Below the pieces are notes generated by a model. It saw only the letters and a program-made list of their open reading frames with translations. It searched no databases and was not told the origin of the DNA. A stretch of 64,000 nt of DNA. Origin: Muribaculaceae bacterium Isolate-110 (HZI) (GTDB lineage Bacteria; Bacteroidota; Bacteroidia; Bacteroidales; Muribaculaceae). A program made the translations under genes and the position numbers. Position 1 is the stretch's first letter, and the number at the start of each line of letters is the position of its first letter. Of the stretch, positions 1 to 64,000 are shown piece by piece. The stretch covers positions 1-64,000 of the forward strand of contig RIBL01000009.1 of the NCBI GenBank assembly GCA_003762875.1. Direction: 5' to 3'.

Positions 1-34
1 GATACTGCGAAAGTGGGAAAGTAGATAACCGCCC
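1..34 (+). rRNA. rrf: 5S ribosomal RNA, 3' end (partial)
   Basis: The first bases match the conserved 3' third of Bacteroidetes 5S rRNA (GATACTGCGAAAGTGGGAAA followed by GTAGATAACCGCC), the loop E/helix IV region and the closing strand of helix I. The rest of the gene, and presumably the 16S and 23S genes, lie before the window. A strong terminator begins six bases later, so this is the end of an rRNA operon. The exact 3' end is uncertain by a few bases. Confidence 0.85.
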
Positions 35-39
35 CTTCC

Positions 40-82
40 GTCCGCCCGGACTCCTTCACAGGAATCCGGGCGGACTTTTTTT
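40..82 (+). terminator. Rho-independent terminator of the rRNA operon
   Basis: A 15-base GC-rich stem (40-54 with 61-75, one mismatch) closes a six-base loop and is followed by seven T residues at 76-82. Its place directly after the 5S rRNA makes it the operon terminator. Confidence 0.9.
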
Positions 83-111
83 ATCCCCACTCCGCACCCC
101 GCCATACCCGG

Positions 112-154
112 GGAGGAGATACAAAAGCCTCATAAGCACGATAAGAAACAAAAG
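112..154 (+). repeat. Dispersed spacer repeat, copy 1
   Basis: This segment (GGAGGAGATACAAAAG, then TCATAAGC and AAGAAACAAAAG) recurs in opposite orientation at 21175-21216, with only a few differences. The short core AGGAGATAC also recurs as its complement near 54900. All copies sit in gene-free spacers near hairpins. No coding potential is seen. Confidence 0.6.
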
Positions 155-291
155 TTTTTAGAGGAGATGATTTCCGTTAGTAGTATAAAAATAACAGATA
201 TATTCAAACCTATCCTTATCTGATAAGCGTTGTGAATATATGAATAAATAAGTTAATGATAGTTAAATAACTGGGGGGGTGATTTTTGTCG

Positions 292-299
292 TACATTTG
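292..299 (+). promoter_or_regulatory. Candidate -7 promoter box upstream of the exported-protein cluster
   Basis: TACATTTG fits the Bacteroidetes -7 consensus TAnnTTTG and is on the right strand for the genes starting at 431. No TTG is found at the usual 19-20 base spacing, so the call is tentative. The rest of the spacer 83-430 holds only the dispersed repeat and AT-rich sequence. Confidence 0.35.
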
Positions 300-430
300 C
301 TGACATATTCAATGTATTACCCCAACTATTTGAATGTTTTGTACAGTGTTTTAATTAGTTCCGTCATGGGGTAGGCGGTAGAATCTTAATCAAAGAGTTG
401 TGCCCGACACGTATTTTAGGGTATTGTTTG

Positions 431-949
431 ATGAGAAGAATTTTCCTCTTGTTGACCGCAGTATTTGCAATGGGTGCGTTCAGCGTTTTTGGGCAGAAAA
501 AGGGGAGTGTTGCTATTTTTGAGGAGGCAAGTGCTCGCGAAGCCACTCCTAATGTCGCGGTGTTTGTATTCCCACAAATATGTGACCTAAATATGATTTC
601 AAAGACTCGAGTGGACTATGGCCCCTATGATTTCGCTTTAGCCAAAGATCTTAACACTCTTACAAACCAAGAGCTTGAAAATGTAAAGACTCGTGCATTG
701 CAGAAGGCATGCCGTCTCTCAGGTGCTGATTTGATAATTGAGCCGCTCTACACATCGACAGTTTATGATAAGGATAATAAGACCATATGGGTGAGTCTTT
801 CCGGATATCCTGCCAGTTATGTGAATTTCCGTTCTTTAAAACCTACCGATATAGATATGATTCGCGCCCTATATCCTAACGGTGTCCATGGCATACAACA
901 GCAGAATGCCGGCACTGTAGTGACCACTGCCACTGAAGGAACCAAATAA
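431..949 (+). CDS. Exported protein of unknown function
   Basis: This is a 172-residue protein. I chose the ATG at 431 rather than one 33 bases upstream because it gives a clean signal peptide: MRR, a hydrophobic stretch, then a probable cut after VFGQ at about residue 22. The mature part is small and soluble-looking, with an ALQKACRLSGADLIIEP segment followed by VSLSGYPASYVNFR, which resembles small conserved exported proteins of Bacteroidales, but I cannot name the family. It is the first of three exported proteins in a row on the same strand (next gene 55 bases on), probably one operon. The protein likely acts in the periplasm or at the outer membrane; its function is unknown. Confidence 0.75.
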   Translation: MRRIFLLLTAVFAMGAFSVFGQKKGSVAIFEEASAREATPNVAVFVFPQICDLNMISKTRVDYGPYDFALAKDLNTLTNQELENVKTRALQKACRLSGADLIIEPLYTSTVYDKDNKTIWVSLSGYPASYVNFRSLKPTDIDMIRALYPNGVHGIQQQNAGTVVTTATEGTK

Positions 950-1004
950 TAAATATAAAGAAAATAATATACCATTCATTAAACATTAAAATTCTTTTAT
1001 CGTA

Positions 1005-1589
1005 ATGAAAAAGTTATTTGTTTTTATTGTCGCAGCAATGGCTGTACTTTCTGCGTCTGCTCAGATGCGCACCAGCCGCACCTTTACAAAGACAAAGTCC
1101 AATACTGAGTGGATTTTGCGTGCTGGTCCCAGCATCAACAGTATCACAGGTATAGACGGTCTCAACAGCAAGGTTGGCTTTGATGTAGACATCGCCTTTA
1201 ATAAGTCGTTTGGTCAGAGTCCGCTTTACTGGGGTATGGAACTCGGTATCGGTACCCGCGGTTTTGGTTCAGACCTTGAATATAACGGCGAGGAGTATGG
1301 TATGACTGCTTATGACATCAAATGGTCACCGTTTACTATGGGATATAAGTATGCCATTACTGAGGATTTTAAACTTGATCCGCATGTCGGGGCATACGCA
1401 CTCTATGATTTTGCAACGAGCAATGATTATGAGTTTGATAATAAATTTGATGTAGGCCTACAGGCCGGTCTTGGCTTTTGGTATAAGCGTGTGAATCTTG
1501 ATTTTATGTATCAATTTGGTTTTGTTAATGTTGGTGATGATGCCGGCAAGACAGGCAATTTCCTGATACGAGTAGGTTATAGGTTCTAA
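1005..1589 (+). CDS. Outer-membrane beta-barrel protein, porin-like
   Basis: A 194-residue protein with a signal peptide (MKKLFVFIVAAMAVLSASAQ) and a mature part made of alternating amphipathic strands rich in Tyr, Phe and Gly, for example YWGMELGIGTRGFG and VGLQAGLGFWYKRVNLDFMY. It ends in FLIRVGYRF, and a C-terminal aromatic residue is the usual BAM recognition signal of outer-membrane barrels. The size suggests an eight-stranded barrel like those annotated as Bacteroidetes outer-membrane beta-barrel or PorT-like proteins. Substrate or partner is unknown. It sits between two other exported proteins and 26 bases before the next gene. Confidence 0.75.
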   Translation: MKKLFVFIVAAMAVLSASAQMRTSRTFTKTKSNTEWILRAGPSINSITGIDGLNSKVGFDVDIAFNKSFGQSPLYWGMELGIGTRGFGSDLEYNGEEYGMTAYDIKWSPFTMGYKYAITEDFKLDPHVGAYALYDFATSNDYEFDNKFDVGLQAGLGFWYKRVNLDFMYQFGFVNVGDDAGKTGNFLIRVGYRF

Positions 1590-1615
1590 ATACATAGTCA
1601 GTCATCATACGGAAT

Positions 1616-2422
1616 ATGCTTCGAAAATCCATATTATTGCTATTGGTATCCTGCATGGCGTCGGTCTGTTGGGGGCTGGATATAAAGGGGCTCAATAGAA
1701 AGAAAGACAAAACGCCTGATATTGACATTGTGGTATGGCTCAGACATGAAGTCTCCGGCCTACCTAATGATGTGGATGGGGTGAAGATATTCCGCCCCAA
1801 TACTATCGGAGAAGACGGACGGATAAGTGTTGACGGAAATGTCGAACTCCCAGCTAAAAAACAATCGCACGGTTTCATTGCTGCATATATTTATGCCTGT
1901 GACAATCTTGGGAATGCTGATAGAATTGAAGCTGTGGACTATGACGCAAAGAGTTTTTCAGTGTATCGCGAAATACGTGAGGGTGAATATAAGGATGCTG
2001 TAGTGTATCGTTTTGTCACTCACTATGTGTTTAGCGACGGTAACATGTCATTCTCGACTTATGATATAAATGTAGAGTATAGAGAGAAAGGCATATTGCC
2101 GCGTAAGATCAACATCGAGAAATTCAAGCCGGCCACTAATGAGCGTCATCGCGAACTGTCCGAGGGGTTAAGTCTTGCCAATTCGATTTTAATTGATGAT
2201 ATGGCCGGAGCTGTGGTTAAGGCCAAGCCGGCCGATGTGACACATTGGACTGACATCAAAGCTGGCAAGATAGTCAAAGGAATGAATGAAACCGAGGTAC
2301 GTCTCATAAGCGGTGCGCCACGCAGCGTAAGTCCGTTAGGCGAGAGCATGCAATGGATGTACACTAATGATTTCATAATCATATTTACTGACGGCATTGT
2401 CAGCAATGTGATACAGGACTAA
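1616..2422 (+). CDS. Exported protein with a BamE/SmpA-like C-terminal domain
   Basis: A 268-residue protein with a signal peptide (MLRKSILLLLVSCMASVCWG). Residues about 30-190 form an unrecognised domain. The last 55 residues read as a short BamE/SmpA-OmlA-type alpha-beta module: a turn with GMNETEVRLISGAPRSV, then MQWMYTNDFIIIFTDGIV. In that family this pattern (G-M-x-x-x-E-V, G-x-P, W-x-Y, F-x-DG) marks small folds that help outer-membrane assembly or inhibit enzymes. There is no lipobox, so unlike BamE it is probably periplasmic. Third gene of the cluster and directly before a terminator. Function unknown; the domain call is by eye. Confidence 0.7.
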   Translation: MLRKSILLLLVSCMASVCWGLDIKGLNRKKDKTPDIDIVVWLRHEVSGLPNDVDGVKIFRPNTIGEDGRISVDGNVELPAKKQSHGFIAAYIYACDNLGNADRIEAVDYDAKSFSVYREIREGEYKDAVVYRFVTHYVFSDGNMSFSTYDINVEYREKGILPRKINIEKFKPATNERHRELSEGLSLANSILIDDMAGAVVKAKPADVTHWTDIKAGKIVKGMNETEVRLISGAPRSVSPLGESMQWMYTNDFIIIFTDGIVSNVIQD

Positions 2423-2461
2423 CGTACCACGTCATCAGACGGGGAATTTAGCATTATGTTT

Positions 2462-2495
2462 CGGGCCCGCTCCACTGAGTATGCGGGCCCGTTTT
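2462..2495 (+). terminator. Rho-independent terminator after the exported-protein cluster
   Basis: A nine-base perfect GC stem (CGGGCCCGC at 2462-2470 with 2483-2491) is followed by TTTTAATTGTTTT. It separates the three exported proteins from the lpx promoter. Confidence 0.85.
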
Positions 2496-2517
2496 AATTG
2501 TTTTAAGTTAACGCTCA

Positions 2518-2547
2518 TTGCCGTTAACAAAAAAATAAGTATCTTTG
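2518..2547 (+). promoter_or_regulatory. Promoter of the lpxD-lpxC/fabZ-lpxA operon
   Basis: TTG at 2518-2520, a 19-base spacer and TATCTTTG at 2540-2547 match the Bacteroidetes sigma-ABfr consensus (TTG-N19/20-TAnnTTTG) exactly. The expected transcript start near 2553 leaves about 60 bases of leader before lpxD. Confidence 0.85.
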
Positions 2548-2611
2548 CGCTGAAATTGGGTAATTATACCTGATTTTATCATTAATACCCGACAGCACAG
2601 CCAATTTTATA

Positions 2612-3637
2612 ATGGAACTTACTGCTAACCAACTTGCCGCCCTCGTGCATGGAGATGTCGAAGGTGACGGTGAAGTGAAAGTGGGCACATTTGCCAAAAT
2701 TGAAGAAGGCCAGCCCGGTGCTCTTTCGTTTCTTGCCAATCCCAAATATACTCACCATATCTACACCACGGACTCGTCGGTGGTGCTTGTGAAACGCGAC
2801 TTTGTGGCCGAACAGCCTGTCAAAGCCACCCTTATCCGTGTGGATGATCCTTATGCCACCATCGCCCGACTTCTTGAGATGGTGCAGGAGATGACCCGTG
2901 TGGTCAAGAAGGGGGTCGAGCAGCCCAGCTATGTGGCCGAGGGTGTGGTAATACCCGAGGATGCTTATGTCGGAGCCTTTGCATATATTGGCAAAGGTGC
3001 CGTTATCGGAGCCGGAGCAAAAATCTATCCCCACACTTATGTGGGTGACGGATGTGAGGTGGGCGACGAGTCCATTCTCTATTCGGGTGTCAAGGTGTAT
3101 GACGGATGCCGTATAGGCAAGAGATGTATACTTCACTCGGGTGCGGTGATTGGTGCCGACGGATTTGGATTCGCTCCTGTCGACGGTCGTTATGAAAAGA
3201 TACCTCAGACCGGCAATGTCATCATCGAGGATGACGTGGAGGTCGGAGCCAATACGACCATCGACCGCGCCATGATGGGATCGACACGAATATGCAACGG
3301 AGTGAAGCTCGACAATCTCATTCAGATAGCCCACAACTGCTCGGTGGGTGACAATACGGTCATGGCGGCACAGGCCGGAGTGGCCGGTTCGGCCAAGATA
3401 GGCCGGCAGTGTATGGTTGGCGGACAGGTAGGCATCGTAGGCCATATCTCGCTTGCCGACGGCACCCAGATAGGAGCGCAGAGCGGTGTCAGTCGTGCCA
3501 CCAAGCCGGGTGAGCGTATCATGGGCTCACCGGCTGTCGAGATGGGCGAGTATGCCCGCGGACTTGTCTATGCCAAGCGTCTGGGCAAACTCTTCGAGCA
3601 GGTAAAGACAATCGAAAAAGAAATAAAGAAACCATAA
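2612..3637 (+). CDS. lpxD: UDP-3-O-(3-hydroxyacyl)glucosamine N-acyltransferase
   Basis: LpxD transfers a 3-hydroxyacyl chain from acyl-ACP to the amino group of UDP-3-O-acylglucosamine, the third step of lipid A synthesis, in the cytosol. The 341-residue length is normal. An N-terminal uridine-binding domain (about 1-100, with [11 protein letters not shown]) precedes a left-handed beta-helix of hexapeptide repeats ([20 protein letters not shown] and following). The catalytic His lies at about residue 241 in [19 protein letters not shown], as in known LpxD. A C-terminal helix ([20 protein letters not shown]) closes the trimer. Only three bases separate it from lpxC/fabZ, so they are co-transcribed from the promoter at 2518. 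Confidence 0.96.
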
Positions 3638-3640
3638 TAT

Positions 3641-5023
3641 ATGAATCAGAGAACTCTTAACGGCGAGTTTACGCTCACAGGCAAAGGACTCCATACAGGG
3701 CTTGAAATCACAGCCCGGTTTCTCCCCGCTCCCGAAAACCACGGCTATAAAATCAAGCGTGTGGATCTCGAGGGTCAGCCTGTAATCGACGCACTTGCTG
3801 AAAATGTGGTAGCCACTAACCGTGGCACCGTGATAGCCAAGGGGGATGCCCGTGTCTCGACCATCGAACATGCCATGTCGGCTCTCTATGCCGCCGGTAT
3901 CGACAACTGTCTCATTGAGGTCAATGCCCCCGAGCTGCCTATCCTCGATGGCAGCGCGCTCCCTTACTGCGAGGCCATCGCTTTGGTAGGTGTCGTAGAG
4001 CAGAAGGCTGACAAGGATTTCTATTACGTGAAGTCGCGTATGGAAGTCTCAGATCCCGAGACAGGCTCGTCGATTATCGTGCTCCCCGACGATGACTTTT
4101 CGGTGGACGTGAAAATCAACTTTGACTCTAAGGTGCTCAACAATCAGTTTGCCACCCTTGAGAATATCGCTACCTATTGCGATGAGATAGCTCCGAGCCG
4201 CACATTCGTGTTTGTACGCGAAATCGAGCCTCTTGTTACCAACAATCTCATCAAAGGTGGTGACCTCGACAATGCCATTGTCATCTATGACACTCCCATG
4301 GCACAGGGTGAGCTCGACCGTCTGGCCGACCTCATGGGTGTGGCTCGCAAGGATGTGGCCGAGCTCGGTTATCTCAACGAGCGTCCTCTCACAAGCGACA
4401 ACGAGCCCGCGCGTCACAAGCTGCTCGACCTTATCGGTGACATCGCCCTTATAGGACGTCCGCTCAAGGGTCGCATCATCGCCACCCGTCCCGGCCATAC
4501 CATCAATACTACTTTTGCCAAGAAAATCCGCAAGGACATCAAGCATCAGGAAGTACAGGCCCCGATATACAACCCTAACAAGGCTCCTCTGATGGACAAC
4601 AACCGCATCCGCGAGCTTCTTCCCCACCGCTATCCTTTCCAGCTTGTCGACAAGGTAATCGAGAAGGGCACCAATTATATCGTCGGCGTGAAAAACATCA
4701 CCGCCAACGAGCCTTTCTTCCCCGGTCACTTCCCTCAGGAGCCTGTGATGCCCGGCGTGCTTCAGATCGAGGCCATGGCCCAGACCGGCGGCCTGCTTGT
4801 GCTCAGCGGAGTCGATGAGCCTGAGCGTTATTCGACCTACTTTATGAAGATTGACAATGTGAAGTTCCGTCAGAAGGTCGTTCCCGGCGATACACTCCTA
4901 TTCCACGTATCGTTCATGACCGAGCTTCGCCGCGGTTGCGCCATGATGAAGGGCTATGCATTCGTGGGCGACAAAATCGTCACCGAGTGTGAGTTTATGG
5001 CTCAGATTATAAAGAACAAATAA
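3641..5023 (+). CDS. lpxC/fabZ: Bifunctional UDP-3-O-acyl-GlcNAc deacetylase / 3-hydroxyacyl-ACP dehydratase
   Basis: A 460-residue fusion. Residues 1 to about 305 are LpxC, the zinc deacetylase that commits UDP-acylglucosamine to lipid A: STIEHAMSALYAAGIDN and HKLLDLIGDIAL carry the zinc His and Asp residues, and GHTINT the later conserved His. From about 320 follows FabZ, a hot-dog dehydratase of fatty-acid elongation, with LLPHRYPFQLVD, the catalytic His in GHFPQEPVMPG and the Glu in VLQIEAMAQTGG. The fusion is the normal arrangement in Bacteroidetes. It physically joins two enzymes that compete for 3-hydroxyacyl-ACP, so flux between lipid A and phospholipid may be tied by stoichiometry (inference). 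lpxA follows after 11 bases. Confidence 0.97.
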   Translation: MNQRTLNGEFTLTGKGLHTGLEITARFLPAPENHGYKIKRVDLEGQPVIDALAENVVATNRGTVIAKGDARVSTIEHAMSALYAAGIDNCLIEVNAPELPILDGSALPYCEAIALVGVVEQKADKDFYYVKSRMEVSDPETGSSIIVLPDDDFSVDVKINFDSKVLNNQFATLENIATYCDEIAPSRTFVFVREIEPLVTNNLIKGGDLDNAIVIYDTPMAQGELDRLADLMGVARKDVAELGYLNERPLTSDNEPARHKLLDLIGDIALIGRPLKGRIIATRPGHTINTTFAKKIRKDIKHQEVQAPIYNPNKAPLMDNNRIRELLPHRYPFQLVDKVIEKGTNYIVGVKNITANEPFFPGHFPQEPVMPGVLQIEAMAQTGGLLVLSGVDEPERYSTYFMKIDNVKFRQKVVPGDTLLFHVSFMTELRRGCAMMKGYAFVGDKIVTECEFMAQIIKNK

Positions 5024-5034
5024 GAAAGACTATA

Positions 5035-5808
5035 ATGAATCAACCCTTAGCATACGTGCATCCCGAAGCCAAGATTCATCCCAGCGTTGTGATCGAGCCG
5101 TTTGTCACAATCGGCCCCAACGTCGAGATAGGCGAAGGCACACACATATACTCTAATGTGACCATCATGGAGGGTGCGCGCATTGGCAAAAACTGCAATA
5201 TATATCCCGGAGCCGTGATTTCGGGTCCCCCGCAGGACCTCAAGTTCAAGGGCGAGGACACTCTGGCGATTATCGGTGACAATACCACCATACGCGAGTG
5301 TGTGACCGTGCATCGCGGCACAGCATCCAAGGGCAAGACTGTGGTGGGCAGCAACTGTCTCATCATGGCTTATTGCCACGTGGCCCACGACTGTGTGGTC
5401 AAGGACAATGTCATCATGTCAAACGCTGTGCAGCTTGCCGGCGAGGTTGTGGTCGACGAGTTTGCCGTCGTAGGCGGCGGTGCGCTTGTCCATCAGTTCT
5501 GCCACATCGGAGCTCATGTGATGCTTCAGGGCGGCGCGCTGGTCAATAAGGACATCCCCCCGTTTGTCAAGGCCGGCCGCGAGCCTATAGCCTATGCCGG
5601 AGTCAACTCCATCGGTCTGCGCCGCAGGGGATACTCCAACGAGACAATCCGCGACATTCAGGAGATATACCGTTATCTCTATCTCTCCGGCCTTAACAAC
5701 TCCGACGCCATCAGCCGCATCGAGGCCGAGCTGCCCGCATCGAAAGAGCGTGACGAGATAATACTCTTCGTGCGCAACTCCAACCGAGGCATTATCCGCG
5801 GTTACTGA
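5035..5808 (+). CDS. lpxA: UDP-N-acetylglucosamine O-acyltransferase
   Basis: LpxA moves a 3-hydroxyacyl group from ACP to the 3-OH of UDP-GlcNAc, the first step of lipid A synthesis. The 257-residue protein is a left-handed beta-helix of hexapeptide repeats (VHPEAKIHPSVVIEPFVTIG and following), with the catalytic His in the MAYCHVAHDCVV segment and a C-terminal helical domain starting near VNSIGLRRRGYS. Length is typical. It is the last gene of the lpx operon, so lipid A steps one to three are made together with a FabZ. Confidence 0.97.
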   Translation: MNQPLAYVHPEAKIHPSVVIEPFVTIGPNVEIGEGTHIYSNVTIMEGARIGKNCNIYPGAVISGPPQDLKFKGEDTLAIIGDNTTIRECVTVHRGTASKGKTVVGSNCLIMAYCHVAHDCVVKDNVIMSNAVQLAGEVVVDEFAVVGGGALVHQFCHIGAHVMLQGGALVNKDIPPFVKAGREPIAYAGVNSIGLRRRGYSNETIRDIQEIYRYLYLSGLNNSDAISRIEAELPASKERDEIILFVRNSNRGIIRGY

Positions 5809-5889
5809 CACCGGACGGGACTCTGAGCCCGGTAGCGTGCAGACTACAGACCGACAATTTTTCTCCTCACCTTTTTAACGATTACAGAA

Positions 5890-6885
5890 GTGAAACGCTC
5901 CATAGCGTTGTCAATATTGCTTGCAGGCATCTCCGTGACGGTATCTACCCGCGCGGAGATGCCTGATGCATATAACAGTCTCAATCCTTATGCCGGCAAG
6001 TCGGGCGACGGGCTTGTGGCTGCTATCAGGCGCACGGCGCGTCCATCGCGGCTTGTGACGTTCGAACAGATATCCTATAGTTTTTATGACCCGTTTGAGG
6101 GCTGTGTGGTTAAGATGTCAGCCGGACATCTTCCGCCCGGCTATCTTACAGGTTCGATTGTCCCTGCCGCATGGTGGGATGACAAGACGCGAGCCGACAG
6201 CGTTGGGGGAGACCTGCACAATTTCATCCCGCTCACTCAAGGTGCGGCTAAGGCTCTTGGTGACCGCCGGCCCGGTATGCTCTCGGTGGTTACAGAAGAC
6301 TTTGGCCGCTGGAGTGTAGGCCGAGCCGAGATATACGGTACGATGACCGACCTGTATACACCCCCGCGTGAGTTGCGCGGACGGTTGGCCCGCACCTACT
6401 TCTATATAGCCGCAATGTATCATACCGATATGCTGAAGGCCGAAGGGTATATGATGCTGCGCCCCGACTATCCTTACCTCACGCCTTATGCCACAGGCCT
6501 ACTGTGTGAATGGGCGCGCGACTGCGAGCCAGACGAGGCTGAAAAGGAATGGGACGACTATGTGGCCCGCATGCAGGGGTGTGGCAATCCGTTTGTCTCA
6601 TATCCATCGCTTGCCGACTATATATGGGGTGATAAAGCGGGTGAGACATATGCCGAGGAGGGTGAGCCTGTGCCGCTTCATTCCACCTATCGCATGGACA
6701 CTGACAGGATATATCTGATGTCGCCTCATGTGCCGGCCGACGCCCGGTGGACCATTGACGGCACTCCGGCCATGTCAGACAGCTATAATCCACGCCAACT
6801 CGGCCTTGGCGACCATCATCTGGTCTATACCTCAGCCTCGACGGGACGCAGCGGAAGGGTAATGATTAAAATTGTCGAGAAATGA
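5890..6885 (+). CDS. Endonuclease I-fold protein with degenerate active site, exported
   Basis: A 331-residue protein starting at GTG; this start gives a full signal peptide (KRSIALSILLAGISVTVSTRA). Residues about 38-250 follow the endonuclease I (EndA/NucM/Vvn) family order: SGDGLVAAIRRTA near 38-50, DLHNFIPL at 108-115, RGRLARTYFYIAAMY at 163-177, LLCEWARDCEP near 204, MQGCGNPFVSYPSLADYIWG at 228-247. Active family members have an N-R-E-H motif with the general-base His; here that place (about 86-89) reads LTGS. The later RN pair before QGNRNPF is also gone. It therefore looks catalytically dead (inference). A 75-residue beta-rich tail follows. It overlaps the next gene by four bases (ATGA), which implies coupled translation. 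Confidence 0.75.
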   Translation: MKRSIALSILLAGISVTVSTRAEMPDAYNSLNPYAGKSGDGLVAAIRRTARPSRLVTFEQISYSFYDPFEGCVVKMSAGHLPPGYLTGSIVPAAWWDDKTRADSVGGDLHNFIPLTQGAAKALGDRRPGMLSVVTEDFGRWSVGRAEIYGTMTDLYTPPRELRGRLARTYFYIAAMYHTDMLKAEGYMMLRPDYPYLTPYATGLLCEWARDCEPDEAEKEWDDYVARMQGCGNPFVSYPSLADYIWGDKAGETYAEEGEPVPLHSTYRMDTDRIYLMSPHVPADARWTIDGTPAMSDSYNPRQLGLGDHHLVYTSASTGRSGRVMIKIVEK

Positions 6886-7349
6886 AGTCAAAAAGGATGC
6901 TTAAAACAGTATGTATGGGCATGCTCGCCGTGGTGTGTTCATGTGGCCATGACAGTCCGTCGGGACGGGATATTATGACGGAACGTCCCGGTGAGGAGGG
7001 ACAGCGTCCTGGAGTCGGAGAATCCAATTCCATGGCCCGTGAGTTGGCCGATGACGTGTGGCGAGTGTCGGGTCCGACATTGACGATGCGTTACGACCGC
7101 GGAGGTATATTGTTTGATTCGCAGGCCGACGGCCGGGTCAATATTTCAGATCTTGACGGAGCCGACAGCGTATCGGTCGGGATAGGCAAGGAGGGGACCG
7201 ACTCGCTGATGTCGGGAACAGATATCATTGTCAACGGCCATGCATTGACTCTGCGCAGGGTAAAGATGTTGCGTCACGGCGACGGCAGGTCATGGTATAT
7301 GGCCACCGACAGCTCCGACGGCTTGTGGATATTGGCCTTGCCATTTTAA
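6882..7349 (+). CDS. Putative lipoprotein coupled to the endonuclease-fold protein
   Basis: A 155-residue protein with a basic N-terminus, a hydrophobic core and a lipobox-like VCSC, so Cys21 is the probable lipidated residue. The mature part has a 40-residue polar linker and then a beta-rich stretch (TLTMRYDRGGILFDSQADGR, then a repeated edge pattern) ending in SSDGLWILALPF. I do not recognise the family. Its ATG overlaps the stop of the preceding gene, so the two products are probably made in fixed ratio and may act together at the cell envelope (inference). A long hairpin follows directly. Confidence 0.65.
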   Translation: MKSKRMLKTVCMGMLAVVCSCGHDSPSGRDIMTERPGEEGQRPGVGESNSMARELADDVWRVSGPTLTMRYDRGGILFDSQADGRVNISDLDGADSVSVGIGKEGTDSLMSGTDIIVNGHALTLRRVKMLRHGDGRSWYMATDSSDGLWILALPF

Positions 7350-7353
7350 AGTA

Positions 7354-7417
7354 TAAAGTTTAGAGGTTAAAGTTTAATGGCTTTGTGAAGCGTATAAACT
7401 TTAACCTCTAAACTTTA
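7354..7417. terminator. Long inverted repeat between convergent genes, probable two-way terminator
   Basis: A perfect 23-base stem (7354-7376 with 7395-7417) encloses an 18-base loop. It lies between the lipoprotein gene on the plus strand and smpB on the minus strand. It is AT-rich (AAAGTTTAGAGGTTAAAGTT) and has no strong T-run, so Rho-independent function is assumed from position. Confidence 0.6.
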
Positions 7418-7432
7418 ACCTCGTATAATGCT

Positions 7433-7885
7433 CTACTTGTGCATCAGGCGGGCCATGTCGCGCTTATCTTCGCGTTCCTTGATTGACTGTCGTTTGTCAT
7501 ACTCTTTCTTGCCTCGGGCTATTCCGATGACCAGTTTGGCAAGACCGCGCTCATTGATGAAAAGGCGCAGGGGCACGATGGTAAATCCCGCCTCCTTGCC
7601 CGACTTCTCTATCTTGTTGATTTCCTTGCGAGAGAGCAGCAGTTTACGGTCGCGACGCTCGGCGTGATTGTTGTAAGAGCCGTAGAAGTATTCAGCGATA
7701 TACATATTTTTTACCCATACTTCACCATTGTCGACATAGCAGAATGTATCGACCAGCGAAGCCTTGCCCTCGCGTATCGACTTGATTTCGGTGCCGGTGA
7801 GCACGATGCCGGCCGTATAGGTGTCACCGATGGCGTAGTCAAACGTCGCACGCCTGTTTTTTATGTTTATATCCTTGGATTGCAT
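7433..7885 (-). CDS. smpB: SsrA-binding protein SmpB
   Basis: SmpB binds tmRNA and delivers it to stalled ribosomes for trans-translation. The 150-residue protein has the standard beta-barrel with [29 protein letters not shown] split across residues 10-38, [13 protein letters not shown], and [13 protein letters not shown], plus a basic C-terminal tail ([22 protein letters not shown]) that folds in the decoding centre. Length is normal. A membrane-protein gene lies seven bases upstream on the same strand, so the two are probably co-transcribed. The tmRNA gene is not in this window. Confidence 0.96.
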
Positions 7886-7892
7886 GATAATT

Positions 7893-8456
7893 TTAGAAAA
7901 TGAGAGAGAATATGAAATGGAAAATATATGGAGGGAGCAGCACTCCCAGAATAGCCAGCATCATGAAATGGCCTATGCGGTCAGGGCGCACGTGCATATA
8001 TTCGCATCCTTTCCACTGTACGAGCGCGACGTAGCAGGGGAGAAAAAACAGCACCAGGGGCGTGATGGGCAGACAGTTGACAATGATTGAAATCATCGCG
8101 AGCATCCCGAGGGTGAACAGTGTGAATGTCTGGCACCGCTGCTCGTCATATTCCCCCTCAATCATCGGCTCCACAGCCACCGAGAGCACAAATGTACTGA
8201 AAAAATATGAGATGAAGTAGGCCACAAAGGTTATAATCATCTTCATGAACAGGGATAGAAACACCACGTGGTGTTTAAACAGTGCTTGGGTGAACACACT
8301 GACGGCTGCCACAGCTATGAGCGGATAGAACCCTTCGGCTGCGATGCGCGACGGGGTGAGCCGCGAGCCGCTTGCCGACATGGCCTTGTCGATGTCTTCC
8401 CATCCGTTGCGAGGGGAGAGTATGAGCTGAAACAGATATTGGAGATAATATTTCAT
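7893..8456 (-). CDS. Yip1-like integral membrane protein
   Basis: A 187-residue protein with an N-terminal [15 protein letters not shown] motif, as in Yip1-family (PF04893-like) membrane proteins, and about five hydrophobic helices: roughly 45-60, 68-95, 112-135, 138-146 and 165-187. Bacterial members of this family have no firm function. It sits directly upstream of smpB with a seven-base gap, so it likely shares its transcript. The family assignment rests on the N-terminal motif and topology only. Confidence 0.65.
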
Positions 8457-8568
8457 AGACTACAAAATTACTAAGAATCTCGCAGTTGAGAGTGCATCAG
8501 GCCATAATTCAGATGCTTGCGTAATGCTTTATTAATGTATTTTAACAAAGTGGTAGCAAATTTTTGAG

Positions 8569-8576
8569 TACTTTTG
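8569..8576 (+). promoter_or_regulatory. Candidate -7 promoter box of the DUF3127 gene
   Basis: TACTTTTG fits TAnnTTTG, 40 bases before the start codon at 8616. No TTG is at the expected distance upstream, so the match is partial. Confidence 0.45.
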
Positions 8577-8615
8577 TACGAATTACGTCCAAAGGTAAAA
8601 TCATAAACAGATATA

Positions 8616-9038
8616 ATGGAAATTACAGGCAAGATTATAGTGGCCATGCCCGAAGTAGGCGGCACTTCAGCCAAAGGAAACGCTTGGAAGAAGCGTGAAT
8701 ATGTGCTCGAGACTATGGAGACATATCCCAAAAAGGTATTTTTCAACTTCTTCGGCGACCGTGTCGACCAGTTTCCCCTTCAGGTGGGTCAGGTCGTAAA
8801 GGTCAGCTTTGACATTGACAGCCGTGAGTATAACGGCCGTTGGTATGTCGACATCCGTGCATGGAAAGCCGAGGCTCCCGATGCAGCTCCCGCCGCTCCC
8901 ATGGCCCAGCCCGTAGCCGCCGCTCCCTCCTATGGTCCCGCACCCCAGATGCCTTCGGGTTACGCAACTCCCGGCGCGCCCGTGCCTCCCCCCGCTGTCG
9001 ATCTGGCTCCCAGCCCCACCGACGACCTGCCTTTCTGA
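8616..9038 (+). CDS. DUF3127 protein with SSB-like acidic C-terminal tip
   Basis: A 140-residue protein. Residues 1 to about 90 form the DUF3127 domain, a small beta-barrel with an OB-fold look: MEITGKIIVAMPEVGG, WKKREYVLETMETYPKKVFF, VKVSFDIDSREYNGRWYVD. A Pro/Ala-rich linker (about 90-132) leads to the end DDLPF. Bacterial SSB proteins have the same layout, with an OB fold, a disordered linker and a conserved DDDIPF-type tip that recruits repair and replication proteins. This suggests a nucleic-acid binding role with partner recruitment (inference). It is monocistronic, flanked by its own promoter candidate and a very strong hairpin. No enzyme motif is seen. Confidence 0.8.
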   Translation: MEITGKIIVAMPEVGGTSAKGNAWKKREYVLETMETYPKKVFFNFFGDRVDQFPLQVGQVVKVSFDIDSREYNGRWYVDIRAWKAEAPDAAPAAPMAQPVAAAPSYGPAPQMPSGYATPGAPVPPPAVDLAPSPTDDLPF

Positions 9039-9055
9039 AAAGAAGAATAATTCAG

Positions 9056-9123
9056 AATATAACATAGAGAAAAGTCTCAAATGAAACGGAAGTTTCATTT
9101 GAGACTTTTCTCTATGTTATATT
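9056..9123. terminator. 32-bp perfect hairpin between convergent genes
   Basis: Two perfectly complementary 32-base arms (9056-9087 and 9092-9123) enclose a four-base loop GGAA. The core reads AAAGTCTCAAATGAAAC. It lies between the DUF3127 gene and fabF, which converge here, and so can end transcription from both sides. The stem is far longer than termination needs. Confidence 0.75.
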
Positions 9124-9168
9124 TAAGGCCATATCATATGATTGCGATATGGCCATTGTTGATTACGC

Positions 9169-10431
<1,263 letters not shown>

Positions 10432-10467
10432 TGTAAAATTGTGGTATAAGTGAGGAAAAATTGAAAT

Positions 10468-10504
10468 AAGGCTCCACTTTGCTGAGAGGCGAAAGTGGAG
10501 CCTT
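10468..10504 (-). terminator. Hairpin between acpP and fabF, possible partial terminator
   Basis: A perfect 13-bp stem (10468-10480 with 10492-10504) with an 11-base loop lies between acpP and fabF. On the minus strand it is followed by ATTTCAATTTTTCC, a weak U-rich tract. Such a leaky stop would let cells make far more acyl carrier protein than synthase (inference). Confidence 0.55.
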
Positions 10505-10600
10505 TGATGGTTCACGGCCGCAAATCTTCGCGGCAAACCTTAGGTCGTATTATGATGATAGGTTTGAGCGATCGGGCGCGGACGGAGTTTTTGAGGCTAA

Positions 10601-10837
10601 TTACTTCTGGTTTGCCTCGATGTAAGAGATGGCGTCGGCCACGGTCTTGATGCCTTCGGCCTGATCATCGGGGATGGTGATGCCAAATTCCTTCTCAAAT
10701 TCCATGATGAGTTCAACGGTGTCGAGGCTATCTGCGCCAAGATCTTTGGTGAATTCTGCGGTTTCGGTTACTTCGTTTTCGTCAACACCGAGCTTATCTA
10801 CGATGATAGCCTTAACTCGTGATGCAATTTCAGACAT
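10601..10837 (-). CDS. acpP: Acyl carrier protein
   Basis: A 78-residue acidic protein that carries growing acyl chains on phosphopantetheine for fatty-acid and lipid A synthesis. The attachment Ser is in [20 protein letters not shown], the standard helix II motif. Four helices and length are typical. It is the first gene of the acpP-fabF unit and has a TACCTTTG promoter box upstream on the minus strand. Confidence 0.97.
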
Positions 10838-10903
10838 AGTAATAAAGAGTTTTGATTAGTATATTCGGTTTTTATGGTGCGAAAGTTTTTCACATTCGCG
10901 GTG

Positions 10904-10911
10904 CAAAGGTA
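10904..10911 (-). promoter_or_regulatory. Candidate -7 promoter box of acpP-fabF
   Basis: Read on the minus strand this is TACCTTTG, an exact TAnnTTTG match, 67 bases before the acpP start. No TTG is seen at the canonical spacing. The remainder of the 326-base spacer between acpP and the divergent lipoprotein gene is AT-rich and shows no gene. Confidence 0.6.
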
Positions 10912-11111
10912 AGAAATTTTTCATCAATTACTAAACTTTTAAACGTGTAAAGATGTTAATTGGGCTTGTTTTTGGCAAATTTTGTTCAAAAAATCATAAA
11001 AATTGGTCATTTAAGGTGCTGTTTTTCGTTTTTGCCTCGAAACTCTGCGAGAGTGCAATGTGTTACATCTGATAAGGGATATTGTCTCGCTGCGGATGTC
11101 AATAAGTTTAT

Positions 11112-11142
11112 TTGGCAGATGCGGTAATATTTCCCAATTTTG
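11112..11142 (+). promoter_or_regulatory. Candidate promoter of the DUF3298 lipoprotein gene
   Basis: TTG at 11112-11114, a 20-base spacer and CAATTTTG at 11135-11142 deviate from TTG-N19/20-TAnnTTTG only in the first base of the -7 box. The gene starts 22 bases further. Confidence 0.4.
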
Positions 11143-11163
11143 TGTTGTAAAAACCCTATGTAA

Positions 11164-12018
11164 ATGAAAAAACTCGTATTGTTTGCTTCCTGCTCGCTTC
11201 TGCTCGGAGCGATGGCCACCGGATGTGGCGACAGGGATAAGAAGATGTCGGATGATGGCGTGGAAATCACTGAGTTTGCTGTGAACGAAGTGATTATGAC
11301 AGCCGGCCGCAATTATCGCGCACTGCTGCAGGGCGACACTGTCTATCTTGACCAGTCTGTATCATTGCTCTGGCCCAAGTCGCTTGGCGATGCCGATCTG
11401 AGTGTGTTGCGTGACTCGCTGTTGTCATATTGTTTCGGTGACACTGCATGTGCGGGTCCCGAAGAGGCTATCCGTAAGTTTGTATCGGATGTGTCGGTGC
11501 TTGCCGGCGAGGATGGCGAGGAGTCGGTGTATAAAAACATCGAGCCTGTCGACTCGCTGCCCGAGGGTATCGCCGGGCTGGGATGTTATTTTAATAATGT
11601 CACGGCCTCAGTGACCGAACTCAACGAGGTGATGGTGACTTATCAGGTGACCTCGTCGTCCTATCTGGGCGGTGCGCATCCGTTTACCACAATCCGCCCG
11701 TTCACCTACGACCTCGAGGCCGGACGTGTGCTTACGCTCGACAACATGTTTACGGCCGCCGGCCGCGACAGTATAATGCCCGTGATAGTCAATGCTCTCG
11801 CTCGTCAGCTCGATGTCCCCGTCAGCGGGCTCGACCGAGCCGGCATCTTTACGGCTCAGCTCACTTATCCCGGTCAGCCATACATCAGCAACAATGTGTT
11901 GTATTTCCACTATAATCCCTATGACATCGCGCCCTATGCCGCCGGGATGATTGACGTCGCCGTCTACCCCTATGAAGTGGAGCGTTTCCTTGCCCCCGGG
12001 GTGGCAAAACTTTTTTGA
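11164..12018 (+). CDS. DUF3298-domain (RsiV-like) lipoprotein
   Basis: A 284-residue protein with a lipoprotein signal (MKKLVLFASCSLLLGAMATG then Cys21). The C-terminal half shows the DUF3298 pattern: YQVTSSSYLGGAHPFT, YDLEAGRVLTLDNMF and YFHYNPYDIAPYAAG. The N-terminal half corresponds to the DUF4163-like partner domain. In Firmicutes RsiV this pair of domains binds lysozyme, but Bacteroidetes lipoproteins of this family lack the anti-sigma part and their role is not known. It probably faces the periplasm or the cell surface. It stands alone, convergent with the OmpA-family gene. Confidence 0.85.
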   Translation: MKKLVLFASCSLLLGAMATGCGDRDKKMSDDGVEITEFAVNEVIMTAGRNYRALLQGDTVYLDQSVSLLWPKSLGDADLSVLRDSLLSYCFGDTACAGPEEAIRKFVSDVSVLAGEDGEESVYKNIEPVDSLPEGIAGLGCYFNNVTASVTELNEVMVTYQVTSSSYLGGAHPFTTIRPFTYDLEAGRVLTLDNMFTAAGRDSIMPVIVNALARQLDVPVSGLDRAGIFTAQLTYPGQPYISNNVLYFHYNPYDIAPYAAGMIDVAVYPYEVERFLAPGVAKLF

Positions 12019-12063
12019 TGTCGGCATATGACATGCTCTGAAAAAGTATAGATAATCATGGAT

Positions 12064-12107
12064 AAGCTCAAAAGTAACGGTTAGCGTCGCTTTTGAGCTT
12101 TTTTTAT
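12064..12107 (+). terminator. Rho-independent terminator after the DUF3298 gene
   Basis: A 16-base stem with two weak positions (12064-12079 with 12085-12100) is followed by TTTTTTTA. The orientation fits the plus-strand lipoprotein gene. Confidence 0.85.
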
Positions 12108-12126
12108 GCCCCGGTGATATGTGAAT

Positions 12127-12158
12127 GCTCCCCGGCCGAGGGTATCGGGCCGGGGAGC
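12127..12158 (-). terminator. GC-rich hairpin after the OmpA-family gene
   Basis: An 11-bp perfect stem GCTCCCCGGCC (12127-12137 with 12148-12158) lies just downstream of the minus-strand OmpA-family gene. There is no T-run, so the role as terminator rests on position and stem strength. Confidence 0.5.
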
Positions 12159-12194
12159 ACGTGGGAACTATTGTTCACGAGGAAAGGTTAGGGA

Positions 12195-13400
12195 TCATTC
12201 CGGAGCGGCGAAAATTACGATGCGGTTCCAGTCGTTGGTGGGATATACCTGGGTGTCCGAACCTTCGGCCTGGAGGATGAGGCGGTCAGCCGAGATGCCG
12301 TAGTCGCCGGTGAGGATGTCGGCCACGGCCTGGGCGCGACGTTGAGAGAGCTTCATGTTATATGCCGATGTACCGGTGTTCTTGTCGGCATATCCGCATA
12401 CTACAATCTGAGCGTTGGGGTTGGCCTTGAGATACTCGGCGATGTTATATACGTTGACCATTTCCTCTGACGATACATAGGCCGAGTTGATCTTGAAGCG
12501 TACGGTGGGGAAGAGAGTGGTCGAAGTGCTCTCGACTTCCACTGCTTCGGGTACCTCGGGGCAGGGGAGCTGGGCCTCGGCGGCAGCAAGAGCGGCCGAT
12601 GTAGTGGCGAGTGCGCCGCGCAGGTCGTTGATCTGAGCATTGGCCTGGTTGAGTGCGTTTACGTAGTCGCAGGGGTTGTAGCGTTCAAATTTCGAGCCTG
12701 TGAAGTGGATAATCACACCGCCGGTGGCCGAGATGTCGAGGTCGATAGGGCGGTCAAACACTACATTGTTATAGTTGTCGCCATAGAACATCGCGCGTCC
12801 TTCGGCAAAGAGGTCGACATAGGGGCTTACACGGAAACGGAGCTGAATGCCGGCCGATACAGGAAGCATCCACTGGTTGTGTTTGATGCGTCCGGCCTCA
12901 TGGTAATCATTGGCACCATTGACGTTGCGGAAGTTATAGACAAATGTGCCGCCGAGTCCTACATAGGGTATGATTGATACGGGTCGTGAGGGATTGTAGC
13001 CGGCGATGGAGTTACACATGTCCCACATGAAGTCGACGTTGAGATTGGCTGTGCGGGCCGAGGCCATTGCGCCTTTCTGCCAGTGCATCGAGCCGTAGTA
13101 GGCCGAGAATCGGAATCCGAGGTATGGTGAAATCCAGCGGCCTACGCCAATGTTATAGATTGCCGTGATGCGGCGTTCCTTGGTGCCCTGCTCCATGATC
13201 GGGGTGCGCATGCCTGCGCCGAGCTGTATATACCAGTTGTCGCGCCATGAACCGGGGGTGTAAATGTCCTTGCACTGCACCTGCTCTACGGCAAAAGTGC
13301 TCTCTTCGACTACTACACCTGTAGTCTCCTGTGCGTTCACATCATTGGCCGACATGAGGACACCGCCTAATGCTGCCATAAGAAACAGTTGCTTTTTCAT
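12195..13400 (-). CDS. OmpA-family outer-membrane protein
   Basis: About 401 residues, starting at MKKQLFLMAALGGVLMSAND; an ATG three codons upstream is also possible. After the signal peptide comes an N-terminal beta-barrel (about 25-215, with WYIQLGAGMRTPI and FRFSAYYGSMHW), a helical linker (NALNQANAQINDLRGALATT) and a C-terminal OmpA peptidoglycan-binding domain with VVCGYADKNTGTSAYNMKLS then QRRAQAVADIL. It would anchor the outer membrane to the cell wall and may be an abundant porin. The gene at 49845 is a paralogue with the same layout. The OmpA domain here keeps the conserved Asp and Arg expected to bind diaminopimelate. Confidence 0.92.
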   Translation of the reverse strand: MKKQLFLMAALGGVLMSANDVNAQETTGVVVEESTFAVEQVQCKDIYTPGSWRDNWYIQLGAGMRTPIMEQGTKERRITAIYNIGVGRWISPYLGFRFSAYYGSMHWQKGAMASARTANLNVDFMWDMCNSIAGYNPSRPVSIIPYVGLGGTFVYNFRNVNGANDYHEAGRIKHNQWMLPVSAGIQLRFRVSPYVDLFAEGRAMFYGDNYNNVVFDRPIDLDISATGGVIIHFTGSKFERYNPCDYVNALNQANAQINDLRGALATTSAALAAAEAQLPCPEVPEAVEVESTSTTLFPTVRFKINSAYVSSEEMVNVYNIAEYLKANPNAQIVVCGYADKNTGTSAYNMKLSQRRAQAVADILTGDYGISADRLILQAEGSDTQVYPTNDWNRIVIFAAPE

Positions 13401-13592
13401 TACTCTCATAAATTTGGAATGAAACTTTTGAAGATTGTTTAGTCTTGCTAAGTAAGTATGATACTTTATGAACTTGTAACGTTAAGCAATCTTTAATTGT
13501 TCAAAGTAAAACAAAAAGTAGGGGCACGGCGTGGCTTTTTAACACATTTATGTTAAGGACGTTAAATGACGGGAGGTAGGGATACGAAAAAA

Positions 13593-13689
13593 GGGTAAGC
13601 TTACTACATCGCACCGCTACGACCCGATACCGTTGCTTCGATCAAGACCTGGCGGAGTTCTCGGGGAGCTGGTCGTGTAGGACTTACCC
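13593..13689 (-). ncRNA. ffs: 4.5S RNA, signal recognition particle RNA (small bacterial type)
   Basis: Read on the minus strand, a 97-base RNA starts GGGTAAGTCCTAC and ends GTAGTAAGCTTACCC, so its two ends pair. The middle has the SRP helix 8 signature CCAGG ... AAGCAACGG, whose AGG and AGCA form the asymmetric loop that binds Ffh, and the 3' side has the GTGCGATGTAG element. A run of six T follows, and a consensus promoter precedes it at the right distance. The tip between the conserved strands reads TCTTGATCGA, not the usual GGAA-type tetraloop. Confidence 0.85.
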
Positions 13690-13694
13690 GACTG

Positions 13695-13724
13695 CAAAGG
13701 TACAACTTTTTTCAATCACGGCAA
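13695..13724 (-). promoter_or_regulatory. Promoter of the 4.5S RNA gene
   Basis: On the minus strand: TTG (13722-13724), a 19-base spacer and TACCTTTG (13695-13702), an exact Bacteroidetes consensus. The predicted transcript start falls at the first G of the 4.5S RNA near 13689. Confidence 0.88.
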
Positions 13725-13880
13725 GCGTTGGCACAATATTTTTATAATGCTTTTTATTTTCAATACTCACTCTATATAATAAGGTGTAATGTGTGCTTTG
13801 TATTAACATTATTTTAGTTAAAAATAAAATCGGAAAAATAAAAGATAGGGCGGGAGGTGTGAAAAATGGAAAGAAATTAT

Positions 13881-13888
13881 TACTTTTG
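13881..13888 (+). promoter_or_regulatory. Candidate -7 promoter box for the coiled-coil/zapA/rny cluster
   Basis: TACTTTTG matches TAnnTTTG and lies 17 bases before the start codon at 13906, which would leave a very short leader. No upstream TTG at canonical spacing. Confidence 0.45.
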
Positions 13889-13905
13889 TAGAAATTTGGA
13901 AAAGA

Positions 13906-14199
13906 ATGGCCGGAAACCTTCAACAACGCATCGACAGGCTCCAGTCCAAAGCCCGCTTGCTCGCCGACCGATACAAGGTGGTGAAGCGAGGCCGGGAAGA
14001 GGCCGAAGGCCGGGTGGCGGAGCTTCAGGCACAAGTCTTGCGTCTTGAGCGGGAATTATCGCTCAGAGACGCCGAGATAGAGCGTCTGAAGGTGTCGTCG
14101 GTGCTGACCCCCGACCATAAGGACGTTGAGGCTACACGTACATTCCTATCCGAATTAGTGCGCGAAATCGACAAGTGCATCGCTCAGTTAAGCATTTGA
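13906..14199 (+). CDS. Small coiled-coil protein upstream of ZapA
   Basis: A 97-residue, highly charged protein with heptad-like pattern over residues 5-65 (LQQRIDRLQSKARLLADRYK and VAELQAQVLRLERELSLRDA), so it should be a dimeric coiled coil. The C-terminal third has a helix FLSELVREIDKCIAQLSI. Its stop overlaps the zapA start by one base (TGATG). The size and position next to zapA recall ZapB, the coiled-coil partner that bridges ZapA filaments at the division septum, but the likeness is in layout only and I cannot claim homology. Confidence 0.75.
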   Translation: MAGNLQQRIDRLQSKARLLADRYKVVKRGREEAEGRVAELQAQVLRLERELSLRDAEIERLKVSSVLTPDHKDVEATRTFLSELVREIDKCIAQLSI

Positions 14200-14501
14200 T
14201 GTCTGACAAAATACATAACATATCCATCCGTATCGCCGACCTGCCACGCATACAGCTCACAGTGCCCTACAGTCAGGAGCCGCTGGTGAGACGTGCCGAA
14301 GAAAATATCAACGGACTGTGGAAAAAATGGAAGGAGAGGGATGAGTTCCGCGACAAGTCGTCGGCCGAAGTCCTGGCGATGGTCACCTTCAGGTTTGCCC
14401 AGCTTTATTATTCCAACCTGGAGGCTGGCGAGAGCCTCGACAGCATGCTCGACGGCATGGAGCAGACTTTTGACAGTCTGCTTCTTGACGACATAACATA
14501 A
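14199..14501 (+). CDS. zapA: Cell division protein ZapA
   Basis: A 100-residue protein that bundles FtsZ filaments at the division ring. The N-terminal strands (IHNISIRIADLPRIQLTVPY) and the following helix (EPLVRRAEENINGLWKKWKE) fit the ZapA fold, and the rest is a long helix for dimer and tetramer formation. I chose the ATG at 14199, which overlaps the upstream stop, because the frame upstream lacks homology-like sequence. It is the second gene of the cluster; the structured RNA region starts three bases after its stop. Confidence 0.88.
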   Translation: MSDKIHNISIRIADLPRIQLTVPYSQEPLVRRAEENINGLWKKWKERDEFRDKSSAEVLAMVTFRFAQLYYSNLEAGESLDSMLDGMEQTFDSLLLDDIT

Positions 14502-14503
14502 TC

Positions 14504-14663
14504 CGACACAGGCATACAAAAGCCTCGGCCGGAGCGGCACATGCCGACACATCACGCACGATTGACCCTATCGTAGCCCCGTGGCCGTAAGCCCCGCGCA
14601 ATTTTCAGACGTGGAGCCGACGCAAACCCGAGGGCCCGCATGGGTTGGCACGTGTGTTTTTTT
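14504..14663 (+). ncRNA. 6S-like structured RNA between zapA and rny
   Basis: The 199 bases between zapA and rny are GC-rich and heavily self-complementary. The ends pair (ACACA 14506-14510 with TGTGT 14653-14657), CCTCGG (14523-14528) pairs with CCGAGG (14628-14633), a hairpin ACGAT/ATCGT sits at 14558-14574, and a T7 run closes the element at 14657-14663. This rod with an open middle and size of about 160 bases fits 6S RNA, which traps housekeeping RNA polymerase. The zapA-ssrS linkage is known from gamma-proteobacteria, and I recall similar placement in Bacteroidetes. A long untranslated leader of rny is the alternative. Confidence 0.5.
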
Positions 14664-14700
14664 ATATCTTTATTCATCCTTTTATTATCAACATTCAGAC

Positions 14701-16248
14701 ATGTTTATGATAGCATTACTTTATATCGCCATCGCATTGATAGGAGCGGCACTGGGCATAGGCATACTAATGGCCGTGCAGAAGTCTACCGGCCGCTCGC
14801 GCGCCAAGACTATCGTCGAGGACGCCCAGCGTGAAGCGGAGGTGATCATGAAAGACAAACTCCTCGAGGCCCGCGAGCAGGAGCTCCGCATCAAGACCGA
14901 GGCCGAGAAGGCCGCCAACCAGCGGCTCTCGCGCGTGCAGAGCGAGGAGGCCAAGCTCAAGCAGCGTCAGTCGCAGCTCAATCAGCAGCAGAGCGAAAAC
15001 ACCAAGGCCCGCAACGAAATCGAGCAGTCGCGCCGCGAGATAGAGGCTCAGAGCCAGGCTCTCGAAGTACGTGGCGAGGAGCTTGACCGTCTGCGCCGCT
15101 CGGCTCAGGAGGCTCTCGAGCACATCTCGGGCCTGTCGAGCGAAGAGGCCAAGGAGAAGCTCATCGAGAGTCTCAAGGACGAGGCCAAGACTGCTGCCGC
15201 CGCCTATATACACGACATTATGGACGAGGCCAAGATGACCGCCAACAAAGAGGCCAAGCGCATCGTCGTACAGTCGATACAGCGTCTTGCCACCGAGACC
15301 GCCATCGAAAACTCGGTGACTGTATTTCACATCGACAGCGATGAAATCAAGGGCCGCATCATCGGTCGCGAGGGCCGCAACATCCGTGCACTAGAGGCTG
15401 CGACCGGCATTGAGATTATCGTCGATGACACCCCCGAAGCCATCGTGCTGTCGGGCTTCGATCCTGTGCGTCGCGAGATAGCCCGTCTGGCTCTGCATCA
15501 GCTTGTGGCCGACGGCCGCATCCATCCCGCCCGTATCGAGGAGGTTGTAGGCAAGGTGCGCCGTCAGATCGAGGAGGAGATAGTCGAGACCGGCAAGCGC
15601 ACCGCCATCGATCTTGGTATCCATGGTCTGCATCCCGACCTCATACGTATGGTAGGCAAGATGAAATATCGCTCGAGCTATGGCCAGAACTTGCTGCAAC
15701 ACTCGCGCGAGACGGCCAACCTCTGTGCCATCATGGCCGCCGAGCTTGGTCTCAACCCCAAGAAGGCACGTCGCGCCGGATTGCTCCACGACATAGGCAA
15801 GGTGCCTGATGAGGAGCCCGAACTGCCCCACGCTCTCCTCGGCATGAAGCTCGCTGAGAAATACAAAGAGAAGCCCGAGATATGCAACGCCATAGGTGCT
15901 CACCACGACGAGATAGAGCAGACATCGCTTCTCGCACCCATAGTGCAGGTGTGCGACGCTATTTCAGGTGCCCGTCCGGGCGCACGCCGCGAGATTGTCG
16001 AGGCTTACATCAAGCGTCTCAATGACCTCGAGCAGCTCGCACTCAGCTATCCCGGCGTAATCAAGACTTATGCCATCCAGGCCGGTCGCGAACTGCGTGT
16101 GATAGTGGGTGCTGACAAGATTGACGATGTCGAGACCGAAAAGCTCTCGGAGGAGATAGCACGCCGCATCCAGGACGAGATGACTTATCCCGGACAGGTG
16201 AAGATTACCGTAATCCGCGAGACACGCTCTGTAAGTTTCGCTAAGTAA
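14701..16248 (+). CDS. rny: Ribonuclease Y
   Basis: RNase Y is a membrane-bound endoribonuclease that starts mRNA decay. The start at 14701 gives 515 residues, the usual size; upstream in-frame sequence belongs to the structured RNA. Order of parts: one N-terminal membrane helix ([20 protein letters not shown]), a long coiled coil (about 35-190), a KH domain with [19 protein letters not shown], and an HD domain with [28 protein letters not shown] and AHHDEIEQ carrying the metal His and Asp residues. ricT follows after 13 bases, so they are probably made from one mRNA. Confidence 0.97.
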
Positions 16249-16261
16249 GGAGGGTCAGCTC

Positions 16262-17692
16262 ATGAAAGAGAAAGACCGCCGCTGTCCGCGCGGCAAACTC
16301 CATTGTTTCGACTGGCTTGATGATGTGCCCGAAGTGCCCGGAGCGGGTGTTGACGACATTGTCGAAGTGCAGTTCAAGAACACCCGCAAAGGATATTACC
16401 GCAATTCGCTCGGGCTGCCGCTCGAGATCGGCGAGATGGTGGCCGTGGAGGCCACTCCAGGCCATGACATAGGATGCGTCACGCTTACGGGGCGTCTCGT
16501 GGCCATGCAGATGCGTCGCGCCGGTTTCAAGAGTGATGCCGAGATCAAGCGTGTGTTCCGCAAGGCCAAGCCGGCCGACCTCGAGAAATATGAGGAGGCC
16601 CGTGCGCGCGAGAACGACACCATGATACGTGCACGCAAGATAGCCGAGTCGCTCAATCTCAATATGAAGATTGGCGACGTGGAGTATCAGGGCGACGGCA
16701 ACAAAGCCATATTCTACTATATAGCCGACGAGCGTGTCGACTTCCGTCAGCTCATCAAGGTGCTTGCCGAGACATTCAAGGTGCGCATCGAGATGAAGCA
16801 GATTGGCGCGCGTCAGGAAGCTGGCCGCATAGGCGGCATCGGCTCGTGCGGACGTCCGTTGTGCTGTGCCAGTTGGATGACCAACTTTGTGTCGGTCGGC
16901 ACCAGTGCCGCGCGTTATCAGGATATTTCGCTCAATCCGCAGAAACTTGCCGGACAGTGTGCCAAGCTCAAGTGTTGTCTCAACTTCGAGGTGGACACCT
17001 ATGTGGAGAGCTCCAAATTTCTTCCCGAGAAGAATGTGCGCCTCGAGACGGCCGACAATACATATTATCACTTCAAGACCGATATATTCAAGAAAGAGAT
17101 TACCTATTCTACCGACAAGCAGATGGCGGCCAATCTGGTGACCATCGATGCCGAGAGGGCGTTTGAGGTAATCGAGATGAACCGTCGGGGCGAGAAGCCG
17201 CTGAAGCTCGAGCGTGAAGGTCAGGAAAAACAGCGCGAAAAGCCCAAGCCTATCGACCTGGCTTCGCAGGATGACCTCACGCGCTTTGACAAGGCCAAAA
17301 AGAAGAAAAAGAAAAAGAAACCACAACAGACCGGCGACAAGCCACCGGCTCCGGCAGCGCAACAGCAACCGGCCGTTGTCAGTCAGGCCCGACAGGAACA
17401 GAAGCCGCAGCGGCAGGAGGGCGGGGATCGTAAGCCCAAGGGACAGCGTCCTGCCGGTCAGAAGCCGCAGTCCAAGCCGCAGGACCGACCCGAACATCAG
17501 GACAAGCCGCGCAATGAAGCCCGTCAGCCTGAACAGCAGCGTCGCGATGACCGTCAGCCGCGACAGGGCGGCCAGCCTCAGGGCGAGCGTCAGGGTGGCA
17601 ATCAGCCGACACGACAGCCATCTCAGCGTCCGGCACCTTCGTCGGGCCGTGGGCCCAAGGCTTTCCGCGGTGAGGAAAACGGTAATGCCTGA
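16262..17692 (+). CDS. ricT: PSP1-domain regulatory protein RicT with long disordered tail
   Basis: A 476-residue protein. Residues about 30-320 are the PSP1/RicT domain: EVQFKNTRKGYYRNS, GRIGGIGSCGRPLCCASWM and GQCAKLKCCLNFE. These paired Cys motifs are those of B. subtilis RicT (YaaT), part of an Fe-S complex that steers RNase Y. A further Cys cluster (RRCPRGKLHCFDW) opens the protein. From about 320 on, a tail of about 150 residues rich in Lys, Gln, Pro and Arg looks disordered and RNA-binding. A clear Shine-Dalgarno (AAGGAGGG, eight bases before ATG) is unusual for this phylum. It directly follows rny, and RicA and RicF are not nearby. Confidence 0.88.
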   Translation: MKEKDRRCPRGKLHCFDWLDDVPEVPGAGVDDIVEVQFKNTRKGYYRNSLGLPLEIGEMVAVEATPGHDIGCVTLTGRLVAMQMRRAGFKSDAEIKRVFRKAKPADLEKYEEARARENDTMIRARKIAESLNLNMKIGDVEYQGDGNKAIFYYIADERVDFRQLIKVLAETFKVRIEMKQIGARQEAGRIGGIGSCGRPLCCASWMTNFVSVGTSAARYQDISLNPQKLAGQCAKLKCCLNFEVDTYVESSKFLPEKNVRLETADNTYYHFKTDIFKKEITYSTDKQMAANLVTIDAERAFEVIEMNRRGEKPLKLEREGQEKQREKPKPIDLASQDDLTRFDKAKKKKKKKKPQQTGDKPPAPAAQQQPAVVSQARQEQKPQRQEGGDRKPKGQRPAGQKPQSKPQDRPEHQDKPRNEARQPEQQRRDDRQPRQGGQPQGERQGGNQPTRQPSQRPAPSSGRGPKAFRGEENGNA

Positions 17693-17731
17693 TCCCGGTC
17701 ATGTCATGCAATATTATTTTGTTAACGCGAG

Positions 17732-18205
17732 ATGATCAGAATCGTCTACATACTTACAGCAATCGCCGCCCTATGGGTGGCGGTTGCCTCTTGTACGGGT
17801 GGGCAGCGTGATTATAGCCGCTGGACCGACCTGCCGGCCCGTGGGTGGGCTTATGGCGACACGGTGAGCCTGTTGCCTATCGACACGGCTCTTCATGACA
17901 ATGATTCGCTTGTGAGACGACCGTTGAGGTTCGGGCTCACTCATTCCAACGATTATCCTTATTCCAATCTGTGGCTTGAGGTGACTTATCACGGTGAGGA
18001 AAGCAGCTATCGCGACACTCTCAATGTGTCGCTTGCCGATGTCTACGGCCGATGGCTCGGCAGCGGTTTCGGTGCAAATTACCAGCATGAGATTGTGCTC
18101 AATCCGCGTGCCGATATCGATCTTACCCGACCTGTCACGGTGCGACATATAATGCGTGTCGACACGCTCCGCGGTCTTGACAGGATAGGGGTGAGTGTGA
18201 GATAG
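17732..18205 (+). CDS. gldH: GldH-family lipoprotein
   Basis: A 157-residue lipoprotein: hydrophobic N-terminus with lipobox VASC (Cys21). The body follows the GldH pattern, including LRFGLTHSNDYPYSNLWLEV, DTLNVSLADVYGRWLGSGFG and VRHIMRVDTLRGLDRIGVSV. GldH is needed for gliding and is widespread in Bacteroidetes, including non-gliding gut species where its job is unclear. It lies 39 bases after ricT, an arrangement common in the phylum. Outer-membrane lipid anchoring is expected from the family. Confidence 0.85.
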   Translation: MIRIVYILTAIAALWVAVASCTGGQRDYSRWTDLPARGWAYGDTVSLLPIDTALHDNDSLVRRPLRFGLTHSNDYPYSNLWLEVTYHGEESSYRDTLNVSLADVYGRWLGSGFGANYQHEIVLNPRADIDLTRPVTVRHIMRVDTLRGLDRIGVSVR

Positions 18206-18236
18206 TGTATCACAATTATCAGTATGAATAAACGTA

Positions 18237-18273
18237 ATGTCGGAGTTGACGCGTCGCGCGCCGACTCCGACAT
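18237..18273. terminator. Hairpin between convergent gldH and LruC-type genes
   Basis: Arms ATGTCGGAGT (18237-18246) and ACTCCGACAT (18264-18273) pair perfectly, with extra GC pairs inside the loop. No strong T-run on either side. It is placed to stop both transcripts. Confidence 0.6.
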
Positions 18274-18288
18274 GAGACATATTCACTA

Positions 18289-20457
18289 CTATCTTGTTTT
18301 CTTCTTTGTGGGGTATGTACTCAAGGATTTGTCAAATCCCCATATCCAGTTGGGGCTCAGTTGAGACGGGTTCTGTACATATTTGTAGAAATTATTATTG
18401 GCAAGAGCTATGCTGATGCCTTCGCGTGCCCATGGACCACTGCATACAGTGACAAACATCTGTGGTATCTTGGATGAGGCATCCACGCGCGGCATCTCTA
18501 CGGTATATCCGTCCTGCCAGTTGTCTATGTTGACGGGGGTAAGGCCCGGTTTGCCGTCGTTTTCGGGTGTGCCCGGGTCAAAATTGGCCGAGGTGTCCGC
18601 GCCGAGAGTATTGTCGGGGTCGACTATTGCGAAAAATCCTAAAGAAGTCGGTTCCCAACCATCGTGGGCTGGATAATCGTTAGCCGGAATATAGAATTTA
18701 GCAGTCTTGCCGTGGTGTGTCTGATATTCGCCCACGTTTATAGGTACTCCTGTCGAGGAGCCACCGAGCCATTTATGCATCTCGCATCCGACTATAAACT
18801 CTCCGTCCTGCATGGTCGACACAGGTCCGGATTTTATGTATTCCGACAGCAGCATGTCGGGGTCGGCCGGCCCTCCGCTTGCCGAGGCTTTGCCCTTCCA
18901 TCCGAGATAGATGGGGAGAGTGCCTCCCGAGGCGAGGGGGGTGACGGTTATCTCTCTGACCAGGAGACTTCCGTCAAGATCGGTGTCGTTAAACTTGGGG
19001 TAGAGTGTGCTGTAGGGCGGTACGTAATAATGCTTGTCGTTTTCTTTGTCATGATAGTATCCTTCGTGGGTTTCATCAGGAATGAAGCTGTCGGGTATAT
19101 AGTCGGGCTCGTAGCGGGTGATTATGTCGGAAAATTCCACTATAAGGTCGTTGAAGTCCCAGTCATAGGAGCCTCCGAGGTCTTCGGTATATATGCGCCA
19201 TGGGTAAGTGGATGCCTTCTTTGGTTCGTAGAATGGCTGGTTCCATTGTACGTATCCGTATGAGTGGTGTTCAAGGAGATACACCTGCGGTTTTTCCGAG
19301 CGTTGTTCGGCGGCATTGTGCGGGCCGTAGTACATGGCGTATACAGCCACTTCGTCTTCGCTGGTCTCACCATCGCGTGTCCATTTTATAGGTACCTCTT
19401 TGTAAAACAAGGTGGAGCAATAGGAAGTGTTCATATCCTTGATTGTGGCGTCGTAAAAACGGGTGTCCCATCCGGGATAGTTGTAGCGGCTGTTGGTGTA
19501 TGACTTTAATCCTGAAGAGGATGTGTGGTTGATGGCAAATGACAGGTAGATTTCCTTGGAAACATCAATGTCAAAATTCATCCAGTCGAATTTGACGTAT
19601 GGACCGCTTTCGATTGACGGCTCTCTGTTGTCGACCCAGTTGACATTGTCGGATGAGGTTTTGATTGATGTTCCGACTGAAATTCGTAGAGTCGAGTCGG
19701 GCTGCATGGCGAACGGGTCGGTCGATGCGCAGAGATATGTAGTGATGTCGTTTTTATATACAGCTTCTCGCGGTCTTACGCAAAACCAGCATAAGTCAAA
19801 ACTCTGGGCTTCGGAAAAGAGGGGGCTGTAGAGGTTTGACACGTTTGGCATCAGCGGACCTCCATACCAGTCGTTGCTTACAGAAGTGGTCTGAAGGTAT
19901 GGCGAGTTGTATGGGTCTTCGAGTATTTGATTCAGCTCGGGATTCTCTTCGAGGTTGAGGGTTATGTATTTTGTTCTTCCGGGATTGGGCGTTATTGAGA
20001 AGTATTCACCCTTTTTGTTTGGGTCACGTATGGTGATGTCGCGTCCACCCCGCGATGGGGTAGCGGTGGACAGGTCGAGGGTCGCTGATGGCGAGCAGGG
20101 ATATTCGGTGCCGTCAGCCACGACGATTAGTTGGTCTATGCCCTTCGGTATTGTCACGGGCACGGCGTTGTCGCCCTGAAAGCCCGGAATGTCGGCAAAG
20201 ATGTAGAGGTTTTCATCGATCTCGGCGTAGACTTGGAGATTGACAGCCTTTGGGGAGATTACGCGCAGTCCGGCGGTTGTAGCCATTGTCCAGTCGTGGT
20301 CGGGATGAGGAGAGCCGAACTCCTTGATGAAGGCGCGGTCATAGAGCTCGTTCCGGTCAGGCATTTCCTGAAACTTGTCCTCTGAGCATGCTGTGACGGC
20401 AAAGCCAAAAGCGACCGTCATAGAGGCAAGAATTGCATGATTGATTGTAATGTGCAT
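18289..20457 (-). CDS. LruC/DUF4842-type surface lipoprotein
   Basis: A 722-residue lipoprotein, starting at MHITINHAILASMTVAFGFA; upstream in-frame sequence contains the promoter, so the longer start is rejected. The lipobox VTAC puts the lipid on Cys24. The N-terminal part has an EFGSPHPDHDWTMATTAGL motif found in Bacteroidales lipoproteins of this class. The C-terminal part has the LruC/DUF4842 signature TEDLGGSYDWDFNDLIVEFS, followed by VREITVTPLASGGTLPIYLG and a glycine-rich beta section. A role in surface display or adhesion is inferred; nothing identifies a substrate. It is a single gene with its own promoter. Confidence 0.85.
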   Translation of the reverse strand: MHITINHAILASMTVAFGFAVTACSEDKFQEMPDRNELYDRAFIKEFGSPHPDHDWTMATTAGLRVISPKAVNLQVYAEIDENLYIFADIPGFQGDNAVPVTIPKGIDQLIVVADGTEYPCSPSATLDLSTATPSRGGRDITIRDPNKKGEYFSITPNPGRTKYITLNLEENPELNQILEDPYNSPYLQTTSVSNDWYGGPLMPNVSNLYSPLFSEAQSFDLCWFCVRPREAVYKNDITTYLCASTDPFAMQPDSTLRISVGTSIKTSSDNVNWVDNREPSIESGPYVKFDWMNFDIDVSKEIYLSFAINHTSSSGLKSYTNSRYNYPGWDTRFYDATIKDMNTSYCSTLFYKEVPIKWTRDGETSEDEVAVYAMYYGPHNAAEQRSEKPQVYLLEHHSYGYVQWNQPFYEPKKASTYPWRIYTEDLGGSYDWDFNDLIVEFSDIITRYEPDYIPDSFIPDETHEGYYHDKENDKHYYVPPYSTLYPKFNDTDLDGSLLVREITVTPLASGGTLPIYLGWKGKASASGGPADPDMLLSEYIKSGPVSTMQDGEFIVGCEMHKWLGGSSTGVPINVGEYQTHHGKTAKFYIPANDYPAHDGWEPTSLGFFAIVDPDNTLGADTSANFDPGTPENDGKPGLTPVNIDNWQDGYTVEMPRVDASSKIPQMFVTVCSGPWAREGISIALANNNFYKYVQNPSQLSPNWIWGFDKSLSTYPTKKKTR

Positions 20458-20546
20458 AAATCGGAGTGATGAAATGAATTTTTTTAGGTAATGGAGCGTC
20501 AAGTTAAGTAGAGTCACCGATTTATCGTAAAATGACAATCGGCCCA

Positions 20547-20576
20547 CAAATGTAATATAAAAATTACCCCCCCCAA
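20547..20576 (-). promoter_or_regulatory. Promoter of the LruC-type lipoprotein gene
   Basis: On the minus strand: TTG (20574-20576), 19 bases, TACATTTG (20547-20554). The spacer carries a run of eight G residues. The leader to the start codon at 20457 is about 85 bases. Confidence 0.75.
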
Positions 20577-20601
20577 TTTTTTAACACGCATTAACTATAA
20601 A

Positions 20602-20661
20602 GGGCCAGGCGGGAATTCCGGTGCATCAATATATTAATGCTCCGTAATTCCCGCCTGGCCC
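20602..20661. repeat. Short inverted repeat at the left edge of the repeat region
   Basis: Perfect 16-base arms GGGCCAGGCGGGAATT (20602-20617) and its complement (20646-20661) enclose a loop with GGTGCATC ... ATTAATGC. The sequence GTGCATCA-ATTAAT recurs at 20696-20712, 21130-21152 and in variant form near 52720-52736. It lies beyond the promoter of the divergent gene and could also form a cruciform. Confidence 0.7.
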
Positions 20662-20782
20662 AACTTTTGTTTCTTATGGCCCAAGCCGAAGTTACGGTGC
20701 ATCACAGATTAATACCCGCCCCAATTCTGCCTGACATAAGCGTCCCCAGGCATCCAATGCATGCCTCTCTATATCCGCAAGG

Positions 20783-21122
20783 GCGTCCGCAGGCATCCTG
20801 TGCATACCAGACTACATCCCGCAAGGGCGTCCGCAGGACGCAGATTTGATCGTAACTGGGTACACCGAAGCGCAGCGGAGGTGTGCCCGGACAAATGACA
20901 CAATACAATGATGGCGTCCGTTAGGACGCCGATTATCGGGCGTGATAGCTGATACAGCTCCCTCTCACGATAACCGATGTCCTGTCGGACATCATTTCTT
21001 TGTAGCGTGCCACTCCGGGCACACCTCCGTTGCGCTTCGGTGTACCCAGTTACGATCAAATCTGCGTCCTGCGGACGCCATTGCGGGATGTAGTCTGGTA
21101 TGCACAGGATGCCTGCGGACGC
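20783..21122. repeat. Large inverted repeat, 109-base arms (107 of 109 matching)
   Basis: Left arm 20783-20891 and right arm 21014-21122 are reverse complements with two mismatches. Within each arm are small palindromes such as GCGTCCGCAGGACGC. The 122-base centre carries two further hairpins, GCGTCCGTTAGGACGC and GATGTCCTGTCGGACATC. No transposase gene or protein-coding frame of quality is present, and no clear target-site duplication is visible. It resembles a non-autonomous palindromic element (MITE-like) or a composite of short REP-like units. Confidence 0.8.
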
Positions 21123-21174
21123 GTATGCCAGGAGCATTAATACATGATGCACCGGGATTTCGGCTTGGGGTAAG

Positions 21175-21216
21175 CTTTTGTTTCTTATTGAGCTTATGAA
21201 ACTTTTGTATCTCCTT
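21175..21216 (-). repeat. Dispersed spacer repeat, copy 2
   Basis: The reverse complement of this stretch (AAGGAGATACAAAAG, then TCATAAGC and AATAAGAAACAAAAG) matches the segment at 112-154 with few changes. It directly borders the large inverted repeat. Confidence 0.6.
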
Positions 21217-21303
21217 TGGGATGGGAGGGCGGACTTTTATTTTTGAGTGTATACAAAGACCTCGGGCATCAATCAAACGATTGATGCCCGAGGCTGCTTT
21301 TTG

Positions 21304-21377
21304 TAGCGAGACCGAGAATTGAACTCGGGACCTCCGGGTTATGAATCCGACGCTCTAACCAACTGAGCTATCTCGCC
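21304..21377 (-). tRNA. tRNA-Met (anticodon CAT)
   Basis: On the minus strand a 74-base cloverleaf: acceptor GGCGAGA with TCTCGCT (G1-T72 wobble), D arm GCTC-AGTTGGTTA-GAGC, anticodon loop TTCATAA, T arm with GTTCAATTC. G at position 1 and a paired acceptor end mean it is not the initiator tRNA. CAT could also belong to a tRNA-Ile read through lysidine; elongator Met is more likely. CCA is not encoded. There is an A-C mismatch at the base of the anticodon loop. Confidence 0.9.
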
Positions 21378-21393
21378 ATCACAATTTGCATTG

Positions 21394-21424
21394 CAAAGGT
21401 AGACATTTTGGTTAAAACCACCAA
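21394..21424 (-). promoter_or_regulatory. Promoter of tRNA-Met
   Basis: On the minus strand: TTG (21422-21424), 20 bases, TACCTTTG (21394-21401). The tRNA 5' end is 17 bases downstream. Confidence 0.82.
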
Positions 21425-21895
21425 ATTTTTTAGCGAAAACTTTTGTTGTAGTTATTGACATTTTATTGACATTGTTTCTACATGTTATTGACAATACTTT
21501 TACAAATTATCAACATTTTTGTGTAATATATTGTGATATAGGCGGTTGTTTTATGGGCGTTTTGTGTTGATAACTTGGGGGTATTGTTGAAAACAGTGTT
21601 AAATATTTACACAAAGAAGCGGCATTGCTCCCATGTTGTCACAACTTGGAGCCGTGCCGCAATTCTTTTACTCAACAATAACATTCGTATATCTCCTACG
21701 GGGAGGAGAGATCACTATGAGGTTTTTATCCTGATGCAAAATTACTAAGATTGTTTGCTTCGGTATATACCTAAAAAGAATGATTATTGAGTTGAAAATC
21801 GGAGTGTCGCTAATGGTTTTTAATTATTCTACGTTGTTTTGCCTTTGGTTGATGTGTTTTTTTGCCTTCGGTCGGGTGTGGCGGCGTCCGGGTGA
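21425..21895. other. AT-rich gene-free spacer with repeated TTATTGACA and TTATCAACA words
   Basis: This 470-base stretch holds three direct copies of TTATTGACA within about 50 bases (around 21450-21495), TTATCAACA in both orientations (near 21508 and 21566) and TTTACACAA. These are one or two changes away from the DnaA box TTATNCACA. No gene, tRNA or promoter for the flanking DUF4230 genes is evident. The function is unknown. Confidence 0.4.
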
Positions 21896-22486
21896 TTATC
21901 TGATGTCGGGGGAGCCTTCGGGTGTCGGGTCGGTGACGATGACAGTCTTGCCGGTAAGGCCCGAAAGCATTGAGGTGAGATTGTCGGCCGCTTCGGCTCG
22001 AGCACGCCTGACATAGCCTTTGCGGTAGATTTTGCGCCGGAAATTGTCGCGCACCTTGGCCTTGATGGTGTTTTCCTCGGACGTGGTGAAATGCTCCGAG
22101 CCAAAGAGCCGGTCGTTCCATGTGTCGATGACAAGATAGGAGCCGGGATCGGTCGATTCGTATATCTCGACTATTTCGCGGGGGAGTGTCACGAGTATAG
22201 TGTCGCCCTGTTCGCTCAGGCCGATGTTCTCGAGGTCGAAGGTGATGGTGCTGTTGAGGGTGGCGCGGGCAAACATATGTCGGGTGCCTATCGATGCTTT
22301 GATGGGCACGTCTTCATATATGTCAAGAGCGCAGAGCCGCACCATAGGACTGATGTCTGTGATGGTGGAGTCGTGGGTTGTGACGCGTGACGCCTTGGGT
22401 GAGCGGACCCACCATATGGCGGCCGCGCCGACAAGGGTGACGACGGCGATTATGACCAGCAGTCGCAGTGTTCCGAGAAGTTTCAT
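21896..22486 (-). CDS. DUF4230 membrane-anchored protein
   Basis: A 196-residue protein with an N-terminal membrane helix (LRLLVIIAVVTLVGAAAIWW) and a periplasm-facing domain of the DUF4230 type: IKASIGTRHMFARATLNSTI, GDTILVTLPREIVEIYES and IYRKGYVRRARAEAADNLTS. Function of the family is unknown. It lies one base after another DUF4230 gene on the same strand. The pair looks like an ancient duplication, and the two products may form a heteromer (inference). Confidence 0.82.
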   Translation of the reverse strand: MKLLGTLRLLVIIAVVTLVGAAAIWWVRSPKASRVTTHDSTITDISPMVRLCALDIYEDVPIKASIGTRHMFARATLNSTITFDLENIGLSEQGDTILVTLPREIVEIYESTDPGSYLVIDTWNDRLFGSEHFTTSEENTIKAKVRDNFRRKIYRKGYVRRARAEAADNLTSMLSGLTGKTVIVTDPTPEGSPDIR

Positions 22487-22487
22487 C

Positions 22488-23117
22488 TTATCTGTCCTCC
22501 CTGAAATTTATGATTACCTTGTATCCGTCTTTGCCGAGCATCGAGCTGAAATAGGCCTCGGCTTTGGCCTTGGCTTCGGTGACGAGTTTGTCGCGAAACA
22601 TCGGTTTGTTCTTGACTTCGTTTTTGAGCACAGTGTTCATCTGCTCTTTTAGGGCGGCGCGCTCGGCTGCGTCGATTTCGGAGCGCAGTCCGGTGACGCG
22701 ATAGTGGTCTTCGCGTATCTCCATGTCGCGTCCGAGATATTCGGTCATAACCGGCGGGAGCGAGAGCGTGACGGTCTTGGTGTTCTCGTCGACTTTCACA
22801 TCGTCGGGTGTGAGGTTCGAGAGGTCGATGTAGGCGCGCAGATATGTGTCGTAGGAATAGGCGGCCTTGCGCTTTCCGAGTTTCAGGGCGTCGAGCAATG
22901 CCGCCGAAGTCTGTTTCAGACCTTCGGCTTCTGACAGAGGAATGTCATCGATGGTGGCCATCTTGGAGACGGTCATTCGGGCAAGAATGAGTTTGTCGAC
23001 CGACTTGACTTCGGAGAAGAGCACGTTGTCGCGTTGCTCTTCTCCGGCGCATGACCATAGGCCTGCGGCCGGAAGGCAGAGCAGTAAGGCGGGAATAAGA
23101 TGATGTAGGATGTTCAT
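22488..23117 (-). CDS. DUF4230 lipoprotein
   Basis: A 209-residue protein with a lipoprotein signal (LLLCLPAAGLWSC, Cys at about 23). The mature part has the same layout as its neighbour: VDKLILARMTVSKMATID, AYIDLSNLTPDDVKVDENTK, TVTLSLPPVMTEYLGRD and a C-terminal helix with AKAKAEAYFSSMLGKDGYK. The family is DUF4230, function unknown. It is upstream of and almost touching the membrane-anchored paralogue, so the two are co-translated from one mRNA; one is lipid-anchored, the other helix-anchored. Confidence 0.82.
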   Translation of the reverse strand: MNILHHLIPALLLCLPAAGLWSCAGEEQRDNVLFSEVKSVDKLILARMTVSKMATIDDIPLSEAEGLKQTSAALLDALKLGKRKAAYSYDTYLRAYIDLSNLTPDDVKVDENTKTVTLSLPPVMTEYLGRDMEIREDHYRVTGLRSEIDAAERAALKEQMNTVLKNEVKNKPMFRDKLVTEAKAKAEAYFSSMLGKDGYKVIINFREDR

Positions 23118-23266
23118 TGAGGCTACATATATAATTAACGTGAGAGAGCGGGCGTCGACATAGGGTGGGGAAGACGCTCGGTCGCTACACGGGGTGTTTA
23201 TTCTATAACCTCAAAGCCGGCGATACGGTTTTCAGTCGTGGCGGTGGTGTCGCAGCGGATGAGGCG

Positions 23267-23557
23267 TCAGATGCCCGGCAGTTGCTGCACATAGGCCGAG
23301 TCGCTTGCCAGAGCGTTGTCTCCGACGAGCAGTTCGGTGGCCGGGGCATTGTTTTCGGCCGGGTTGAGGATGAAGATTGCGGCGGCAACAGCCAGGATGA
23401 GAGCCGGGATGACAAATACCCATGCGGGGATATGTCCGGCGTTGCTGTAGTGGTGTGGTCTGTTGTCGGGGTCGGAATGCTGATAATGGTGGTGCGGAGT
23501 CCCGTCTGTGGTCGGGGTGTGCATGTTGTCGTGCTGACGTGCTTGTTTTGTTGACAT
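23267..23557 (-). CDS. Small single-pass membrane protein, His-rich N-terminus
   Basis: A 96-residue protein with a hydrophilic, His-rich start (TPHHHYQHSDPDNRPHHY) and one membrane helix (IPAWVFVIPALILAVAAAIFIL near 44-65), then a short tail. I do not recognise a family. It is upstream of the DUF4230 pair on the same strand with a 149-base gap. Past its TGA the same frame stays open for another 22 codons to a TAA, so the stop could be a recent nonsense change. Real but low-information gene. Confidence 0.5.
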   Translation of the reverse strand: MSTKQARQHDNMHTPTTDGTPHHHYQHSDPDNRPHHYSNAGHIPAWVFVIPALILAVAAAIFILNPAENNAPATELLVGDNALASDSAYVQQLPGI

Positions 23558-23993
23558 AGTTAGGTGTATTTTACAAAATACAATGGAGGTAATGGAAGGG
23601 TTTGTTGGAAGAATAAGGCAATGTTTTAAGTCTTGTTGCCCGGGAGGCGATGCGGGGAGAGGGGAGGTGTTGGGTCTTTGGTTACTGACCGGGGTGCGGT
23701 TCGTGTCGTGCGTGTTATATCTGACGCAGTAGAATGATGGATTGGAATTGTTATATGTGGCAAATTTACCACATATTTGAATAAATACGGATTATAAATA
23801 GTTAAAATATATTAATATAGAGATCCTGGATCGGTTAGCGATTGTGAGTGGAGCTGGGGGAATACGGTCGGGCGGTGGCAAAGTGCTTTCTATATAATTA
23901 ATGTGTGTGTATTTCGTGGGATGCACTCGATGTGTGGAATGGTGATAAAAATACGCGAAATTGAATTTTTTTGATAAATTTTTTGGAAAATAT
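23558..23993. other. Gene-free AT-rich spacer
   Basis: I see no gene here. The only structure of note is an imperfect palindrome ATATGTGG-N8-CCACATAT near 23752-23775, which could be a regulator site or chance. The right end runs into the tRNA-Val promoter. Confidence 0.5.
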
Positions 23994-24024
23994 TTGGAGG
24001 ATTCAAAAATAGTCTCTACCTTTG
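23994..24024 (+). promoter_or_regulatory. Promoter of the tRNA-Val pair
   Basis: TTG (23994-23996), 20 bases, TACCTTTG (24017-24024): exact consensus, 19 bases before the first tRNA. Confidence 0.87.
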
Positions 24025-24043
24025 CATCGCTTTAAGCAAGAAA

Positions 24044-24118
24044 GGGTGCTTAGCTCAGCTGGTTCAGAGCATCTGCCTTACAAGCAGAGGGTCGGGGGTT
24101 CGAATCCCTCAGCACCCA
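24044..24118 (+). tRNA. tRNA-Val (anticodon TAC), copy 1
   Basis: A 75-base cloverleaf: acceptor GGGTGCT/AGCACCC, D arm GCTC ... GAGC, anticodon stem TCTGC/GCAGA with loop CTTACAA, T arm GGGGG-TTCGAAT-CCCTC. CCA is not encoded. It is identical to the copy 48 bases downstream, and both probably come from one precursor. Confidence 0.96.
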
Positions 24119-24166
24119 CCCAATCAACCAAAACTCTTGCTTAAGCTTGATAGACGAAAGTCGCTC

Positions 24167-24241
24167 GGGTGCTTAGCTCAGCTGGTTCAGAGCATCTGCC
24201 TTACAAGCAGAGGGTCGGGGGTTCGAATCCCTCAGCACCCA
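24167..24241 (+). tRNA. tRNA-Val (anticodon TAC), copy 2
   Basis: Same sequence as the first copy over all 75 bases, separated from it by a 48-base spacer without a promoter. The tandem repeat raises the dose of this tRNA, or reflects a recent duplication kept identical by gene conversion. Confidence 0.96.
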
Positions 24242-24327
24242 CTCGAGTTTGAAAAACGCTGAATCCTTACGATGGACTCGGCGTTTGTTGTTTTTATTAT
24301 TAACCATAAATTCCCGTAGTAACAGAA

Positions 24328-25444
24328 ATGATCACACAGGAACAGCTAAAAGAGACTTTTGAACGCAAGCTCGCGTTGAGGAGGTATCTTTGACATCGAT
24401 AGTAAGAAAATTCAAGTAGAGGAGGAGGAGCTCCGTACGCATGTGCCCGATTTCTGGGAGCATCCCAAGGAAGCGCAGGTGCAGATGAAGAAAATCAAGG
24501 ATCTTCAAAGTTGGATCAAGGGCTATGAAGAGGTCGACAAGGCTGTCGGCGAACTCGAGTTGGCTTGGGATTTCCTTAAAGAAGGTCTTGTGGAAGAGAG
24601 TGAGCTTGACGAACTGTATGCCAAGTCTGTCGCCCTGATTGAGGAGCTGGAGCTTAAAAATATGCTCCGCCGCGAAGAGGATAAGCTCGGAGTGGTGCTT
24701 AAGATTAATTCTGGAGCTGGCGGTACCGAGAGTCAGGACTGGGCCCAGATGCTTATGCGTATGTATCTGCGCTGGTGTGAGGACCATGGCTACAAGACCT
24801 CGATAGCTAACCTTCTTGAAGGTGATGAGGCCGGTATTAAGTCATGTACCATTAATGTCGAGGGCGACTTTGCCTATGGTTACCTCAAGAGTGAAAACGG
24901 CGTGCACCGTCTGGTGCGAGTGTCGCCTTATAATGCTCAGGGTAAGCGCATGACGTCGTTTGCATCGGTGTTTGTGACGCCGCTTGTCGATGATACCATC
25001 GAGGTGAAGGTTGACCCCGCGCTGTTGTCGTGGGATACTTTCCGCTCGGGTGGGGCCGGTGGTCAGAACGTCAACAAGGTGGAGTCGGGTGTGCGTCTTC
25101 GCTATCAGTTTACCGACCCTTACACCGGTGAGCATGAGGAGATACTCATTGAAAACACCGAGACTCGCGACCAGCCCAAGAATAAGGAGAACGCCATGCG
25201 TCAGTTGCGTTCCATACTCTATGACAAGGAACTTCAGCATCGTCTGCGGGAGCAGGCCAAGATTGAAGCTGGTAAGATGAAGATAGAGTGGGGTTCGCAG
25301 ATTAGGAGCTATGTGTTTGACGATCGTCGTGTCAAGGATCACCGTACCGGTCATCAGACGGCTGATGTCGGCGGAGTTATGGATGGCGATCTTGATCCGT
25401 TTATCAAGGCTTACCTTATGGAGTTTGCCGGAACCGAGCAATGA
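24328..25444 (+). CDS. prfB: Peptide chain release factor 2, with programmed +1 frameshift
   Basis: RF2 ends translation at TGA and TAA. The ATG at 24328 opens 21 codons ending at an in-frame TGA (24391). Ribosomes must slip +1 at CTT-TGA-C; the Shine-Dalgarno-like AGGAGG six bases before helps, as in E. coli. The product is 371 residues. The GGQ motif that cuts peptidyl-tRNA is in SGGAGGQNVNKVESGVRLRY. The stop-codon reading motif, SPF in E. coli RF2, reads SPY in VRVSPYNAQGKRMTSFASV. Low RF2 makes slippage likelier, so the level is self-tuned. The next gene overlaps by four bases. Confidence 0.96.
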
Positions 25445-26181
25445 AAATATTTTATTTTACTACTACAGGCAACTCGCTCGCCGTGGCTCGCGCCATCGGC
25501 GGCGAGTTGTTTTCTTTGGTGTCGGCGGCATCATCGGGGTGCGTGGAGTGGGATGATGACGAGGCTGTCGGTGTGGTGTGTCCAGTATATTTCGGCGAGC
25601 TTCCACGGCCTGTGTCGGAGTTTCTCGGCCGGGTCACGCTTCGCGCTCCGTATCGTTTTCTTGTTCTTACTTGCGGCACTACACCTGCGTTTGCGGTGAC
25701 CGACCGGCATGGGTGGGATTATGTGGCGAGCATACGCATGGTCGATAATTACTTCCCGATGTTTGATGTCGCGCGTCAGATGCGTGAACTTCCGTCAAAG
25801 CATGTCAGAGAGAGTCTTGCCCTTGTAGTCGACGAGGTGGGCCGGAGGGCAGTGAAGCGTGAGCGGGTGACATTTTTCGGTCGAGTGGCTGGGTGGTGGA
25901 TGCGTCTGTTTCCGCTGCCATCGGATGCATACAGCCGTTTCTATACTGCTGGCGGATGTAATGGCTGCGCCACGTGTGTGAGCCTGTGTCCGATTGGGAA
26001 TATTGTTATGAAAGACGGACGACCCGAGATAGGGAAGCGATGTCTGACCTGTGGGGCATGTTATCACAATTGTCCGTCAGCGGCTATTCGTTATCGTGGA
26101 GAGAAGAGTCGTGTGCAGTATCGTCATGAGGGTGTGTCGCTTCGTGATATACTCAAGGCGTCGGGCTGTCGGATGGAGTAG
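25441..26181 (+). CDS. EFR1-family flavodoxin-ferredoxin fusion
   Basis: A 246-residue electron carrier. The N-terminal half is a flavodoxin-like fold (MKIFYFTTTGNSLAVARAIG as FMN loop; VCPVYFGELPRPVSEFLG). The C-terminal half has two 4Fe-4S motifs of the ferredoxin type, CNGCATCVSLCP and CLTCGACYHNCP (each C-x2-C-x2-C-x3-C-P). The family is known as EFR1 ferredoxin; electron donor and acceptor are unknown. The start ATGA overlaps the prfB stop, so it is translationally coupled to RF2, a linkage I cannot explain functionally. Confidence 0.88.
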   Translation: MKIFYFTTTGNSLAVARAIGGELFSLVSAASSGCVEWDDDEAVGVVCPVYFGELPRPVSEFLGRVTLRAPYRFLVLTCGTTPAFAVTDRHGWDYVASIRMVDNYFPMFDVARQMRELPSKHVRESLALVVDEVGRRAVKRERVTFFGRVAGWWMRLFPLPSDAYSRFYTAGGCNGCATCVSLCPIGNIVMKDGRPEIGKRCLTCGACYHNCPSAAIRYRGEKSRVQYRHEGVSLRDILKASGCRME

Positions 26182-26331
26182 GGGTGTGGGGTTTTGAGGA
26201 CTTTGATGAGAAATTCTTTTTTTTGTGGCGGACTTACGGATGCTGTACATCCGGCCACGGGCAGGTGTAGTCGGTTGTCGGTCTTGTCGGGCGGGTGTAT
26301 AAAAATGGTGCGAAATATTTTTCGGAAATGT

Positions 26332-26362
26332 TTGGTAATTAGGAAAATAAGTTGTAATTTTG
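26332..26362 (+). promoter_or_regulatory. Promoter of the rpsL (str) operon
   Basis: TTG (26332-26334), 20 bases, TAATTTTG (26355-26362): consensus match. It leaves a leader of about 140 bases before rpsL, in which a hairpin forms. The spacer 26182-26331 holds nothing else I recognise. Confidence 0.8.
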
Positions 26363-26390
26363 CATCGCCTTTGGGAAAAGTGTGCCGTCG

Positions 26391-26425
26391 CGACAATGCT
26401 AACTCATTGAGGGTTAGGTGTGTCG
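26391..26425 (+). promoter_or_regulatory. Structured leader hairpin of the rpsL operon
   Basis: CGACA (26391-26395) pairs with TGTCG (26421-26425), and CTAAC (26399-26403) with GTTAG (26413-26417), with a symmetrical 3x3 internal loop between them. It lies in the 5' untranslated part of the S12-S7-EF-G mRNA, where r-protein feedback sites are often found. Function is inferred. Confidence 0.4.
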
Positions 26426-26508
26426 GGGCGTGAAGTGCATGCAGAGGCAACGTAAAAGAGAAAATACAGAAATACTAATAACTATAAAGTCAAACAAAAG
26501 AAACTAAG

Positions 26509-26892
26509 ATGCCTACTATTCAGCAATTAGTAAGAAAAGGACGTGTGGCTCTCGAGGATAAGAGCAAGTCACCTGCGCTTGATTCATGCCCCCAGCGTCG
26601 TGGCGTGTGCGTGCGTGTCTACACAACAACCCCTAAGAAACCTAACTCCGCTATGCGTAAGGTTGCCCGTGTGCGCCTCACAAATGGTAAGGAAGTCAAC
26701 AGCTACATCCCCGGTGAGGGTCACAACCTCCAGGAGCACTCGATCGTGCTCGTGCGTGGCGGTCGTGTGAAAGACCTTCCCGGTGTACGTTACCACATCG
26801 TGCGCGGCACACTCGATACATCGGGCGTTAAGGACCGCACACAGCGTCGCTCCAAATATGGTGCAAAGCGTCCCAAAGCCGCTAAGAAATAA
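26509..26892 (+). CDS. rpsL: 30S ribosomal protein S12
   Basis: S12 sits at the decoding centre and governs accuracy. The 127-residue protein has [20 protein letters not shown] and [20 protein letters not shown], then [13 protein letters not shown]. Both lysines whose change gives streptomycin resistance are the sensitive form. First gene of the str operon, 216 bases before rpsG. Confidence 0.98.
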
Positions 26893-27108
26893 TAGCACCG
26901 GACGAAAATCATAAAAAATACGACGCTCCTTTTCTGAATAATCAACATTGAATTAAAAACAGAGTCGTTAACCTCGTTTTTGATTTGATTGGAAGGCTAA
27001 ATCACAGGTTGAGTAAATGGCCGGTCGCCCGGACAAGAGGCGAGAGAGGTCGTTGAAGATGAAAGATGCAGCAGCCAAGCAACAAAAACAACAATCCAAC
27101 AACCCAAA

Positions 27109-27585
27109 ATGCGTAAAGCTAAACCTAAAAAGCGGGTAATCCTCCCTGATCCCGTGTTCAATGACGTGAGAGTCTCAAAGTTCGTCAATCACCTGATGTA
27201 TGACGGAAAGAAGAATACTTCATATACAATCTTCTACTCAGCTCTCGAACTCGTAAAAGGCAAGCTCCCCAACGAGGAGAAGAGTGCTCTCGAGATCTGG
27301 AAGAAAGCCCTTGAGAATGTAACTCCTACCGTAGAGGTCAAGTCGCGCCGTGTAGGTGGTGCCACTTTCCAGGTTCCTACCGAAATCCGCCCCGACCGCA
27401 AGGAGTCAATCTCTATGAAGAACCTTATCCTTTATGCCCGCAAGCGTGGCGGCAAGACTATGGCCGAGAAGCTGGCTGCCGAAATCGTAGACGCTTTCAA
27501 TGAGCAGGGCGGCGCATACAAGCGCAAGGAAGACATGCACAAGATGGCCGAGGCCAACCGTGCTTTCGCTCACTTCCGTTTCTAA
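27109..27585 (+). CDS. rpsG: 30S ribosomal protein S7
   Basis: S7 nucleates 16S 3'-domain folding and contacts the E site tRNA. It has 158 residues with the expected [19 protein letters not shown] start and [16 protein letters not shown], plus the C-terminal helix [12 protein letters not shown]. The 216-base gap after rpsL is AT-rich without a gene. In E. coli this gap holds the S7 regulatory site; whether it does here is open. fusA follows after 26 bases. Confidence 0.98.
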
Positions 27586-27611
27586 TTACAATGATTTGAC
27601 ACTTACGCAAA

Positions 27612-29738
27612 ATGGCTAAATCAGACGAACAGTTGAAATATACGCGCAATATCGGCATTATGGCCCATATTGACGCCGGTAAAACCACTACCTCCGAGCG
27701 TATTCTCTTCTACACCGGCCTTACCCACAAAATCGGTGAGGTACACGACGGTGCCGCCACCATGGACTGGATGGAGCAGGAGCAGGAGCGTGGTATCACC
27801 ATTACCTCAGCCGCTACCACCACTTTCTGGAAGTATCTTGGCGAACAGTACAAGATCAACCTGATTGACACTCCGGGACACGTTGACTTCACCGTAGAAG
27901 TGGAACGTTCACTCCGCGTGCTCGACGGTGCTGTGGCTACTTTCTGCGCCGTAGGCGGCGTAGAGCCCCAGTCGGAGACCGTATGGCGTCAGGCTGACAA
28001 ATATAATGTGCCCCGTATCGGTTATGTCAACAAGATGGACCGTTCGGGCGCAAACTTCTTCGAGGTTGTGCGTCAGCTCAAGGAAGTGCTCGGAGCCAAT
28101 CCCTGCCCCATCGAGATACCTATCGGTGCCGAAGAGACATTCAAGGGCGTTGTAGACCTTATCAAGATGAAGGCTATCTTCTGGCATGACGAGACTATGG
28201 GTGCCGACTACACCATCGAAGAGATTCCCGCCGGTCTCGTTGACGAGGCCGAAGAGTGGCGCGACAAGATGCTCGAGAAAATCGCCGAGTTTGATGACGC
28301 CCTCATGGAGAAGTACTTCGACGATCCTTCTACCATCACCGAGGAAGAAATCAAGCGTGCCCTCCGCAACGCTACTCTCAAGATGGAAGTTGTGCCCATG
28401 ATCTGCGGCTCTTCGTTCAAGAACAAGGGCGTACAGTGTCTGCTCGACTCTGTGTGCGCTTACCTCCCCAGCCCTGTTGACTCAGGTGCCATCGAGGGTT
28501 CCAATCCCGAGGATCCCGAGCAGGTTGAGACCCGCGAGCCCTCAAGCGACGCTCCCATGTGTGCTCTCGCATTCAAGATTGCCACCGACCCCTATGTAGG
28601 CCGTCTGACATTCTTCCGTGTATATTCCGGCGACGTAGTAGCCGGCTCATACGTGCTCAACAGCCGCTCCGGCAAGAAGGAGCGTGTAAGCCGTCTCTTC
28701 CAGATGCACTCTAACAAGCAGAACGCCAAGGAGATGATCGGTTGCGGCGATATAGGCGCAGGTGTAGGTTTCAAGGACATCCGTACCGGCGACACCCTCT
28801 GCGACGAAAACCATCCTATCGTACTTGAGGCTATGGAGTTCCCCGAACCCGTTATCGGCATCGCCGTAGAGCCCAAGACACAGAAAGACCTCGACAAACT
28901 CGGTGTTGGCCTCCAGAAGCTCGCTGAGGAGGATCCCACATTCCGTGTAGAGACCAACGAGGAGACCGGCCAGACCGTAATCTCCGGTATGGGTGAGCTT
29001 CACCTCGACATTATCATCGACCGTCTGCGTCGTGAGTTCAAGGTAGAGTGCAACCAGGGTCGCCCCCAGGTAACCTACAAGGAAGCCATCACTAAGCCTG
29101 TAGAACTCCGCGAAGTGTTCAAGAAGCAGACCGGTGGTCGTGGTAAGTTTGCCGACATCATCGTACGCGTAGAACCCGCCGACGACGATTTCGAAGGCTC
29201 GCTCCAGTTTGTAGACGAGGTTAAGGGCGGTAACATTCCCAAGGAATTCATCCCCTCGATTCAGAAAGGCTTCACCGCCGCTATGAAGAACGGTGTGCTC
29301 GCCGGCTATCCCCTTGACCGTCTCAAGGTGACTGTAATCGACGGTTCGTTCCACCCTGTTGACTCCGACCAGCTCTCGTTTGAGCTTTGCGCCATCCAGG
29401 CATTCAAAAAAGCCTCCGAAAAGGCCGGTCCCGTGCTTCTCGAGCCCATCTTCAAAGTAGAGGTTGTAACCCCCGAGGAGAGCATGGGTGACGTGATCGG
29501 TGACCTTAACAAGCGTCGCGGTCAGGTCGAAGGCATGGAGACAAGCCGCAGCGGTGCCCGCATCGTAAAGGCCAAGGCTCCTCTGGCCGAAATGTTCGGT
29601 TATGTGACCGCCCTCCGTACAATCACTTCGGGTCGCGCCACATCCACAATGACCTTCAGCCACTATGCCGAGGTAAGCAGCTCTATCGCCAAGAACGTAC
29701 TCACCGAGTGCCAGGGCCGCGTGGATCTCATCAAGTAA
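27612..29738 (+). CDS. fusA: Translation elongation factor G
   Basis: EF-G drives translocation using GTP. The 708-residue protein has the G1 motif [20 protein letters not shown], switch [20 protein letters not shown] and NKMD at the G4 site, then domains II to V (for example [18 protein letters not shown]). Length and motifs are those of the canonical factor. The GTPase G1 Ala-Asp pattern is intact, unlike in the specialised EF-G2 paralogue of Bacteroides, so this should be the housekeeping enzyme. It ends 22 bases before rpsJ. Confidence 0.98.
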
Positions 29739-29760
29739 CACTTTCATTCAACTAACCAAT

Positions 29761-30066
29761 ATGGATCAAACAATCAGAATTAAACTTAAATCCTACGACT
29801 ACAACCTCGTTGACAAGTCGGCAGAGAAGATTGTGAAGACCGTTAAGGCCACAGGCGCAGTGATCAGCGGGCCTATCCCCCTGCCCACACACCGTCGCGT
29901 GTTCACCGTCAATCGCTCCACTTTCGTCAACAAGAAGTCGCGCGAGCAGTTCCAGCTCTCGAGCTACAAGCGTTTGATTGACATCCACAACTCCACCGGC
30001 AAGACTGTCGACGCTCTCATGAAGCTCGAACTCCCTTCAGGTGTTGAAGTGGAAATCAAGGTCTAA
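29761..30066 (+). CDS. rpsJ: 30S ribosomal protein S10
   Basis: S10 (101 residues) is part of the 30S head and also serves NusB-dependent antitermination. Motifs: [20 protein letters not shown] and [17 protein letters not shown], with [18 protein letters not shown]. In E. coli this gene leads the S10 operon; here it follows fusA closely, so the str and S10 blocks are joined. tuf is not between them. Confidence 0.98.
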
Positions 30067-30136
30067 GACCATTCAGACCCTTTAAAGGAATTTAAGTAAC
30101 ACAACAATCAGTTCACATTTTCTAAATCAAAGAGAA

Positions 30137-30754
30137 ATGCCAGGATTATTAGGAAAGAAAATCGGAATGACATCCGTTTTCAGTGCCGACGGCAAGAACG
30201 TGCCGTGCACTGTTATCGAAGTAGGCCCCTGCGTAGTTACTCAAGTGAAAACGGTTGACAAGGACGGCTACGCCGCCGTGCAGCTCGGCTTCGAAGAGAA
30301 GAAAGAGAAGCACACAACCAACCCCATGGCCGGACACTTCAAGAAGGCCGGAGTAGCACCCCAGCGGCACTTGGCCGAGTTCAAAGGATTTGGCGAAGAG
30401 GTTAAGCTCGGTGACACCCTCACCGTAGACATCTTCAGCGAAGACGACTTCGTAGACATCCAGGGAACCTCCAAAGGTAAAGGTTTCCAGGGCGTAGTGA
30501 AGCGTCACGGATTCGGCGGCGTCGGCCAGTCAACCCACGGTCAGCACAACCGCCTCCGCGCACCCGGTTCGGTAGGTGCCTGCTCTTACCCCGCAAAGGT
30601 ATTCAAGGGCATGCGTATGGCCGGCCAGATGGGCAACGAAAAGGTTACCATCCAAAACCTCCGTGTCGTTAAAGTGCTTCCCGAGCACAACGTGCTCCTC
30701 ATCAAAGGTTCAATCCCCGGAAGCAAAGGTTCAATCGTCTTAATTGAGAAATAA
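30137..30754 (+). CDS. rplC: 50S ribosomal protein L3
   Basis: L3 (205 residues) sits near the peptidyl transferase centre. Start [20 protein letters not shown] and [19 protein letters not shown] are typical; the central extension carries the conserved Gln-containing [18 protein letters not shown]. The stop overlaps the rplD start as TAATG. Confidence 0.98.
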
Positions 30755-31374
30755 TGGAAGTCGTAATCTACAATATCAAAGGTGAGGATACCGGCCGCAA
30801 GGCCCAGCTCGCCGACGAGGTGTTCGCAGTCGATGCCAACGAGCATGCCGTTTATCTCGATGTGAAGCAGTACCTCGCCAACCAGCGTCAGGGCACACAC
30901 AAGTCCAAGGAACGTAGCGAAGTATCCGGCTCGACCCGCAAGCTCCACAAGCAGAAGGGTGGCGGCGGTGCACGTATCGGTGACATCAACTCGCCCGTGC
31001 TCGTAGGCGGCGGTCGCGTGTTCGGTCCCCGTCCCCGTGACTATCGCTTCAAGTTGAATAAGAAAGTTAAGGCCCTCGCCCGCAAGAGTGCTCTCACTTA
31101 TAAAGTGCAGGACTCGCAGATAATCGTAGTCGAGGACTTCAATTTCGAGGCTCCGAAGACTAAAGATTTCATAAATATTGCTAAAAATCTTAAAGTTGAC
31201 GGCAAAAAGGTACTTCTCGTTTTACCTTCCGACAATAAAAACGTAACTTTGTCAGCCAGAAACGTGCCCAACGCAAAAACCATGGTAGCATCGGAGCTCA
31301 ACACCTATGCCATCATGAACTCAAACGCTGTGATCCTCACCGAAAGCAGCCTTGATTGCGTGAATAAACTTTAA
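30754..31374 (+). CDS. rplD: 50S ribosomal protein L4
   Basis: L4 (206 residues) lines the peptide exit tunnel. The tunnel loop is in [20 protein letters not shown], and the globular part has [14 protein letters not shown]. In E. coli L4 also represses the S10 operon; no matching site is evident here. Overlaps rplC by one base, indicating tight coupling. Confidence 0.97.
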
Positions 31375-31402
31375 ACCCTCACCGAGAAAACAACAGTAGA
31401 CA

Positions 31403-31693
31403 ATGGAAATCTCAATCAAACCCATCGTTACCGAGAAGGCGAGCCTCCTCACCGAGAAGCTCAACCGCTATACCTTCATGGTTTCTCCCGAGGCTAACAA
31501 GTATCAGATCAAGGCACTCGTCGAGAACCTCTACGGCGTGAAAGTAACCCGCGTCAACACTATCAATGTCCGTCCCAAGAACAAGTCACGCTGGACCAAG
31601 AGCGGCCTGCTTCGCGGCAAGACCGCTGCCTGGAAGAAAGCCATCGTAGACCTGGCCGACGGTCAGAACATTGACTTCTACAGCAACATCTAA
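31403..31693 (+). CDS. rplW: 50S ribosomal protein L23
   Basis: L23 (96 residues) lies at the tunnel exit and docks SRP and trigger factor. Sequence [20 protein letters not shown] and [20 protein letters not shown] is standard. Only 7 bases separate it from rplB. Confidence 0.97.
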
Positions 31694-31700
31694 AAATAAC

Positions 31701-32528
31701 ATGGCAGTAAGAAAATTTAAGCCCACTACCCCTGGGCAGCGTCACAAGGTTATCGGTGTTTTCAAAGGTACCATCACTGCTACAACACCGGAGAAATCTC
31801 TTACAGTCGGCAAAAAGGCCTCAGGCGGCCGCAACGCCGAAGGTCATCTCACCACCCGTTACCTTGGTGGTGGCCACAAGCGTAAATATCGCTTCATTGA
31901 CTTTAAGAGAAACAAGGACGGCGTCCCCGCAGTAGTAAAGAGCATCGAGTACGATCCCAACCGTTCGGCCCGTATCGCCCTTCTCTACTACAAAGACGGC
32001 GCAAAAGCTTATATCATTGCACCCAACGGCTTGAAAGTCGGCGACGTGCTCCTGTCAGGCCCTGAGGCCCAGCCCGAGGTAGGCAACTGCCTCCCGCTGG
32101 CCAACATCCCTGTCGGCACACTCGTCCACAACATTGAGTTGCGTCCCGGCCAGGGTGCCTTCATGGCACGTTCAGCCGGCACATTTGCCCAGCTGATATC
32201 GCGCGAAGGCACCTACGCCATCGTCAAATTACCTTCAGGCGAGACCCGCAAGATCCTTGCAGCATGTCGCGCCACTGTAGGCGTCGTAGGCAACTCCGAG
32301 CACTCGCTCGAGCGTTCCGGTAAAGCCGGCCGCTCTCGCTGGCTCGGCCGTCGCCCCCGCAACCGCGGCGTAGTTATGAACCCCGTCGATCACCCCATGG
32401 GTGGTGGTGAAGGCCGTGCATCCGGCGGTCATCCCCGTTCGCGCAAGGGTCTCTACGCTAAGGGCCTCAAGACTCGTGCACCGAAGAAGCATTCTTCGAA
32501 GTACATTATCGAAAGAAGAAAGAAGTAA
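31701..32528 (+). CDS. rplB: 50S ribosomal protein L2
   Basis: L2 (275 residues) is needed for subunit joining and peptidyl transfer. I use the start [17 protein letters not shown] at 31701; the frame is open upstream into rplW only by chance. Core motifs are [20 protein letters not shown] and [17 protein letters not shown], the latter with the conserved His near the active centre. Confidence 0.98.
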
Positions 32529-32553
32529 TCTGATTTAAACAAGCAACATCTCT

Positions 32554-32823
32554 ATGAGTCGTTCATTGAAAAAAGGCCCGTTTATCAGCGTTAAGCTTGA
32601 GAAGAAGGTGGCTGCTATGGAGGAGTCCGGCAAGAAGTCTGTAATCAAGACCTGGAGCCGCGCCTCCATGATTGCCCCCGAGTTTGTAGGACACACATTC
32701 GCTGTCCACAACGGCAACAAGTTTATCCCTGTCTACGTTACCGAAAACATGGTTGGCCACAAGCTCGGCGAGTTCGCCCCCACGCGTACTTTCCGCGGCC
32801 ACTCCGGTAACCGCAAGAAATAA
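32554..32823 (+). CDS. rpsS: 30S ribosomal protein S19
   Basis: S19 (89 residues) contacts the 50S and the P-site tRNA at the head of 30S. Start [19 protein letters not shown] and [20 protein letters not shown] are characteristic. It lies 25 bases after rplB and 55 bases before rplV. Confidence 0.98.
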
Positions 32824-32878
32824 AATAGGGCCCTGATATAAATAATTCATTTGTAAAAAAGAAAAGAATTAAAATAAA

Positions 32879-33283
32879 ATGGGTGTAAGAAAAAGAAATT
32901 CAGCCGACCTCAGGAAAGCCGAGCAGAAGAACATCGCGTTCGCCAAGCTGCTCAACGTCCCCACTTCGCCCCGCAAAATGCGCCTCGTCGCCGATATGAT
33001 CCGCGGCGTAGAAGTGAACCGTGCACTCGGTATCCTGAAGTTCTCCAACAAGGAGGCTGCTGCCCGTCTTGAAAAGCTCCTCCGCTCCGCCATCGCCAAC
33101 TGGGAGGCCAAAAACGAACGTAAAGCCGACGCCGGCGAGCTCTACATCTCTACCATCATGGTAGGGTGCGCTCCTATGCTCAAGCGTCTGCGTCCCGCTC
33201 CCCAGGGCCGTGGCTACCGCATTCGCAAACGCGCTAACCATGTCACATTGATTGTTGACACAATTGAAAATAAAAACGCTTAA
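32879..33283 (+). CDS. rplV: 50S ribosomal protein L22
   Basis: L22 (134 residues) spans the 50S and its loop narrows the exit tunnel, the place where macrolide resistance changes occur. Motifs: [20 protein letters not shown] and the loop region [20 protein letters not shown]. No extra insert is seen in the loop. rpsC begins three bases after its stop. Confidence 0.97.
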
Positions 33284-33286
33284 CAA

Positions 33287-34024
33287 ATGGGACAGAAAGT
33301 AAATCCAATTAGCAATCGCTTGGGAGTTATCCGTGGATGGGACTCTAACTGGTATGGCGGTAAGAAATACGGCGATACTCTGCTCGAGGACTCCAAACTC
33401 CGCAAGTATCTTAATGTCCGCCTCGCCAAGTCAAGCGTTTCGCGCATCGTAATCGAGCGCACCATGAAGCTCATCACCATCACCGTCTGCACCTCGCGCC
33501 CTGGTCTCATCATCGGCAAGGGCGGACAGGAAGTCGACAAGCTGAAGGAAGAGCTCAAGAAGATCACTGACAAGGATGTGCAGATCAACATCTATGAGGT
33601 AAAACGCCCTGAGCTCGACGCCCAGATCGTAGCCGCCAACATCGCCCGTCAGATCGAAGGCAAGATCGCCTACCGCCGTGCCGTTAAGATGGCCGTAGCA
33701 GCCACCATGCGTGCAGGTGCCGAAGGCATCAAGATTCAGATCTCAGGCCGTCTCAACGGTGCCGAAATGGCTCGTTCCGAGATGTTCAAGGAAGGTCGCA
33801 CACCTCTGCACACACTCCGCGCCGACATCGACTATGCACTGGTCGAGGCACACACCAAGGTAGGTGTTATCGGTGTGAAGGTATGGATCTGCCGCGGTGA
33901 AGTGTACGGCAAGCGTGATCTCGCTCCCCAGTACACCAACCCCCAGAAGGAGTCTCGCGGTGCAGCCGGTAACGACCGTGCTCCCCGTCGCGGTGGTTTC
34001 CGTAAACCCAAAAACAACCGTTAA
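33287..34024 (+). CDS. rpsC: 30S ribosomal protein S3
   Basis: S3 (245 residues) forms the mRNA entry channel with S4 and S5. It has the KH domain ([20 protein letters not shown]) and the C-terminal domain ([34 protein letters not shown]). A basic tail ends in [11 protein letters not shown]. Confidence 0.98.
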
Positions 34025-34049
34025 ACCCACCAATTGATTCAACACAACA

Positions 34050-34481
34050 ATGTTACAACCCAAGAAAACCAAATTTCGCCGCGCGCAAAAAGGCCGCATG
34101 AAAGGCATTGCGCAGCGTGGCAACCAGTTGGCCTTCGGTTCGTTCGGCATAAAGACCCTCGAGTCTAAGTGGATCACCGGTCGCCAGATCGAGGCAGCCC
34201 GTATCGCTGTGACACGTTACATGCAGCGTCAAGGCCAGATCTGGATTCGCATATTCCCCGACAAGCCCATCACCAAGAAACCCGCCGAGGTCCGAATGGG
34301 TAAAGGTAAAGGTGCTCCCGAAGGATTCGTGGCTCCCGTCACCCCCGGACGCATCATCATCGAAGTCGAGGGCGTTCCCTTCGAAGTAGCCAAAGAGGCA
34401 CTCCGCCTTGCAGCCCAGAAGCTCCCTGTGACAACCAAGTTCGTCGTTCGCCGCGACTATGACCCAACCCAAAATGTGTAA
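34050..34481 (+). CDS. rplP: 50S ribosomal protein L16
   Basis: L16 (143 residues) organises the A-site of 50S. Sequence [19 protein letters not shown] and [20 protein letters not shown] is typical; the basic-loop Arg in the GKGKG turn is kept. Followed by rpmC after 6 bases. Confidence 0.98.
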
Positions 34482-34487
34482 GCCATC

Positions 34488-34685
34488 ATGAAGAAAGAGA
34501 CATACAACGAAGTGTCCACACAGGACCTCCGCGACCGCTTGGCTGAGATGGAGAAGGACTATGCCCAGCTCAAGATCAACCACGCTATCTCGCCCCTTGA
34601 CAGCCCCGCCAAGATTACACATGCCCGTAAGGCTATCGCCCGCGTAAAGACTGAACTGCGCATGCGCGAACTCAATAACAAGTAA
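34488..34685 (+). CDS. rpmC: 50S ribosomal protein L29
   Basis: L29 (65 residues) lies near the tunnel exit beside L23. It is two helices: [20 protein letters not shown] and [19 protein letters not shown]. Size and place between L16 and S17 are standard. Confidence 0.95.
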
Positions 34686-34699
34686 CTCATCCCACAAAA

Positions 34700-34957
34700 A
34701 TGGAAAAGAGAAATTTAAGAAAAGAACGCATCGGGGTTGTTTCCAGCAACAAGGGCGACAAGACCATCACCGTAATGGTGAAATGGAAGGAGAAGCACCC
34801 TATCTACGGTAAGTTCGTCAACAAGACCAAGAAATATCACGCCCACGACGAGAAAAACGAATGCTCGGTAGGCGATACCGTACGCCTCATGGAGACACGT
34901 CCCCTCTCCAAGACAAAACGCTGGCGTCTGGTAGAAATCATCGAAAAAGTGAAGTAA
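34700..34957 (+). CDS. rpsQ: 30S ribosomal protein S17
   Basis: S17 (85 residues), an OB-fold protein that binds 16S rRNA in early 30S assembly. Motifs [20 protein letters not shown] and [20 protein letters not shown] followed by [12 protein letters not shown]. It ends three bases before rplN. Confidence 0.97.
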
Positions 34958-34960
34958 GCT

Positions 34961-35329
34961 ATGATACAGACCGAAAGCCGTTTAACAGTGGCCGATAACA
35001 GCGGTGCCAAAGAGGCACTCTGCATCCATGTTCTGGGTGGCACCGGCCGTCGCTACGCTTCTGTAGGCGACATCATCGTGGTATCCGTCAAGAGTGTCAT
35101 CCCCTCTTCCGATGTAAAGAAGGGCACCGTATCAAAGGCGGTAGTCGTACGCACAAAGAAGGAAATCCGTCGTCCCGACGGCTCGTACATCCGCTTTGAC
35201 GACAACGCCTGCGTGCTCCTTAACAACGCCGGTGAGCTGCGCGGCACCCGTATCTTCGGCCCGGTGGCCCGCGAACTCCGCGCCGCCAACCAGATGAAGA
35301 TCGTGTCGCTCGCACCCGAAGTCCTCTAA
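34961..35329 (+). CDS. rplN: 50S ribosomal protein L14
   Basis: L14 (122 residues) forms an intersubunit bridge and is the site of RsfS binding. Motif set [20 protein letters not shown], then [20 protein letters not shown] and [12 protein letters not shown]. First gene of the spc group; no promoter box is seen in the three-base gap before it. Confidence 0.98.
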
Positions 35330-35358
35330 TCATCAATCCCGTCAAATAACATCAAGTA

Positions 35359-35676
35359 ATGCATAAGTTACACATCAAAAAAGGCGACATTGTCTATGTG
35401 CTCGCAGGTGAAGACCGCGGCAAAGAGGGCCGTGTGCTTAAAGTCCTCGTGCAGAAGCAGAAGGCAATCGTGGAAGGTGTAAACATGGTTACCAAAGCCA
35501 CCAAGCCCAACGCTCAGCACCCCCAGGGCGGCCTCATCAAAATGGAAGCCCCCATCGCCATCTCCAACATCGCCTTGATCGACCCCAAGTCGGGCAAGCC
35601 TACCCGCATCAGCATCCGCCGCGAGAATGGCAAATCAATCCGCATTTCTAAAAAATCAGGAGAGGAAATTAAGTAA
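35359..35676 (+). CDS. rplX: 50S ribosomal protein L24
   Basis: L24 (105 residues) starts 50S assembly. The KOW motif is in [20 protein letters not shown], then [19 protein letters not shown]. The stop overlaps the rplE start (TAATG). Confidence 0.97.
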
Positions 35677-36227
35677 TGAGCAGCACATCTGTAAAGAAGG
35701 ACTATCAGGAACGCATCGTTCCCGCCCTCACCGAAAAGTTCAGCTACACCACCCCCATGCAGGTCCCCAAGTTGAAGAAAATCGTCATCAACCAGGGCCT
35801 CGGTGCAGCTACCCAGGATAAGAAACTCATCGAGACAGCCATCAACGAGCTCACCGCCATCACTGGCCAGAAAGCAGTGGCTACTCTCTCGCGCAAGGAC
35901 ATCTCTAACTTCAAGCTCCGCAAGAAGATGCCCATCGGCGTAATGGTGACCCTCCGCCGCGAGAAAATGTACGAGTTCCTCGAAAGACTCGTGCGCGTCG
36001 CCCTTCCCCGTATCCGCGACTTCAAGGGTATCGAGAGCAAGCTCGACGGCCGTGGCAACTACACCCTCGGCATCACCGAGCAGATTATCTTCCCCGAGAT
36101 CAACATCGACGCTATCAACAAGCTCATGGGCATGAACATCACCTTCGTGACATCGGCCAATACCGACGAAGAAGGCTACGCTCTGCTCAAGGAATTTGGT
36201 CTCCCTTTCAAGAACGCTAAAAACTAA
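35676..36227 (+). CDS. rplE: 50S ribosomal protein L5
   Basis: L5 (183 residues) carries 5S rRNA into the large subunit. Sequence [40 protein letters not shown] and [18 protein letters not shown] is standard. In E. coli the start of this cistron holds the S8 repressor site; no clear match was found here by eye. Confidence 0.98.
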
Positions 36228-36236
36228 GCACACCCT

Positions 36237-36548
36237 ATGGCTAAAGAATCAATGAAGGCCCGCGAAGTGAAGCGCGCCCGTCTTGCAGCCAAGTACGCCC
36301 AGAAGCGTGCCGAGCTCAAGAAGATTGTTAACTCAGGTGTCGACGAAGAGAACCGCGCCGAGGCTTACGAGGCCGCTCAGAAACTCCAGTCGCTCCCCAA
36401 GAACAGCAATCCCATCCGCCTCCACAACCGCTGCTCCATCACAGGCCGTCCCAAGGGATACATCCGCCAGTTCGGCATCTCGCGTATCCAGTTCCGAGAA
36501 ATGGCCTCTGCAGGACTCATCCCCGGCGTCAAGAAAGCATCCTGGTAA
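36237..36548 (+). CDS. rpsN: 30S ribosomal protein S14, zinc-free form
   Basis: S14 (103 residues) of the long C-minus type: it has [20 protein letters not shown] but no CxxC pairs, so no zinc is bound. Start [20 protein letters not shown]. The next gene is 224 bases on, a gap much larger than others in the cluster. Confidence 0.96.
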
Positions 36549-36609
36549 AGTGACCCACCCGCACAGGCTAAGCTCCCCTGAGACGAGCCCCACGCGGACC
36601 AAGCCATAG

Positions 36610-36652
36610 TGTCGGCGGCCCTCGGAGCCGTTACCTCCAAGGCCGCCCGACA
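36610..36652 (+). promoter_or_regulatory. Hairpin in the rpsN-rpsH gap
   Basis: TGTCGGCGGCC (36610-36620) pairs with GGCCGCCCGACA (36641-36652) with one bulged base, enclosing a 20-base loop. It lies in the only large gap (36549-36772) of the spc group, before rpsH. It could be an S8 feedback element or a transcript-processing site; both are guesses. Confidence 0.35.
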
Positions 36653-36772
36653 TACAAAGGCTTACATCACACTCAAAAGACCACCCCCTCTCATCCTCCC
36701 GCTCTGACAAAATTCACAGTGAGTATTAAATATTGTTGGGACATTCCCCAATCAATTTAAACAATTTTACAA

Positions 36773-37171
36773 ATGACTGATCCTATCGCAGATTATCTGA
36801 CAAGATTGAGGAACGCAATCAAGGCCAACCACCGTGTGGTCGAGATACCGGCCTCAAACTTGAAGAAGGAGATTACCAAAATCCTCTTCGACCAAGGCTA
36901 CATCCTCAACTACAAGTTTGAGGAAGGCGAAAATCCCGCAGGCATCATTAAGATCGCCCTCAAGTACGATCCCGTTGACAAAGTCAACGCCATCAAGGAC
37001 CTTCAGCGCGTATCGCGTCCCGGTCTCCGCCGCTACACCGGCTACAAAGACATGCCCCGCGTATTGAATGGACTCGGCATCGCCATCCTTTCCACTTCAA
37101 AGGGCGTAATGACCAACAAAAAGGCACGTGACCTCAAGATCGGAGGCGAAGTGCTCTGCTACGTTTACTAA
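36773..37171 (+). CDS. rpsH: 30S ribosomal protein S8
   Basis: S8 (132 residues) binds helix 21 of 16S rRNA and is the repressor of the spc operon in E. coli. Start MTDPIADYLTRLRNAIKANH and the C-terminal GIAILSTSKGVMTNKKARD are typical. A structured 224-base spacer precedes it. Confidence 0.97.
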   Translation: MTDPIADYLTRLRNAIKANHRVVEIPASNLKKEITKILFDQGYILNYKFEEGENPAGIIKIALKYDPVDKVNAIKDLQRVSRPGLRRYTGYKDMPRVLNGLGIAILSTSKGVMTNKKARDLKIGGEVLCYVY

Positions 37172-37192
37172 TCAAATAGGAGGAAAATCAAC

Positions 37193-37750
37193 ATGTCACG
37201 TATAGGTAAAGCTCCCATTGAGATTCCCGCCGGTGTAACTGTCACCGTCGACAAGGACAACGTAGTAACCGTCAAGGGTCCCAAGGGCACCCTCACTCAG
37301 AAAGTCAACCCCGATCTCGAAGTCAAGGTAGAAGACGGTCACGTCGTAGTGACCCGCCCCTCTGACGACCGCGAGCACCGCGCACAGCACGGCCTGTTCC
37401 GCGCTCTCATCCACAACATGGTCGTAGGCGTATCTACCGGCTACCGCAAAGAAATGGAACTCGTAGGCGTAGGTTACCGCGCCGCATCCAACGGCCAGGT
37501 GCTCGAGCTCTCGCTCGGCTTCTCTCACGCCATATACATAAAGCTTCCCCCCGAAATCAAGGTTGAGGCCAAGACCGAGCGCAACAAGAATCCTCTCATC
37601 ATCCTTGAGAGCGATGATAAGCAGCTCCTCGGCCAAGTGTGCGCCAAGATTCGTTCACTCCGCAAGCCCGAGCCTTACAAGGGCAAAGGTATCAAGTTTG
37701 TGGGCGAAGTTATCCGTCGCAAGTCTGGTAAGTCAGCAAGCGCAAAATAA
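37193..37750 (+). CDS. rplF: 50S ribosomal protein L6
   Basis: L6 (185 residues), two related domains near the sarcin-ricin loop. Start MSRIGKAPIEIPAGVTVTVD, later YRKEMELVGVGYRAASNGQ and EPYKGKGIKFVGEVIRRKSG. A Shine-Dalgarno-like AGGAGG lies eleven bases before the ATG, unusual in this cluster. Confidence 0.98.
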   Translation: MSRIGKAPIEIPAGVTVTVDKDNVVTVKGPKGTLTQKVNPDLEVKVEDGHVVVTRPSDDREHRAQHGLFRALIHNMVVGVSTGYRKEMELVGVGYRAASNGQVLELSLGFSHAIYIKLPPEIKVEAKTERNKNPLIILESDDKQLLGQVCAKIRSLRKPEPYKGKGIKFVGEVIRRKSGKSASAK

Positions 37751-37768
37751 TTTTAACGTCTACTAACT

Positions 37769-38110
37769 ATGGTTACAAAGATACAGCGTAGAAATAAAAT
37801 CAAGGCCCGCATCCGCGGCAAGATTTCAGGCACCGCAGCGCGTCCCCGCATGTCGGTGTTCCGCAGCAACAAGCAGATTTACGTTCAGCTCATCGACGAC
37901 CTCGCAGGCAAGACGCTCTGCGGAGCCTCGTCCAAAGGCATCGAGGAAGGCACAAAGTGCGAAATCGCTGCCAAGGTCGGTGAGGAAATCGCCAAGAAGG
38001 CCATCGCCGCAGGCATCTCCGAAGTCGTTTTCGACCGTAACGGTTACCTCTTCCACGGTCGTGTTAAATCACTGGCTGACGCCGCTCGCAATGGCGGTCT
38101 CAAATTCTAA
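37769..38110 (+). CDS. rplR: 50S ribosomal protein L18
   Basis: L18 (113 residues) binds 5S rRNA with L5. Motifs [20 protein letters not shown] and [20 protein letters not shown]. rpsE starts six bases after its stop. Confidence 0.97.
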
Positions 38111-38116
38111 ATCACT

Positions 38117-38635
38117 ATGGCATTAAAGAATAATAAAGTTAAGTCCACAGGCGATCTCGAGCTCCACGACCGTCTCGTTGCCATCAACCGTGTCACCAAG
38201 GTTACCAAGGGTGGCCGCACTTTCACTTTCGCAGCCATCGTTGTCGTTGGTAACGAAAACGGCATCGTAGGCTGGGGACTCGGCAAAGCCAATGAAGTTC
38301 AGGCTGCAATCGCCAAAGGCGTGGAAGCTGCCAAGAAAAATCTCATCAAGGTGCCCGTACACAAAGGCACCATCCCCCACGAGCAGGAAGCCAAATTCGG
38401 CGGCTCTCGCGTAATCCTCAAGCCCGCAAGCCACGGTACCGGTGTAAAAGCCGGTGGTGCTATGCGTGCCGTCCTCGAGAGCGTGGGCATCACCGACGTC
38501 CTCTGTAAGTCAAAGGGCTCGTCCAACCCCCACAATCTCGTCAAGGCCACTATCGAGGCCCTCGGCGAGCTCCGCTCACCCGCACAGGTTGCCCAGAACC
38601 GCGGCATCTCAATCGACAAAGTGTTTAACGGCTAA
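38117..38635 (+). CDS. rpsE: 30S ribosomal protein S5
   Basis: S5 (172 residues) helps form the mRNA entry site and decoding fidelity. Motifs [40 protein letters not shown] and [18 protein letters not shown]. Length is usual for the phylum. Confidence 0.98.
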
Positions 38636-38650
38636 TCTTCACCAACAGCA

Positions 38651-38830
38651 ATGGCAAAAATCAAAATCACCCAGATTAAGAGCCGCATCAATGCTCCCGC
38701 AGTGCAGAAACGCACTCTCGACGCCCTCGGCTTGAAGAAAATGCATCACTCGGTAGTCCTCGAGGACACCCCCTCAGTGATGGGTATGGTTAAAGCAGTG
38801 CATCACTTGGTTGAAGTGACCAACGCCTAA
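38651..38830 (+). CDS. rpmD: 50S ribosomal protein L30
   Basis: A 59-residue small protein between rpsE and rpl[21 protein letters not shown], then [20 protein letters not shown] and [14 protein letters not shown]. The fold and position are those of L30. The gene is intact; it ends 23 bases before rplO. Confidence 0.96.
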
Positions 38831-38853
38831 TTTCTAAAAATCTTTACACTACT

Positions 38854-39300
38854 ATGGATTTAAGCAATCTGAAACCGGCAGTAGGTTCCGTACATAAGAA
38901 AACCCGCATAGGCCGCGGTCCCGGCTCCGGCAAAGGCGGCACATCTACCCGTGGTCACAAGGGCGCAAAGTCCCGCTCGGGTTACAGCCGCAAGATCGGC
39001 TTCGAGGGCGGTCAGATGCCCCTCCAGCGTCGTCTCCCCAAATTCGGCTTCAAGCCCCTTCAGCGCACCGAATACAAGGCTGTCAATCTCGCTGATCTCG
39101 AGGTGCTCGCCGCCAACGCCAACCTTGACAAGATCACACCCGCCGAGCTCATCGCCGCAGGTATGGTCAACGGCAAGCAGCCCGTCAAGATCCTGGCCAA
39201 CGGCACCCTCACCAAGAAGCTCGAGGTCGTAGCCAACGCTTTCTCGGCTGCCGCTGAAAAGGCCATCACCGAAGCAGGTGGCACTGTAACTAAAATCTAA
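38854..39300 (+). CDS. rplO: 50S ribosomal protein L15
   Basis: L15 (148 residues), a late assembly protein with an extended Gly/Lys/Arg-rich arm: [20 protein letters not shown] and [17 protein letters not shown]. It precedes secY by 20 bases. Confidence 0.98.
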
Positions 39301-39320
39301 TCAACCCCTCCCCCCTCGCA

Positions 39321-40670
39321 ATGAGATTTATTCAGACAATCCGTAACATTTGGACCATAGAGGAGCTGAGAAAGCGCATCCTCGTGACCCTTATGCTGGT
39401 GCTCGTTTATCGACTCGGCTGTTACGTAGTCCTTCCGGGTATCTCGCCCGAGGACCTCGACGCCCTTTCGAACTTCACCAACAGAAGCGGCCTCATGCAG
39501 TTGCTCGACATGTTCTCGGGCGGTGCTTTCTCTCAGGCATCCATCTTTGCCCTCGGTATTATGCCCTACATCACTGCATCCATCGTGATACAGCTTCTGG
39601 GCATGGTGCTGCCTTCATTCCAGAAGATGCAGCGCGAAGGTGAAAGCGGACGCCAGAAGCTCAGCCAGTACACCCGCTACCTGACTGTGCTCATCCTGCT
39701 TCTCCAAGGCCCGGCATATCTCGTAAATCTCCAGGTCCAGGTGAGTGCCGCCACAGGCGGTGCCCACATGGGCTTCTGGACGATTGCGTTCCTGACGGTC
39801 ATCCTCGCGGCCGGCTCCATGTTCATCATGTGGCTCGGAGAGCGCATCACTGACCGCGGCATTGGCAATGGTATCTCCTTCATCATCCTTGTAGGTATCA
39901 TCGCCCGCCTCCCGGGAGCACTCTTTTACGAGTTCACAAGCCGTCTCCCCGGATCTACCGGCAGCCAGGGCGGTCTCATCATGTTTGTGGTAGAGATCAT
40001 CCTCCTTTTTGCCGTTACCGTAGGCGCGGTATTGCTCGTGCAGGGCACACGCAAAGTGCCCGTGCAGTATGCCAAGCGCATCGTGGGCAACCGTCAGTAC
40101 GGCGGTGCACGCCAGTACATCCCCCTCAAGGTCAACGCAGCCGGCGTGATGCCCATCATCTTCGCCCAGGCCATCATGTTTATCCCCATCACCCTCGCCG
40201 GCTTCGGCAGCTCCGAAGGCGCATCGGGATTCACAGCAGCGTTCTCCGACATCAACGGCTTTTGGTACAACCTTGTATATTTCATCCTCATTGTCGCCTT
40301 CACCTACTTCTACACCGCCATTACCGTGCGTCCCACCCAGATGGCCGAAGACATGAAGCGCAACAACGGATTCATCCCCGGTGTGAAGCCTGGAAAGAAG
40401 ACCGCAGAGTATCTCGACTCCATCATGTCGCGTATCACACTCCCCGGCTCACTCTTCCTCGGCATCGTAGCCATCCTCCCCGCCTTCGCTCGCTTCTTCG
40501 GCATCAGCCAGAACTTCGCGCAGTTCTTCGGCGGCACATCGCTCCTTATCCTTGTCGGAGTAGTGCTCGACACTCTCCAGCAGATAGAGAGCCACCTCAT
40601 GATGCACCACTACGACGGTCTCATGAAGGACGGCAAGATAAAAGGTCGCACCACAGGTTCAGCTTATTGA
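39321..40670 (+). CDS. secY: Preprotein translocase subunit SecY
   Basis: SecY is the channel of the Sec translocon in the inner membrane. The 449-residue protein has ten membrane helices and the conserved plug/pore segments: LLDMFSGGAFSQASIFALGI, MPYITASIVIQLLGMVLPSF and the cytoplasmic loop GKKTAEYLDSIMSRITLPGS. It lies after rplO, as in most bacteria, and is followed by map after 33 bases. Confidence 0.98.
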   Translation: MRFIQTIRNIWTIEELRKRILVTLMLVLVYRLGCYVVLPGISPEDLDALSNFTNRSGLMQLLDMFSGGAFSQASIFALGIMPYITASIVIQLLGMVLPSFQKMQREGESGRQKLSQYTRYLTVLILLLQGPAYLVNLQVQVSAATGGAHMGFWTIAFLTVILAAGSMFIMWLGERITDRGIGNGISFIILVGIIARLPGALFYEFTSRLPGSTGSQGGLIMFVVEIILLFAVTVGAVLLVQGTRKVPVQYAKRIVGNRQYGGARQYIPLKVNAAGVMPIIFAQAIMFIPITLAGFGSSEGASGFTAAFSDINGFWYNLVYFILIVAFTYFYTAITVRPTQMAEDMKRNNGFIPGVKPGKKTAEYLDSIMSRITLPGSLFLGIVAILPAFARFFGISQNFAQFFGGTSLLILVGVVLDTLQQIESHLMMHHYDGLMKDGKIKGRTTGSAY

Positions 40671-40703
40671 TCCGGTCTCAATCGGAATTGCAGATATTGA
40701 TTA

Positions 40704-41486
40704 ATGATCTATCTTAAGACACCCGAAGAAATCGAGAAAATGCAAGCGGCATGCACACTCGTGAGCCGCACACTTGGCGAAGTAGCCAAGTGTGTGGCTC
40801 CCGGTGTGACTACCCGCCATCTCGACAACGTAGCCCGCGAATTTATGCGCGACAACGGCGGCAAGCCCGCCTGTCTCGGCTACGGCGGATTTCCGGGCAC
40901 CCTCTGCATCGAAGTCAACGAAACGGTGGTCCACGGATTCCCCTCGGGCTACGAACTGCGCGAGGGCGACATCGTAGGCATCGACACCGTCGTCGAGCTC
41001 GACGGATACAACGGCGACATGTGCTACACATTCCCCGTCGGAGAAGTCAGCCCCGAAGTGATGCAACTGCTGCTCACCACCAAAGAATCGCTCTATAAAG
41101 GCATCGAAGCCGCCCAGGAAGGCAGGCGCATAGGCGACATCGCCAACGCCGTCCAGACCTACTGCGAGCGTCGCGGCTACACCGTAGTGCGGGAGATGTG
41201 CGGCCACGGCATCGGACGCAAGATGCATGAAGACCCCGAAGTGCCCAACTACGGTCGCAAAGGATGTGGTCCGGTACTTAAGAAAGGCATGTGCATATGC
41301 ATCGAGCCGATGATCAATATGGGCAGCCGCAACATAGTCATCGAGCGCGACGGCTGGCAGTGCCGCACCAAGGACCGCAAACCATCGGCCCACTACGAGC
41401 ACACCATCGCCATCCAGCCCGAAGGACCACGCATCCTCACCACGTTTGACTACATACAGCAGGCGTTGGGCGAAAGATTCATCTGA
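40704..41486 (+). CDS. map: Methionine aminopeptidase, type I
   Basis: Removes the N-terminal Met from new proteins. 260 residues with the five metal ligands in order: Asp in [19 protein letters not shown] (two), His in [14 protein letters not shown], Glu in CIEPMINMG and Glu in HYEHTIAIQ. No N-terminal zinc-finger extension. It sits between secY and infA, the standard place. Confidence 0.97.
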
Positions 41487-41539
41487 CCCCCGTCAATATC
41501 CCCAATCACCAATTACCACCCTCACCATCACAACAACGT

Positions 41540-41758
41540 ATGGCAAAACAAGCTGCAATCGAATTGGACGGAACCATCGTCGAGGCATTGTCCAACGCAA
41601 TGTTCCGTGTCGAGCTCGAGAACGGGCATGAAATCACGGCCCACATCTCAGGCAAGATGCGCATGCATTACATCAAGATACTCCCCGGCGACAAGGTAAA
41701 AGTAGAGATGTCGCCCTATGACCTCTCCAAAGGCCGCATAGCATTCCGCTACAAATAA
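41540..41758 (+). CDS. infA: Translation initiation factor IF-1
   Basis: A 72-residue OB-fold protein that blocks the A site during initiation. Sequence [20 protein letters not shown], then [20 protein letters not shown] and GRIAFRYK is diagnostic. It lies 53 bases after map and 43 bases before rpmJ. Confidence 0.97.
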
Positions 41759-41801
41759 TAAGCTAAAATCAATCACACACTCCACAAAGAATATCTGAAA
41801 A

Positions 41802-41918
41802 ATGAAAGTAAGAGCTTCAGTGAAAAAGCGCACCCCCGACAGCAAGATCGTGCGCCGCAAAGGACGTCTTTACGTCATCAACAAGAAAAACCCTAAATAC
41901 AAGCAGCGTCAAGGCTAA
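41802..41918 (+). CDS. rpmJ: 50S ribosomal protein L36, zinc-free form
   Basis: Only 38 residues: [20 protein letters not shown] and [18 protein letters not shown]. The usual zinc ligands (Cys, Cys, Cys, His) are all missing, so it is the C-minus type. It is complete and followed by 155 bases holding a promoter box for rpsM. Confidence 0.93.
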
Positions 41919-42039
41919 AATAGCTTGACAGGCACCGACGGGACCATTGCGTAGGCTCAAATTGGTTAAATTGTTCTAACGATTTCTAATTTGTGTTACG
42001 CAAGGCTCGTTTTGGCCTGTTTAAATGCGAAATAACTTG

Positions 42040-42047
42040 TATCTTTG
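42040..42047 (+). promoter_or_regulatory. Internal promoter box before rpsM
   Basis: TATCTTTG matches TAnnTTTG in the 155-base rpmJ-rpsM gap, 27 bases before the rpsM start. There is no TTG at ideal spacing. It would give separate control of the rpsM-rpsK-rpsD-rpoA-rplQ group. Confidence 0.5.
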
Positions 42048-42073
42048 CAAAAAATTTTAGTCAACTTAAATAT

Positions 42074-42454
42074 ATGGCAGTTAGAATCGTGGGAGTTGAC
42101 CTCCCCCAGAACAAAAGAGGTGAAATAGCCCTGACCTACATCTACGGTATCGGTCGCAGTGCTTCCAAAAGCATCCTCGACAAAGCCGGCATTGATGTAA
42201 ACATCAAGGTCAAGGATTGGACCGACGACCAGGCCGCCAAGGTGCGTGAAGTCATCGGTGCTGACTACAAGGTCGAAGGCGACCTGCGCAGCGAAATCCA
42301 GCTCAACATCAAGCGTCTCATGGACATCGGTTGCTATCGTGGCATCCGTCACCGTAACGGTCTCCCCGTGCGCGGTCAGAGCACCAAAAACAACGCCCGT
42401 ACGCGCAAGGGCCGCAAAAAGACAGTCGCTAACAAGAAGAAAGCTACTAAATAA
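42074..42454 (+). CDS. rpsM: 30S ribosomal protein S13
   Basis: S13 (126 residues) bridges to the 50S and touches the P-site tRNA. I use the start [20 protein letters not shown] at 42074; the frame runs upstream through the promoter region without coding features. The C-terminal [20 protein letters not shown] is typical. Confidence 0.98.
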
Positions 42455-42463
42455 TAACAGAAT

Positions 42464-42853
42464 ATGGCAAAAAAGACAGTCGCCGCAAAGAAGAGAAACG
42501 TCAAGGTTGACGCTGCTGGTCAGCTTCACGTTCACTCATCTTTCAACAACATCATCGTGTGCTTAGCCAACTCTGAAGGTCAGGTTATCTCCTGGTCATC
42601 AGCCGGCAAGATGGGCTTCCGTGGCTCCAAGAAGAACACCCCCTACGCTGCCCAAATGGCAGCTCAGGACTGCGCCAAAATCGCCTATGACCTTGGCCTC
42701 CGCAAAGTAAAGGCTTATGTTAAGGGTCCAGGCAACGGCCGTGAGTCTGCAATCCGCACCATCCACGGTGCCGGTATCGAAGTTACCGAAATCGTTGACG
42801 TAACTCCGCTGCCCCACAACGGATGCCGTCCTCCCAAGCGTCGTCGCGTTTAA
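42464..42853 (+). CDS. rpsK: 30S ribosomal protein S11
   Basis: S11 (129 residues) shapes the platform of 30S. Motifs [40 protein letters not shown] and [17 protein letters not shown]. It is followed by a 204-base gap before rpsD. Confidence 0.98.
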
Positions 42854-43057
42854 TATCACTGGAGTAAATACATCAATCTATATCACTTTTCGTCTATCGG
42901 CTGACGTGCCCCGTGAAATGGACCACATTCAAGTCACCTCTCTGTGGTCGCGGCTGTCACTAAGAGGCACCCGTTAAGCAGCCCGCCTCACGCGGACTTC
43001 ACGCTTCAATGGCAAGAGCCGTCGCAAAAGTGCACAACTCTTAAATATAAAACAACA
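42854..43057 (+). promoter_or_regulatory. Structured leader before rpsD, candidate S4 feedback site
   Basis: The 204-base gap is the largest in the alpha group. It contains GACCACA paired with TGTGGTC (about 42919-42950) and further GC-rich segments. S4 represses its own mRNA in other bacteria, and to my recollection a distinct S4 leader motif has been described in Bacteroidia; I could not compare it. No promoter consensus was found. Confidence 0.4.
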
Positions 43058-43663
43058 ATGGCAAGATACACAGGTCCCCGCACCAAAATCGCCCGCAAGT
43101 TTGGCGAACCGATCTTCGGCGAAGACAAAGTCCTCGCTAAGAAGAACTATCCCCCGGGACAGCATGGCCTCAACAAACGCCGCAAGACTTCCGAGTACGG
43201 CGTACAGCTCCGCGAGAAGCAGAAAGCCAAATACACCTATGGCGTACTCGAGAAGCAGTTCCACAACCTCTTCGACAAGGCATCACGCGCCAAGGGTATC
43301 ACCGGTGAGATCCTTCTCCAGCTCCTCGAAGGCCGTCTCGACAACGTAGTATACCGTCTCGGCATCGCCCCCACACGCGCGGCTGCCCGTCAGCTCGTGC
43401 TTCACCGTCACATCGTGGTAAACGGCAAGGTGGTCAACATCGCCTCTTACGCCGTTAAGCCCGGCGACGTTATCGGCGTACGCGAGAAATCCAAGTCACT
43501 CGAAGTCATCTCTGATGCCCTTGCAGGCTTCAATCACAGCAAATATCCCTGGCTTGAGTGGGACGAGAACGTTAAGGCAGGCAAATTCCTCCACGTACCC
43601 GCCCGCGAAGACATCCCCGAGAATATCAAAGAGCAGCTTATCGTCGAGTTGTATTCTAAATAA
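43058..43663 (+). CDS. rpsD: 30S ribosomal protein S4
   Basis: S4 (201 residues) starts 30S assembly and regulates the alpha operon in E. coli. Start [20 protein letters not shown] at 43058. The S4 domain is [20 protein letters not shown], then [18 protein letters not shown]. No zinc Cys pattern at the N-terminus. Confidence 0.98.
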
Positions 43664-43680
43664 TCATTAAATTAAGATCC

Positions 43681-44673
43681 ATGGCTATATTAGCATTCCA
43701 AAAACCTGACAAAGTCCTAATGTTGGAAGCCGATAACCATTTCGGTAAATTTGAGTTTAAGCCATTGGAGCCGGGTTATGGTATCACCATAGGTAACGCC
43801 CTTCGTCGTATCCTCCTCTCCTCACTCGAAGGCTTCGCAATATCGTCGATCCGCATCGACGGTGTGCGCCACGAGTTTGACACGATTCCCGGTGTCAAGG
43901 AAGATGTCACAAACATCATCCTTAACCTCAAAAAAGTCGATCTCAAGCAGACGGTGGAAGACACCGACTTTGAGAAGGCCTCCATCACTGTGTCAGGCAA
44001 GGAAGAGTTCACAGCCGGTGACATCGGCAAAGTCCTCTCAGGATTTGAAGTCCTGAACCCCGACCTTGTCATCTGCCATTTGGATCCGAGCGCAAGCTTC
44101 ACCATCGACCTCACTATCAACAAGGGTCGCGGCTGGGTGCCCGCCGAAGAAAACCAGGGCCCCAACGACGCCATAGATGTAATCGCCATCGACTCCATCT
44201 ATACCCCTATCAAGAATGTGAAGTTCGCCGTGGAGAACTTCCGCGTTGATCAAAAGACTGACTACGACAAGCTCACTCTCGAAATTACCACCGACGGATC
44301 CATCCTCCCCAAGGATGCTCTCAAGGAGGCAGCCAAAATCCTCATCTATCATTTCATGCTCTTCTCCGACGAGAAAATCACTCTCGAAGCCGATGAGCAG
44401 AACGGCGAAGAGGAATTTGACGAAGAAGTTCTCCACATGCGACAGCTCCTCAAGTCCAAGCTTGTCGACATGGATCTCTCCGTGCGCGCTCTCAACTGTC
44501 TGAAGAGTGCCGAGGTCGAGACTCTTGGAGAGCTCGTGGTCTTCAACAAGACCGACCTTCTGAAGTTCCGCAACTTCGGTAAGAAGTCTCTTACCGAGCT
44601 TGACGAGCTTCTTGCCAACCTCAATCTCTCCTTCGGGATGGATATCTCCAAATATAAACTTGATAAAGAGTAA
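43681..44673 (+). CDS. rpoA: RNA polymerase subunit alpha
   Basis: The 330-residue alpha subunit. The N-terminal domain for dimerisation and assembly has [20 protein letters not shown] and [20 protein letters not shown]; the C-terminal domain for UP-element and activator contact has [23 protein letters not shown] read as an HhH fold (about 255-315). Size is typical. rplQ follows after eight bases. Confidence 0.98.
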
Positions 44674-44681
44674 CTACTACG

Positions 44682-45170
44682 ATGAGACATAATAAGAAAT
44701 TCAACCATCTCAGCCGCAAGAAGGCTCATCGCGACGCGCTGCTCGCCAACATGACGATTTCGCTCATCATGCACAAGCGCATCTTCACAACGCTCGCCAA
44801 GGCCAAAGCTCTTCGCGTATATGCCGAGCCCCTCATCAACCGCGCCAAGCAGGACAGCACCCCCAATCGCCGTCTCGTGTTCTCGGAGCTCCAGAACAAA
44901 GAGGCTGTCAACGAACTGTTCCGCGAAATCTCACAGAAGATTGCCAACCGTCCCGGCGGATACACCCGTATTCTCAAGACTGGCAACCGTCTCGGTGACA
45001 ACGCCAAGATGTGCTTCATTGAGCTTGTTGACTACAACGAACTCATGCTCGACGACAAGGCTGCCGCTAAGAAATCGACCCGCACCCGTCGTTCACGCAA
45101 GAGCAGCAAGCCCGCAGCAGAGGCTCCCGCAGCCGAAGCTCCCGCTACTGAGGCTCCTGTAGCTGAATAA
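44682..45170 (+). CDS. rplQ: 50S ribosomal protein L17, with Ala/Glu/Pro tail
   Basis: L17 (162 residues). The core (1 to about 125) has [20 protein letters not shown] and [20 protein letters not shown]. Beyond it comes a basic stretch ([14 protein letters not shown]) and a repeat tail of AEAPA units ending at AEAPVAE, absent from E. coli L17 but common in Bacteroidetes. It ends the alpha group and is followed by a terminator. Confidence 0.97.
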
Positions 45171-45196
45171 TCCAAGACAATAGATTATACAGTCAT

Positions 45197-45245
45197 AAAG
45201 ACCATTTCGGCCGAGGTATCCTACCGACGCCGGAATGGTCTTTTT
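45197..45245 (+). terminator. Rho-independent terminator of the ribosomal super-operon
   Basis: Stem of 15 bases (45197-45211 with 45229-45243, one G-T pair) with a 17-base loop and a T5 tract. It closes the alpha group 26 bases after rplQ. Confidence 0.88.
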
Positions 45246-45291
45246 CTATTCCCCCCCTTACTCTCGCTCTCACATCCATCCCTTACCTGAC

Positions 45292-45591
45292 ATGCCTCCT
45301 CCACGTATAACTACCGGCGAACGGCGCGGACTCATCGCGCTGCTCATCCTGCTCATAGCCTTCACCATCCTGCTGTGCTGGCGTGACCGATCGCTAAGCT
45401 ACCGCCATGAGGAGATAACGCAAGATCGCGCCATAAGCCCTATAGATCATATCGACACACTTCTTGACATCTCCTCCTCTGCCGATACTACCCTCGCTCC
45501 ACGTCGTCGCAGACGCAAGGCTGTCGGCATTAAGCATGCGACCGACCGCCCCGTCCCGATGCGCAGTCCGCGTGATGAGCGTATCGATTGA
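45292..45591 (+). CDS. Small single-pass membrane protein
   Basis: About 99 residues from the ATG at 45292 (MPPPRITTGERRGLIALLIL). One membrane helix (GLIALLILLIAFTILLCW) lies at the N-terminus after an ERRG turn, a start that recalls the N-terminal anchors of Bacteroidetes helix-hairpin-helix (ComEA-like) proteins. But the rest is a short polar tail with RRRRRK and no such domain. It may be a remnant of such a gene or an unrelated small protein. Weak call. Confidence 0.4.
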   Translation: MPPPRITTGERRGLIALLILLIAFTILLCWRDRSLSYRHEEITQDRAISPIDHIDTLLDISSSADTTLAPRRRRRKAVGIKHATDRPVPMRSPRDERID

Positions 45592-45676
45592 CCGTCATGT
45601 AATGGAGTATCGGATAACCTCCATCCCTCCCATGCCGTACCATTCAGGGCTACACTTGCATACTCCCTCCCCCCAT

Positions 45677-45718
45677 AAAAAAAGTATCGGAAGTCTGTCG
45701 CCGGACTTCTGATACTTT
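45677..45718 (-). terminator. Terminator of the MFS transporter gene
   Basis: A 15-base stem (45681-45695 with 45704-45718, one G-T pair) lies after the minus-strand transporter gene; on that strand it is followed by seven T (complement of the A-run from 45677). Confidence 0.85.
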
Positions 45719-45746
45719 AGTCTTTATTTATAGTAATATCACCTTA

Positions 45747-47078
45747 TCAGAGGTCGCGCAAATCAGGCTCCTCATCGAGCGATACGGGTATATCGGTATT
45801 GACATTCTTCGAACCGGCCACAGCATAATAGAATATGTAGACGAGCATGGCAAACACAAGCCAGTAGCTGCTTACATAACCCGTTGTACGGCCGATCCAG
45901 TCCTGAATGAAAGGCATGATGCCGCCGCCTACCACCATCATCATGAAGAGGCCCGAAGCCTTGGCTGTATACTTGCCCAGACCCTCGGTGGCGAGATTGA
46001 AAATGCCGCCCCACATCACCGAGGTGCAAAGACCGCAGAGGAAGAGGAAGAGACACTTCATCGGCACCTCGCCGCTATAGATGTTGAGCATCTTGATTTC
46101 GGGCGATTTGAAAGTCACGCTTTCGGGAAGGAAGATAGCTATGAGCACGAGGACAATAGCCACTGACGAAGCGGTGACGAGCTGGGTGCGGGTCGAAACC
46201 TTACCGCTGATGATCGAGCTGAGAAAACGGCCTACGAGCATCATGAGCCAGTAGAGAGCGGCGAGCGAACCGGCCACAGCTGCCGCGCCTTCAAAGTTTT
46301 CGCGGCTTATCCAGGCATTCATCTCGCCGGGGATACCGATTTCGATACCTACATAGAAGAAGATGGCGATGATGCCGAGCAGACAGTGACGGAAGGCCAG
46401 CGGGCTGTGCTCATACTTCACATTGCTCAGATTGGCCTGGGGCTCCTGAAGTTTTACAAACGAAATGACAATAAACGCCAGCACGAATATCACGATACCC
46501 GTCACCACAAGCGGAGCCACCGAAGCCATGGTAGTCTCCTTGGTGAGAGTGCCCACCAGCACGCCCACCATCATCGGGGTCAGAGTGCCGGCCAGCGAGT
46601 TGAGCGCGCCGCCAGTCTGGATGAGCTGGTTACCCTTGTTGCCGCCGCCGCCCAGCAGGTTGAGCATCGGGTTGACAACAGTGTTGAGCATACACACGCA
46701 CACACCGCATATAAGCGCGCCGAGCAGATAAATAAACAGATTGAGGGTGGTCGGGACCTCACCGCCTATCACGATGATGTTGTCGCCCACCACACTTGAT
46801 AGCAACTGTACGCCAAGACCGATGGCACCGACGGCGAGAGCTATCAGCGTGGTTTTCTTGTATCCGTAACGGATGAGCATGTTACCGGCCGGGATACCCA
46901 TGAAGAGATAGGCCGTAAAGTTCATAAGGTTGCCGGCCATGCCTGCCCAGGCATATCTGAATCCCCAGATATTGCCGAAAGGAGCCGCCATGTTGGTAAC
47001 GAACGAAATCATCGCGAAAACGAAAAACATCGTCACGATGGCTACCGTGTTACTGTTTTTTTTAACGGAAGTTTCCAT
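45747..47078 (-). CDS. MFS sugar transporter, FucP/GluP-like
   Basis: A 443-residue inner-membrane transporter with twelve hydrophobic helices. Features include MFFVFAMISFVTNMAAPFGN near the N-terminus, GIPAGNMLIRYGYKKTTLIA as the loop between helices two and three, and a C-terminal half with LFLFLCGLCTSVMWGGIFNL. These fit the proton-coupled FucP/GluP sugar branch of the major facilitator superfamily. The substrate cannot be read from sequence. It is divergent from a transketolase gene, which supports sugar uptake feeding central metabolism. Confidence 0.85.
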   Translation of the reverse strand: METSVKKNSNTVAIVTMFFVFAMISFVTNMAAPFGNIWGFRYAWAGMAGNLMNFTAYLFMGIPAGNMLIRYGYKKTTLIALAVGAIGLGVQLLSSVVGDNIIVIGGEVPTTLNLFIYLLGALICGVCVCMLNTVVNPMLNLLGGGGNKGNQLIQTGGALNSLAGTLTPMMVGVLVGTLTKETTMASVAPLVVTGIVIFVLAFIVISFVKLQEPQANLSNVKYEHSPLAFRHCLLGIIAIFFYVGIEIGIPGEMNAWISRENFEGAAAVAGSLAALYWLMMLVGRFLSSIISGKVSTRTQLVTASSVAIVLVLIAIFLPESVTFKSPEIKMLNIYSGEVPMKCLFLFLCGLCTSVMWGGIFNLATEGLGKYTAKASGLFMMMVVGGGIMPFIQDWIGRTTGYVSSYWLVFAMLVYIFYYAVAGSKNVNTDIPVSLDEEPDLRDL

Positions 47079-47425
47079 TTAGTTTTTGTTTAAGATAAGA
47101 ATTAGATATTGTATAATTGGATTTTGGTTCGGAATAAGCGGCTGCAAAAGGCATATTAGTGTCGAAACGTTCATTCAAGAGTGGGCCGCTACACACTGCG
47201 TGAAAGGTTTGTACCTGTTTTTATGGCAAAGATAACTAAAATTTTTATCTTTATGTATCATATACGTACAAATACGCATAATTACTTACACATCTACTCA
47301 TTTTTTTGTTTTTTTATTCGTATATTTGCCACAGGCAACATCCCTCGATGCGGCCGCTGATATGTGGCCGGGGGAGGGTTATTGTATAAAATACAATTTT
47401 AAATTCATCATATTCAAAAATCCTC
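47079..47425. other. Divergent promoter region of the MFS transporter and transketolase
   Basis: The 347-base spacer holds a TATCTTTG box on the minus strand (47227-47234) for the transporter and TATATTTG (47321-47328) for tkt. Neither has a TTG at consensus spacing. No clear regulator site was found; AT-rich stretches fill the rest. Confidence 0.4.
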
Positions 47426-49459
47426 ATGAATCTAACATCAGTTAATCGTGCGGCCGACAACATCCGTGTCCTTGCCGCTTCGATGGTTGAAAAAGCAAAT
47501 TCCGGCCATCCCGGCGGAGCCATGGGCGGCGCGGATTTCGTAAACGTGCTTTACTCGCAATTTCTTGTCACCGACCCCGATGACGGCAAGTGGCTTGGCC
47601 GCGACCGTTTCTTCCTCGACCCCGGTCACATGTCGCCCATGCTTTACAGCGTGCTCGCACTCTTCGGCCACTATACACTCGATGAGCTTCAGCAGTTCCG
47701 TCAGTGGGGCTCGCCCACACCCGGTCACCCCGAGCTTCACCCCGAGCGCGGTGTCGAGAACACCTCCGGACCTCTCGGACAGGGCCACACCATGGCCGTC
47801 GGCTGTGCCATCGCCGAGCGTTTCCTCGTAGCCCGTTTTGGCGAGTGGATGAGCCACAAGACCTATGCCTTCATCTCTGACGGCGGCATTCAGGAGGAGA
47901 TTTCACAGGGAGCCGGACGTCTGGCCGGACACCTTGGTCTCAGCAACCTCATCATGTTCTATGACAGCAACAAGGTACAGCTCTCCACAATGGTCGACGC
48001 TGTCGACGCCGAGGACGTGGCTGCCAAATATCGTGCCTGGGGATGGAACGTGCTCGAGATTAACGGCAATGATCCCGAGCAGATAGCCAAGGCCATCGTT
48101 GAAGCTCAGGGCGAGACCGAGCGTCCCACCTTAATTATAGGCCACACCGTCATGGGCCGCGGATGCGTCAAGGCCGACGGTTCCAACTTCGAAGGTCAGT
48201 GCTCCACCCACGGACAGCCCCTTAGCGCATCGGGAGCCGACTTCGCCGCCACTCTCCGCAACCTCGGTGCCGATCCCGAGAATCCCTGGGTAATCTATGA
48301 CGACGTCAAGGCTCTCTACGAGGCTCGCCGCGCCGAGCTCCGCGAGATTGTCAAGGCCCGTCGTGCCGAGCAGGCCGCATGGGAAGCTGCCAATCCCGAA
48401 CTTGCCGCCGAGCTCCACACATTCCTCGACAACAAGCTCCCCGCCATCGACTGGGCAGCCATCCCCCACAAGGCCAACATCGCCAGCCGTCAGGCCTCGG
48501 CCGATGTGCTCGGAGTACTCGCCGAGAAGGTCAACAACATGATTGTATCGTCGGCCGACCTCGCCAACTCCGACAAGACCGACGCCTTCCTCAAGAAGAC
48601 CCACCCCTTTGTCAAGGGCGACTTCTCAGGCGCATTCCTCCACGCAGGTGTTACCGAGCTCACCATGGCAGCTGTCATGAACGGCATCGTGCTCCACGGC
48701 GGAGTCATCGCAGCCTGCGGCACATTCTTCGTATTCTCTGACTACATGAAGCCCGCAGTGCGCATGGCCGCCCTCATGGAGCTTCCTGTAAAATACATCT
48801 GGACACACGACGCATTCCGCGTGGGTGAGGACGGTCCCACCCACGAGCCCGTAGAGCAGGAGGCACAGCTCCGACTCATGGAAGAGCTCCGCAACCTCAG
48901 CGGCAAGCCCTCGATGCTCGTGCTCCGTCCGGCCGACGCAGCCGAGACTTCAGTAGCATGGGCCATGGCTATGGAAAACTTCGAGACCCCCTCGGCACTC
49001 GTGCTCTCGCGCCAGAACCTTCCCGACCTCCCCGCAGCTTCGGGCGACCGTTTCGCCGAGGCCGCAGCCGGATGCCGTCGTGGTGGTTACACCGTGGTCG
49101 AGGCTCAGAACCCCGACGTAGTGCTTGTGGCCAACGGCTCGGAAGTATCGCTTCTCTGCGACGTGGCCGCCGAGCTCAAGGCCCAGGGCATCAACGCCCG
49201 CGTGGTGTCAGTGCCTTCAATCGGCATCTTCAGCAACCAGCCCCTCGAATATCGTCAGGCCGTTCTCACCCCCGGAGTCCCTGCCTTCGGTCTCACAGCC
49301 GGTCTGCCCTCCACACTCCGTGGAGTCGTGGGAGCCGACGGCGAAGTGTTCGGTCTCGACCACTTCGGAGCATCTGCACCCTACAAGGTGCTTGACGAGA
49401 AATTCGGCTTCACCGTGCCCGCAGTCAAGGCTCGTGTGCTCGCATTCCTCGGCAAGTAA
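47426..49459 (+). CDS. tkt: Transketolase
   Basis: Transketolase moves two-carbon units between sugars in the pentose phosphate pathway. The 677-residue protein has the thiamine diphosphate region SDGGIQEEISQGAGRLAGHL with FYDSN, where many transketolases read GDG; this variant occurs in Bacteroidetes enzymes as far as I recall. The N-terminal substrate His are in NSGHPGGAMGGADF and GPLGQGHTMAVG; the C-terminal domain has RVGEDGPTHEPVEQEAQLRL. Full length. It is divergent from a sugar transporter, and a long hairpin follows. Confidence 0.96.
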   Translation: MNLTSVNRAADNIRVLAASMVEKANSGHPGGAMGGADFVNVLYSQFLVTDPDDGKWLGRDRFFLDPGHMSPMLYSVLALFGHYTLDELQQFRQWGSPTPGHPELHPERGVENTSGPLGQGHTMAVGCAIAERFLVARFGEWMSHKTYAFISDGGIQEEISQGAGRLAGHLGLSNLIMFYDSNKVQLSTMVDAVDAEDVAAKYRAWGWNVLEINGNDPEQIAKAIVEAQGETERPTLIIGHTVMGRGCVKADGSNFEGQCSTHGQPLSASGADFAATLRNLGADPENPWVIYDDVKALYEARRAELREIVKARRAEQAAWEAANPELAAELHTFLDNKLPAIDWAAIPHKANIASRQASADVLGVLAEKVNNMIVSSADLANSDKTDAFLKKTHPFVKGDFSGAFLHAGVTELTMAAVMNGIVLHGGVIAACGTFFVFSDYMKPAVRMAALMELPVKYIWTHDAFRVGEDGPTHEPVEQEAQLRLMEELRNLSGKPSMLVLRPADAAETSVAWAMAMENFETPSALVLSRQNLPDLPAASGDRFAEAAAGCRRGGYTVVEAQNPDVVLVANGSEVSLLCDVAAELKAQGINARVVSVPSIGIFSNQPLEYRQAVLTPGVPAFGLTAGLPSTLRGVVGADGEVFGLDHFGASAPYKVLDEKFGFTVPAVKARVLAFLGK

Positions 49460-49485
49460 TCCCCGGGCGTAAAATAGAGATATTT

Positions 49486-49595
49486 ACGCACAAAAGTTTC
49501 AAAAGAAACATAAGCAGACTATCGTTCTTTTTACGTTAGTGTCATACATGTCAGCATGGCCGCTTATGTTTCTTTTGAAACTTTTGTGCGTTTTT
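49486..49595 (+). terminator. Long hairpin after tkt
   Basis: Perfect 29-base arms (49487-49515 and 49562-49590; core CACAAAAGTTTCAAAAGAAA) enclose a 46-base loop and are followed by TTTTT. The arms resemble the hairpins at 9056 and 54813 in using CAAAAG, TCAAAAG and similar words. It would stop tkt transcription before the OmpA-family gene. Confidence 0.75.
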
Positions 49596-49712
49596 ACACA
49601 TGTGTCGTTTTTGACACGCTATTTTCGATACGCCCATATGTCATAAGGTTCGGATATTATAAATAATTATAGATTTTTATGCAAAAATTTAGAATATTCG
49701 GAAAAAAAGTTT

Positions 49713-49720
49713 TACCTTTG
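49713..49720 (+). promoter_or_regulatory. Candidate -7 box of the second OmpA-family gene
   Basis: TACCTTTG is an exact box, 125 bases before the start. The -33 region lacks TTG, but the upstream is very A/T-rich. The 385-base spacer (49460-49844) otherwise holds only the tkt hairpin. Confidence 0.5.
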
Positions 49721-49844
49721 ACCCGTATAATCTGCGTGCCCATACTGTGCGCAGTCATTTCGTAGCTCCTGTAGTGGAGATTCACAGACTTATACACAAC
49801 ATAAAGACAAAATATTTCAACTATTTTCCAATAATTAATTATTT

Positions 49845-51056
49845 ATGAAAAAAAGTATTCTTCTTGGCTTCGTAGCCGCTCTCTTCATGGGTCAAAGCGC
49901 AATGGCCCAGAGCGCGCAGGAGATTACCTACGTTGAGGATCCCTCACAGGGCTACATCCTCAACAACTTCAGCGACAACTGGTTTATCTCTGCTGAAGGT
50001 GGTATAAACTACTACTTCGACCGCAATAACAGCGAGCGCAGCTTCCTTGACCGTTTTTCGCCCAACGCCGGCATCTGGGTAGGTAAGTGGTTCTCGCCCA
50101 TCATCGGTCTCCGTGCCGGTGCCAACTTCACCCAGATCAAGGGCATGGGTACCGACGGCGGTTACGGCTGGTATGGTACATTCCAGGACGGCAACACCGT
50201 GTATGACAAATACAAACGCAACGAGTTCGGTGCTCAGCTCAACGCCATGTTGAACCTCACCAACTGGTGGTGTGGCTATCGTCCCGGTCGTGTTTACAAC
50301 GGCATCCTCTATGCCGGTGTAGGCTACAATTGGGTATACGTTCCCAAGTATGTCAACGGCGGCCGTCGTGACGGCTGGGGCCGTGGCGGTGACGACAACC
50401 TCACCGGTAGCCTTGGTCTAATCAACAACTTCAACCTCAGCAAGAACTTCGCCCTCTATCTCGATCTTCGCGCAGGTCTCTACACTGATGACACCAACAA
50501 CCAGGGTCTCCGCAAAAACCACGTTGACCTCCAGGCCTACGTAGGTGTGACCTACAACTTTAACAAGTCCACATGGTCAGCACCCATCGTACCCGTTATC
50601 CCCGAAATCCCCAACTGCGACGAAGTTGAGGCCCGTCTCCAGGCTGCCAACGGCCGCATCGCTGACCTCGAGCGTCAGCTCCGCGACTGCCTCAACCGTC
50701 CCGTTCAGACAGTTGTCGAGGCCGAGGAAGGTCCCCTCTGCACCATCTACTACACCATCGGTAGCTCACGCATCTCTCGTGTAGACAACAAGGTGCTCAA
50801 CGCTGTGTCCAACGTGATGAAGGCCAACCCCGACCAGAAATACACCGTATGTGGCTACGCTGACAACTACACCGGCACCGCCGCTGTCAACGACCGTCTC
50901 CGCAAAGCCCGTGCCAACGGTGTTGAGCGCGTGCTCCTCCGCAACGGTGTCAAGGCTTCTCAGCTCGACGTTACTACCAACGACGCCAACCTCTTTGGCG
51001 AAGGCAAGGAGTACGTTTCGCTTGACCGTGCCGTTACTATCAAGGCCAACAAATAA
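49845..51056 (+). CDS. OmpA-family outer-membrane protein, paralogue
   Basis: A 403-residue protein with signal peptide (MKKSILLGFVAALFMGQSAMA), an N-terminal barrel (about 25-240, many Tyr/Trp/Gly strands such as WFISAEGGINYYFDRNN and GIWVGKWFSPIIGLRAG), a short coiled linker (EARLQAANGRIADLERQLRD) and a C-terminal OmpA-like domain (YTIGSSRISRVDNKVLNAV, YTVCGYADNYTGTAAVNDRL). The domain is less conserved than in the gene at 12195, so peptidoglycan binding may be weaker. Monocistronic, with its own promoter and terminator. Probably an abundant structural porin. Confidence 0.92.
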   Translation: MKKSILLGFVAALFMGQSAMAQSAQEITYVEDPSQGYILNNFSDNWFISAEGGINYYFDRNNSERSFLDRFSPNAGIWVGKWFSPIIGLRAGANFTQIKGMGTDGGYGWYGTFQDGNTVYDKYKRNEFGAQLNAMLNLTNWWCGYRPGRVYNGILYAGVGYNWVYVPKYVNGGRRDGWGRGGDDNLTGSLGLINNFNLSKNFALYLDLRAGLYTDDTNNQGLRKNHVDLQAYVGVTYNFNKSTWSAPIVPVIPEIPNCDEVEARLQAANGRIADLERQLRDCLNRPVQTVVEAEEGPLCTIYYTIGSSRISRVDNKVLNAVSNVMKANPDQKYTVCGYADNYTGTAAVNDRLRKARANGVERVLLRNGVKASQLDVTTNDANLFGEGKEYVSLDRAVTIKANK

Positions 51057-51084
51057 TCAACCCCACGGTTGATAAGTCTCATAG

Positions 51085-51118
51085 CCGGCCCGCGAATTGT
51101 CGCGGGCTGGTTTTTTTT
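51085..51118 (+). terminator. Rho-independent terminator after the OmpA paralogue
   Basis: An 11-base stem (CCGGCCCGCGA at 51085-51095 with 51100-51110, one wobble) with a four-base loop, followed by eight T. Confidence 0.9.
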
Positions 51119-51281
51119 GTTTTCGCTCCGATACCTCATGAAATAACACATTGTCACATCCCGGCAGCATCCGCGCAAAACATATATGTTTTTAAGCATT
51201 GTCACAAAATTTGGATTTTACATATAAAATATATATCTTCGCTATCGGATAACTTACAATCGACATCCCCGACAGTCGCCT

Positions 51282-52220
51282 ATGAAGCATATCAGACAAT
51301 TTCTGTCGCATCTCGTCAGCGAGCTTGGTTACTCGGCCCACACAGTCGAAGCCTACGGCCGCGACTTGCGCCAGTGGGCCGACTTCGCCACCGGCGGCAA
51401 GCCCGAGACGCTGCGTCCTGTCGACGTAAGCCGTTCCGACCTGCGTCTATGGGTCGCATCACTCGCCTCATCCCACATCTCGCCACGCACCATCAAGCGT
51501 AAAGTCTCATCGTTAAGATCATTTTACCGCTATCTGCTCCGCAACGGCGAAGTCAAAGTCAATTCCGCAGCCGGACTCACCCTACCCAAGCCATCCAAGG
51601 TGCTCCCGGTCTACGTGCGTCATGAAGAAACCGAGAGCATCCTCGACACTCCCGTCGCCCCCGACGATTTCGCCTCCGTGCGCGACCGTCTCATCCTTGA
51701 CATCCTCTACTCCACAGGCATGCGCTGCAGCGAACTCATCAGTCTGCGCGACGCCGATGTCGACACCGCCCGGGGTGAACTAAAAGTGCTTGGAAAACGT
51801 AATAAGGAAAGAGTGATACCATTCGGCCCCGAGCTGGCCCGGGCCATCGACGCCTACCGTCTGCTGCGCGACTCATCGCCATCCACTGCCGTCAGCCCCC
51901 GTGACCTCACCGCCCCCCTGATGGTGCGCGACAACGGCGAGCCGCTCTATCGCAAGATGGTCTACAACGTGGTCCACCGCATGCTCAGCCTTGGCGGGGC
52001 ACACGCCTCCAGGCTCAGCCCCCACGTGATGCGCCACTCCATGGCCACCGACATGCTCAACGGCGGCGCGCCGATAGCCTCCGTGCAGCAGATACTCGGC
52101 CACGCATCACTGTCATCGACCCAGGTCTACACTCACGTGACTTACCGTGACCTTAAACATAATTATCAACTCGCACACCCCCGTGCACAAAACAACAAAG
52201 GAGGACACTATGGACATTAA
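51282..52220 (+). CDS. xerC: Tyrosine recombinase of the XerC/XerD type
   Basis: A 312-residue site-specific recombinase for chromosome dimer resolution. N-terminal SAM-like DNA-binding domain (FLSHLVSELGYSAHTVEAYG), then the catalytic domain with Arg in STGMRCSELISL, Lys in LGKRNKERVIPFG, His-x-x-Arg in LSPHVMRHSMATDML, His in ILGHASLSSTQ and the nucleophile Tyr in VYTHV. Length and core-gene setting point to XerC/XerD rather than a mobile-element integrase. Its last 11 bases overlap the start of hpf. The other Xer partner is not in the window. Confidence 0.92.
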   Translation: MKHIRQFLSHLVSELGYSAHTVEAYGRDLRQWADFATGGKPETLRPVDVSRSDLRLWVASLASSHISPRTIKRKVSSLRSFYRYLLRNGEVKVNSAAGLTLPKPSKVLPVYVRHEETESILDTPVAPDDFASVRDRLILDILYSTGMRCSELISLRDADVDTARGELKVLGKRNKERVIPFGPELARAIDAYRLLRDSSPSTAVSPRDLTAPLMVRDNGEPLYRKMVYNVVHRMLSLGGAHASRLSPHVMRHSMATDMLNGGAPIASVQQILGHASLSSTQVYTHVTYRDLKHNYQLAHPRAQNNKGGHYGH

Positions 52221-52503
52221 CATTAAAGCAATCCATTTTGACATCACCGAGAAGCTCACTGCCTTTATCAACAAGAAGGTGGAACGTATAGTGCGCCGCT
52301 TCCCCTCCGTGAGCACAGTTGACATTTCACTCAAGGTAGTGAAGCCCGAGACCGCGCTCAACAAGCAGGCCATCGTACGTCTGACGGTGCCCCAGCTTGA
52401 AGAGTTTGTAGCCGACAAGACCGCCGACACCTTCGAGGAAGCCATCGACGTAGCCCTCGACGCAATCGAAAAACAGTTGGAAAAAGCCAAGAATAAAAAG
52501 TAA
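52210..52503 (+). CDS. hpf: Ribosome hibernation promoting factor, short form
   Basis: A 97-residue HPF/RaiA protein that joins or silences ribosomes in slow growth. I start at MDINIKAIHFDITEKLTAFI (52210); the frame upstream overlaps xerC. It has the S30AE fold with VSTVDISLKVVKPETALNKQ and AIVRLTVPQLEEFVADKTAD. The long C-terminal extension of long HPF is missing, so it would act alone or with another factor. It overlaps xerC by 11 bases, so the two are co-translated. Confidence 0.92.
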   Translation: MDINIKAIHFDITEKLTAFINKKVERIVRRFPSVSTVDISLKVVKPETALNKQAIVRLTVPQLEEFVADKTADTFEEAIDVALDAIEKQLEKAKNKK

Positions 52504-52563
52504 CAGGCAGGTGGCGCGTCAGCGTTCCCATACATGAGCGCGTCACATAGTCTGAACCTGCAC

Positions 52564-52602
52564 GGTGCGGTGTGCCTCCACTCGGCGGCACACCGCACCT
52601 TT
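52564..52602 (+). terminator. Terminator after hpf
   Basis: A perfect 13-bp GC stem (52564-52576 with 52587-52599) and a 10-base loop followed by TTTCATTATAA. It ends the xerC-hpf transcript. Confidence 0.8.
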
Positions 52603-52669
52603 CATTATAATATGGAGATGTCAGGTCGCCATGTCGTGTGTGTGGTGCCCATGCGTGATGGGGTGTTAC

Positions 52670-52740
52670 ATGCGTGGTATGCCTGCGGACGCGTCTGTCA
52701 GGTCGAATTGGAGCGGGCATTAATCTATGGTGCACCAAAA
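52670..52740. repeat. Dispersed repeat related to the 20.7 kb region
   Basis: GCCTGCGGACGCG followed by GTCAGGTCGAATTGGAGCGGG, then GCATTAATCTATGGTGCACC matches the reverse complement of 20696-20762 with several changes, and shares GCCTGCGGACGCG with 21112-21124. The remainder of the spacer (52741-52983) is AT-rich and shows nothing I recognise. Confidence 0.55.
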
Positions 52741-52983
52741 ATTTCAGGTCGCTCCGAATTATTGCTCATTTGAATATGATAAGATAATTGATGGATTGTT
52801 AATATTTGATGTTGTTTAAATACAATAATTTACATAATTTTACAAAGCCGATTTAGTGTGAAATCGTGTTGATATTTTTTAGGTTATTTTTACATTAATG
52901 GTTAACTGATTGATTGTTAATATTATGTGTGTATGATATTTGATTTTGTAACATGCGTGTAACGCCGTTGCGGAAATTTGGTT

Positions 52984-53013
52984 TTGATAAGATGCTCAAA
53001 ATGACTAAATTTG
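52984..53013 (+). promoter_or_regulatory. Promoter of ndk
   Basis: TTG (52984-52986), 19 bases, TAAATTTG (53006-53013), consensus in spacing and sequence. The gene starts 44 bases later. Confidence 0.75.
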
Positions 53014-53056
53014 AAAAGTAAGGAATTTAAATCTAAATAAAAGTTAAACCAAAACG

Positions 53057-53524
53057 ATGCAACAGACTCTTGTCATCTTCAAGCCGTCCTCTATAGAGCG
53101 TAGACTGGTGGGCCGCGTGCTCGCCCGCTTCGAGGCAAAGGGGCTTATCATAGCCGGCATGAAGATGATGCAGCTTTCTCCCGAGATTCTGCGCGAGCAT
53201 TACGCTCACCTCGTTGACCGCCCCTTCTTTCCCATATTGCTTGAATCCATGACCGCCACTCCTGTCATAGTGCTTTGTCTCAAAGGCGTCGAAGCCGTTG
53301 AGGTCGTGCGCTCCATGACGGGTGCCACCAATGGCCGTCAGGCCGCCCCCGGCACCATACGCGGTGACTTCGCCATGTCTAATCAGGAAAATATCATTCA
53401 CGCATCATCCTCGCCCGAGGATGCCGAGGTCGAGATCAACCGATTCTTCAGTCCCGGTGAAATTTTTGACTACACGCCCGTCTCTATGCGTTTCATCAAC
53501 GAGCCCGGCGAGCTTCAACTCTGA
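53057..53524 (+). CDS. ndk: Nucleoside-diphosphate kinase
   Basis: NDK passes phosphate from NTPs to NDPs through a phospho-His. The 155-residue protein has TLVIFKPSSIERRLVGRVLA and the active His in ENIIHASSSPEDAEVEINRF, and VVRSMTGATNGRQAAPGTIR. The usual KPD start motif reads KPS here. The M23 peptidase gene follows after 89 bases on the same strand. Confidence 0.95.
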   Translation: MQQTLVIFKPSSIERRLVGRVLARFEAKGLIIAGMKMMQLSPEILREHYAHLVDRPFFPILLESMTATPVIVLCLKGVEAVEVVRSMTGATNGRQAAPGTIRGDFAMSNQENIIHASSSPEDAEVEINRFFSPGEIFDYTPVSMRFINEPGELQL

Positions 53525-53613
53525 TAATTAATCTTATAAAAATCGCCATGCCGCTCCTCAATAATAGACTCTCATCCTCATTATCCCAATCCTCTTGCCC
53601 TAAATCCCGAAAA

Positions 53614-54444
53614 ATGACCTTCAATCTAAAGATATTGCTCTCGGCAGCTCTCGTGATGATGACCGCCGTGGCCGTGCAGGCCCAGCGCAGACTCCCCGCC
53701 TCGCACGATTCCCAGCACAATTCGCTCATAGCCAGGCAGACACCCACTATCAATCCATTCAAGATCGAAAACAACGACCTTCTGCTCAATCATGTCAAGG
53801 AGCGTGAGGCCATGGATATGGAGAGCGATATATTTCAGGAATTCTGGGCTTCGGAGCATGTCAACGCCTACGGCTCCGCAGTCATAATCCCCGATCATAA
53901 AGACATTGACGTGTCGGAATATTGCACCCCCTGTCCCGGCCACAAGACATCCGATTACGGCTATCGCGCACGTTTCCGCCGCAACCACTACGGCGTGGAC
54001 CTGAAGCTCCAGGTAGGCGACACTGTAAGAGCCGCCTTCTCGGGCAAAATACGCCTCACAAAATATGAGCGCAGAGGTTACGGTTACTACGTAGTGATGC
54101 GTCACCCCAACGGCATGGAGACCGTCTACGGCCACCTCAGCCGCTTTCTCGTGAAGCCCAACCAGGTAGTCAAGGCCGGCGACCCCATCGCGCTCGGAGG
54201 CAACACCGGACGCAGCACAGGTGCCCATCTCCACTTCGAGACACGTTACATGGGCATCCCCATCAACCCCAACGCCATCATCGACTTTGACAACGGTGTG
54301 CCCCACAAAGACATCTTCGCCTTTGACAAAAACACCTATGGCAAGTCGCAGAAATACACCCCTGCCAAGCGCAAGACCCGCACAACGGCCGCAAGACGTA
54401 AGACTACGACAAAGAAAAAGACCACAACCGCCAAAAAGAAATAA
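53614..54444 (+). CDS. M23-family peptidase
   Basis: A 276-residue exported protein starting at MTFNLKILLSAALVMMTAVA; this start gives a signal peptide, unlike the longer frame. The LytM/M23 zinc peptidase domain (about 125-225) has HYGVDLKLQVGDTVRAAFSG and the HxH motif in GAHLHFETRYMGIP, plus RHPNGMETVYGHLSRFLV. The tail is Lys/Thr/Arg-rich (KKKTTTAKKK). Such enzymes cut peptidoglycan cross-bridges or, when lacking a key His, activate amidases. The first metal His of the NxxxHxxxD pattern is present (NHYGVD). Confidence 0.85.
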   Translation: MTFNLKILLSAALVMMTAVAVQAQRRLPASHDSQHNSLIARQTPTINPFKIENNDLLLNHVKEREAMDMESDIFQEFWASEHVNAYGSAVIIPDHKDIDVSEYCTPCPGHKTSDYGYRARFRRNHYGVDLKLQVGDTVRAAFSGKIRLTKYERRGYGYYVVMRHPNGMETVYGHLSRFLVKPNQVVKAGDPIALGGNTGRSTGAHLHFETRYMGIPINPNAIIDFDNGVPHKDIFAFDKNTYGKSQKYTPAKRKTRTTAARRKTTTKKKTTTAKKK

Positions 54445-54479
54445 TCCCGACGGGATACAGACAGGCATAAAAAGCCTTC

Positions 54480-54533
54480 AAAACACTTACCGCAACACGT
54501 TTTCATGAGAAAGCGTGTTGCGGTAAGTGTTTT
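54480..54533 (+). terminator. Terminator after the M23 peptidase gene
   Basis: A 25-bp stem (54480-54504 with 54509-54533, one G-T pair) capped by an ATGA tetraloop, ending in TTTT. Position 36 bases after the stop. Confidence 0.88.
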
Positions 54534-54628
54534 CTACACCTTAAAGCCCCCTGTTACCTCTGTCCTATATAGAGAATAACTCCGGAGATTATTCCGGCTT
54601 GACCATATTGTGCACATGCATCAGAAGG

Positions 54629-54740
54629 ATGTCCCGGCAGGGACATCAGGAGATTAATAGCCGTATGCATCCGAGCCTGGAAGGCTCAGGATGCATACGG
54701 AAATATGAGATGCAAGATGGATGTCTGAAAGACATCTTGT
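54629..54740. repeat. Cluster of short palindromes
   Basis: Three hairpins in about 110 bases: GATGTCCC-GGCA-GGGACATC (54629-54648), an arm pair around CCGTATGCATCC ... GGATGCATACGG (about 54660-54700) and GATGTCTGAAAGACATC (54719-54735). The first and third share the GATGTC...GACATC form with the hairpin in the centre of the large inverted repeat near 20975. No gene is apparent in 54534-54812. Confidence 0.6.
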
Positions 54741-54812
54741 TACATGACGGGGCATTCACAGCCATTCCGTCTCCAAATCTATGTGTTATCATGAGAAGCA
54801 GTGTCTGAAGAA

Positions 54813-54892
54813 TCTCAAAAGCAACAAAAGCTTTCAATTACCTGCATAAAACTTTTCAGCAAAGTAATTGAAAGCTTTTGTTGCTTTTGAGA
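54813..54892. terminator. Long hairpin between convergent peptidase and korB genes
   Basis: Perfect 29-bp arms (54813-54841 and 54864-54892) around a 22-base loop. The arms read TCTCAAAAGCAACAAAAGC, similar in wording to the hairpins at 9056 and 49487. On the right it is followed by CTTTTGTCC and the AGGAGATAC core in reverse. Confidence 0.65.
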
Positions 54893-54928
54893 CTTTTGTC
54901 CTTATGTATCTCCTTTAATTGGAGGCTA

Positions 54929-55942
54929 TTATTCTACTGTCCAGGTCTCGCCGGCCATGACCATGTCGCGGAGCGACGAGAAATTCTTGCGGGCGCGCAC
55001 CTCAGCCACCTGCTTCTCGATTTCCTCGTTATAGACGGGCGACTCCACATCGCGTATCACGCCGATGGCGAGAGGGAGCGAATGGCCGTCCATCATAGCG
55101 AGTTGCTGGTGAAGGAAGTTAGACTGGGTGTGGGCATCGTGAACGAGCACATCGTCCATTGTATAGCCCTCCTCGCCGACCTTTACGGCTTTGAGCAGGA
55201 AACCGTCCTGTACGAGACCATACTCCTTGTCCTTGCCGAAGAGCATCTTCTCGCCGTGCACGAGTTTGATCACACGCTCGGCGCGGTGCTCGCGGTCAGT
55301 GATGTCGTTGTGTATGCCGTGATTCCAGATCACACAGTTGCAGAGCACTTCCACCACCGATGTGCCGGCATGCTGCTGGGCGGCGGTGAGCACCTCCTGG
55401 CTGGTCTGAAGCTCTACGTCGATGGAGCGGGCAAAGAAGTTGCCGCGTGCGCCAAATACGAGCTCGGCCGGGATAAACGGGTCCTCGGTGGTGCCGTAGG
55501 GCGATGATTTCGACACAAAACCGCGGTCGCTGGTAGGCGAATACTGACCCTTGGTCAGACCGTAGATTTTATTGTTGAAAAGCAGGATATTGATGTCGAC
55601 ATTGCGGCGTATGGCGTGGATGAAGTGGTTGCCGCCGATGGCGAGCCCGTCGCCGTCGCCAGAGATTTGCCATACGGTCATGTCGGGACGGGCCACCTTG
55701 AAGCCGGTCGCGATGGCTGCCGCACGTCCGTGGATAGTGTGGAAGCCATAGGTGTTCATATAGTAGGGCAGACGCGACGAGCATCCGATGCCTGAGATTA
55801 CGGCCATCTTGTGGGGAGGTACTCCTACGCTTGCCATGGCCTTGTGGAGTGTGTTGAGGATGGCATGGTCTCCACAGCCGGGACACCAGCGTACAGCCTG
55901 GTCACTCTTATAGTTTGCGGGGGTGTATTTGATGTCTTCCAT
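54929..55942 (-). CDS. korB: 2-oxoacid:ferredoxin oxidoreductase, beta subunit
   Basis: The 337-residue thiamine diphosphate subunit of a 2-oxoacid (probably 2-oxoglutarate) ferredoxin oxidoreductase. It has RWCPGCGDHAILNTLHKA, the TPP motif SGDGDGLAIGGNHFIHAIRR with NNKIYGLTKGQYSPTSDRG. It is the two-subunit type, working with KorA encoded just upstream on this strand. It allows CoA-ester formation with reduction of ferredoxin and so fits anaerobic metabolism. Two bases separate it from korA. Confidence 0.93.
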   Translation of the reverse strand: MEDIKYTPANYKSDQAVRWCPGCGDHAILNTLHKAMASVGVPPHKMAVISGIGCSSRLPYYMNTYGFHTIHGRAAAIATGFKVARPDMTVWQISGDGDGLAIGGNHFIHAIRRNVDINILLFNNKIYGLTKGQYSPTSDRGFVSKSSPYGTTEDPFIPAELVFGARGNFFARSIDVELQTSQEVLTAAQQHAGTSVVEVLCNCVIWNHGIHNDITDREHRAERVIKLVHGEKMLFGKDKEYGLVQDGFLLKAVKVGEEGYTMDDVLVHDAHTQSNFLHQQLAMMDGHSLPLAIGVIRDVESPVYNEEIEKQVAEVRARKNFSSLRDMVMAGETWTVE

Positions 55943-55944
55943 GA

Positions 55945-57792
55945 TTATTTGCCCTCCATGATTTTGGTTACACCGTCAACGATTTCTTGCGAGAGGAAGG
56001 GCTGGCCCTGTATCTTGTTGATGCGACGGATGTTGAGGTGGGGATATTTTGATTGGAGATAGTCGGCGAACATGCCGGTGTTGAGCTCGGCCACGATGAT
56101 GGTCTTGTAGCGTCCGAGGATTTCGGCGGTGTTCCTGGGGAGCGGATTGATGTAGCGGAACTGTGTGAAAGCCACTCTCTTGCCGGCTGCGTTGAGGTCG
56201 TCGGCCGCCTGGTGGAGATGTCCGTATGTGCCGCCCCAACCTACGAGGAGTGTGTCGGCTTCGGTGTCGCAGAGCACTTCCTGCTCGGGTATATAATTTG
56301 CGATGCGCTCGATTTTCTCGCGGCGCAGGAGCACCATCTTCTCGTGGTTGACTGGGTCGTTGGAAATCGCGCCGGTGTCGGAGTCCTTTTCGAGACCGCC
56401 GAGACGGTGCTGCAGGCCTTCCTCGCCGGGTATTGCCCAGTAGCGGCTGAGCGACTCCGGATCTCGGTGATAGGGCTTCCATGCGGCACGGGCCTCTTCG
56501 GCCACGTATGGCACGCGTATCTCGGGATAATCCTCGGCTTCGGGTATGCGCCAGGCCGACGAACCGTTGCCGATGAAGGCGTCGGTGAGAAGTATCACCG
56601 GGGTCATGTGCTCGATGGCTATGCGCGAGGCCTCAAAGGCCATGGTGAAGCAGTCGGTAGGTGACACCGGGGCTACGACGGCCAGAGGCGACTCGCCGTT
56701 GCGGCCGTAGAGAGCCTGCATGAGATCGGTCTGCTCGGTCTTGGTGGGGAGACCTGTCGATGGGCCGCCGCGCTGCACGTCGACGATTACCAGCGGCAGC
56801 TCGGCCATCACGGCCAGGCCGATACCCTCGCTCTTGAGTGCGAGGCCGGGGCCTGAGGTAGAGGTCACGGCGAGGTCGCCTGCAAATGACGCGCCGATGG
56901 CGGAGCATACGCCGGCTATCTCGTCCTCCATCTGACAGGCCTTAACTCCAAGGTCTTTGCGCTTGGCCAGCTCATGGAGTATGTCGGTGGCGGGGGTGAT
57001 GGGGTAGGAGCCAAGGAAGAGGGGACGTCCGGCTTTTTCGGAAGCGAGGATAAAGCCCCAGGCGGTGGCGGTGTTGCCGTTGACGTCGGTGTAGACGCCG
57101 GGACGGGCATTGTCGCTCTCGATGCGGAATGTCGACACCGAGGCGTGTATGTTGTGGCCGTAGTCATATCCGGCCTGTATCACCTTGGAGTTGGCTTCGT
57201 AGATGGCCGGTTTCTTGGCAAATTTATTCTTGAGCAGCTTGAGCGCACCTTCGATGGGGCGGTCAAAGAGCCAGCACACCAGGCCGAGGGCGAAGATGTT
57301 GCGGCACTTGAGCACCGACTTCTGGTCCATGCCGCTGTCGGCAAGGGCGTCCTTGGTCATGGAAGTGACGGGTGCTTCGATTATCTGGGCGTTGATGCCG
57401 AGTTCCTTGAAAGGCTCGTCGGTCTCGAAAAGAGCTTTCTTAAGGCCGGCTTCGTTGAACGAGTCGATGTCGACGATGATTACGCCACCCGGCTTGAGGT
57501 TTTTGTAGCCGCGCTTGAGAGCGGCGGGGTTCATGGCTACAAGTACATCACATTGGTCGCCCGGAGTGTGTACGCCTTTACCGACACTTGCCTGGAAAGC
57601 TGAGACTCCACTGAGAGATCCCTGTGGCGGACGCATGTCGGCCGGATAGTCGGGGAAGGTGGACACTGAGTTTCCAAGCCCGGCTGAAACGTTGGTGAAG
57701 AGATTGCCCGCAAGCTGCATGCCGTCGCCGGAGTCGCCGGAAAAACGCACTACAACTTTGTCGAGGGTCTTTACGTTTGTTTTGTCTAACAT
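55945..57792 (-). CDS. korA: 2-oxoacid:ferredoxin oxidoreductase, fused gamma-alpha subunit
   Basis: A 615-residue protein. Residues about 10-190 are the gamma domain (VVRFSGDSGDGMQLAGNLFT), and about 215-600 the alpha domain, with GSYPITPATDILHELAKRKD and EDEIAGVCSAIGASFAGDLA. The fusion is that of the Kor/Oor two-subunit group. The substrate is probably 2-oxoglutarate, but 2-oxoacid choice is not readable here. It precedes korB in an operon. Confidence 0.93.
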   Translation of the reverse strand: MLDKTNVKTLDKVVVRFSGDSGDGMQLAGNLFTNVSAGLGNSVSTFPDYPADMRPPQGSLSGVSAFQASVGKGVHTPGDQCDVLVAMNPAALKRGYKNLKPGGVIIVDIDSFNEAGLKKALFETDEPFKELGINAQIIEAPVTSMTKDALADSGMDQKSVLKCRNIFALGLVCWLFDRPIEGALKLLKNKFAKKPAIYEANSKVIQAGYDYGHNIHASVSTFRIESDNARPGVYTDVNGNTATAWGFILASEKAGRPLFLGSYPITPATDILHELAKRKDLGVKACQMEDEIAGVCSAIGASFAGDLAVTSTSGPGLALKSEGIGLAVMAELPLVIVDVQRGGPSTGLPTKTEQTDLMQALYGRNGESPLAVVAPVSPTDCFTMAFEASRIAIEHMTPVILLTDAFIGNGSSAWRIPEAEDYPEIRVPYVAEEARAAWKPYHRDPESLSRYWAIPGEEGLQHRLGGLEKDSDTGAISNDPVNHEKMVLLRREKIERIANYIPEQEVLCDTEADTLLVGWGGTYGHLHQAADDLNAAGKRVAFTQFRYINPLPRNTAEILGRYKTIIVAELNTGMFADYLQSKYPHLNIRRINKIQGQPFLSQEIVDGVTKIMEGK

Positions 57793-57950
57793 AACCGGAA
57801 TATTATCTATATGTATTTACTTGATTATTTGCTTTCTTTAAGTGAAACGTTGATGATTTGGATTGATTTTTTTCAGACTTCGGTTGTTGTTCTTGTTGAG
57901 AGATTTAAGATGTTTGATGGTTGGTATTAGAGGTTTTATGATTCTATGAT

Positions 57951-59282
57951 TTATCGTCTGTTGAATGTGAGAGGCTGCGGGCCGGTGTCACCGTTGATCA
58001 TAGTGCGCTTTACTTCCCATGAGAGCGAGCGTCCGGCCAGCGGAGTCCATCCGCAGCGGCTCTTGACGTCGGCATCGGTGACGCGTCGGCCGGGCATCTC
58101 CACCGGGGCCACTATGGCAAGGTCGGCGTAATAGCCTTCGCGCAGATAGCCGCGTCGGTCTATGTCGAGCAGCCGTGCCGGAGCATGACACATCAGCTCG
58201 GCTATGCAGGCTATGTCGAGCCCCTCGGCATCGGGGTCGGAAGTCATGAGGTCGAGCATGGCTGGCAGCGAATACTGCACCATCGGCATGCCCGAGGCTG
58301 CGGTCTCGGCATTACCTTCCTTCTGGGCGGGCAGATGAGGTGCGTGGTCGGTGGCTATGGTGTCGATGACGCCTTCGGGACGCAGCTCGCGCAGGAGGGC
58401 TATGCGGTCGGAAGGCTCCTTGATGGCTGGATTGCACTTGATGCGTGCACCGAGAGTGGCGAAATCGTTGCGGTCAAAGAGCAGATATTGCGGGCATGTC
58501 TCGGCCGTGACATTGACCCCGCGGGCTTTGGCCTCGGCTATTAGCTGCAACTCCTCGGCTGTGGATATGTGGCAAATGTGCACATGCGCGCCTCCTTGCT
58601 CAGCCAGCCTGATGGCATGGCGGGTGGCGGCTATACACGCTTGGCGCGGACGCATGTCGGGATGCATCTCCACAGGCACACCATCGGGGTGTGCCGCTTC
58701 GAGATGCTGACGGGCGGCGCGTATGATGGCTTCGTCCTCGGCGTGCACGGCTATGAGGGCAGGGGCCTTGGCGAAGAGTGTGGAAAGTGTGGTGTCGTCA
58801 TCGACAAGCATGTTGCCGGTCGACGAACCGAGAAACAGTTTGATGCCGGCCACGCGTGAATAGTCGGCCCACATCAGTTCTGACAGATTTTCGTTGGTCG
58901 CACCGATAAAAAATCCATAGTTGGCCTCCGATACTTCAGCAGCGCGGGCCATTTTGCCCTCGACAGCCTCCATGCTCACTGTGGCGGGCTTGGTATTTGG
59001 CATGTCGATAAACGATGTCACGCCTCCGGCCACAGCCGCGCGGCTCTCGGTGGCCATGTCGGCCTTCTCGGTGAGTCCCGGGTCACGGAAATGCACGTGT
59101 GTGTCGATGACTCCGGGCATTATGTATGCTCCGCCGCAGTCGTTTACCTCGTCGGCGGTCACGCCTTCGGACAGGTCTCCGTGGCCTATGCGGGCTATCT
59201 TGTCGCCATCGGTGAGGAGCCATCCGCGTGTCACGGAGCCTTCGTTGACGAGCATTGCATTGTGAAACAGTATGGTGCTCAT
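57951..59282 (-). CDS. pyrC: Dihydroorotase, class I
   Basis: Dihydroorotase closes the dihydroorotate ring in pyrimidine synthesis. The start MSTILFHNAMLVNEGSV at 59282 gives 443 residues; a longer frame continues into the next gene and is rejected. Metal and catalytic motifs are DTHVHFRDPGLTEKADMATE, the Lys in GIKLFLGSSTGNML, HVHICHISTAEELQ and DHAPHLPAQKEGN. It follows the glycosyltransferase gene, overlapping its stop by four bases (ATGA), so both are made together. Confidence 0.93.
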   Translation of the reverse strand: MSTILFHNAMLVNEGSVTRGWLLTDGDKIARIGHGDLSEGVTADEVNDCGGAYIMPGVIDTHVHFRDPGLTEKADMATESRAAVAGGVTSFIDMPNTKPATVSMEAVEGKMARAAEVSEANYGFFIGATNENLSELMWADYSRVAGIKLFLGSSTGNMLVDDDTTLSTLFAKAPALIAVHAEDEAIIRAARQHLEAAHPDGVPVEMHPDMRPRQACIAATRHAIRLAEQGGAHVHICHISTAEELQLIAEAKARGVNVTAETCPQYLLFDRNDFATLGARIKCNPAIKEPSDRIALLRELRPEGVIDTIATDHAPHLPAQKEGNAETAASGMPMVQYSLPAMLDLMTSDPDAEGLDIACIAELMCHAPARLLDIDRRGYLREGYYADLAIVAPVEMPGRRVTDADVKSRCGWTPLAGRSLSWEVKRTMINGDTGPQPLTFNRR

Positions 59283-60067
59283 TGCTTTGTGCTGTAATCG
59301 GGATATTTTGTGAACAGGCTGCTCCATTTCAGGCGCATGACTCCGAAAAATCCTTCGCTGAAGATGCCCGAACTCATTTTGGAGGTGCCAAGCACGCGGT
59401 TGACAAACACGATGGGCACCTCGGTGATGCGAAATCCGTATTTGTAGGCCAGAAATTTCATCTCTATCTGGAAAGCATAGCCCTTGAAGCGTATCTTGTC
59501 GAGCGGGAGAGCCTCGAGCACTCTGCGTCGGTAGCACACAAATCCGGCGGTGGCGTCATGTACGGGCATGCGGGTGACGGTGCGCACATAGACCGACGCG
59601 TAATATGACATCAGCACACGGCCCATCGGCCAGTTGACCACATTGACGCCCGTGAGATAGCGCGAGCCTACGGCTACATCGGCTCCGTCCTTGCAGGCCT
59701 GACGCAGCTTGGGCAGGTCGGCGGGGGCGTGGGAGAAGTCGGCATCCATCTCGCAGATGTATTCATATCCGTGCTCCATAGCCCACTTGAAGCCTGCTAT
59801 ATAAGCGGTGCCAAGTCCGAGCTTGCCTTTGCGTTCCACGATGTGCAGACGCTGCGGATGTTTGGCTATCAAACCTTTCACTATGTCTGCGGTGCCGTCG
59901 GGAGAATTGTCGTCAATGATGAGGATGTCAAAGGCCACGGGCAGGTCTAAGACCGCCGCGATGATGGCCGCGACATTCTCTTTCTCGTTGTAGGTAGGGA
60001 TGATGACAAGACTGTCAGACCTTACTGTTGTTATTGGACTTGTGCCCGTCATGGTGGAACGATTCAT
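59279..60067 (-). CDS. Dolichyl-phosphate-mannose-synthase-like glycosyltransferase
   Basis: A 262-residue GT2-family enzyme that moves a sugar to a polyprenyl phosphate. Motifs: LVIIPTYNEKENVAAIIAAV, LIIDDNSPDGTADIVKGLIA, CEMDADFSHAPADLPKLRQA (metal-binding DAD) and VHDATAGFVCYRRRVLEALP. This is the polyprenol-monophosphomannose synthase type with no C-terminal membrane domain. In Bacteroidales such an enzyme supplies sugar donor for envelope glycans or protein O-glycosylation; that is inference. The start could be 60067 or, less likely, 60052. Coupled to pyrC through a four-base overlap. Confidence 0.88.
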   Translation of the reverse strand: MNRSTMTGTSPITTVRSDSLVIIPTYNEKENVAAIIAAVLDLPVAFDILIIDDNSPDGTADIVKGLIAKHPQRLHIVERKGKLGLGTAYIAGFKWAMEHGYEYICEMDADFSHAPADLPKLRQACKDGADVAVGSRYLTGVNVVNWPMGRVLMSYYASVYVRTVTRMPVHDATAGFVCYRRRVLEALPLDKIRFKGYAFQIEMKFLAYKYGFRITEVPIVFVNRVLGTSKMSSGIFSEGFFGVMRLKWSSLFTKYPDYSTKQ

Positions 60068-60131
60068 GTTTTGATTGCAAATTTAGTAAATAAAGCACAA
60101 ATCCAAACATTTAAGAGGAAAAAATAAAATT

Positions 60132-60172
60132 AAAAGAGCCAAATAGCATAAGAGATGCTAAAAGACTCTTTT
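60132..60172 (-). terminator. Terminator after dapA
   Basis: Arms AAAAGAG (60132-60138) and CTCTTTT (60166-60172) with an inner TAGCAT/ATGCTA pair. On the minus strand it lies after dapA and is followed by a T-rich tract. Confidence 0.65.
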
Positions 60173-60294
60173 ATCAAGTCGGTGTGGAGAGGAATTTTTC
60201 TAAATAAGGGTGTGATTTTGGAATGTTTTTCCGATTCGTGCAAAGAAATGTCTTCCTGACTGCGTTCAGATTCTCGGGAATTATAGTCTTAGAG

Positions 60295-61182
60295 TCATAG
60301 CAGCTCTTTGGCGAGGGCTGTGCGTGTGGTGTCGGTGGCAGGGACGAGAGGGAGGCGCAGCACTTCGTAGTAGGCCGGAAACATGAGGTGGAGCAGACAT
60401 TTTATGCCGGCCGGATTTCCGTCCTTGAACAGCAGTGAGTAAAGGGCCGAGAAACGCTGGTGGAGCGGGGTGGCACCGTCGTGACTTTCGGGGTCGAGAC
60501 TTAGATGTATCATCTCGGTAAACTCGCGCGGATAGGCGTTGCCGAGCACGGAGATGACTCCATCGCCACCTTTGCCTATCATGGTGTGGGCCAGTGAGTC
60601 GTCGCCCGAGAGTACGAGGAAGCCTTCGGGGCGGCGAGTGATGATGAGCGAGGCCTGTTCCATGTTGCCCGACGCCTCTTTCACGCCAATGATTTTGCCC
60701 GGAAACTCGCGGGCCAGGCGTATGATGGTGTCGACCTCCATGTTGACACCCGAGCGGCCTGGGATATTGTAAAGTATCACCGGGATGGGGCATGCGCGGG
60801 CTATGGACGAGAAGTGGCGATACATGCCCTCCTGGGTCGGCTTATTATAATAAGGTACTACAGAGAGTATGGCGGCAAACTCTCCGAGACGTTCGGTATC
60901 GGCTATCTCCTCGACTATCGCGCGAGTGTTGTTGCCGCCGATGCCCACTACCACGGGGATGCGGCCTGACACTCGGTCGAGGATGTGTTTCTCAAGTTGC
61001 TTTTTCTCTTCGCGGCTAAGGGTTGGTGTCTCGGCCGTAGTGCCGAGCGCAACTATATAATCGGCTCCCGACTCGATGAGATAGTCGATGTGGAAGTCGA
61101 GCGCGTCATAGTCGATTGACTCGTCTGACTTGAATGGAGTGGTGAGGGCTACGCCCATGCCACGTAAACGTGAAGTCTCCAT
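60295..61182 (-). CDS. dapA: 4-hydroxy-tetrahydrodipicolinate synthase
   Basis: DapA condenses pyruvate with aspartate semialdehyde, the first step toward lysine and diaminopimelate. 295 residues, TIM barrel. The Schiff-base Lys is in KIIGVKEASGNMEQASLI, the Tyr in VILYNIPGRSGVNME, and the N-terminal GTTAETPTLSREEKKQL binds the carboxylate. Singly transcribed on the minus strand from a consensus promoter at 61219; dnaE diverges. Confidence 0.97.
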   Translation of the reverse strand: METSRLRGMGVALTTPFKSDESIDYDALDFHIDYLIESGADYIVALGTTAETPTLSREEKKQLEKHILDRVSGRIPVVVGIGGNNTRAIVEEIADTERLGEFAAILSVVPYYNKPTQEGMYRHFSSIARACPIPVILYNIPGRSGVNMEVDTIIRLAREFPGKIIGVKEASGNMEQASLIITRRPEGFLVLSGDDSLAHTMIGKGGDGVISVLGNAYPREFTEMIHLSLDPESHDGATPLHQRFSALYSLLFKDGNPAGIKCLLHLMFPAYYEVLRLPLVPATDTTRTALAKELL

Positions 61183-61218
61183 AAAGAGAAAAATTCTTGA
61201 ATTTTGGGTAAATCACGA

Positions 61219-61249
61219 CAAAATTATAGAAAAAACCGAACTATTGCAA
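61219..61249 (-). promoter_or_regulatory. Promoter of dapA
   Basis: On the minus strand: TTG (61247-61249), 20 bases, TAATTTTG (61219-61226). The dapA start is 37 bases on. Confidence 0.75.
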
Positions 61250-61435
61250 AAAAATAAGAACAAAGGAGCGCGTATAGCATGCTTGTTTATAATTTTTTCA
61301 GGAATTACTATCCTTTTTGTAATATGCCGACCTTTGCTTCTTGCGTGCAGTGGAAATGAGTGTCGTAATTTCTTCGTCTCATGCCAGGGGGGAAATTTTA
61401 GCAAATTTTTGGTAGTATGTTTGGGGAATAATGCG

Positions 61436-61443
61436 TAACTTTG
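61436..61443 (+). promoter_or_regulatory. Candidate -7 box of dnaE
   Basis: TAACTTTG fits TAnnTTTG but lies only six bases before the dnaE ATG, so a transcript from it would be nearly leaderless. The expected TTG is not at canonical spacing. Confidence 0.4.
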
Positions 61444-61448
61444 AACCC

Positions 61449-64000
61449 ATGACACCACCATTTATACATCTTCATGTCCACAGCCAGTATTCGCTGCTTG
61501 ACGGACAGGCTTCGGTGACGGGTCTTGTCGACAAGGCCATGGCCCTCGATATGCCGGGCTTCGCTTTGACCGACCATGGCAACATGTTTGGCATCAAGGA
61601 GCTGGCTAACTATGTGGGCAAAGTAAAGAAGAAATACAAGGGTAAAATCGAGGACGCGCGCAAGCGTCTGGAAGATGCTCCCGAGAGCGAGCGCGAGGCT
61701 CTGCGTCCAGAAGTGGAGGCCGAGATAGCCAAGTATGAGCGCAAGCTGAAGTTCAAGCCTATATTCGGCTGCGAGATGTATGTGGCCAAAGGGTCACTCA
61801 CCGACCGCAGCGACAAGTCGGACAAAGGGCGTCACCTGGTGGTGCTTGCTAAGAATCTCAAGGGCTATAAAAATCTCATCAAGATAGTGTCGCAGGCTCA
61901 CACCGAAGGCTTCTATCACCATCCGCGTACCGACAAGGAGGCCCTTGCCGCCCATCGCGAGGGGCTGATAGTGTGCTCGGCGTGTCTGGGCGGCGAGATA
62001 CCGCGTCTCATAGCCACCGGGCAGCTCGAGGAGGCCGACCGGCAGGTCAAATGGTTCAAGGACACATTTGGCGACGACTATTACATAGAGCTCCAGCGTC
62101 ACAAGACCGACATGCCAGGAGCCAACCGCGACACCTATGTCGAGCAGGAGCGTGTCAATCCCGTGCTCATCGAACTGGCACGTAAGCACGACATCAAAAT
62201 CATAGCCACCAACGACTCTCATTTCATCAATGCCGAGGATGCCGAGTCGCATGACCGTCTGATATGTATCTCCACCAACAACTATCTTTCCGATCCCGAC
62301 CGCATGCGCTACACCAAGCAGGAGTGGTTCAAGAGTCAGGAGGAGATGGCGACGGTGTTTCCCGATCTGCCCGAGGCGTTGTCCAACACCATGGAGATTC
62401 TCGACAAGGTGGAGATATATTCCATCGACCATGCCCCCATCATGCCCTTCTTCGAGATACCCGCGGAGTTTGGCACCGAGGAGGAGTATCGTCAGCGCAT
62501 TACCGAGAAAGACCTCTTTGACGAGTTCACGCAGGACGAGAACGGCAACGTGGTGCTCAGCCCCGAGAAGGCTCAGGCCAAAATCGACAAGCTGGGCGGC
62601 TATGACAAGCTTTATCGCATAAAGTTTGAGGCCGACTATCTGGCCAAACTCGCCTATGAGGGAGCCGACCGTCGTTACGGGTCGCCGCTCACCCCCGAGC
62701 TTGAGGAACGCATACGCTTCGAACTGTATATAATGAAGACGATGGGTTTCCCTGGCTACTTCCTTATCGTGCAGGATTTCATCAATGTGGCCCGCAAGGA
62801 ACTCGGCGTGTCGGTAGGCCCGGGCCGTGGCTCGGCGGCCGGAAGTGTTGTGGCCTACTGTCTCGGCATCACGCAGGTCGACCCTATCAAATATGACCTG
62901 CTGTTTGAGCGATTTCTCAACCCCGACCGTATATCGCTCCCTGATATCGACGTCGACTTTGACGACGACGGCCGCGCCGATGTGCTCCATTATGTCACCA
63001 ACAAATATGGCGAGGACAAGGTGGCCCACATCATAACCTTCGGCACCATGGCGGCCAAGTCGGCCATCAAGGATGTGGCGCGTGTGGAGCAGTTGCCGTT
63101 GCCCGAGAGCAACCGTCTGGCCAACCTCGTGCCCAAGCGTATGCCCGACGGACCCGACGGCAAGACTCTCAAGACCAATCTCAACAACTGCTATAAGTTT
63201 GTGCCTGAGTTCGCGCCCGAGCTCTCCTCGCGCAATCCGCTCATCACCGAGACACTCCAGTATGCCCGCCGTCTCGAGGGCAATGTGCGCAACACCGGCG
63301 TGCATGCCTGCGGCGTCATCATATGTCGCGACCCCATCACCGACTGGGTGCCTGTGGCTACGGCGGTCGATAAGAATCCCGGCGCGTCGGGCAACGACAA
63401 GATGATCGTGACCCAGTATGAAGGCTCCATCATAGAAGACACCGGACTTATAAAAATGGACTTCCTCGGACTGAAGACACTTTCAATCATCAAGGAAGCC
63501 ATACATAATATAAAGGAGACCCGCGGCATTGACGTCGACATCGACGCCATCGACATCGCCGACCCCAAGACCTACGAACTGTATTGCCAGGGCAACACCA
63601 CGGGCACATTCCAGTTTGAGTCGGCCGGCATGCAGAAATATCTGCGCGAGTTGCAGCCCTCGACGTTTGAGGACCTCATAGCCATGAATGCCCTCTATCG
63701 TCCCGGCCCTATGGACTATATACCCGACTTCATCGCCCGCAAGCACGGTCGCAGCCCCATCACCTATGATATTCCCATTATGGAGAAATATCTCAAGGAC
63801 ACGTATGGAGTGACCGTCTATCAGGAGCAGGTCATGCTTCTGTCGCGACTGTTGGCCAACTTCACCCGCGGCCAGAGCGACTCGCTGCGCAAGGCGATGG
63901 GCAAGAAGCTCATCGACAAGATGAACGAGCTGGAGGCCCTATTTATGGAAGGAGGCCAGGCCAACGGCCATGACCCCAAGGTGCTCCAGAAGATATGGGC
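61449..64000 (+). CDS. dnaE: DNA polymerase III subunit alpha (partial, 3' end outside window)
   Basis: The replicative polymerase, 850 residues seen of about 1200-1250. The PHP domain begins at once (PPFIHLHVHSQYSLLDGQAS) and carries a charged insert (KGKIEDARKRLEDAPESERE) of a type I associate with Bacteroidetes enzymes. The catalytic core has SVGPGRGSAAGSVVAYCLGI and the Asp pair in LPDIDVDFDDDGRADVLHYV, then FVPEF, GVHACGVIICRDPI and the motif TGTFQFESAGMQKYLRELQP. The ATG at 61449 is fixed by the PHP homology. The frame is open to the last base. Confidence 0.96.
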   Translation, partial: MTPPFIHLHVHSQYSLLDGQASVTGLVDKAMALDMPGFALTDHGNMFGIKELANYVGKVKKKYKGKIEDARKRLEDAPESEREALRPEVEAEIAKYERKLKFKPIFGCEMYVAKGSLTDRSDKSDKGRHLVVLAKNLKGYKNLIKIVSQAHTEGFYHHPRTDKEALAAHREGLIVCSACLGGEIPRLIATGQLEEADRQVKWFKDTFGDDYYIELQRHKTDMPGANRDTYVEQERVNPVLIELARKHDIKIIATNDSHFINAEDAESHDRLICISTNNYLSDPDRMRYTKQEWFKSQEEMATVFPDLPEALSNTMEILDKVEIYSIDHAPIMPFFEIPAEFGTEEEYRQRITEKDLFDEFTQDENGNVVLSPEKAQAKIDKLGGYDKLYRIKFEADYLAKLAYEGADRRYGSPLTPELEERIRFELYIMKTMGFPGYFLIVQDFINVARKELGVSVGPGRGSAAGSVVAYCLGITQVDPIKYDLLFERFLNPDRISLPDIDVDFDDDGRADVLHYVTNKYGEDKVAHIITFGTMAAKSAIKDVARVEQLPLPESNRLANLVPKRMPDGPDGKTLKTNLNNCYKFVPEFAPELSSRNPLITETLQYARRLEGNVRNTGVHACGVIICRDPITDWVPVATAVDKNPGASGNDKMIVTQYEGSIIEDTGLIKMDFLGLKTLSIIKEAIHNIKETRGIDVDIDAIDIADPKTYELYCQGNTTGTFQFESAGMQKYLRELQPSTFEDLIAMNALYRPGPMDYIPDFIARKHGRSPITYDIPIMEKYLKDTYGVTVYQEQVMLLSRLLANFTRGQSDSLRKAMGKKLIDKMNELEALFMEGGQANGHDPKVLQKIW

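Follow-up and report, generated by a model that had tools for sequence, protein, structure and literature searches.

The region 20602–21216 of the window (the whole stretch of DNA analyzed, 64,000 nucleotides) was initially annotated as a single composite inverted-repeat region. Its repeats are real, but the span combines three repeat families, and the main element is a 494-bp piece at 20678–21171, bounded by 36-nt terminal inverted repeats (Table 1); within these ends, the inverted-repeat comparison paired 20680–20713 with 21136–21169. The two 109-base arms around 122 bases that had been noted were confirmed as an inverted repeat with 98% complementarity (20783–20891 and 21014–21122), as were the two further hairpins within the spacer (20913–20930 and its mirror copy, 20978–20995), to which a third, central hairpin has to be added. 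The inverted repeat reported to the left is also present, although not as a 16-bp repeat; it is a 60-bp hairpin (20602–20661) with 30-nt arms that are 90% complementary. The dispersed motif on the right proved to be 40 nt long and to have many further copies in the genome.

On either strand, 20602–21216 folds far below 20 dinucleotide-shuffled versions (z −29 and −40), and the inverted repeat is real and far beyond chance. The arms are 98% identical, while other copies are only 69%–89% alike to the window element, which suggests a recent duplication or gene conversion inside the palindrome. No recognizable gene was found inside 20678–21171, in agreement with the lack of coding content first described; the mechanical ORFs inside the main element, of up to 127 aa, look like by-products of the palindrome.

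Table 1. Features of the repeat region and of one related unit elsewhere in the window
Feature	Position	Strand	Basis
60-bp hairpin, two ISL3-type terminal repeats head to head	20602–20661	.	20/25 and 18/25 to IS terminal repeat
Left direct-repeat copy AACTTTTGTTTCTTAT, touching the left end of the element	20662–20677	+	Direct-repeat comparison
Left terminal inverted repeat GGCCCAAGCCGAAGTTACGGTGCATCACAGATTAAT	20678–20713	+	22/25 to ISL3-type IS end
Left 109-nt arm	20783–20891	+	Inverted-repeat comparison
Left three-hairpin REP-like unit	20825–20936	+	Covariance model, 111 bits
Parts of the left unit	H1 20827–20841; GTAAC foot 20852–20856; H2 20857–20890; H3 20913–20930	+	Unit alignment
Doublet center, itself a hairpin; site of a Y1 transposase gene in sister species	20931–20977	.	
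Right three-hairpin REP-like unit, inverted	20970–21080	-	Covariance model, 106 bits
Right 109-nt arm	21014–21122	-	Inverted-repeat comparison
Right terminal inverted repeat, minus strand reads ACCCCAAGCCGAAATCCCGGTGCATCATGTATTAAT	21136–21171	-	21/25 to IS end
Right direct-repeat copy AAGCTTTTGTTTCTTAT, touching the right end of the element	21172–21188	+	Direct-repeat comparison
End of second dispersed repeat (GGAGATACAAAAG family), 40-nt motif	21175–21214	-	Many copies in the genome
Three-hairpin unit of the type flanking the genome's own Y1 gene	54626–54736	+	88% identical to a flank of the genome's only Y1 gene

Structure and dispersal of the three-hairpin unit

The core of the element consists of two ~110-nt units in inverted orientation, each with three hairpins. 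A full-length alignment of 35 units from nine genomes gave the order H1 (GGCGTCC-GCA-GGACGC), GATTTANTCGTAAC, H2 (a long stem), a spacer, H3 (GGCGTCC..GGACGCC), and GATT, with a conserved GTAAC at the 5′ foot of H2, the middle hairpin. Both units of the window were found by the covariance model at E about 1e-22. Changes on both sides were observed at 13 of the 24 pairs (RNAalifold). Among 27 units, 97.7% of the cells pair, and 89 cells carry a change on both sides, compared with 31 in shuffles and 7–16 in slid structures. Because of this level of pairing and the excess of double changes over both controls, the pairing of the unit is conserved beyond its sequence.

Covariation and a very stable fold would also be expected of a long structured RNA or a transcript-level element, such as a terminator or an mRNA stabilizer, kept for its RNA fold. 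Recognition of single-stranded DNA, however, accounts for the pairing constraint equally well. Moreover, no Rfam match above threshold was obtained at the element, the sequences differ widely between genomes, the copies lie at unrelated loci, and units stand in inverted orientation on both sides of transposase genes, all of which make an RNA element extremely improbable.

The search of the whole genome for the arm sequence that had been proposed (3.42 Mb in 100 contigs, searched piecewise) found several relatives of the window element elsewhere, so the element is not unique. In a comparison set of one genome per species, DNA-level matches were present in 10 of the 27 genomes of the genus, Duncaniella (Muribaculaceae), including the genome under study. 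The covariance model detected 8 unit copies in the latter and 80, 64, 55, 42, 34, 28, 23, 14, 13, and 13 units in ten other Duncaniella genomes. No match was obtained in the plasmid and phage collections. At the loci examined in G020, G021, and G008, nearly all units form inverted pairs, in which H3 is innermost and the center measures 19–26 nt; the window doublet has the same layout but a longer center. Doublets at different loci of G020 are up to 98% identical, and no consistent target duplication was seen around them by eye. Further small hairpins were observed around the units of G025 (L216, L217) and G026 (L218).

The initial suggestion to look for empty sites did not yield a clean one in the two genomes concerned: in G006 the intergenic region also lacks the neighboring gene, and in G011 the corresponding intergenic region carries a different doublet. 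The G011 doublet (L177, 2400–2900) differs in unit type, resembling the flanks of the Y1 genes in L065/L066, and is located close to the same tRNA gene, which suggests that the neighborhood of this tRNA gene is a favored site.

Association of the units with Y1 transposase genes

Window-type units also occur in G020, G021, and G008 as an inverted pair flanking a Y1 transposase gene, which is placed where the doublets have their short center. The layout H1-H2-H3-center-H3-H2-H1 is identical with and without the gene, and the stems of the gene flanks and of the doublets in the same genome are homologous, not identical. The genome under study has a single Y1_Tnp gene (PF01797; C25:191010–191348), and its flanks are inverted three-hairpin units of a sequence other than the window type. 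That unit type recurs at about six further places in the genome.

The type of unit follows the clade of the transposase. In a tree of 50 transposases, one clade (support 100/99) stands out: the flanks of all its 10 members reach a score of 44 bits or more under the window-unit model, compared with 2 of the 40 transposases outside it (Fisher 6e-9, or 6e-7 without the loci used to build the model), at a threshold picked post hoc, after the scores had been seen. A gene of the cognate clade was not found in the genome assembly under study, and its eight window-type units are therefore probably orphans; orphan REPs whose transposase was lost are known, according to PMC6006769.

Flanking inverted repeats are common among these genes. 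Repeats beyond those of shuffles were found, and clearly so, at 24 of the 27 testable Y1 genes of the genus, and also at 64 of 80 further genes from across the Bacteroidota, Chryseobacterium included; these 80 were the closest relatives among GTDB species genomes, and two of them repeat genomes of the genus set. Of 196 flanking arms, 39% carry TA[AG]C at the 5′ foot of a stem of 6 bp or more; the figure is 5% for shuffles and likewise 5% for the 3′ foot. The foot is thus directional, like the GTAG foot of REPs. The units beside Y1 genes in Chryseobacterium (L134, L146, L150, L152, and L158) comprise H1, an ATAGC foot, and H2, and the arrangement is therefore not confined to the Bacteroidales; RayT genes in Chryseobacterium are mentioned in PMC11194056, without REPs. 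The Y1 proteins are mostly 142–155 aa long, with an HUH motif and the Y-x-x-x-Q-x-x-HH signature of TnpA_Y1 subclass 1.2; they scored below the cut-off of profile NF047646 and above that of NF033573 (IS200). The protein of G020 has 143 aa and that of the genome under study 146 aa.

We read the core of the window element as a REP/RAYT-like doublet without its transposase. Against this reading stand the missing cognate gene in the genome itself and the large window-type populations of G025 (L216, L217), G026 (L218), and G012, in which no Y1 gene was found; G003 also has a large population, with only a divergent Y1 gene.

Terminal repeats shared with an ISL3-type insertion sequence

The ends of the element and the left hairpin both match the first 25 nt of an IS end (Table 1), and the element was for this reason delimited as 20678–21171, with the hairpin being, by its sequence, a solo pair of ISL3-type ends. 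Matches to the pattern CCAAGCCGAAATTNCGGTGCAT numbered 22 in the genome, against 0 for the reversed control. A near-identical 172-nt IS end is located at twelve contig ends, and the 37-aa tail encoded in it matches DDE_Tnp_ISL3 (PF01610), with ISAon1 as the best match. This ISL3/ISAon1-type IS, with at least 12 copies (contig ends including those of L229, L231, and L232), breaks the assembly, its body being missing from the contigs and only the 172-nt end being present. In the sister genomes G001 and G002, the ISL3-type IS has ORFs of 324 aa, and its two-ended copies (L293, L302) are bordered by the 8-bp duplications GTATGATA and ATATTTAG.

When target duplications were sought, as had also been suggested, none of 8 bp could be seen beside the window element. 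What touches its two ends is an imperfect direct repeat of 16/17 bp, which could have arisen as a duplication or could belong to a tandem copy of the motif on the right.

These ends bear on two other explanations. If the element were a pure REP/REPIN-like doublet moved by a Y1 transposase, as the same layout with and without the transposase gene would allow, its ISL3-like ends would have to be coincidental or a later adjacent insertion. Both ends, however, match the IS at 21–22 of 25 positions in the correct orientation, with none expected by chance in the window, and we consider this explanation very unlikely. Alternatively, the terminal repeats alone could matter, in a pure ISL3-type MITE with the doublet as incidental filling, since they match a resident multi-copy IS and the relative at C79, by eye, has terminal repeats without a doublet. 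Such a MITE appears unlikely, given that genomes with other ends or none also conserve the doublet, with compensatory changes, and that its units flank transposase genes by clade. The doublets of G020, G021, and G008 are framed by other ends, GAGGCTGTGTCAAAA, and neither frame was seen around the copies examined in G025 and G026. No autonomous IS could be matched to the GAGGCTGTGTCAAAA ends; the contig ends there fall inside the doublets. The spread of the doublets in G020, G021, and G008 could be due to this shell and not to the Y1 enzyme.

A probable layered element and its relation to known systems

The most satisfactory account of the window element, and in our opinion a likely one, is a layered non-autonomous mobile element, with a REP-like doublet as its core and an ISL3/ISAon1-type shell. 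The non-autonomous mobile element first suggested for this locus stands, on the dispersed relatives in this and sister genomes, the units beside a transposase gene, and the terminal repeats of a multi-copy IS. Unit homology and dispersal, conserved pairing, the flanking of transposase genes, co-inheritance of unit type and clade, and the sharing of terminal repeats were observed, and from the anatomy of the element we infer recognition, cleavage, and movement by the Y1 or the ISL3 enzyme. The core units would be the DNA partners of one Y1 (HUH) transposase clade within TnpA_Y1 subclass 1.2. A unit in single-stranded form, for instance on the lagging-strand template, would fold and might be recognized through H2 together with the GTAAC that lies at the 5′ foot of this hairpin, and gene-less doublets could then be moved or copied in trans, as REPs/REPINs are by RAYTs. 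The ISL3/ISAon1-type ends, in turn, would allow the ISL3 transposase resident in the genome to mobilize all 494 bp as a MITE.

This core resembles the REP/RAYT systems (REPtrons, REPINs/BIMEs; TnpA_REP class 2) in its dispersed palindromic units and inverted doublets, in a unit-specific Y1 transposase flanked by units (for the window type, in sister species), in a short conserved motif at the 5′ foot of a hairpin, and in the presence of orphans where the transposase is missing. It differs from them in the size of the unit, which has ~110 nt and three hairpins where theirs is a single hairpin of 20–40 nt, in a GTAAC/TA[AG]C foot instead of GT[AG]G, and in a transposase with Y-x-x-x-Q-x-x-HH instead of the Y-x-x-x-NP of class 2. 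The TIRtrons/TIRYTs, as described in PMC3733652, are also similar, being Y1 genes with long flanking inverted repeats, some of them self-complementary, and with dispersed dimers; the 26 TIRYTs described are placed in subclasses 2.1, 2.2, and 2.5, and none in subclass 1.2, in PMC6006769. The same founding paper describes subclass 1.2 as proteins of about 143–150 aa with HUH and Y-x-x-x-Q-x-x-HH, from Bacteroidota and of low copy number, like those found here, and generally without terminal hairpin features (REP ‘no’). In contrast to that listing, most genes tested here have inverted hairpin-rich flanks. CGTC-tagged REPs, described in PMC3733652, are small GC-rich palindromes that also occur in Bacteroidetes, and the units here contain GCGTCC; those REPs, however, are single hairpins without a dedicated transposase. 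As for the ISL3-family (ISAon1) MITEs, the terminal repeats of the element match IS ends, while its interior is a REP-like doublet and the window element is without the 8-bp target duplication. In the REP/RAYT literature covered (including PMC6006769, PMC3733652, and PMC8266576), in which subscription journals are thinly covered and a prior description is possible, neither REP-type repeats for subclass 1.2 nor three-hairpin units were found.

The units are thus a candidate DNA substrate for a transposase subclass described as being without REP partners, and they would extend REP-like systems to dominant gut bacteria. They also supply many natural pairs of transposase and hairpin, whose covariation may reveal the rules of recognition, and with the core nested in IS-type ends, one element would, unusually, be shared by two transposition systems. 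More tentatively, and with somewhat more doubt than confidence, we propose that the subclass 1.2 Y1 transposases and their three-hairpin units with the TA[AG]C foot constitute a REP-like system in its own right, widespread in Bacteroidota, whose gene-less doublets have repeatedly become MITE cores with at least two unrelated kinds of IS-type ends. If this is true, single-strand HUH and double-strand DDE chemistries could both move such elements.

The second dispersed repeat, at 21175–21214, is apparently the site into which the element was inserted, and its motif occurs in tandem elsewhere. It belongs to an inverted-repeat family with the ends GGAGATACAAAAG...AAACAAAAG, of about 45 bp, some copies of which are single-ended or tandem. 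Copies were observed at L017 (541–860), L020 (2560–2820), and L022 (560–770), and in the window at 115–154 and 21171–21214.
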